Source: Opitutia bacterium (lineage in GTDB: Bacteria; Verrucomicrobiota; Verrucomicrobiia; Opitutales; UBA953). From it: a DNA stretch of 34,823 nt. This document shows, piece by piece, positions 1-34,823 of the stretch. Below the pieces are notes generated by a model, which did no database searches, was not told where the DNA came from, and saw only the letters and a list, made by a program, of their open reading frames with translations. Position numbers and translations under genes: made by a program. The stretch lies in contig CANGNX010000005.1 of the NCBI GenBank assembly GCA_947455415.1, positions 1-34,823 on the forward strand. The letters run 5' to 3'. Within the stretch, counting starts at the first letter, position 1, and every line of letters begins with the position of its first letter.

Positions 1-40
1 ACAGGTGCAGGCCTTCTTGGGGCTTGCACCTGTTGTTTTT
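1..40 (+). terminator. Rho-independent terminator of an upstream gene outside the window
   Basis: ACAGGTGCAGGCC-TTCTTG-GGCTTGCACCTGT stem-loop followed by TGTTTTT. Confidence 0.8.
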
Positions 41-71
41 TAGGCTAACAAAGGGTCTTCTTACCTAACCT

Positions 72-854
72 ATGAAACACTCCCTCCACGCCCTCGCCCT
101 CGCTGTTTTCAGCATGGGCATCGCTCAAGCTCAGTCCGCTGCCCCTGCAGCCCCTGCTCCAGTCGCCGTTGCCGATCTCTCGGCTCGCGCCAGCTTCTCT
201 TGGTCTTCCAAGAATGTCGCACGCGGCAAAGAGCGCTCCAGCGAAGAAGGTCTCCTCCAATCGCAAGTCACCTTAGAGTACAGCATCCCTTCTTTCCAGG
301 GTGTTTCCATTTACGCTAGCGCTTACAGTGCGGATGCTTTTGAGCGCACTTACACCATCGGTGGTCGCACGGATTCTTCCGTTGGCACCTTCGACATCGG
401 TTACCAGCACTCCACTGCAACTGCTGCTGCGGTTGGAACGATTGCTTCAAAGGGCTACACCCTCATTGAGTCAGACAAGGAAATCTATGTTGGCGTTGTA
501 GCTAATAAGGATGTGGCCCTGCGCCCTTCCTTGTATGTTTACTACAGCACCGAGCTAAAGCAGACCAACGTTGTGATCTCCGGTCGTAAGGACTTCGTGG
601 GCGGCGAAATCGGTCTCCCTGGTTTCGACCTCTCCACTAAGGTGTATGCCGGCTCGGTTAACTCCTCGGCTTCGGATTACGAAACGACGAAGAACGCTTA
701 CCTCTATGTAGGTGCCTCGGTGGACGTGACCCGCACCATTGGTGCTGGCGCAATTGTTGGCGTAGGTGCTCATTATGCCTACAACACCGATGGTCAGACC
801 GATACCAAGGGTAGCACGACCTGGTATAAGGCTTACGCTAACTTCCGCTTCTAA
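72..854 (+). CDS. Putative outer-membrane beta-barrel protein (TorF/Gcw_chp-like porin family)
   Basis: Signal peptide MKHSLHALALAVFSMGIAQAQ; alternating beta-strand pattern; terminal aromatic residue (YANFRF); terminator follows. Confidence 0.6.
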   Translation: MKHSLHALALAVFSMGIAQAQSAAPAAPAPVAVADLSARASFSWSSKNVARGKERSSEEGLLQSQVTLEYSIPSFQGVSIYASAYSADAFERTYTIGGRTDSSVGTFDIGYQHSTATAAAVGTIASKGYTLIESDKEIYVGVVANKDVALRPSLYVYYSTELKQTNVVISGRKDFVGGEIGLPGFDLSTKVYAGSVNSSASDYETTKNAYLYVGASVDVTRTIGAGAIVGVGAHYAYNTDGQTDTKGSTTWYKAYANFRF

Positions 855-878
855 GCCTTAAAAAGCCTAGATTTCCTC

Positions 879-915
879 AGAAGGGCGTGACTTTGGTCAC
901 GCCCTTCTTGTTTTT
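879..915 (+). terminator. Rho-independent terminator
   Basis: Perfect 13-bp stem AGAAGGGCGTGAC-TTTG-GTCACGCCCTTCT then TGTTTTT. Confidence 0.9.
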
Positions 916-1001
916 ACGATTTAGAGGCTCGAACCCCCTATTTCGCCTCTTTGGGTGTTGACGGAGGGGTCCCAAGTCTCATTTTCCGACTTTCCCTCTT
1001 T

Positions 1002-1436
1002 ATGAAGACCACGCTAGCTAAGAACGTGCAGCTCAAGGACAAGACCTGGTACATCATCGATGCCAAGGATCAAGTTCTAGGCCGACTCGCTGTCAAAATT
1101 GCCAACGTCCTCCGTGGACGTCACAAGCCAACCTACACGCCCCACGTCGACACGGGTGATTACGTCATCGTAATCAACGCCGACAAGGTGCGCCTGACGG
1201 GTTCGAAAGAAACCGACAAGACTTACATGTTCTTCACCGGTTGGGTAGGCACTGCTTACCGCCGCACCGCTGCGGCGATGCGCGAGCGTCGTCCTGAGTT
1301 CCTCGTGAAGCACGCCGTTAAAGGCATGCTTCCAAAGAATCGTTTGGCGAATGACATGCTCTTAAAGCTCCGTGTTTACGCGGGTGAAAAGCATGATCAC
1401 GCGGCTTCGAATCCTGTTCCATTTCCAAAAATCTAA
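1002..1436 (+). CDS. rplM: 50S ribosomal protein L13
   Basis: MKTTLAKNVQLKDKTWYIIDAKDQVLGRLAVKIANVLRGRHKPTYTPHVDTGDYVIVINA is a typical L13. The ATG at 1002 is preferred over the TTG-initiated ORF extension at 951. Confidence 0.97.
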   Translation: MKTTLAKNVQLKDKTWYIIDAKDQVLGRLAVKIANVLRGRHKPTYTPHVDTGDYVIVINADKVRLTGSKETDKTYMFFTGWVGTAYRRTAAAMRERRPEFLVKHAVKGMLPKNRLANDMLLKLRVYAGEKHDHAASNPVPFPKI

Positions 1437-1452
1437 TTACTAAAACGTTTCA

Positions 1453-1854
1453 ATGAGCGCTGCTAAGTCCTCTCCTATTTCTGCTGTCGGTCGTCGTAAG
1501 ACGGCTTCGGCTCGTATCCGCATCACGCGTGGTACCGGTATGATTTCCATCAACGGAAAGACCATCGAAGAATACCTTTACACCGAAGCCCTCGTTAAGT
1601 CGGCCACGGCTCCTCTCCGCACCTCCGGTCTCGAAGGTCAGATTGACGTCGCGGTTAACGTTATCGGTGGCGGTCCTAACGGACAAGCTGGTGCGATTTC
1701 TCATGGTTTGGCTCGTGCCATCCAGAAGATGGATCCAGCCCTGCGTGCCCCTTTAAAGAAAGACGGTCTCCTCACCCGCGATGGTCGTATGCGCGAGCGT
1801 AAGAAGCCCGGTCGTCCTGGTGCCCGTAAGCGTTTCCAGTTCTCCAAGCGCTAA
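1453..1854 (+). CDS. rpsI: 30S ribosomal protein S9
   Basis: AVGRRKTASARIRITRGTG... and C-terminal KKPGRPGARKRFQFSKR; directly downstream of rplM. Confidence 0.97.
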   Translation: MSAAKSSPISAVGRRKTASARIRITRGTGMISINGKTIEEYLYTEALVKSATAPLRTSGLEGQIDVAVNVIGGGPNGQAGAISHGLARAIQKMDPALRAPLKKDGLLTRDGRMRERKKPGRPGARKRFQFSKR

Positions 1855-1882
1855 ACCGCCTCTGGAAACAGGAACTATCAAG

Positions 1883-1906
1883 GCCCCGGCACCCCGGGGC
1901 TTTTTT
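1883..1906 (+). terminator. Rho-independent terminator after rpsI
   Basis: GCCCCGG-CACC-CCGGGGC followed by TTTTTT. Confidence 0.88.
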
Positions 1907-1965
1907 ATTGCCCAGTTTTCTATGTCCAAGCGTCCAAACGTCGTTTAATCCTCTTTCATTCCGCT

Positions 1966-3015
1966 ATGTCCCAAACATTGACCAAAGTCGGTATTGTAGG
2001 CGCCTCGGGTTACACCGGGGAGGAGTTGGTGCGTGTCCTAGCCCAACACCCCAAGGTATCGCTCGCCGCCGTGTGTTCGCGGTCGTTGGCGGGCAAGTTG
2101 GTCGTGGACGAGTTACCGCGGTTGCGGGGACTGGTCGATGGCTCGCTGAAATTTTCTGCCTCATCGCCGGCCGAGTGTGCCGCATCCGATGTCGCCGTCT
2201 GGTTCTTGGCCTTACCTCACGGTGTCGCGACGGAGTATGCCGCGCCCTTGGTGGCGGCGGGTAAACAAGTCTTGGATCTCTCGGCGGATTTCCGGTTACG
2301 GAATCTGGATAATTATAAAAAATATTACGGACACGAGCACCCTGCGCCCGCGTTGGTGGCCCAAGCACGGTACGTGATTCCTGAATTACAAACCGATGCC
2401 GCGTGGAAATCGTCGAAACTCATTGCGTGCCCCGGTTGTTATCCCACGAGCATTCAGGTGCCAGTCGTGCCGCTTTTACGGGCTGGTTTATTGAAGCCCG
2501 AGCCTGGTCGGTTGATTATTAATTCTTACAGTGGTGTTTCGGGTGCGGGTAAAAAAGCCGATGTGAATTACCTTTTCTGTGAACGGGAGGGCTCGGTGAA
2601 AGCTTACGGCATTCCGGGTCACCGGCACATTGCGGAAATCGAAGAAGCTTTTTCGGCCGCGGCGGGTCAGTCCGTGGTCATTCAATTTAATCCGCACCTC
2701 GCGCCGATGCATCGGGGAATTGCGACCACGATTGTCGTGCCAGCGCCTGGTGTGACGGCGGCACAAGTCGAAGCCTGTTGGCAGAAGGCCTATGCCGATA
2801 AACCGTTTGTCTCGATTCTGAAATCGGGAGATTTCCCTGATACGGCACATGTCGCGAACACGAATCGGGTTTCGATTTCCGTCGTCGCCGATGCTCGGAC
2901 GGGAAATTTAATTATCACTTCGGTGATTGATAACCTTTTGAAAGGTGCGGGCGGACAAGCGGTACAGGCCCTAAACTTGATGATGGGTTGGGCTGAAACC
3001 ACAGGTTTACGCTAA
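1966..3015 (+). CDS. argC: N-acetyl-gamma-glutamyl-phosphate reductase
   Basis: GIVGASGYTGEELVRVL N-terminus, CPGCYPTS catalytic Cys motif, GHRHIAEIEE, HLAPMHRGI. Confidence 0.97.
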   Translation: MSQTLTKVGIVGASGYTGEELVRVLAQHPKVSLAAVCSRSLAGKLVVDELPRLRGLVDGSLKFSASSPAECAASDVAVWFLALPHGVATEYAAPLVAAGKQVLDLSADFRLRNLDNYKKYYGHEHPAPALVAQARYVIPELQTDAAWKSSKLIACPGCYPTSIQVPVVPLLRAGLLKPEPGRLIINSYSGVSGAGKKADVNYLFCEREGSVKAYGIPGHRHIAEIEEAFSAAAGQSVVIQFNPHLAPMHRGIATTIVVPAPGVTAAQVEACWQKAYADKPFVSILKSGDFPDTAHVANTNRVSISVVADARTGNLIITSVIDNLLKGAGGQAVQALNLMMGWAETTGLR

Positions 3016-3028
3016 GCGATTTTATCCA

Positions 3029-4258
3029 ATGGCTATTGAGTTTTTCAACGATTCACCTGGCATCACGGATGTCCCTGGCTTTCGCCTCGGTGCGAGCGGC
3101 TGCGACATTCGCAATAAGGGTTTAGAGCGGATGGACTTAGCTTTAATTGTAGCGGACCGACCCTGTGCAGCCGCGGGAGTCTTTACCACAAATGATGTTA
3201 AAGCTGCCCCTGTACGCTTTTGTCAGTCGGCCTTAATTGCTTCCAAGGGCATGGTCCGTGGCATTGTTGCCAACAGTGGCAATGCGAACGCCTGCACGTC
3301 GATGCAGGGCGATGAAGATGCTTTAGCGATGGCTAAATTGTCGGCCGCAGCAGTGGGTGCGCCGAATGAAACCTTCATGGTTTGTTCCACGGGTCGGATT
3401 GGTGAGCTCTTGCCGATGAAAAAAGTCGCAGCTGGAATTGCCCAAGCTGCTCAGCGTTTGTCGCGTGATTCAGCCGAAGGCATGCGGGCAGCGGAGGCGA
3501 TTTTAACTTCTGATACCAGGCCCAAAACCGCTACGGCGTGTTTTAATTGGCAGGGCAAAAAAATCTCCGTGGCTGGTTTTGCCAAAGGCGCGGGCATGAT
3601 TGAGCCTAATATGGCGACCATGTTGGCTTTTGTGGCCACGGATATTTCTGCCTCACCTGAATTTCTTAAAGCGGCCCTAAAGTCGGCCACCGATCAATCC
3701 TTTAACTGCGTCAGTGTCGATGGCGACATGTCGACCAACGACACGGTCATCTTGCTCGCATCGGGAGCATCGGGTGTGGGGGTGGATGCGTCGGCCGACG
3801 GTGCGCTGCAAAAACTTTTCCAAGAAGCTTTGGATAAAATCTGTTTTGCCTTGGCCGAGAAGATTGTCGGCGATGGCGAAAAAATCACGAAGGTCGTCGC
3901 GGTTGAAGTTGAGGGCGCACGTCAACGGGCGGACGCTGAAAAAATTGCCCGAGCCATTGGCAATTCACTTTTGGTGAAGTCATCCTGGTTTGGTGAAGAC
4001 CCGAATTGGGGTCGGCTGGCCGATGCTGCGGGCTACGCTCGAACGGGTCTCGATGAGGCCAAGTTGGATATTCATTATGAAGACGTCCCGGCTGTCCTGG
4101 CGGGCAAGCCGTTGCCTGAAAATAAGCCACGCTGGAAGGAAATCGTGAAAGCCCGTCAGTTCCGGGTGCGGATTAATCTGAACCTCGGTTCGGCTAAGTT
4201 TAGGCTCTTGGCTTCGGATCTGACGGACGGGTATGTGAATTACAACAAGAGTGAGTAA
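3029..4258 (+). CDS. argJ: Glutamate N-acetyltransferase / amino-acid N-acetyltransferase
   Basis: [15 protein letters not shown] self-cleavage region, [24 protein letters not shown]; in the arg cluster. Confidence 0.96.
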
Positions 4259-4314
4259 TTGCATTTTCCGTTTGCACGTCTGCCCGCACCTCTGACACTG
4301 CTTTTCTGACTGTA

Positions 4315-5199
4315 ATGAGTACTCCCGCTGCTGCGCTTAAAGCCGAAGTTCTTCTCGAGGCCCTGCCTTATATCCAAAAATTCCGTGGCTCAACCTTCGT
4401 GGTTAAATACGGCGGAAGCTTCATGGATGATCCGAACCCGGAAGGTCGAGATCGGGTCGCGACAGATATCGCTTTCTTGGCGGCCGTAGGCATCCAAGTT
4501 GTGGTCGTACATGGTGGCGGCAAGGCCATCACGCGTGCGATGGATGGCGCGGGCATTAAATCGGAATTCCGTGGTGGTATGCGCGTGACGGATGCCTCGA
4601 CCGTGAAGATTGTGGAACAAACGTTGAACGTCGAAATCAACGGTCAGATTTGTAATTCATTACGAGCACGCGGTGCGAATCCTTTGGGCATGCCTGGTAA
4701 TCACGTGAACCTTTGCGAAAAACTTTTCGGTGCGGATGACGACGGCAACCCCGTCGATATTGGTTACGTAGGCGATATCAAATTTGTGAAAGCGAAGCTG
4801 ATCAAAAAAGCTTTGGCCGATGGCTTTTTGCCCGTCGTTTCACCGATTGCACTCGATGCGGATGACCAGCCTTACAATACCAACGCCGATGTGGCTGCCG
4901 CCGCGGTGGCGGATTCATTGCGTGCACGCCGCCTGATTTTTATGAGCGATGTGCCGGGTCTTCTGGCTAATCCCGCTGATCCTGCTTCGTTAATTACGAC
5001 CTTAAAGGTCAGTGAAGTCGATGAACTCAAGCGCAAGGGTGTGATTGCCGGTGGCATGATTCCCAAGGTCGACAGCGCTGTGAAAGCCCTGAAAGAGGGC
5101 GTACGTCGCGTACACTTTATTGACGGTCGGGTGCCCCACTCACTGTTACTCGAAGTCTTTACCGATAAAGGTATCGGTACGGAAATCATCCATGGCTAA
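4315..5199 (+). CDS. argB: Acetylglutamate kinase
   Basis: [41 protein letters not shown]. Confidence 0.97.
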
Positions 5200-6425
5200 T
5201 GAGTGAGTCGTCGCATCATTCGGACGAGACTGCGGCATTGTACGCACGCCACATTGCGCACAACTATGCCACGCCGGCGATTTCGCTGGTTCGCGGCGAG
5301 GGTACATGGGTTTGGGATTCCAATGGTAAAAAGTATTTAGATTTTGCTTCCGGCATTGCCGTCAACGCAATCGGACACGCCCATCCAACGTGGGTGAAGC
5401 GCGTCGCCGCCCAGGCGGGCAAGCTCGTGCATGTCAGCAATCTTTATCGGAATGAGCCGCAAGGTCGTTTGGCGGCAACGCTGGCCAACTACTGTGGGGC
5501 TGGACGGGTTTTATTTTGTAACAGTGGAGCGGAAGCGAACGAGGCATTGCTGAAATTAGCACGGCTGCACGGAAAGAAAAAATCCGGCGTTGAAGGTCAG
5601 TGCATTGGCGTCGTGGTAGCAGAGCGCGCGTTTCACGGTCGCACCTTTGGTGGGATGTCGGCCACGCCGCAGGAAAAAATTCAAAATGGTTTCCGCCCTT
5701 TATTGTCGGGTTTTTCTTCAGCCCCGCTGAATGATATTAAGGCCTGGGATAAGGCGATTAGTGCCACTGAAACCGCGGCCGTCTTACTCGAGACGATTCA
5801 AGGTGAGGGTGGTATCTTTACGGCGGACCCCGCTTTCTTGCGCGAACTACAGGCGATTTGTAAGGCGCGTAATGTTCTATTTTTAATTGATGAGATCCAG
5901 TGCGGCATTGGACGTACGGGGAAATTCTTTGCTTACGAATATGCCGGCGTGAAGCCCGATGCGATTGCGATGGCGAAGGGACTTGGGGGCGGTTTCCCCA
6001 TTGGCGCTATTTGGATGGCACCGCCGCACGATGAACTTTTTCAGCCTGGTTCACATGGAACAACTTTTGGTGGCGGGGCACTCGCGGCCACTGCCGCTCT
6101 GGCGGTCCTCGAAGTCATCGAGCAAGAAAAACTCTTAGCTAAAGTCTTTGACCGGTCGCCCGCTTGGCATGAGGCCCTTAAAGGCTTAGCGAAAAAATAC
6201 CCGGCTCTCATTAAAGAAGTCCGTGGCCTTGGTTACATGGCAGGTGTGGCCATGAATGTGGATCCCGTACCAGTAGTCGCCGCGTTGCGCGAAGCTGGTT
6301 TGCTGGCAGTACCTGCTAGTGGAATCGCCATTCGCCTCTTGCCTCCGCTGAATGCTTCGGTGGCCGAGCTCGCTGCCAGTGTCGAAATTTTTGATCGGGT
6401 CTTGGCCGGCATTAAAACCGCTTAA
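5199..6425 (+). CDS. argD: Acetylornithine aminotransferase (class III PLP-dependent)
   Basis: GKKYLDFASGIAVNAIGHAHP, FLIDEIQCGIGRTGKFFAYE, AMAKGLGGGFPIGA; TAATG overlap with the argB stop. Confidence 0.95.
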   Translation: MSESSHHSDETAALYARHIAHNYATPAISLVRGEGTWVWDSNGKKYLDFASGIAVNAIGHAHPTWVKRVAAQAGKLVHVSNLYRNEPQGRLAATLANYCGAGRVLFCNSGAEANEALLKLARLHGKKKSGVEGQCIGVVVAERAFHGRTFGGMSATPQEKIQNGFRPLLSGFSSAPLNDIKAWDKAISATETAAVLLETIQGEGGIFTADPAFLRELQAICKARNVLFLIDEIQCGIGRTGKFFAYEYAGVKPDAIAMAKGLGGGFPIGAIWMAPPHDELFQPGSHGTTFGGGALAATAALAVLEVIEQEKLLAKVFDRSPAWHEALKGLAKKYPALIKEVRGLGYMAGVAMNVDPVPVVAALREAGLLAVPASGIAIRLLPPLNASVAELAASVEIFDRVLAGIKTA

Positions 6426-6494
6426 ACGTCCAATTTAGGCACTATTTTCCTCTGTCCAAAAGCTGTTTGGTAGTTATTTTCAACTTTTCCTTTC

Positions 6495-7442
6495 ATGCGT
6501 CACTTCCTCAAAGAGACCGATTTAACCGTCGCCGAAACCGCTTCGGTGTTCGCCCATGCGGCGGCACTGAAGGCAGGGCGGGGGAAGGATGTATCGAATG
6601 CGTTGGCCCGTCAGTCCTGGGGCTTACTCTTTTTTAAGAAGAGCACGCGGACGCGCGTATCTTTTCAAGTCGGCGTTCATGAGCTCGGCGGCTTGCCCGT
6701 CATGCTCAATGCGGACGACATGCAAATCTCGCGTGGCGAAACGGTGGCCGATACTGCCAAAGTACTTTCGCGTTACCTGCACGGCATGGTGATTCGTTGT
6801 CACGAGCATACCTTGCTCGAAGATTTTGCGAAGTGCGGCACGATGCCCGTCGTCAATGCACTCTCTGATTTTTTACACCCCTGTCAGTTCATGACCGATA
6901 TGTTCACGCTTGCTGAGCGTTGGTCGAAGGGAAAGCCCGAGCATTATGCGGCTTCGCTGAAAGGACGGAAGATCGCGTTTCTCGGTGACACTGCGTGCAA
7001 TATGGCTAACTCCTTTGTGTTGGGCGGTGCGGCACTCGGAATTGAAATCGCATTGGCTGGACCTAAGGGCTACGAGCCCTCGGCCGAAATTCGTGAACAG
7101 CTGAAGCGCGATGGCTTGAAGGAGACTTTTACTTTTACAACGGACGCCGCAACGGCGGTCAAGGGTGCCGACATGGTTTACACTGATGTGTGGGTCAGCA
7201 TGGGCATGGAAGCCGAGAAGGCCGAACGCCTGAAGACCATGCAGCCTTATCAGGTTAATGCGGCCTTAATGAAGCATGCGAAGCCCGACGCCTATTTCAT
7301 GCACTGCCTGCCCGCGCATCCCGGTGAAGAAGTTTCAGCGGATGTATTGGCAAGTCCGCAGAGCATTATTTTTGATCAAGCGGAGAACCGTCTACACGTG
7401 CAGAAGGCCATCCTCGCTTTCCTGACGGGCACTGCCCGCTAA
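6495..7442 (+). CDS. argF: Ornithine carbamoyltransferase
   Basis: FFKKSTRTRVSFQVG carbamoyl-phosphate motif, HPCQFMTDMFT, MHCLPAHPGEEV. Confidence 0.96.
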   Translation: MRHFLKETDLTVAETASVFAHAAALKAGRGKDVSNALARQSWGLLFFKKSTRTRVSFQVGVHELGGLPVMLNADDMQISRGETVADTAKVLSRYLHGMVIRCHEHTLLEDFAKCGTMPVVNALSDFLHPCQFMTDMFTLAERWSKGKPEHYAASLKGRKIAFLGDTACNMANSFVLGGAALGIEIALAGPKGYEPSAEIREQLKRDGLKETFTFTTDAATAVKGADMVYTDVWVSMGMEAEKAERLKTMQPYQVNAALMKHAKPDAYFMHCLPAHPGEEVSADVLASPQSIIFDQAENRLHVQKAILAFLTGTAR

Positions 7443-7460
7443 ATATTTTTTATTATACTC

Positions 7461-8717
7461 ATGAGCAAAAAGAAGAAAATCGTTCTCGCCTATTCGGGCG
7501 GCCTCGACACCTCCGTCCTCCTTTCTTGGATCAAGGATAAGCACCAAGCTGAGATGATCGCCTTTTGTGCGGACATCGGACAGGAAGATGAATTGAAGGG
7601 CTTGAAACAGAAGGCACTTAAGACCGGCGCCTCGAAGTTGTACATCGATGACCTCCAAGCTGAGTTCGCCCGCGATTTTATTTTCCCGATGATGCAAGCG
7701 GGAGCCCTTTATGAAGGACAGTATTACCTCGGTACTTCGATTGCCCGACCTCTCATTGCTAAACGCATGGTGGAGATTGCCCGTAAAGAAGGCGCCACCG
7801 CGATTGCACACGGTGCGACCGGTAAGGGTAACGATCAGGTGCGCTTTGAGCTCACCTGTGCTGCTTTAGCACCTGATTTGGAAATCATCGCCCCCTGGCG
7901 CGATGAAAGTTTCCGCAGCGATTTCCCCGGCCGTGCGGAGATGATTGCTTACTGTGCGAAGAATAAGATTCCCGTCGAAGCCAGTGCGAAAAAGCCCTAT
8001 TCATCGGATCGCAATCTCTTACACATCTCCTACGAGGCGGGTATTTTAGAAGACCCATGGATGGATGCGTTCGCCCCTGCCAATAAAGCGATGTTTAAGC
8101 TTTCGGTGGCACCTGAAGATGCGCCGAACAAAGCGGAGTATGTTGAATTAGAATTCCGTCAGGGTGATTGCATTGCGGTTAACGGCAAGAAATTGAGCCC
8201 CCTCGAAGTCATGCGCACGCTGAATAAGATTGGTGGCCGTCATGGCGTGGGTCGTGTCGACATGGTGGAGAATCGTTTCGTCGGCATGAAGAGTCGCGGT
8301 GTTTACGAAACCCCTGGTGGCACCATTTTGCACTTTGCTCACCGCCAAATCGAGTCGCTCACCATGGATCGTGAAGTCATGCACTTGCGCGATTCTCTCG
8401 TTCCACGTTACGCCACTCTGGTTTACAATGGTTTCTGGTACGCACCGGAGCGTTTGGCTTTGCAGGCACTCATCACCGAGTCCCAGCGTAACGTCACGGG
8501 CACGGTGCGCGTGAAATTGTATAAGGGTGGAGTTTATGTGGCCGGACGAAAGAGCCCGCGCTCCCTTTATAATCCGCATATTGCGACCATGGAGGCGGAC
8601 CCCACCAAGGCTTACAATCAGAACGACGCTACGGGCTTCATTCGCCTCAATGGTTTGCGCCTGCGCGTGAACTCAAAGGTCAATGGCGTGCAGAACCTCA
8701 GTAAGACTGTTCGCTAA
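7461..8717 (+). CDS. argG: Argininosuccinate synthase
   Basis: [22 protein letters not shown]-loop; [28 protein letters not shown]. Confidence 0.97.
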
Positions 8718-8733
8718 GACTTAACCCAAGTAT

Positions 8734-8762
8734 AAAAAAGGCGTCCGATGGACGCCTTTTTT
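8734..8762. terminator. Bidirectional Rho-independent terminator between argG (+) and tRNA-Cys (-)
   Basis: AAAAAAGGCGTCC-GAT-GGACGCCTTTTTT, with A- and T-tracts on both sides of a GC stem. Confidence 0.9.
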
Positions 8763-8771
8763 GTTTTAAAT

Positions 8772-8846
8772 TGGAGGCGCGGGTCGGAATTGAACCGACG
8801 CATGGGGCTTTTGCAGAGCCCGGCCTTACCACTTGGCTACCGCGCC
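8772..8846 (-). tRNA. tRNA-Cys (anticodon GCA)
   Basis: Minus strand GGCGCGGTAGCCAAGTGGTAAGGCCGGGCTCTGCAAAAGCCCCATGCGTCGGTTCAATTCCGACCCGCGCCTCCA. Full cloverleaf, anticodon loop CTGCAAA, encoded CCA. Confidence 0.96.
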
Positions 8847-8943
8847 TAACGTTGACTGGGGGCAATCCTGACTCGCCCCACCTTTCTTTCAAGGGTTTTA
8901 TGCATGGGCTTTCCTTTCCCTAAATACCCTGTAAATAAGGGGT

Positions 8944-9435
8944 ATGTTGCCTCCGCCCCCGTTTCGTATTGGTCAAGGGTACGATATCCATCCCTTGGTG
9001 GCGGGGCGTGCGTGTATCTTGGGCGGTGTGAAAATTCCGTCCGACGTGGGTCCCGAGGGTCACTCGGATGCGGATGTATTATTGCACGCGATAGCGGATG
9101 CAATTTTAGGTGCCGCAGGGCTGCGTGATATTGGACATTATTTTCCTAATACCGACCTCACTTTGCAGGGCATGAATTCGGGTGTGATTGTCAAAAAAGC
9201 GGTGAGTGAAGTCACGGCCCTGGGTTGGAGAATCGGGAATGTCGATCTCGTGGTGTTAGCCGAGCGACCCAAGATCAGTCCGCATATTTCTGAGATGAAA
9301 AAAAGTGTGGCCCAGCTCTTGGGTGTCGAGGTGGGACAAGTCGGAATTAAAGCGACGACTAATGAGGGAATGGACGCGATTGGGCAGGGTAAGGCTTTGG
9401 CCGTGCAGGCAGTTTGCCTCATTTATCGGGGTTAA
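8944..9435 (+). CDS. ispF: 2-C-methyl-D-erythritol 2,4-cyclodiphosphate synthase
   Basis: RIGQGYDIHPLV, GHSDADVLLHAIADAILGAAGLRDIGHYFP, KATTNEGMDAIGQGKA. Confidence 0.96.
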   Translation: MLPPPPFRIGQGYDIHPLVAGRACILGGVKIPSDVGPEGHSDADVLLHAIADAILGAAGLRDIGHYFPNTDLTLQGMNSGVIVKKAVSEVTALGWRIGNVDLVVLAERPKISPHISEMKKSVAQLLGVEVGQVGIKATTNEGMDAIGQGKALAVQAVCLIYRG

Positions 9436-9454
9436 GGTGCCTTTTTTGCCATTG

Positions 9455-9516
9455 AGGCTTGTCAAAAGCCTATAAAAAGCCCATTTTAATGGGCTACTCT
9501 CTTTAGAGGTAGCCCT
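9455..9516 (+). promoter_or_regulatory. Candidate structured leader RNA with alternative pairings upstream of ndk
   Basis: AGGCTT(9455-9460)/AAGCCT(9466-9471); AGCCCATT(9478-9485)/AATGGGCT(9488-9495); GGGCTACTCT(9491-9500)/AGAGGTAGCCC(9505-9515). The last two share GGGCT and are mutually exclusive; the third contains the SD AGAGG. Confidence 0.5.
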
Positions 9517-9951
9517 ATGGAACAGACCCTCATCATTCTCAAGCCCGACTGCATGGAGCGCCGTCTCTACGGCACCGTTTTGGCCCGCTTTGAGGCGGAA
9601 GGTTTTGATATCCAGGCCTGCAAATTGACGGTGCTGACCAAGGCCCAATTGCGCGAGCACTACGCCCACGTGGCCGATAAGCCTTTTTACCCAGACATCG
9701 AAGCCTTCATGTCTTCCCGTCCGGTCATCATTGCCGTGCTCTCGGGGGACAAGGTGATTTCTCGCGTGCGCGATTTATTGGGCCCTACCAATTCTAAGGT
9801 GGCCCCGAAAGGAACCATTCGTGGCGATTTTGGCACCGAGATGATGCGCAATGTTTGTCACGCTTCGGACAGTCCAGAAGCTGCGTCGGCCGAGATTCGT
9901 CGTTTCTTTAAGGCCGACGAAGTTTTTCAGCCTGCAGTGGCTCGCGGATAA
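9517..9951 (+). CDS. ndk: Nucleoside diphosphate kinase
   Basis: EQTLIILKPDCMERRLYGTVLARFE; GPTNSKVAPKGTIRGDFG; NVCHASDSPEAASAEI active-site His motif. Confidence 0.96.
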   Translation: MEQTLIILKPDCMERRLYGTVLARFEAEGFDIQACKLTVLTKAQLREHYAHVADKPFYPDIEAFMSSRPVIIAVLSGDKVISRVRDLLGPTNSKVAPKGTIRGDFGTEMMRNVCHASDSPEAASAEIRRFFKADEVFQPAVARG

Positions 9952-9998
9952 GTCTCGTTGGCTTGCATCTTTTTAAGACCTGCGGGGTTTTAAGATTC

Positions 9999-10625
9999 AT
10001 GAAGCCATTCGTCTTTTTTGTCTTCGGATTATTTTTAATCCGAACCGAAGCAGCGGAATCCGTTGCACCTAAAGTAACGCCAGGCTTTGTTTTAAAAAGT
10101 TCGGTGGTCGCCGAAGGAGCCGCGATTCCCGTTGAATTTACAGGTGATGGTGCGGGTATTAGTCCACCGATTGAATGGAGAGGGGCCCCTGCAGGAACCA
10201 GATCGTATGTCGTAATCATGCACCATTTCCCGCACGAAGGTGATCCGGCGCGGTGGTATTGGACGTTATATAATATACCTGCGAATGTGACGTCACTGCC
10301 GAAGGGGGTGAAGGGCGTCGGCATTAATGGCACTAACTGCGTCAACTCCGACTTAGCTTACGCTCCGCCACATTCTAAAGGGCCGGGAGTGAAGAAATAC
10401 ACCATCACGGTTTACGCTTTGTCGGTTGCGCCTAAAACGATGCCAGCGAAGCAAGCGAATCGCGATACATTGTTGGCAGCCATCAAAGGAATAACACTGG
10501 CTCAGGCTGAACTCAATTTTACCTACGATCGTACGGGGGTAGTCGGTGCGGGGTCCTCTGCTGAAGCAGGTTCGGCCAAGCCCAGACGCGATTCTACCAA
10601 GTCGAGTTCACCTGCGGCTCAATAA
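9999..10625 (+). CDS. Secreted PEBP-family protein (YbhB/YbcL, Raf kinase inhibitor-like)
   Basis: Signal peptide MKPFVFFVFGLFLIRTEA; FTGDGAGISPPIEWRGAPAGTRSYVVIM...WYWTLYNIPANV; YAPPHSKGPGVKKYTITVYAL. Confidence 0.85.
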   Translation: MKPFVFFVFGLFLIRTEAAESVAPKVTPGFVLKSSVVAEGAAIPVEFTGDGAGISPPIEWRGAPAGTRSYVVIMHHFPHEGDPARWYWTLYNIPANVTSLPKGVKGVGINGTNCVNSDLAYAPPHSKGPGVKKYTITVYALSVAPKTMPAKQANRDTLLAAIKGITLAQAELNFTYDRTGVVGAGSSAEAGSAKPRRDSTKSSSPAAQ

Positions 10626-10687
10626 TTTTTAGTCAAAAAGCGACTTCCCCGTTGCCCTATGCCGGGGTTATTTCGCAATGTTAAAGC

Positions 10688-11956
10688 ATGTTGGACCCAA
10701 AGTTACTTCGTGAACAAACCGACTTTGTCCGCAAGGGCATTGCGCGTAAAAAATTTCAGGTCGACCTCGATGCGGTGCTAGCAGCCGACGAGGTGCGCCG
10801 TCATGCGGTGGTGGAATTTGAATCCGCTCGGGCTGAACAGAATGCCGCGAACAAAGAGATGGCCGCTATGCCTAAGGGCTCACCTGAATTTCAGGCTAAA
10901 TTATTGGAGATGAAGTCGGCTTCTGCGCGCGTGAAAGAGCTCGAGAAAAAAGTCAGCGAAGCAGAAGAAGTTTGGAAGCAGGTCGGTTTGACGGTGCCTA
11001 ATGTTCCTCACGAATCCGTGCCCGAAGGTCGCACTGAGGCCGACAACAAAGTCGTCGCTACCTGGGGTGATGAAGCGAAGTTAGTTTCGACGGCGGCCAA
11101 GCCGCACTGGGATATTGCGTGGTTTGCGAAGGCGATTGATTTTGAACGTGGCGTCAAAGTAACCGGCGCCGGTTTCCCGTTTTACGTCGGAGATATGGCA
11201 CGTCTGGTGCGGGCCTTGATTCAATATTTCTTAGAAGAAGCCAATGCTGCGGGTTACACTGAAGTACATGCGCCTTTACTGGTGAATGCGGCAAGTGCGA
11301 CGGCCACAGGTCAACTGCCCGACAAAGAAGGTCAGATGTACCATGCTCAGACGGATGATTTTTATATGATTCCGACCGCCGAGGTGCCGGTCACGAATTT
11401 CTTCCGCGATGAAATTATCGATGAGGGTGCCTTGCCTGTGAAGCGTTGTGGTTACACGCCCTGTTTCCGACGTGAAGCTGGCAGCTGGGGTGCGCACGTG
11501 CGTGGCCTCAATCGCTTGCACCAATTTGATAAGGTGGAGCTCGTGAAATGGGTGCACCCCGATCAGTCGTTTGCCGAATTAGAATTACTACGTGGTGATG
11601 CGGAGCGTCTCTTACAGAAATTAAATTTACCTTACCGCGTGTTGTTGATTTGTGCAGGCGATATTGGTTTCTCACACAGCAAACAGTACGACTTGGAAGT
11701 CTGGGCAGGAGGACAGAAGCGCTGGCTGGAAGTTTCGAGTTGTTCAAACTTTACTGACTTCCAGGCGCGCCGCGCGGGCATACGTTTCCGTCCGAAAGAC
11801 GGTAAGCCAGAGTTTGTACACACCTTGAACGGTTCGGGCTTGGGCTTGCCTCGAGTCTTGGCGGCGATTTTGGAAAATAATCTTCAGCCCGATGGCACGG
11901 TGATTATTCCCGAGGCCTTGCGTCGCTGGTACGGCAAAGAAACGCTCAAGTTTTAA
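10688..11956 (+). CDS. serS: Seryl-tRNA synthetase
   Basis: MLDPKLLREQTDFVRKGIARK, motif 2 region PCFRREAGSWG, C-terminal NGSGLGLPRVLAAILENNLQPDGTVIIPEALR. Confidence 0.97.
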   Translation: MLDPKLLREQTDFVRKGIARKKFQVDLDAVLAADEVRRHAVVEFESARAEQNAANKEMAAMPKGSPEFQAKLLEMKSASARVKELEKKVSEAEEVWKQVGLTVPNVPHESVPEGRTEADNKVVATWGDEAKLVSTAAKPHWDIAWFAKAIDFERGVKVTGAGFPFYVGDMARLVRALIQYFLEEANAAGYTEVHAPLLVNAASATATGQLPDKEGQMYHAQTDDFYMIPTAEVPVTNFFRDEIIDEGALPVKRCGYTPCFRREAGSWGAHVRGLNRLHQFDKVELVKWVHPDQSFAELELLRGDAERLLQKLNLPYRVLLICAGDIGFSHSKQYDLEVWAGGQKRWLEVSSCSNFTDFQARRAGIRFRPKDGKPEFVHTLNGSGLGLPRVLAAILENNLQPDGTVIIPEALRRWYGKETLKF

Positions 11957-11986
11957 GTTCACTTTAGATTGGCAGGGCAGGGTGGA

Positions 11987-12002
11987 GCGCTAACGTTAGC
12001 GC
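11987..12002. repeat. 16-bp perfect palindrome immediately 5' of the tilS GTG start
   Basis: GCGCTAACGTTAGCGC equals its own reverse complement; the GTG starts at 12003. Confidence 0.9.
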
Positions 12003-13403
12003 GTGTCCGAAGAGTTGCCACCCGCCGTTGATCTACGTCATGCCTGTGCTCAGTTGCCAGCATTGAGCCTGCTGGCTTTGGAGAAATTTGAAACCATTGG
12101 AGTGGCGGTTTCGGGCGGAGCGGATTCGATTTATTTATTGGCGGCTATGTGGGCAAATCCGATTTATCGAAATCGATTATGCGTTTTGCATTTTAATCAC
12201 CGTGTACGTGGGGCGGACGCCGAACGAGACGAAGCCTTTGTCCGAAATTTTTCTGCCGCACTCGGTGTGCCCTGTGTGGTGGGACGGCGAGCGGAAGCCG
12301 GTGAGGCCAGCGAATGGGCGTTGCGTGAAGCACGTAATGAATTCTTCGCCCAGCAACGTCAGGCCTTAGGTTTTAAACTCATTTGTACCGCGCACCATAT
12401 TGACGATGTGGCGGAAACGATGCTCATGCGACTGGCACGTGGTGCGGGCCTAAGTGGCCTGTCGGCGCCGCGTGTTTGGCAGACCTTACAGGACGGACAT
12501 ATGCGCTATCGGCCATTGATTGCGTCGGGCTTAAATAAGAAAAGTATTTTGCAACAGTTGTCGGCCGCATGTATTCCATGGTGCGAGGATGCCACGAATG
12601 CTTTACCCATTGCTTGGCGGAATCGCATTCGCGCTTGGCTGAGTGGTGGTGCCGAGAAGGTTTTGGGTGAGCGTTATGCGTCGGGCTTTGCTCATTCCGC
12701 ACAAGTGATTGAGCAGGCCCGTCAGGCCTTGCTCGCTTGGGCCGACGAATTAGGTGCCGGCGTGATCGATGGGGCGATGTCGGCTAGAGTCTTACGTAAT
12801 CGTCCGCACGGTTTAATCCATGTCGCCCTTGCTCGTTTTTTACAGCACCACGGTTTGGGTGCAGCCAGTGGACGGTCTGTTGAACTCTTGGTCGATGCCA
12901 TTGAGTGCGGCATGGAAATTCAGGTTTCCGTTTTGGGTCGGCAGGTGAAAGTTACGCAGGGCGTAGTGCGACTCGTGGCTGAAGCCTCGGTGCCCTTTGG
13001 TTCCGATTTAAGGAATTTAAAATTGGGCGTGCTCGATGATGAGTGTGGCCTCTTAGCAGAGGAAGTTGCGGTCGATGCATCGCTTTGGGAAAAGTTATCA
13101 CGCGGTGACATTCCGCCCAGTCGCGAGGTGTACTTATCGGCCACGGCTTTGGGTGCCTTAACCTGGCGTGGAAGGGTGGAGGGCGACCGCTATCAGCCCC
13201 TCGGTTTAAACGGGGTAGCAAAAATTTCTGATTTATTAATTAACCGTAAAATCCCATTGGCTCAGCGGGAAACGCTACCGGTGGTGATGCTAGGAGCGGA
13301 AATTTTATGGGTACCGTCGATTCCGCCAGCGGAATTATACAAGTTAAAGGGGCCCACAGATAGGGCTCTCCGATTGACTTGGCTCACCCCCTGCTTAGGT
13401 TGA
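12003..13403 (+). CDS. tilS: tRNA(Ile)-lysidine synthase
   Basis: GVAVSGGADSIYLL PP-loop (SGGxDS), LHFNHRVRGADAERDEAFV, TAHHIDDVAETMLMRLARGAGLSGL; GTG start; upstream of ftsH, a common synteny. Confidence 0.93.
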   Translation: MSEELPPAVDLRHACAQLPALSLLALEKFETIGVAVSGGADSIYLLAAMWANPIYRNRLCVLHFNHRVRGADAERDEAFVRNFSAALGVPCVVGRRAEAGEASEWALREARNEFFAQQRQALGFKLICTAHHIDDVAETMLMRLARGAGLSGLSAPRVWQTLQDGHMRYRPLIASGLNKKSILQQLSAACIPWCEDATNALPIAWRNRIRAWLSGGAEKVLGERYASGFAHSAQVIEQARQALLAWADELGAGVIDGAMSARVLRNRPHGLIHVALARFLQHHGLGAASGRSVELLVDAIECGMEIQVSVLGRQVKVTQGVVRLVAEASVPFGSDLRNLKLGVLDDECGLLAEEVAVDASLWEKLSRGDIPPSREVYLSATALGALTWRGRVEGDRYQPLGLNGVAKISDLLINRKIPLAQRETLPVVMLGAEILWVPSIPPAELYKLKGPTDRALRLTWLTPCLG

Positions 13404-13414
13404 ATTCTCCGCCA

Positions 13415-15391
13415 ATGAGCCAAGATAATAACGACAATAATAATGGAAATCGTATTAACGCCAAACCCCTGCTGGTTTGGGTTATCCTCATTGGATTGGT
13501 GGCTTTATTGGTGAATTACAGTGCCCCTGCCGGTAATAGCGTGCAGCAACTGGGCGTGGGCCAGGTCTTATCGTTGGCTCAAGAGAAGAAGATTAAGAAT
13601 TTAACCGTTAAGCCTGACCCCTCGGCTGGCTCGGACAGCTGGTATCAGCTCTCAGGTGAACTGGAAGTTAAAGGTGCATCAGCGGACGACAAAGCACGCT
13701 TCGTGGCCGCTGGTCGAGTGACCGAAAAAGAATTTGAAGCCTTACGTGGAGCGGTGGCGAAGGATGCTTTCAAAGAAGTTCCGGCCCAAACCGGCTTCAC
13801 GATGTTCCTTTATAACGTTCTGCCGACGTTGCTGATTTCGGGTATCGTTCTCTACATGATGTACCGCTTCTTGAAGAACGCGAATCGTGGGGCGATGCAG
13901 TTTGCGAAATCGCGCGCACGCTTGAATGCCAATGAAACTGAGGGCACCACGTTTAAGGACGTCGCTGGTTGCGATGAGGCGAAGGAAGAAGTAAAAGAAA
14001 TCGTTGATTTTCTGAAGGATCCTAAGCGCTTCACGAAAATGGGTGCCACGATTCCGAAGGGCATCTTAATGGTCGGACCTCCTGGCACGGGAAAAACTTT
14101 ATTGGCTCGTGCGGTGGCAGGTGAAGCCAAGGTCCCCTTCTTGAGTATCAGCGGTTCCGACTTCGTGGAAATGTTTGTTGGCGTTGGTGCAGCACGTGTG
14201 CGCGACACTTTTGAGCAGGCTCGCAAGATGGCGCCTTGCATTATCTTTATTGATGAAATTGACGCCGTCGGCCGCCAGCGTGGTGCGGGCGTCGGTGGTG
14301 GCAATGACGAGCGCGAGCAGACGCTTAACTCTTTGTTGGTTGAGATGGATGGCTTTGATGGCCAAGCCGGCGTGATTGTCATTGGTGCGACCAATCGTGC
14401 GGACGTGTTGGATCAAGCCTTGCTTCGCCCCGGACGTTTCGACCGCCAAGTGTATGTTGATTTGCCTGATTTGAAAGGCCGCGAAGCGGTCTTGGCCGTA
14501 CACGCTAAACGTTTCCAACTCGGTGCCTCGGTGGATTTAAACCGCGTCGCTCGTATCACCACGGGTATGTCGGGCGCTGACTTAGCAAACCTTTTAAACG
14601 AAGGTGCGCTGCATGCGGGTCGTCGTAATCGCGATAAAGTTGAGATGTCAGACATTGAAGAAGCGCGCGATAAAATTGCTTACGGCCGTGAACGTCGTCG
14701 CGCGATGGATGAAGAAGATCGTCGCAGCACGGCTTACCACGAGGCGGGCCATGCGATTGTCCAGGCCGTGATTGATGATGGAACGATGCCCTTGCACAAA
14801 GTGACAATTTTGCCGCGCGGTCGTGCCTTAGGCATGGCGATGTTCTTGCCGAAAAAAGATATCCTCGGTTACTCCAAGGTTCGTTTGCTCAGTTATATTT
14901 GCACCGCAATGGCTGGCCGCATTGGCGAAAAAGTAGTCACCGGAGATATTTCGAATGGTGCCTCATCGGATATCAAACAAGCCACGCGTATGGCCCGTCA
15001 GATGGTCTGCGATTGGGGCATGAGTGACTTGGGTCCCATTTCTTATAACGAAAACTCGGACACGATTTTCTTGGGTCGCGAAATCTCCCGCACCCAATCG
15101 CACAGCGATGAAACCGCCCGTCGAATCGATGAAGCCGTCGCGAAAATTGTGAGTGAGCAATACACCCGCGCCGAAAAGATTATCGCCGAGCACGCGGAGG
15201 CGCACCGCAAGGTAGCGGAAGCGCTCCTCGAGCATGAGACGCTCGACGGCGTGCATGTGATGGAAATTTTAAAGACCGGTTCGATGCAGACGCCGATTGT
15301 CGGTACGCCTGTGCCTAACCTCGTGCGCGAGCCGAACGCTCCAGGAACTGAGCCTGAAGCAGGTACGCAGACATCGCCCACCCCTGCTTGA
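13415..15391 (+). CDS. ftsH: ATP-dependent zinc metalloprotease FtsH
   Basis: [40 protein letters not shown] zinc motif; N-terminal [22 protein letters not shown] start preferred over the extension at 13379. Confidence 0.97.
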
Positions 15392-15428
15392 GGTTTGCAC
15401 CCGACCGTTTTCACCCTAAGCTTTGATT

Positions 15429-16001
15429 ATGGTTATCGGGCTTACGGGTGGAATTGGTTGCGGTAAGACCGCAGCGGCTAGGTTTTTTGAACCGCATGGC
15501 TTCGTCATTGTGGAGGCCGATCAATTGGCCCGCGTGGCCTTAGCGGAGTTACCAAGTTTAGCGGCCATACAGGCACGGTGGGGGAAGGATTGTTTACGCT
15601 CGGATGGTTCGCCCAATCGGGAATGGATTGGACGAAAGGTTTTTGCGGATGCGAACGAACGCGCTTTCTTGGAATCGCTTTTGCACCCGAGAGTTGCGAC
15701 GTTGCGAGCGCAGGCGACGGCCGATCGGTCTCGCTCCTACATCGTGGAAATACCGCTCCTCTTTGAGTTGGGCCTCGAAAGCACCTTTGATGCCGTCGTG
15801 TGTATCGCATGTTCAGATGAAGTGCGTTTAAATCGACTCGAGAAACGCGGACTCTCCCGAGAACAGGCTACGGCACGCATTAATACGCAAATGCCTATCA
15901 GTGAAAAGGTTAAGAAATCAAAATACGTGATTTTTAACGATGGTGACCTCGATTTTTTAGAAGCTCAGGTGGATCGGCTAGTGACCACCTTAAGACCGTA
16001 A
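15429..16001 (+). CDS. coaE: Dephospho-CoA kinase
   Basis: MVIGLTGGIGCGKTAAARFFEPHGF P-loop, VEADQLAR, VEIPLLFELGLE; the TTG start at 15423 is an alternative. Confidence 0.93.
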   Translation: MVIGLTGGIGCGKTAAARFFEPHGFVIVEADQLARVALAELPSLAAIQARWGKDCLRSDGSPNREWIGRKVFADANERAFLESLLHPRVATLRAQATADRSRSYIVEIPLLFELGLESTFDAVVCIACSDEVRLNRLEKRGLSREQATARINTQMPISEKVKKSKYVIFNDGDLDFLEAQVDRLVTTLRP

Positions 16002-16074
16002 AAAACTCGTCATAAAACGCCTAGTTTGCGGTTGCGGTGGGGGTGGGCAGTTTTACCGTTTCCTTTACACCTCT

Positions 16075-16094
16075 CTCTGCCGTTTACGGCAGAG
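16075..16094 (+). other. Perfect 8-bp hairpin in the coaE-pilB intergenic region
   Basis: CTCTGCCG-TTTA-CGGCAGAG; not followed by a U-tract. Confidence 0.55.
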
Positions 16095-16132
16095 TCCCAT
16101 TAACCCCTTCTTCCGCCTAGGATTACCTTCCC

Positions 16133-17848
16133 GTGACGACCGCCGACGATTTCGTCATTCAATTTATTCAAGACAAGGGACTCGTTTCCTCGGCCGACGT
16201 GGCTGAGGCCCGTGCCGCTTTAACGAGCATTCCCGACGGGCAGAATCCAGATACCCTGGCCATTGCCAAACTGGTAGAGACGGGGAAAGTTAGCTGGGCG
16301 AATATTACCAAGGAGTTGGGTAAGGAGTTTGATATGGAGGTCATTGACGTTTCGGTGGTGGCGCCAGCCGATGCCCTATTGAAATTGGTGGGTCGCGAGT
16401 TGGCCGAACGCTCTAATATTTTGCCCCTGCAAATGGATGGAGCGGAATTGTTAATCGCAATTGCAGATCCGTTAGACACGGAAACTTTAGACTCACTTTC
16501 ACGCGTATTAAAATTAACTTTAAATACCAAATTAGCTCCGCCGGATGAATTAAAAATCGCCATCGAGCGCTGTTACACGGGCGGACAGCCCGCGGGTGGA
16601 GCGGACGACATTTTGGGCGGCATGGGTGGAGCCGATGGGGTAGAATTGCCCTCCACGGGCGATGTGAAGCAGGAAGACGCGCCGATTATCCGCTACGTGA
16701 ATTCATTGATTGTAGATGCGATTCGTCGCAAGGCTTCGGATATTCACTTGGAGCCACTCGAAAAGCGTTTCCGGGTGCGTTTCCGAATCGACGGTGTGTT
16801 GCAGGAGATGAAAGGACCCGCCAAGCGCCTGCAGGCCTCGGTCATTTCGCGCCTGAAATTAATGGCCGAAGTTTCGCTTGCGGAAAAACGAATTCCGCAA
16901 GACGGACGGATTCAAGCCCGTACGGGTGGGCGTGATATTGACTTACGTGTTTCGATTTTGCCGACGGTTTACGGGGAGTCGATTGTCATGCGTATTCTTG
17001 ATAAAGAAGGCCTGAAGCTCGGCTTGCCCGAGTTAGGTTTCTTTGCGGATGACCAAGCAAAATTCCAAGGCCTGATTTCCGGTTCGGATGGAGTGTTCCT
17101 CGTCACTGGTCCAACGGGCTCGGGTAAATCCACCACGCTTTATTCGGCACTGAATTATATCAACAAGCCTGACCGCAAAATTATCACGGTCGAAGATCCA
17201 GTGGAATACCAGATGGCGGGTATCAATCAGGTCCAGGTGAAGCGCGATGTCGGCATGACCTTTGCCGCTGCGCTACGCGCTATGTTACGTCAGGCGCCTA
17301 ACATCGTGATGATCGGTGAAATTCGAGATTTAGAAACCGCTGAAATTGCGATTAACGCTGCGCTCACAGGTCACATGGTCTTCTCGACTTTGCACACCAA
17401 CGATTCCGTTAGCGCAGTCACGCGCTTGGTGGATATCGGCGTGAAGCCTTTCCTGGTTTCTGCGGCGTTACGTGGAGCTTTGGCCCAACGTCTGGTCCGC
17501 CGTGTTTGTCAGTCCTGTGCGCAGCCGTATAAGCCAACGGCGAAGGAACTTTATACCATTGGTATGACAGAGCAGGACATTGCCGGTGCGACCCCAATGA
17601 AGGGTGCGGGATGTCCGAAGTGTAACGAACGTGGCTACAAGGGTCGCCGGGGTGTCTTCGAACTTTTCGTGATTACCGAAGAAGTTCAGGAAATGATTTA
17701 TTCGGGCTCCAGTTTAGTGGAGCTCCGTCGCAAGGCACGTGAATCGGGCATGCGCACGATGCGTGAAGACGGTCAACGCAAAGTGGCATCGGGTATGACC
17801 ACGGTGGAAGAAGTCATGGGTGCCACGGTGGCGGATGATGTCATCTAA
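16133..17848 (+). CDS. GspE/PilB-family secretion/pilus assembly ATPase (first copy)
   Basis: [20 protein letters not shown] Walker A, ITVEDPVEYQ, VMIGEIRDLETAEIA, CxxC...CxxC zinc motif (CQSC/CPKC); GTG start. Confidence 0.93.
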   Translation: MTTADDFVIQFIQDKGLVSSADVAEARAALTSIPDGQNPDTLAIAKLVETGKVSWANITKELGKEFDMEVIDVSVVAPADALLKLVGRELAERSNILPLQMDGAELLIAIADPLDTETLDSLSRVLKLTLNTKLAPPDELKIAIERCYTGGQPAGGADDILGGMGGADGVELPSTGDVKQEDAPIIRYVNSLIVDAIRRKASDIHLEPLEKRFRVRFRIDGVLQEMKGPAKRLQASVISRLKLMAEVSLAEKRIPQDGRIQARTGGRDIDLRVSILPTVYGESIVMRILDKEGLKLGLPELGFFADDQAKFQGLISGSDGVFLVTGPTGSGKSTTLYSALNYINKPDRKIITVEDPVEYQMAGINQVQVKRDVGMTFAAALRAMLRQAPNIVMIGEIRDLETAEIAINAALTGHMVFSTLHTNDSVSAVTRLVDIGVKPFLVSAALRGALAQRLVRRVCQSCAQPYKPTAKELYTIGMTEQDIAGATPMKGAGCPKCNERGYKGRRGVFELFVITEEVQEMIYSGSSLVELRRKARESGMRTMREDGQRKVASGMTTVEEVMGATVADDVI

Positions 17849-17853
17849 TCGGC

Positions 17854-18933
17854 ATGGCGTACGACCTTCAAGATTTGCTGAAAGCCATGGTCGACAATGG
17901 CGGGTCCGACTTGCACTTACACGTCGGCGTTCCCCCCGCTCTACGCATCGCTGGTAAAATGGTTCAGGTTCAAGGTGCAGCGTTAACAGCTGTAGATACC
18001 GAAGCTATGGCGAAGACGATTATGCCTCCGATGCAAGCACAGCGACTTGAGCACGATGGTGGTTGCGACTTTGGTTTTAGGTATGGGCCTGGTGACCGTC
18101 GGTTTCGTGCTAATATTTTTCGGTCACAAGGCTCCCTTGGTTTAGTTTTACGACTGATCACCAACAAACTTTACACGCTCGATCAACTTCGTTTGCCCAA
18201 TACGATTAAATCTCTGCTTGGTCGTTCAGGTGGCCTAATTTTAGTCGCATGTCCGACTGGTTTTGGAAAGTCGACCACACTCGCGGCGATGATTGATTGG
18301 ATTAATAATAATGAGAGTGGCCACGTGATTACCTTAGAAGAGCCGATTGAGTTTATTCATGAACCGAAGAGGTGTGTCATTAGCCAACGCGAGGTTCTGA
18401 CGGATGTCCCCAGTTTTGCTGAAGGTATTCGGGCGGCTCTACGACAAGACCCTGATGTTATTCTGGTCGGCGAGATGCGGGATTTAGAAACCATCTCAGC
18501 TGCCGTGACTGCTGCCGAAACTGGGCACCTCGTGCTTGCCTCACTTCACACGACGGGCGCAGGCCGGACAGTAGATCGTATCATTGATGCTTTCCCGGAT
18601 AATGCGCGTGAACAGATTAGAACTCAGTTAGCAGCTTCTTTGGCGGCAATCATTTCTCAGGTTTTATTAAAAACCAAAGACGGACGTCGCGTAGCTGCAT
18701 TTGAAATCATGGTTCGTACGGATGGCATTGCTGCAAAAATCCGTGATAAAAAAACTTATCAAATCGCCTCAGATATTGAAACGGGAGTCGCTCGCGGCAT
18801 GCGCACCTTGGATTCAGATTTAATTACACTCTACAAGCAGGGTGAGATCGAAGAATCGGAGATCATGACTTATTGTCAGGACGTTGAAGCTATGAAAGCC
18901 CGCCTCAAGCTACACGGTAGTACCGTAAACTAA
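17854..18933 (+). CDS. PilT-like twitching-motility ATPase with non-canonical Walker A
   Basis: [81 protein letters not shown]; Walker A reads [12 protein letters not shown]. Confidence 0.92.
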
Positions 18934-18961
18934 TCCCAATCACTTTAATAAAAATCATACC

Positions 18962-20644
18962 ATGTTTGAAGACCACAGCGATATTATACGCGACATTGCC
19001 ATTGAAGTTGGCCTCTTGAATCAGACCCAAGCCGACGAGATATGGGAGTCGCACACGACGACAGGTAAATCCTTCGCTGACAGCTTAGTGGATGCAGGGT
19101 TGGCGGACCGTCCTGCTATTTTGCAAGCGATTGCGGATCACTTGGGCGTACAGTATTATTCAGCGATTCCCACGGCATCAGATGAAGAAGTAACTAAGAT
19201 TTTAAAAGCCCCCCAGGCACACAAGTATGCGGTGGTGCCCGTGGCGGACGAGGCAGGGAAGGTTACTCTGGTCTCCAAAGACCCCTTTAACTCGGCTACG
19301 GTTAACGAGCTCACCTTTATTTTAAAGCGAGATATCGAGTTAGCGGTCGCTGATCCGAGCATGGTCGATGCGGCGATTGTCCGTGTCTACGGCGAGCCCT
19401 CCGCGACCTCGATGGAGGATTTGCTCGGCGAGTTTGATCAACTCGGCACCGAAGCCACGAGCGAAGAAGACGCTGCGAAAGCCGCGAATCAGGCGCCAAT
19501 CATTCGCTTCGTGGACTTAGTTTTACAAGAAGCGGTGAAGGCCAAGGCCTCCGATATTCACTTTGAGCCTTTCGAAGATCAGTTCCGTATCCGCTATCGG
19601 ATTGACGGTTCGCTTTACGAAATGGCACCTCCGCCGAAGAACTTAGCCCCTGCCGTTACAGCGCGCGTGAAGGTGCTCTCTTCCTTGAACATTGCCGAAC
19701 GTCGCGTGCCGCAAGACGGACGGATTAAAACCACCATTGGTGGTCGGGCGATCGATTTACGTGTTTCGACTTTGCCCACACAGTTTGGTGAATCGCTCGT
19801 GTTGCGTATTTTGGATAAGACCGTCGTTAACCTAAGTCTCGATGCACTCTCCATGCAGGAGGACATCAAGGAAGGCATTCGTACGATGGTGAACCGTCCG
19901 AACGGTATCTTTATTGTAACTGGCCCAACGGGTTCAGGTAAAACCACCACGCTTTATTCGGCGTTACGTGAAGTGAATACGGAAGACGTGAAAATTTTAA
20001 CCGCCGAAGATCCGGTGGAATACGAAGTCGAAGGCATCATGCAGGTGCCAATCAATCACCAAGTCGGACTGACTTTCGCCGCCGCTTTGCGTTCCTTCCT
20101 TCGTCAAGATCCTGACACTATCATGGTGGGGGAAATTCGAGACATTGAGACCGCCCAAATTGCCGTCCAAGCTTCGCTAACGGGTCACGTGGTTTTATCC
20201 ACGCTGCACACCAACGATGCTCCGGGTGCGGTGACGCGTTTGATTGATATGGGGCTCGAGCCCTTCTTGATTTCCGCATCGCTGGAAGGTGTGTTAGCGC
20301 AGCGTCTGTTGCGTAAGATTTGTAAGTCGTGTCGCACTGCGTACGAGCCCGACAAAGAAGTCGTCAACATGCTCGACGTGGATGCGCTCGAAATCGCTAA
20401 TAAGAAGTTCTACTTCGGCAAGGGCTGTCCCGAGTGTAATCGCTCCGGCTACCGCGGCCGCCAAGGCCTCTTTGAGTTGATGACAATCAGTGATTCAATC
20501 CGAACACTGATTACGCAGCGTGCACCGACCTTGGTGCTGAAACAGAAGGCTATTGAAGTCGGCATGCGTCCCTTGCGTGATGACGGCCTGCGTTGTATCT
20601 TCGATGGTTTAACCACCATTGAAGAAGTTCTGAAATACACCTAA
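18962..20644 (+). CDS. GspE/PilB-family ATPase (second copy)
   Basis: [63 protein letters not shown] zinc motif. Confidence 0.93.
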
Positions 20645-20666
20645 TTCTTTTACCCCACACATTCCC

Positions 20667-21917
20667 ATGCCCGAATATAAGTATAACGCGATTGATCGCA
20701 ATGGCGCTCAAGCCTCAGGTAAGATCGAGGCCGCCAGCGATGAGCAGGCCCGTCAGAAGCTCATGGCCAAAGGCCTGATGGTGACGACCTTGGCCGCCGA
20801 TGGTGGCGCCGCGAAGGCCGCCGCAGTGGTTTCGGCTCCTAAGAAATCGGGTTTCAGTTTGAGCTTTGGGGCGAAAGTTAAGCCCGACGAAGTCACAATC
20901 ATGACCCGTCAGTTGGCCACGCTGATTGTGGCGGGGTTGCCTCTGTTGCGGGCCCTGGAATTGATTCACCGTCAGGAGCGTAATCCTTACTTCAAAGAAA
21001 TTTTAGGTAATATTGCCGAGAGTGTTTCCCAAGGTAATAACTTGTCCGAGGCATTGCAGTCACACCCCAAGGTTTTTGACCGACTGTACGTGAATATGAT
21101 TAAGGCCGGTGAAGCCGGTGGTGTTTTAGATAAGGTCTTGGATCGTCTGGCCAAATTCCGTGAAAAAGCCCAACGCATTCAAAAGAAGGTGAAGTCGGCA
21201 ATGGTTTATCCTGGTGTCGTCGTGACGGTGGCGGTCGTGATTGTTTATATTCTGATGGTGAAGGTCGTGCCTTCGTTCCAAAAGCTCTTAGACGGACAGA
21301 AAACTCAGATGCCTCCGCTGACGCAGTTTGTCGTGGGTATTTCGAAGGCTTTAACCGAATTTTGGTACGTCACTCCGTTTGTGATTTTCGGCGTTTATTT
21401 CTTTCTCAAAACCTGGCTGGCAACCGAGAAGGGTAAGGCTATTTTTGACAAAATTATCTTCAAGTTACCAAAAGTCGGTGGCTTCGTGCAGATTGTCTCG
21501 GTTTCACGTTTTGCCCGCACCTTCGGAACCTTGATGTCATCTGGTGTTCCCATTTTACAGGCTATTACGATTACGCGTGATACCTTGGACAATGTAGTCA
21601 TCGCGAACTCCTTGGAACTCGTGCATGATCGTGTGCGCGATGGTGAGCCGCTTTCGGTACCACTGGAACAAACCGGAGTTTTTCCACAAATGGTTACTTC
21701 CATGATTCAAGTCGGCGAAGAAACCGGACAGCTGCCTGAGATGTTGAACCGCGTGGCGGATATTTATGACGAAGAAGTGGACAACGCGGTGACGGCGCTG
21801 ACTTCGATTATCGAGCCCGTACTCATCGTCTTCCTCGCCGTCGTGGTTGGTGCCATCGTTTTGGCGATGTTCTTACCGTTGATTGCGCTGATCACCAAGA
21901 TGACGGGCGGGGCGTAA
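20667..21917 (+). CDS. Type II secretion F / PilC-family inner-membrane protein
   Basis: MPEYKYNAIDRNGAQASGKIEA; two T2SSF repeats with VPILQAITITRDTLDN, MIQVGEETGQLPEML, C-terminal TM segments. Confidence 0.93.
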   Translation: MPEYKYNAIDRNGAQASGKIEAASDEQARQKLMAKGLMVTTLAADGGAAKAAAVVSAPKKSGFSLSFGAKVKPDEVTIMTRQLATLIVAGLPLLRALELIHRQERNPYFKEILGNIAESVSQGNNLSEALQSHPKVFDRLYVNMIKAGEAGGVLDKVLDRLAKFREKAQRIQKKVKSAMVYPGVVVTVAVVIVYILMVKVVPSFQKLLDGQKTQMPPLTQFVVGISKALTEFWYVTPFVIFGVYFFLKTWLATEKGKAIFDKIIFKLPKVGGFVQIVSVSRFARTFGTLMSSGVPILQAITITRDTLDNVVIANSLELVHDRVRDGEPLSVPLEQTGVFPQMVTSMIQVGEETGQLPEMLNRVADIYDEEVDNAVTALTSIIEPVLIVFLAVVVGAIVLAMFLPLIALITKMTGGA

Positions 21918-21936
21918 TTCGTTCCGACCTGTTCGC

Positions 21937-21967
21937 AAAAAGCCCGACGGTACCGTCGGGCTTTTTT
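21937..21967 (+). terminator. Rho-independent terminator 1 after the pilC-like gene
   Basis: AAAAAGCCCGACGGTACCGTCGGGCTTTTTT; 11-bp half-palindrome plus T-tract. Confidence 0.9.
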
Positions 21968-21994
21968 GTGTCCCATCGTAAGGGCCCAAAAAGG

Positions 21995-22033
21995 AGCCGG
22001 CTTACGTACCCCTACGTAAGCCGGCTGTTTTTT
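21995..22033. terminator. Terminator 2, possibly bidirectional
   Basis: Perfect 14-bp stem AGCCGGCTTACGTA-CCCC-TACGTAAGCCGGCT followed by GTTTTTT; the minus-strand exit reads CCTTTTT. Confidence 0.85.
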
Positions 22034-22136
22034 ACTATTTTAACTTACTTACCCCATTGCCCCGTAGGACAAATTGATGTGATTAACAGAAAGTACTTAG
22101 GGTGTATTTGCAAGGAATATTGGATAATTCACAGGC

Positions 22137-22154
22137 GTTACTTATGTAAGTAAC
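22137..22154. repeat. Inverted repeat downstream of the initiator tRNA
   Basis: GTTACTTA-TG-TAAGTAAC, 8-bp perfect arms. Confidence 0.7.
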
Positions 22155-22175
22155 TGATATTAAATAACTTAAAAT

Positions 22176-22253
22176 TGGGTGCAGGGGTAGGATTTGAACC
22201 TACGACCTTCAGGTTATGAGCCTGACGAGCTAACCGGGCTGCTCCACCCTGCA
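22176..22253 (-). tRNA. Initiator tRNA-fMet (anticodon CAT)
   Basis: Minus strand TGCAGGGTGGAGCAGCCCGGTTAGCTCGTCAGGCTCATAACCTGAAGGTCGTAGGTTCAAATCCTACCCCTGCACCCA. Initiator-type D arm (GGAGCAGCC..GGT.AGCTCGTC), CTCATAA anticodon loop. Confidence 0.93.
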
Positions 22254-22425
22254 ATAAGTGGGAAGTGGAGAAGAAGGGCGGATGGCACGACTCGCAAGAT
22301 ATTTTTTTAGCGTAATAAGTTAATTCCCTGAGCAGTAGGGTGGACGGGCGTCTAGGGCTATAGGGTGAGGTTAAAATGAGCGAACCCTCGCTTGTTTGTT
22401 TCAATGCAGAGCTAAAATCAGCCCC

Positions 22426-23490
22426 ATGCCTGGGCGACACACTTTATTTTCCCGTCAAGTGGGCCAACGCTCCTGGCGCGGCCTGATTATATCAGTTGGG
22501 GTACACGGTTTACTCGCGTGGTTGGCCTGCTGGATTATTTTTCGCATACCACCTGCAGCCGTTAAGCAACACGATGAAGTTTTTGTGGTGGCGGGAGGCG
22601 GTGCGAGTGCCCCACCAGCCGCACCATCTTATGCGGCGAGTCAGGCCCAGCGGGTGGATCGAATCTCGCCGCAACGATTGTCGGTAGAAAGTGCCAGCAC
22701 ATCGGTCGCCATTCCTGAGTTGTCCAAATCTACTGAGGGGGCTGCGACTGGTCTAGGTGTGGCGGGGCTGGGTCAAGGACTCGGCAGTGGGTTAGGTGGA
22801 TTAAAGGGCGTCGGCAGTGGCTTGGGAAGCAGTGCGGGGTACGTCGGTAAGTGTGTGATGGGTGCGATGATTAAAGCCCAGAAGGTAGCGGTCTACTTGG
22901 ACTGTTCGGGCTCGATGCGGCCCTACTTAGCACGCGTCACCGCGGAGATTAAAAAGCAGTACCCCACGGCGGATGTTTTTCGCTTTGATGGTGCACGTGT
23001 GGTGGCTCTCGGTGATGAAATTATTTTCGGCAGAAATTTCCGCGGCGAAGCACCGAAGCTAACGGAGGCACCGACGCAGACCATAGAGAATGAATTAACT
23101 GCAGAGGGGAGACAATTATTGGTGAGAATTCGTAGTGCCTGCGAGAAGGGTTCGCTCGGTGCGTGGATTGATCGTATGCTTGGTGAGCCTTACGACGCCT
23201 TAGTGGTGTTTTCCGATTTTATGGACGGGGTTCGGGTTTATGAATCGCATAAGACGAACGGGTTTACCCAGGTTTATTCCGATAGTGCCTACCATAAAGT
23301 TGGGCAGAAGCTCCCCGCTGGCGCCTGGCAACGTCGATGGCTGGAGGTGTTTAAGGGAAGTGCCACATCGCGGGGCCTGAAGGTTTACCTGTTTACCATC
23401 GATAAGCCACCACAGGGCTTTTTACAGGCCTGCGTTGAGGCCTCAGGCGGTTCGTCGGCGAACGTCGGCTGGCTGCGGCAAACAAGGTAG
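22426..23490 (+). CDS. Membrane-anchored von Willebrand factor A-domain protein with TonB-like N-terminal segment and Gly-rich linker
   Basis: TM GLIISVGVHGLLAWLACWIIF; linker GLGVAGLGQGLGSGLGGLKGVGSGLGSS; MIDAS-like VAVYLDCSGSM (DxSxS). Confidence 0.65.
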   Translation: MPGRHTLFSRQVGQRSWRGLIISVGVHGLLAWLACWIIFRIPPAAVKQHDEVFVVAGGGASAPPAAPSYAASQAQRVDRISPQRLSVESASTSVAIPELSKSTEGAATGLGVAGLGQGLGSGLGGLKGVGSGLGSSAGYVGKCVMGAMIKAQKVAVYLDCSGSMRPYLARVTAEIKKQYPTADVFRFDGARVVALGDEIIFGRNFRGEAPKLTEAPTQTIENELTAEGRQLLVRIRSACEKGSLGAWIDRMLGEPYDALVVFSDFMDGVRVYESHKTNGFTQVYSDSAYHKVGQKLPAGAWQRRWLEVFKGSATSRGLKVYLFTIDKPPQGFLQACVEASGGSSANVGWLRQTR

Positions 23491-23538
23491 CGTTTGCCTT
23501 GGCGATTGCACCCGACGGAGAGATGGCTTGGATGGGGT

Positions 23539-23970
23539 ATGGCCACGTTTCAAGCAGAGCACCGCGCCCAGTTCTCGGATACGGATGCCGCGGGCATTGT
23601 GCATTTCTCGACGATCTTTTTCTGGGTCGAAGCGACGGAAGAGGCACTCTTTCGTGCGCTCAAATTGCCATTTCTTAAATTCGACGGAAATAAATTAAGC
23701 GGCTTCCCGCGGGTGCGAGTAGAGTGCGATTACTTATCGCCCGTGTATCGGGATGAGTTGGTGGTGGTGACGCTCAGCCCTCAGGAGATTGGAGACAAGA
23801 AGCTGGTTTGGGGGTTCAAGGCACAGGTGGGGAATCGTCCAGTGGCTCAGGGTGCCTTGACTACGGTCTATGCGTGGCGCGAAGGGCAGGGTGCGATGAT
23901 GGCGGCGTTGGTTCCGCTTGAAGTGAAGCAGGCCCTCGAGGATTTTTTTGGTAAAACTTCTCAAGCGTAA
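23539..23970 (+). CDS. Acyl-CoA thioesterase, 4HBT/hotdog family (YbgC-like)
   Basis: FSDTDAAGIVHFSTIFFWVEATEEALFRAL is the characteristic 4HBT motif with DTDAAGIVH; VECDYLSPVYRDEL. Confidence 0.85.
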   Translation: MATFQAEHRAQFSDTDAAGIVHFSTIFFWVEATEEALFRALKLPFLKFDGNKLSGFPRVRVECDYLSPVYRDELVVVTLSPQEIGDKKLVWGFKAQVGNRPVAQGALTTVYAWREGQGAMMAALVPLEVKQALEDFFGKTSQA

Positions 23971-23978
23971 AGTTGGGG

Positions 23979-24875
23979 ATGACTGAGTTACCGCGGATTC
24001 ATAATTTTTCGCATCATGCCATGGGCGTGACCTTTTGGGTGCGCGTGGCAGAAGAGGATTTCATTTTTGCTCAACGTGCAGTCGAAGCCGCTTTTTTTTA
24101 TTTAGATGAATTGAGCCGCGAAATGGGTTGGGCCGATGGCGATTGGTCGGCCGGTCAGATGGCCTTGGTAAATCGGTTACCTGGCGGCGAAATGATGGCG
24201 GTGAGCCAAAGTTTTGCCGATTTATGGCTGGCGGCCGAAGCCTATCGTGCGGAATCGCAAGGGGCCTTTGATGTTAGGGCCGGAGGGCTTTTTAATTATT
24301 GGAGACACAGGTCGCCTGCTTCTTTTAGTCCCGATGACACCGCATGGTTGGCGGCGATGGATGCTTTCAAGGCTTCGTCTTATCGCCTAGAGGGTCTCGA
24401 GTTTCACGCGGTGCATTCCGGTGCCACGATAGATTTCCGGTCGATAATCTGTGGCTACGCCGTGGATCGTATGTCGGAGATTCTGGAATCAACTTGGGGT
24501 ATTCATCGAGCACTCATTATGGCAGGCGGTGCGGTCATGCGTGCCCTTGATCCGCCTGGAGAAACGGCTGGTTGGCGAATTGCGATTGGAACTCGGGCAG
24601 AATTATTGCTCTGCCGTTCAGCTTTGAGCAGTCGTGTAAAGTCAGCCACTGGCCCGGTGTTACTGGATGCTCGTATCGGTGAGCTCGGTCGTGAGGAAGG
24701 CATCGTACGCGCTTTAGCGTCCACGGCTCAAGAGGCACAATACCTTTCGTTAATGGGTTTAGTTTTAGATGAAGCCGAGGTGCGACTTTTATTGGGTGAA
24801 AACGGCCAGCGTGGCCTTTGGCTCACGAATGACCAGCGTCTCGGTGTTCTCCACGCCTTGCCCCGCTTTGTTTAA
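23979..24875 (+). CDS. ApbE-like (FAD:protein FMN transferase fold) protein, probably degenerate
   Basis: Overall ApbE layout (MGVTFWV..., DVRAGGLFNYWR, GATIDFRSIICGYAVDRM, ALIMAGGAVMRA), but hallmark residues are altered. Confidence 0.6.
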   Translation: MTELPRIHNFSHHAMGVTFWVRVAEEDFIFAQRAVEAAFFYLDELSREMGWADGDWSAGQMALVNRLPGGEMMAVSQSFADLWLAAEAYRAESQGAFDVRAGGLFNYWRHRSPASFSPDDTAWLAAMDAFKASSYRLEGLEFHAVHSGATIDFRSIICGYAVDRMSEILESTWGIHRALIMAGGAVMRALDPPGETAGWRIAIGTRAELLLCRSALSSRVKSATGPVLLDARIGELGREEGIVRALASTAQEAQYLSLMGLVLDEAEVRLLLGENGQRGLWLTNDQRLGVLHALPRFV

Positions 24876-24882
24876 GTCCCGC

Positions 24883-26637
24883 CTAATTCTTGAGGATGGT
24901 TTCGATGTCAATCTGCAGTTGATCGCGATTATTCGAAAATAGGAAAATGTCCGAGGAGATACGAGTCAGTGCCTTGGCTAGCATTTCTTTGGGCGGTCGG
25001 CGGGTCGACATCAGTCGGCGCAAATACACTTCGAGGTCTTGTGCAACTTCGGGATGTTCGATCTTCAATTTAACTATCTCCAAGAGAATCGCCTGATTAC
25101 TTTCGTTGGCGAGGTGAACATCTATCAGCATATTATTAGCCTCGAGGTAGCGTTTCGCTGTGATTAATTTTTTACCAGATGTTACCAAGAGCGAGGGTGC
25201 CACGTTCCGGGTTTGGGTCAGTCGCCGCAAATTAATGGAGGCAATTTCGGGTTGGTTATCGGCGAAATACGCAATGGTTCGCAAGGCGTCCAACGCAATG
25301 CTGACACTTTGGAGCCATTGTTTATTTTCGTTTTGATCTAATAGCTCGTTAATCAAGAGAATGGCTTCATGTGCTTGGTTGTCGTTGATTAAGCACTCCG
25401 CATGAGTGAGGGTGAATTTATAGCGGTTGGAGAAGCGGCGAGTTTGCGCGATGTCGAGTAGGCGTTTGGTTAATTTCGGCTGGAGGGAGTCATTAGCATA
25501 TTGTGCGAGCTCCAGCATCGCCTGGGGATTGGTGCCATATGTGTTAATCATCTTCTCGATTTGCTCATCCCTCTGGGTGGCGTTTTCAGTGCCAGGTAAT
25601 AAATACAGCATCTGAATTTTTGGCCCTGCTTCATTGGGCGATTGGATGATAATTAGGTCAACGCAGTCACGGGCAGCCGCCATTTCACCATTTTCTTTTA
25701 ACCATTTCGCTTTAATCTCAAGGAGTCGCGTGATGTCTGGGTATCTATTGGCGGCGGCGGTGATTAACTTGATGGCCTCTTTTCTCTCGCCGCCTTCCCA
25801 GAGCAGCTGGCAATTAATCAGAAAACCTTCAGGGGTGGCTTCGAGGTTGTATTTTTTGATTAAATTGGCGGTCTCAATATAATAACCGCGAAGGAAATGC
25901 GCCTGCGTGTTGGCAATCTTAAGGGCTTGTTCGACTTCGGGATTAAGGTCTTTGCGTCCAAGGAATTTACTGGCACATGCGATAATGCGTGCATCTTGAT
26001 CGTAGGCGAAGCACTTCGCGAGGTAGTTTTGAAAGTGCTCGGGCTCATTAATGCAAAAGTTGAGTGAGTTATCGAGCACGAGGAAGGCATCGATTTGTCG
26101 ACCGAGACCGAAGTAGAGTTCTGCCACTAAGCGTTGGGCTTCTGCATTGCGCGGCGAGAGCTGCGCCGCCGTGCCGATATTGCGGGCAAACTCCATGTAG
26201 TTCTGCTTGCTGATCGCCTTCTTTGCTACCTCAAAGTAGTAATCGCCCTTATGAATTAAATGTGGGATGCGCCCGTAGTCCTTTTTGTCGTCGTTCTCCG
26301 ATAAAAGTCGGTACTCTCTGGCCTGGACCTCTGCACTGCTTAAACCGAGATTAATTGCCGAATTAATAAGTGTGTCGGGAAAGTATAGGTAAGCATCACC
26401 GCGCCGAGTGGTGGTGATTCCGTTCATGTAGCGTTCGCGGAAGTAAAAAAGCTCGGAAGTGGAAATCCAAAGCAGGATTAATAAGAACGGTGAATAAAAT
26501 GCGATGCGCCGCCAGTTGAGACTATAAATTTTCTTCTGATAGCCAATCTGTTGGACGATAACTGTGCCAAAGAAAATGGTCTTAACACTCTTCCTTTCGG
26601 TGTTGGCCCCGTACAGGTATGCAGGCTTTTTTTCCAT
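24883..26637 (-). CDS. Membrane-anchored TPR-repeat protein of unknown function
   Basis: N-terminal TM IAFYSPFLLILLWIST; repeated helical TPR-like segments (NIGTAAQLSPRNAEAQRLVAELYFGLGRQIDA etc.); start codon uncertain. Confidence 0.6.
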   Translation of the reverse strand: MEKKPAYLYGANTERKSVKTIFFGTVIVQQIGYQKKIYSLNWRRIAFYSPFLLILLWISTSELFYFRERYMNGITTTRRGDAYLYFPDTLINSAINLGLSSAEVQAREYRLLSENDDKKDYGRIPHLIHKGDYYFEVAKKAISKQNYMEFARNIGTAAQLSPRNAEAQRLVAELYFGLGRQIDAFLVLDNSLNFCINEPEHFQNYLAKCFAYDQDARIIACASKFLGRKDLNPEVEQALKIANTQAHFLRGYYIETANLIKKYNLEATPEGFLINCQLLWEGGERKEAIKLITAAANRYPDITRLLEIKAKWLKENGEMAAARDCVDLIIIQSPNEAGPKIQMLYLLPGTENATQRDEQIEKMINTYGTNPQAMLELAQYANDSLQPKLTKRLLDIAQTRRFSNRYKFTLTHAECLINDNQAHEAILLINELLDQNENKQWLQSVSIALDALRTIAYFADNQPEIASINLRRLTQTRNVAPSLLVTSGKKLITAKRYLEANNMLIDVHLANESNQAILLEIVKLKIEHPEVAQDLEVYLRRLMSTRRPPKEMLAKALTRISSDIFLFSNNRDQLQIDIETILKN

Positions 26638-26691
26638 CGTCCTTCATTGTCAGAAGGGGTCTCACTGTTGGCAAGTGTGGAGTCGAGATTA

Positions 26692-28701
26692 CTAAATGAA
26701 ATCCCTGATTTTATTGGCCGAATTGAGCGTAGGCACACAGGTTTTCCCAACGCAGATTTCGAATCCCTGAAGGCGTGCTACCGCCTGCAGGAACACAGGG
26801 CGAAATGGTTTCTCGTGCGGGCTGGTCTGAACACCTCCATTAATAGCCGTTTGTAATTCCTCCTGGGAGTAGCCAGTCGGAAATTTTAATGTCACGACTC
26901 CCGTGGCGGCCTGCGTTAACCCTTGGAGGGCGTGGGCTATGCCACTGGGTACATTGCGGACAAGTCCGCTGTAGGCACGTGATTGCTCAGTGAATTCATG
27001 TGCCCAAATCGATTCGTTGGTGAGGGCTTCAAGGGCAGTGAGCGTGTGAAGGAGTGACGAGTTGCCGGAGGGGACGGCGTTATCGAACCAATCTTTTTGA
27101 CGGACGGATAGGTCATCGCGGTGAGAGGGAACTAAGAAATACCCGAGGGCGTGCTCATCGCGAAATTGTTGCTGAATGCCCTGCATCAGTTGGGTGGCGC
27201 GTTCTAAGTAGGGGGCTTGGCCTTCGCCCCAGGCAGCGGTGGCTGCTAAGTGGATTTCAGCTTCCGCCAGCCAAGCATAGTCGGTCAAAGTACCATTCCC
27301 ACTAAAGGTATTTTTATAACCAACGGGTTTCAAGACGGGTAGTCCTTTTGCATTTTCTACGCAATGATTCCAGAGGGTTTCTTCCGTGGCTGCTGCGAGC
27401 TTCCACCAGTCTTTTCGGTTAAAAATCCAGCCCGCCTTCGCTAGGTTTTTAATCAGTAGCGCATTCCAGCTTAACAGTGCTTTATCATCGCGCGTGGGTT
27501 GTGCGCGCAGGTTGCGTCGCGTGAGTAATTGAGCGCGCGCAGACTGTAACTGTTCTCGCTCCGTAAATTTAGCACGCAGTTTCAGAATGTTCGCGCCTTC
27601 GAAATTTCCTTGGTCAGTGATCCCGTAGGCGGCAGCGAAAGCGAACGCTTGGTCACCTAAGACTTCTACAATTTCTTTGGGTTTCCAAATGTAGGTTAGC
27701 CCCTCTTCATGTTCCGTGTCGGCATCGATGGCCGAGGCGAAAAGTCCGTGGTCGGTCACCATCTCGCGTTGCAACCAGGCAATCGTTTCTTCGCAAACCC
27801 TTAGGTAGAGCGGATCTCGGTAGCGTGCCCAGGCTTCGGCGTAGGTGCCGATGAGCTGGGCGTTGTCGTAGAGCATTTTTTCGAAATGCGGTACGGTCCA
27901 ATCGCGATCCACGCAGTAGCGGTGGAAGCCGCCACCGACTTGATCGAAGAGCCCGCCGCGTGCCATCGCTCCGAGTGTGACGGTGATGACCGCATCGAGG
28001 CGGGTGGCGAGGGCACGGTTTTCTTCCGCCGCGGCCGTGGCGCGAATCGCTAGCAGGAAATCGATTGTCGAAGGGGAGGGGAATTTAGGCGCTGCCCCGA
28101 AACCGCCGTGGGTGTCATCATGGTTTTCGCATAAGCGTTCGGCGGCTTTAATTAAATCTTCATGCGTAGGCAAAGTGCCATCGGCGTCAGGTGCTTGCGT
28201 GAGGTGCGTCAGGTTTTTAGCAATCGCATCGGCATTTGCGGCCAATTCATTTTTGCTCGTGTGATAAAAGTCGGCCACGCGCATGAGCAATTGCGGCCAG
28301 GGCACTTGTCCTTGGCCCCGATCTTCGGGCGGAAAATAAGTGCCGCCGAAAAATGGCCGTCCGTCAGGCAGGCAGAAGCAATTGAGAGGCCAGCCGCCAT
28401 GACCTTGAATCATTTGCACGGCATCCATCATCAATTTGTCGACTTCAGGTTTTTCTTCGCGGTCGACCTTGATACAGATGAAGTGCTTGTTCATGAGCTC
28501 CGCAATCCAAGTTTTGGCAAAGGATTCGCGGGCCATGACGTGACACCAGTGACATGAGGAGTAGCCGACTGAGACTAAGACGGGCTTATCCTGTGCCTTG
28601 GCGGCGGCGAACGCTTCGGGGCACCAAGGCCACCAATCGACGGGGTTATCGGCGTGTTGGCGGAGGTAAAGGGAGGGCTCGCTGGAAAGTCGATTGGGCA
28701 C
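26692..28701 (-). CDS. Thioredoxin-domain protein, YyaL/DUF255 (spermatogenesis-associated protein 20-like) family
   Basis: [59 protein letters not shown] is the family signature. GTG start at 28701 chosen; the 799-aa ORF extends upstream into mutL and is not believed in full. Confidence 0.9.
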
Positions 28702-28816
28702 GTTGGTACATTTGCACAGTCCGGGCGGTGTGCAATCTCGACATTTTACTGGCTTCGTCTTGCAGGCGGCCGTGGGCTCGCCAAATCTCAAGGCAGCCGT
28801 TTTGGCTGACTGGTCG

Positions 28817-30547
28817 ATGTCGATTATCCGTTTATTAGCCCCTAACGTTGCCAACCAAATTGCAGCGGGCGAGGTCGTGGAAAGGCCAGCCGCGGTGGTA
28901 AAAGAATTATTGGAAAATTCACTCGATGCGGGGGCGACACGTGTAGTCATCGATTTTTCCCGGGGAGGAAAGGCCTTCATTATTATTGAGGATGACGGCA
29001 AGGGAATGATTCCAGAAGATGCGCTGTTAAGTTTGGAGCGACACGCCACGAGCAAGATTAATGCGGCGGCTGACTTGGACCGCATCAGCACTTTTGGTTT
29101 TCGTGGTGAGGCGTTACCATCGATTGCCAGCGTGGCGCGTTTTACTTTGCAGACGCGAGTTAAGGAGGCAGCTAACGGTACGGAAATTTCTGTAAACGGA
29201 GGAAAAATTATCCATCAACGCGACCATGGCATGGCCGTTGGAACGCGTATTGAAGTGGCTAATCTTTTTCACCCGGTGCCAGCTCGACTTAAATTTTTGA
29301 AGTCTGATGAAACCGAAGCAGCGCATATTATTCGCTTGGTCCGACTGTATGCAGTGTCGCACCCAACGGTTGGCTTTTTATTGCGTGAAGACGGACGAGA
29401 AATTTTTCGATCACCGGGTAATGTGCCGGTGCTCGAGCGCGTGCGTGCCATTTGGGGTCGACAAGTCGCCGATGAAGTTTCGTTGATGCCTGTATTCGAG
29501 CGTTCAGGTATGCGACTCAGTGGATTGCTGGGAAAGCCCGGTGTGAGTCGCGGCACTCGCCAGGATTTAGTCACGGTGGTCAATGGTCGTCCTGTGGACA
29601 GTCGTACACTGGCTTTTGCGCTCACTGAAAGTTACCATACTTTAATTCCCAAAGGCCGTTACCCCCTAGCTTTTGCCTTCCTTGAAATCGATCCCGCATG
29701 GGTAGATGTGAATGTGCATCCCGCTAAGCGTGAAGTGCGTTTTCGGGATGAGGCGCGTGTAAGAGGATTTATTATCGAATCAGTACTCTCTGTGTTGCGT
29801 TCCAACGTTGGCGACGGCTTACCGACCCAAACGGTGCCATCGCTTGTGCCCAGTATAAGTGTGGCAATGCCAGCTGTGGCTCCAATTTCAAATCCTGGTG
29901 TGCCCTCGCAAAGTATACCTACACCACCAGTGCCGGTGTCCGCAGCGACGAGTCCATCATCGCCCACGTCGGTGCGACTCGGCTGGCGATTGCTTGCGCG
30001 GGTACGTGAGGAGCGGGCGGTGTTTGAAACGCCAACGGGTCTGGCAATTTTAGATATCGGTGCAGCCCACCAGCGCATTCTGTATGAATCGATTCTGAAA
30101 CAGTTTTCGGATGGTGCACCCGTGAGTCAGCCACTGCTCTTGCCACTCAGTTTGGAACTAGAGCCTTTGCCGGCGGCCGTGCTGAAAGAGCGCATGGCGT
30201 TATTGGTTGCCGCAGGATTTTCTTTTGAAGAATACGGTCGCAATTTCTGGCGCATCGAAGCCTTGCCAGCATGGTTAAATCCGGCGGAGGCATTGAGTTT
30301 TCTCCGCGACGTACTGGCGGAAATGGCCCGTCGTGAAGGTGATTTCGGTCGACCCGCTTTAGCTTATGACTCCTTGGCTCAATTGGCCATTCAGAAGGCT
30401 CGTCGCAAAGGCGATGCGTTTTCGGATGCGGAATTAATGGAGCTCTTGCAGGCGTTATTTAAAACTTCGCAGCCGTCTTCAGATCCGCGTGGCCGTCGCA
30501 CTTATATTGAATGGACCGACGCCGATTTGGGTCGACGTTTCGGCTAA
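28817..30547 (+). CDS. mutL: DNA mismatch repair protein MutL
   Basis: [64 protein letters not shown]; start at MSIIRLL rather than the ORF start at 28694. Confidence 0.96.
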
Positions 30548-32532
30548 CGTCTCCGTCCGCGGTTTCGCTTGGTTGCGCTCGCTGGTTTGCCGCTGCGAAG
30601 GGCTTCGATTTGGTCACGCAATTGAGCGGCTTTTTCGAATTGTAATTCGTCCGCCGCTTCGAGCATTTCCACTTCCATGTTCGCTAAGACCTGTGCGACG
30701 TCGTGATCGGTGGTGCCTTCCGCCACGGCAAGTACATCGTCTTCTTCGTCGACTAAGCTTTCTTCAATGGCTCGCACCGTTGATTTAGGCGTGATGCCAT
30801 GTTTAAGATTATAGGCTGCTTGCCGTTTGCGGCGATCGCCGCAGATGGTGAGGGTGCGAGTGAGTGACTTAGTCATCACATCGGCGTAGAGAATGACTTT
30901 GCCTTCCACGTGACGAGCCGCGCGACCCGAGGTTTGAATGAGGCTCGTTTCACTGCGTAAAAAGCCTTCTTTGTCGGCATCAAGAATACCGACCAGTGCC
31001 ACTTCAGGTAAGTCGAGTCCCTCGCGCAATAAATTCACCCCCACGAGCACGTCGAATTTCCCAGCCCGCAGTCGACGGAGGATTTCGACGCGCTCGATGG
31101 CATCGATGTCCGAGTGTAAGTACTCCACCTTCAATCCATGCTCGCGCATAAAATTAGAAAGGTCTTCCGACATGCGTTTAGTGAGAGTGGTGACAAGGGT
31201 GCGCCAGCCGCGAGCGGCGACTTGTTTGGCTTCGCCGATGATGTCTTCGACCTGACCCTTGATGGGTCGGACTTCCATGACGGGATCCAGGAGTCCAGTC
31301 GGACGAATCACCTGTTCGGCAATGACGCTGGACACTTTATATTCATGGGCCGCGGGCGTGGCGGAAACATAAACGGTTTGACCTGAGATTTCGTCAAACT
31401 CCTGCGGCATGAGTGGTCGATTTTCGAGAGCGGAGGGCAGGCGGAAACCAAAGTCCACGAGTTTTTCTTTTCGGGCACGGTCACCGTGGTACATGCCACC
31501 GATTTGCGAAACCGAGACGTGGCTTTCGTCGATGAAGATGAGTCGGTCCTTGGGGAAGAAATCTAAAAGGCAATGTGGGCGTTCGCCTTTGGTGCGACCT
31601 GACATGTGCATCGAGTAATTTTCGATACCGGAGCAGAAGCCCGTTTCACGAAGCATTTCCAGGTCATGTTCCACGCGCATGCGAATGCGTTGGGCTTCGA
31701 CGAGTCGATTGGCTTTTTCAAATTCCGCGACGCGGACTTCGAGTTCGGCGCGAATAGAGTCGGCGGCAGTCTTCACGCGTGCCGCGGAGGTGACGTACTG
31801 ATTCGCGGGATAGAGGTCGAAGTGATCCAGCGCCTTGCCCGCCTTCACGGTGAGGGGGTCGAGTTCGCGAATATTTTCTAAGGTGTCGCCCCAGAATTCT
31901 AAGCGGATGGCAGTCTCCATGTAAGCCGGCCAAATATCGATGGTTTCGCCGCGGGCACGAAAATTACAGCGTTCTAAAATGGCGTCGTTACGTGTGTATT
32001 GATTAGCCACGAGTCGCGTCAGTAGTTCATCGCGTTTGATGACGAGTCCGCGCTTTAGCGGAATCAAGAGCGCAAGAAAATCTTCGGGTGAGCCTAATCC
32101 GTAGATGCAAGAAACTGAGGCGATAACAATGACGTCGCGACGAGAGAGCAGGGCACTGCTGGCACTAATGCGGAGGCGTTCAATGTCTTCGTTGATTGCC
32201 GAGTCTTTCTCGATAAAGGTATCGGTCGAGGGGACGTAGGCCTCGGGTTGGTAATAGTCATAATAGCTGACAAAATACTCGACCGCGTTTTCAGGAAAAA
32301 AGTTTTTGAATTCAGAATAAAGTTGGGCCGCGAGGGTTTTATTATGCGAAATGATGAGGGCGGGGCGTTGCTGGCGGGCGATGAGGTTCGCCATCGTGAA
32401 CGTTTTTCCTGACCCCGTGACGCCTAGCAGGGTTTGACGCATGTTCCCGGCGCGAATGGAAGCATCGAGGGCTTCAATCGCGGTGGGCTGATCGCCCATG
32501 GGAACGTAGTCCGACTTTAGGCGAAACTCCAT
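30544..32532 (-). CDS. uvrB: UvrABC excinuclease subunit B
   Basis: MGDQPTAIEALDASIRAG...LLGVTGSGKTFTMANLIA; FVSYYDYYQPEAYVPSTDTFIEKDSAIN; C-terminal UVR motif FEKAAQLRDQIEAL. Confidence 0.97.
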   Translation of the reverse strand: MEFRLKSDYVPMGDQPTAIEALDASIRAGNMRQTLLGVTGSGKTFTMANLIARQQRPALIISHNKTLAAQLYSEFKNFFPENAVEYFVSYYDYYQPEAYVPSTDTFIEKDSAINEDIERLRISASSALLSRRDVIVIASVSCIYGLGSPEDFLALLIPLKRGLVIKRDELLTRLVANQYTRNDAILERCNFRARGETIDIWPAYMETAIRLEFWGDTLENIRELDPLTVKAGKALDHFDLYPANQYVTSAARVKTAADSIRAELEVRVAEFEKANRLVEAQRIRMRVEHDLEMLRETGFCSGIENYSMHMSGRTKGERPHCLLDFFPKDRLIFIDESHVSVSQIGGMYHGDRARKEKLVDFGFRLPSALENRPLMPQEFDEISGQTVYVSATPAAHEYKVSSVIAEQVIRPTGLLDPVMEVRPIKGQVEDIIGEAKQVAARGWRTLVTTLTKRMSEDLSNFMREHGLKVEYLHSDIDAIERVEILRRLRAGKFDVLVGVNLLREGLDLPEVALVGILDADKEGFLRSETSLIQTSGRAARHVEGKVILYADVMTKSLTRTLTICGDRRKRQAAYNLKHGITPKSTVRAIEESLVDEEDDVLAVAEGTTDHDVAQVLANMEVEMLEAADELQFEKAAQLRDQIEALRSGKPASATKRNRGRRR

Positions 32533-32538
32533 TGTGGC

Positions 32539-33204
32539 TTAATCCAAACGCCCGCGAGCGAGCCACTGCGGATCCACCTCGGAAAGGTTATTCACGATGC
32601 GATGGGCGTTTTGTGGAACTAACGCTTCACGTGGGTGAGTCGTGGCGAGGGCGATGGTGATGAAGCCACCCGCAAGTCCAGCCTGGAGTCCGGAGAATGA
32701 ATCTTCGAAGACGAAGGACCGACTGGGGTCACCGCCCGCAAGGGCACAGGCTTTGAGAAAAACTTCGGGGTCGGGTTTGCCACGACTGACATCTTCGCTA
32801 GCGACGGCGCCTTGAAAGAGGTGTCCGAGGTCAAAGAGTTCAAATGCCAGTGCGAGATTGGCTTTGTGAGTGGAGGTGCCGATGACGCAAGGGATACCGA
32901 GTTCATTGAGCTTTGTCGTGAGCTCTTTGGCGCCGGGGAGCAGACGAATGTGTCCTTGGCGTGCAATGACGCGGTAGTTCGCTTCTTTCTGCTGAGAGAG
33001 ACGACGAATCTCTTGGGGGTCTTTCGACCAACCGAGAATTTCTGGGATAATGATTTCGTTACGTTTGCCGAAGCCGCGCTTAAAGTGATCGGGCGGCAGC
33101 GGAAGGTTCTCCTCGCGCGCGAGGGTTTGCCAAGAGCGTTCATGGGCGACGGAAGAGTCGATGACGACTCCATCCCAATCAAAGACGGCGACAGTGCGGG
33201 ACAT
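32539..33204 (-). CDS. HAD-superfamily hydrolase (beta-phosphoglucomutase-like)
   Basis: VFDWDGVVIDSSVAHERSW motif I, VIGTSTHKANLALA, GKPDPEVFLKA, FEDSFSGLQAGLAGGF. Confidence 0.88.
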   Translation of the reverse strand: MSRTVAVFDWDGVVIDSSVAHERSWQTLAREENLPLPPDHFKRGFGKRNEIIIPEILGWSKDPQEIRRLSQQKEANYRVIARQGHIRLLPGAKELTTKLNELGIPCVIGTSTHKANLALAFELFDLGHLFQGAVASEDVSRGKPDPEVFLKACALAGGDPSRSFVFEDSFSGLQAGLAGGFITIALATTHPREALVPQNAHRIVNNLSEVDPQWLARGRLD

Positions 33205-33206
33205 AA

Positions 33207-34670
33207 TTAGTGTTTATCCCAAGCGAGGGTAACTTTGACGGGGCGATGTTCCCAGACGTTGAGCGGGTCAAAGATTTGGCCAGGGGCTAAAATATTATTG
33301 GGGTCGAGGGCTTTCTTAACGGCGAGCATCGCTTGGATTTCCGCGGGCGAATGTTGCAGTCGCAGGAAGGGCGATTTGGCGATGCCGATACCGTGTTCGC
33401 CGGTAATGGCACCTCCGAGTTCAACTACTTTTTTCATCACTTCATGAATCGCGGCTTCGGCTTTCTTGCAGTGCTCGGGATTGTCGCGGTCGTACATGAT
33501 ATGAACGTGGAAGTTGCCATCGGCAGCGTGGCCAAAGGTTGGTGTGGCCAAGCCAATGCGATCGCGAATTTCACGAGTGTATTTAATGAGTGCCACATAG
33601 CTGCGGAAGGGCACGACGATGTCTTCGTTTAATTTAGCGTTACCCAGCGAGTACATCGCTTGGGAGCACGTGCGACGAATATCCCAGAGTGCTTCAGCCT
33701 CCGCTTCGTTGTCGGTTTCGCGGTACGCCACGGCGTATTCGCTAATCCACTGACGGACTTTTTTAGCATCATCCGCTAAGACAGAAGGGTGGCCATCGAT
33801 TTCAACTAAGAGAATCGAGTGGGTTTCATTGTTTCCTTTTAATTCATCGGTTGAAAAGACGCGACTGCCCCGACGTTTTTCCGCGGCTTCGACGGTTTGA
33901 GTGTCGAGGAATTCAAAGACAGCAGGGTTCACGCGCGACCCCATGAGTTTGGCGGCAGCTTCTAGGGCGATTTCGTCGGTGCGACACGCGAGCAGGAAGG
34001 TGCGACGGGCGAGGGGCTTGTTGACAAGTTTAATAACGGCTTTGGTGATGACACCGAGAGTGCCTTCGGAGCCAATCCAAAGGTCGCGCAAATTAATACC
34101 GCTCACAAATTTTCGGAGCGGTGCGCCCCAGCGAACTTTCTCGCCGGTGGGCAAAAAACCTTCGAGGGCGTAAACGTGATCACGCACGACACCGTATTTT
34201 GCGGCCCGCAATCCACCGGCGTTGGTCGCGATATTTCCGCCGATGCTACAGTATTTTAATGAAGAGGGGTCGGGCGGGAAAAATAATCCGTGCGGTGCGG
34301 CGAGCTCATTGATTTTCGCGGTGATGGCTCCAGGTTGTACGGTAGCCATCGCGGACACGGGATCGATTTCGATTTTATCCCAGTGATCGAGGTGGATGAC
34401 CCAACCGCCGTGAATTGGAGAACTCGCACCGGTGTTGCCGGTGCCACGTCCGCGAACGGTGACAGGTACGCGGTATTGATTGGCTAATTTTAAAACCGTA
34501 CCGATGTCGTCTTCGACGCCTGGGCGAATGACCGCCTCGGGCATGAAAGAAAGTCGCATGTTGTCGAACGATGCGGCGAAGCAGGTGGCCTCATCGGTCT
34601 TCACCTTCTCGGAGCCTAGGGCAGCGAGAAGTGCTTGCGTTGCTTCGGGATGAGTTTGGACGGGTTTCAT
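33207..34670 (-). CDS. FAD-linked oxidase, GlcD/D-lactate dehydrogenase type
   Basis: PVTVRGRGTGNTGASSPIHGGWVI FAD-binding (PCMH) domain; C-terminal FGHAADGNFHVHI and GGAITGEHGIGIAK; start MKPVQTHPE at 34670. Confidence 0.9.
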   Translation of the reverse strand: MKPVQTHPEATQALLAALGSEKVKTDEATCFAASFDNMRLSFMPEAVIRPGVEDDIGTVLKLANQYRVPVTVRGRGTGNTGASSPIHGGWVIHLDHWDKIEIDPVSAMATVQPGAITAKINELAAPHGLFFPPDPSSLKYCSIGGNIATNAGGLRAAKYGVVRDHVYALEGFLPTGEKVRWGAPLRKFVSGINLRDLWIGSEGTLGVITKAVIKLVNKPLARRTFLLACRTDEIALEAAAKLMGSRVNPAVFEFLDTQTVEAAEKRRGSRVFSTDELKGNNETHSILLVEIDGHPSVLADDAKKVRQWISEYAVAYRETDNEAEAEALWDIRRTCSQAMYSLGNAKLNEDIVVPFRSYVALIKYTREIRDRIGLATPTFGHAADGNFHVHIMYDRDNPEHCKKAEAAIHEVMKKVVELGGAITGEHGIGIAKSPFLRLQHSPAEIQAMLAVKKALDPNNILAPGQIFDPLNVWEHRPVKVTLAWDKH

Positions 34671-34690
34671 CACCCCGCCATCAAGCACGA

Positions 34691-34823
34691 TTAACCCAGT
34701 TCCGCAAGCCACGCTGTGGCTTCCGCGTCAGAAGGCATCCGCCAATCTCCGCGGGGGGAAAGGGCGACCGAGCCAATCTTTGGTCCGTCGGGCATGGCGG
34801 AACGCTTGTATTGCTGACTGAAG
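34691..34823 (-). CDS. nadE: NAD+ synthetase (glutamine-dependent type), C-terminal fragment truncated by the window edge
   Basis: Minus-strand translation [43 protein letters not shown]; [28 protein letters not shown] is the characteristic C-terminus. Not in the supplied ORF track. Confidence 0.85.

Follow-up and report, generated by a model that had tools for sequence, protein, structure and literature searches.

The region considered here lies between two forward-strand genes of the window, by which we mean the whole 34,823-nt stretch of DNA that was analysed. The window belongs to a MAG of freshwater Opitutae (Verrucomicrobiota), and its nearest named records are Opitutae MAGs; in two such MAGs (L032 and L033) NDK is 99% and 95% identical, respectively, to that of the window. 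The start codon of ndk, an ATG at 9517, is separated from the upstream gene by a gap of 81 nt (9436-9516), within which the initial annotation had reported a chain of complementary blocks, all of which are present where it had placed them. The features are listed below, with gene names as given by the initial annotation from sequence alone and with the energy of each hairpin folded alone.

8944-9435, forward strand: ispF, the upstream gene (163 amino acids), an open reading frame with a homolog just 5' of ndk in relatives from the genus
9455-9460 with 9466-9471: hairpin 0 (AGGCTT and AAGCCT), -7.1 kcal/mol
9459-9464, forward strand: predicted -35 element TTGTCA of an ndk promoter, overlapping hairpin 0 (9455-9471)
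9478-9485 with 9488-9495: hairpin A (AGCCCATT and AATGGGCT), -9.4 kcal/mol
9482-9487, forward strand: CATTTT, the predicted -10 element, which lies inside hairpin A (9478-9495) at a spacing of exactly 17 nt from the -35
9491-9500 with 9505-9515, forward strand: hairpin B (GGGCTACTCT and AGAGGTAGCCC), a predicted 5'-terminal stem-loop adjoining the ndk start codon, -15.0 kcal/mol
9493-9495, forward strand: predicted region of the transcription start (positions 6-8 after the -10, position 7 being C9494)
9505-9509, forward strand: AGAGG, a Shine-Dalgarno (SD)-like tract in the 3' arm of hairpin B
9517-9951, forward strand: ndk, nucleoside diphosphate kinase (144 amino acids), an open reading frame with homologs in 48 of 57 related genomes

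A limited literature search found no described cis-regulation of ndk. Our comparison set comprised 36 same-genus genomes, and 51 ispF-ndk leaders were oriented.

A predicted promoter of ndk

In 49 of the 51 leaders the motif CTTGT occurs 45-75 nt before the ATG; in the other two (L049 and L054) it lies closer, in a shortened leader that lacks the hairpin. Because CTTGT served as our search anchor, it does not constitute independent evidence for the -35. Exactly 17 nt after TTGNNN, all 49 leaders carry a hexamer with A at its second position and T at its sixth while the neighbouring columns vary, as is characteristic of a sigma70 -10 element. This promoter-like block is therefore conserved in 49 of the 51 leaders, as a -35 TTG and a -10 NANNNT whose spacing, for which a sigma70-type promoter allows 16-18 nt, is always 17 nt. 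We predict from this comparison that the upstream half of the ispF-ndk leader is a sigma70-type promoter of ndk. The -10 of the window is weak, and it is because CATTTT matches three of the six consensus bases that the promoter was missed by a consensus scan. CTTGTC also precedes ndk in three distant Cerasicoccus genomes (L091, L093 and L102), the first of which has TTGTCA-17-TATGTT. Upstream of genes in approximately 820 kb of genus contigs, NANNNT follows CTTG at a spacing of 17 nt in 27 cases, versus 7-15 at other spacings.

In the spacer of the ndk promoter, some 4-7 bp before the -10, a run of A is nearly invariant, with A in 48 of 49 leaders at one column, though spacers usually vary; in the window it lies at about 9474-9478.

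Position 7 after the -10 is C in all 49 leaders. In E. coli, transcription starts at position 7 in 55% of cases, and at positions 6, 8 and 9 in 8%, 29% and 7%, respectively (PMC5730371). From the -10 and this preference for position 7 we infer a start at approximately 9493-9495. The initial annotation had proposed that hairpins A and B form a translational on/off switch, with A open and B closed, and had named a start downstream of 9491 as telling against it; the comparison predicts just such a start. A message from the ndk promoter would begin within the 5' arm of hairpin B, and hairpin A would then fall outside it. Longer transcripts could arise in addition by read-through from ispF. Hairpins 0 and A, put forward earlier as elements of the leader, coincide with the -35, spacer and -10 of the conserved promoter, and neither is itself conserved: hairpin 0 is already broken in L033, and no leader compared, other than those of the window and its two closest relatives, has a counterpart of hairpin A.

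We also considered hairpin A as a minus-strand terminator (AGCCCATTAAAATGGGCTTTTTAT) and rejected it, since no convincing minus-strand gene in the ORF list ends there and the hairpin is not conserved.

Conservation of hairpin B

In 47 of 49 leaders a hairpin orthologous to B begins at the predicted transcription start or no more than 2-3 nt from it. Folding the 41 distinct leaders, each taken from position 6 after the -10 up to the last base ahead of the ATG, yielded a mean minimum free energy of -8.22 kcal/mol versus -4.30 kcal/mol (sd 0.29) for dinucleotide shuffles (z -13.7). Among the 39 distinct leaders that fold, the stem starts at position 6 after the -10 in 11, at position 7 in 17, at position 8 in 10 and at position 9 in one; the remaining two (L035 and L039) do not fold into the hairpin. 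Because it is absent in L035 and L039, and in the shortened leaders of L049 and L054, hairpin B is not essential. Taken alone, the leader of the window (9493-9516) is modestly unusual, with 42 of 1000 shuffles as stable. The hairpin ends 1 nt from the AUG in the window and about 5-8 nt from it in most relatives.

Because loop and tail lengths vary, a MAFFT alignment of the leaders misplaces the 3' arms, and the RNAalifold consensus contains no pairs; for this reason, the test of covariation used arm-swap energies. When 3' arms were exchanged between species, the native energy was -8.64 versus -6.29 (sd 0.28) for the permuted arms, and none of 2000 permutations was as good, although such permutations, like the shuffles, leave some phylogenetic relatedness in place. 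As related sequences can mimic the co-adaptation of arms, we made 23 disjoint nearest-relative contrasts, which reduce this relatedness, and found the native combination better in 16, the chimera better in one and a tie in six (p=1.4e-4). A fixed-split version of the contrast gave 14:1 in favour of the native arms of hairpin B, versus 5:8 for the region of hairpin 0, 12:8 for the spacer and 9:14 for DNA upstream of the -35; the region of hairpin A gave 6:1 with 16 ties (p=0.06). At p<0.05 there was no co-adaptation signal in the hairpin 0, hairpin A or upstream-DNA controls. Pair types at position 9 differ by species (for example C-G, U-A, A-U and G-C), and G-U accounts for 21 of the 295 stem pairs, which argues for an RNA structure rather than a DNA palindrome. 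Compensatory change across relatives, by which a conserved RNA stem is recognised, had been proposed as a check on the leaders of this gap and was found for hairpin B only. On this comparative evidence, compensatory changes have preserved hairpin B within a genus of freshwater Verrucomicrobia.

Over positions -27 to -1, ndk leaders average -9.04 kcal/mol, versus -3.43 kcal/mol (sd 3.06) for 323 ATG-start ORFs, a background in which starts were called by simple rules and some are wrong. A search of the genus contigs for a promoter plus hairpin returned ndk as the clear case, and a leader model, which is sequence-only, matched ndk leaders alone with confidence across 41 genomes.

Conserved elements were also observed before other genes. 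The pyrG (CTP synthase) leaders of the genus (L156, from the window's own genome, G000:C4, and L152-L181) have a conserved terminator-like hairpin, GAAAGTCCAGACCGGC...GCCGGTCTTATCTTTTTT, approximately 30-80 nt before the ATG, with GTCC 5' of the stem and GGAC in the loop; it has no Rfam match and looks like a transcription attenuator. A pyrimidine-rich block, CTTCTCCGCTTTCCTTCCGCC, is conserved among the pyrD leaders (L202-L221), where it lies about 25-45 nt ahead of the start. Three genomes (contigs G015C65, G034C3 and G004C86; L132-L147) share a small conserved hairpin, CGGGC-loop-GCCCG, located approximately 5 nt ahead of a start codon; the gene behind it, whose protein starts MTEA/MSDA...KKGHRIALDCMGGDMGPSEAV, looks like plsX.

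Possible effects on ndk expression

Hairpin B had been described as burying an SD next to the ndk start. A conserved hairpin does cover AGAGG, but the premise that this tract acts as an SD is weak in an SD-poor genus. SD-like matches of at least 4 nt occur in 44 of 49 ndk orthologs, versus 75 of 323 background genes, and the 3' arm is purine-rich (264 of 295 paired bases). Before well-supported starts (L112-L151 and the window) no enrichment of an SD motif was found, and G is low there. The genus looks SD-poor, in line with a report that a few Verrucomicrobia, including isolate IMCC26134, are SD-scarce and keep CCUCC (PMC10783764). For the 16S 3' end, canonical patterns gave no usable match, and an SSU search returned one fragment in 57 genomes. 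Because the genus looks SD-poor, masking an SD may matter little. Hairpin B likely occludes the initiation region, and it may obstruct initiation directly rather than through SD masking; in SD-poor bacteria, stable structure adjoining the AUG is expected to cost translation (PMC5397173).

The same set of starts (L112-L151 and the window) strongly favours C at positions -1 and -2.

The reading that we prefer, and to which we give about an even chance, is that the 5'-terminal hairpin of a short leader made from ndk's own promoter throttles ndk translation, with a strength that depends on the choice of start site. The promoter (TTGTCA at 9459-9464, 17 nt, CATTTT at 9482-9487) would make a leader of about 22-24 nt, which would immediately form a hairpin whose first base lies at the 5' end or a few nt from it. 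This hairpin would keep the initiation region and the SD-like purine tract of its 3' arm double-stranded, and in this way ndk translation is probably kept low. Since the stem rests on the bases that are transcribed first, a start shifted by one or two bases would loosen it, such that the strength of the hairpin may be set by start-site choice. In the window, pairing of the B stem is predicted at 0.99 from G9493, 0.85-0.89 from C9494 and approximately 0.2 from U9495, and in the orthologs the mean leader energy for starts at positions 6, 7, 8 and 9 is -8.4, -7.7, -5.9 and -4.0 kcal/mol, respectively. In most orthologs the hairpin stays whole when transcription begins at the likely purine starts (positions 5-6), so start-site switching may rarely open it. 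That a leader hairpin is conserved despite a non-enriched SD and the expected cost of structure points to genuine control over the expression of ndk, and the hairpin is a small, readily testable element.

The main rival to translational throttling is protection of the mRNA at its 5' end. A stem at the first or second nucleotide would block 5'-end-dependent decay of the RNase E/G type and so stabilise ndk mRNA, and its overlap with the initiation region would be a side effect of the short leader. The stem does begin at the predicted 5' end, or no more than about 2-3 nt from it, in most orthologs, and a protein of the RNase E/G family scored above the cut-off in 15 of 16 genus genomes, with no RNase J-type match above the cut-off. 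However, the polarity of the hairpin, with its purine-rich and SD-like 3' arm, would be needless for stability alone, and the cost to translation expected of structure beside the AUG also speaks against this explanation, which we judge unlikely on the whole while giving it serious weight.

A nucleotide-sensing switch of the pyrC kind, in which NTP levels would decide whether transcription begins where the hairpin closes or a few bases further downstream, where it opens, appears doubtful. The short leader, the stem anchored at positions 6-8 after the -10 and the SD-like 3' arm are all consistent with such a switch, as are the steep fall of predicted stability with start position, in the orthologs as in the window, and the action of NDK on NTP pools. 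At pyrC the alternative start is a purine at position 9 after the -10, whereas among the 49 ndk orthologs position 9 is a pyrimidine in 43 (C in 36, T in 7) and a purine in the other six (A in three, G in three), the clade of the window having A9. An alternative purine start 2-3 bases downstream was thus not found as a general feature, and because position 9 is a non-purine in 43 of 49 we have not filed the ndk leader as a pyrC-type switch. Nor was the same hairpin seen before pyrC, pyrD or pyrG in the genus (pyrD leaders were judged by eye), where pyrC lies directly behind another ORF. The nucleotide-sensing step is a conjecture, and the full proposition, that ndk in this genus is controlled by an NTP-dependent choice between adjacent starts that open or close a 5' hairpin in bacteria making little use of SD sequences, is a shade more doubtful; if true, it would place a pyrC-like sensor on the enzyme that keeps all NTP pools in equilibrium.

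It is improbable that the leader hairpin is a binding site for a trans-acting repressor or sRNA. The motif R-A-C-C at the predicted 5' end is conserved in most of the genus, as a binding site might be, but the clade of the window has GCT in place of ACC, the stem and loop sequences vary widely with only their pairing kept, and the sequence-only model found no confident second copy of the leader in the 41 genomes.

As for the A/B switch, hairpin B has the 10 bp first ascribed to it, with ViennaRNA placing a bulged U9498 and a UUUA loop in lieu of a bulged G and a CTTT loop, and the two hairpins do exclude each other, both containing 9491-9495. With every upstream sequence tried, the predictions are 93-99% for the main B stem and 1-2% for hairpin A, which makes the pair unbalanced as a switch; for the ispF read-through RNA the values are 1-2% for A and approximately 97% for B. 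The full 125-nt leader (9436-9560), whose folding had been suggested earlier, shows no unusual stability (z -0.89, with 37 of 200 shuffles equally stable). A riboswitch would have two mutually exclusive conserved structures in its transcript, and here only B is conserved; the leader had not been recognised as any known riboswitch class, and in agreement with this an Rfam search returned nothing at the gathering threshold, with chance-level matches only at E<=10. Even in ispF-ndk read-through RNA, for which no forward-strand U-tract terminator was seen between the two genes in the window, the A/B switch is highly improbable, and we rejected it on fold probabilities, lack of conservation and overlap with the promoter.

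Comparison with known leader elements

Like translational riboswitches and RNA thermometers, the ndk leader has an SD-like tract in its 3' arm; unlike them, it is approximately 25 nt long and has no ligand domain, conserved alternative hairpin or Rfam match. E. coli ompA carries a stabilising stem-loop at the 5' terminus of its mRNA, which hairpin B resembles in lying at or near the 5' end, but hairpin B belongs to a leader of approximately 25 nt and extends into the initiation region. In E. coli pyrC, the first transcribed bases form a hairpin with the SD region, and the strength of this hairpin is set by the starting nucleotide. Start-site switching at the pyrC (and pyrD) leaders of E. coli and Salmonella is cited in PMC5730371. 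The ndk leader differs from pyrC in the gene that it precedes, in lacking a position-9 purine in 43 of 49 orthologs, in its SD-poor host and in that a role for start switching is here conjecture. It shares with pyrC a short leader and, given the predicted start, a hairpin between the first transcribed bases and the SD or initiation region; the base of the stem lies at positions 7-8 after the -10 in pyrC and at positions 6-9 in the 39 distinct ndk leaders, and in both systems start shifts of one or two bases change the stability of the hairpin.
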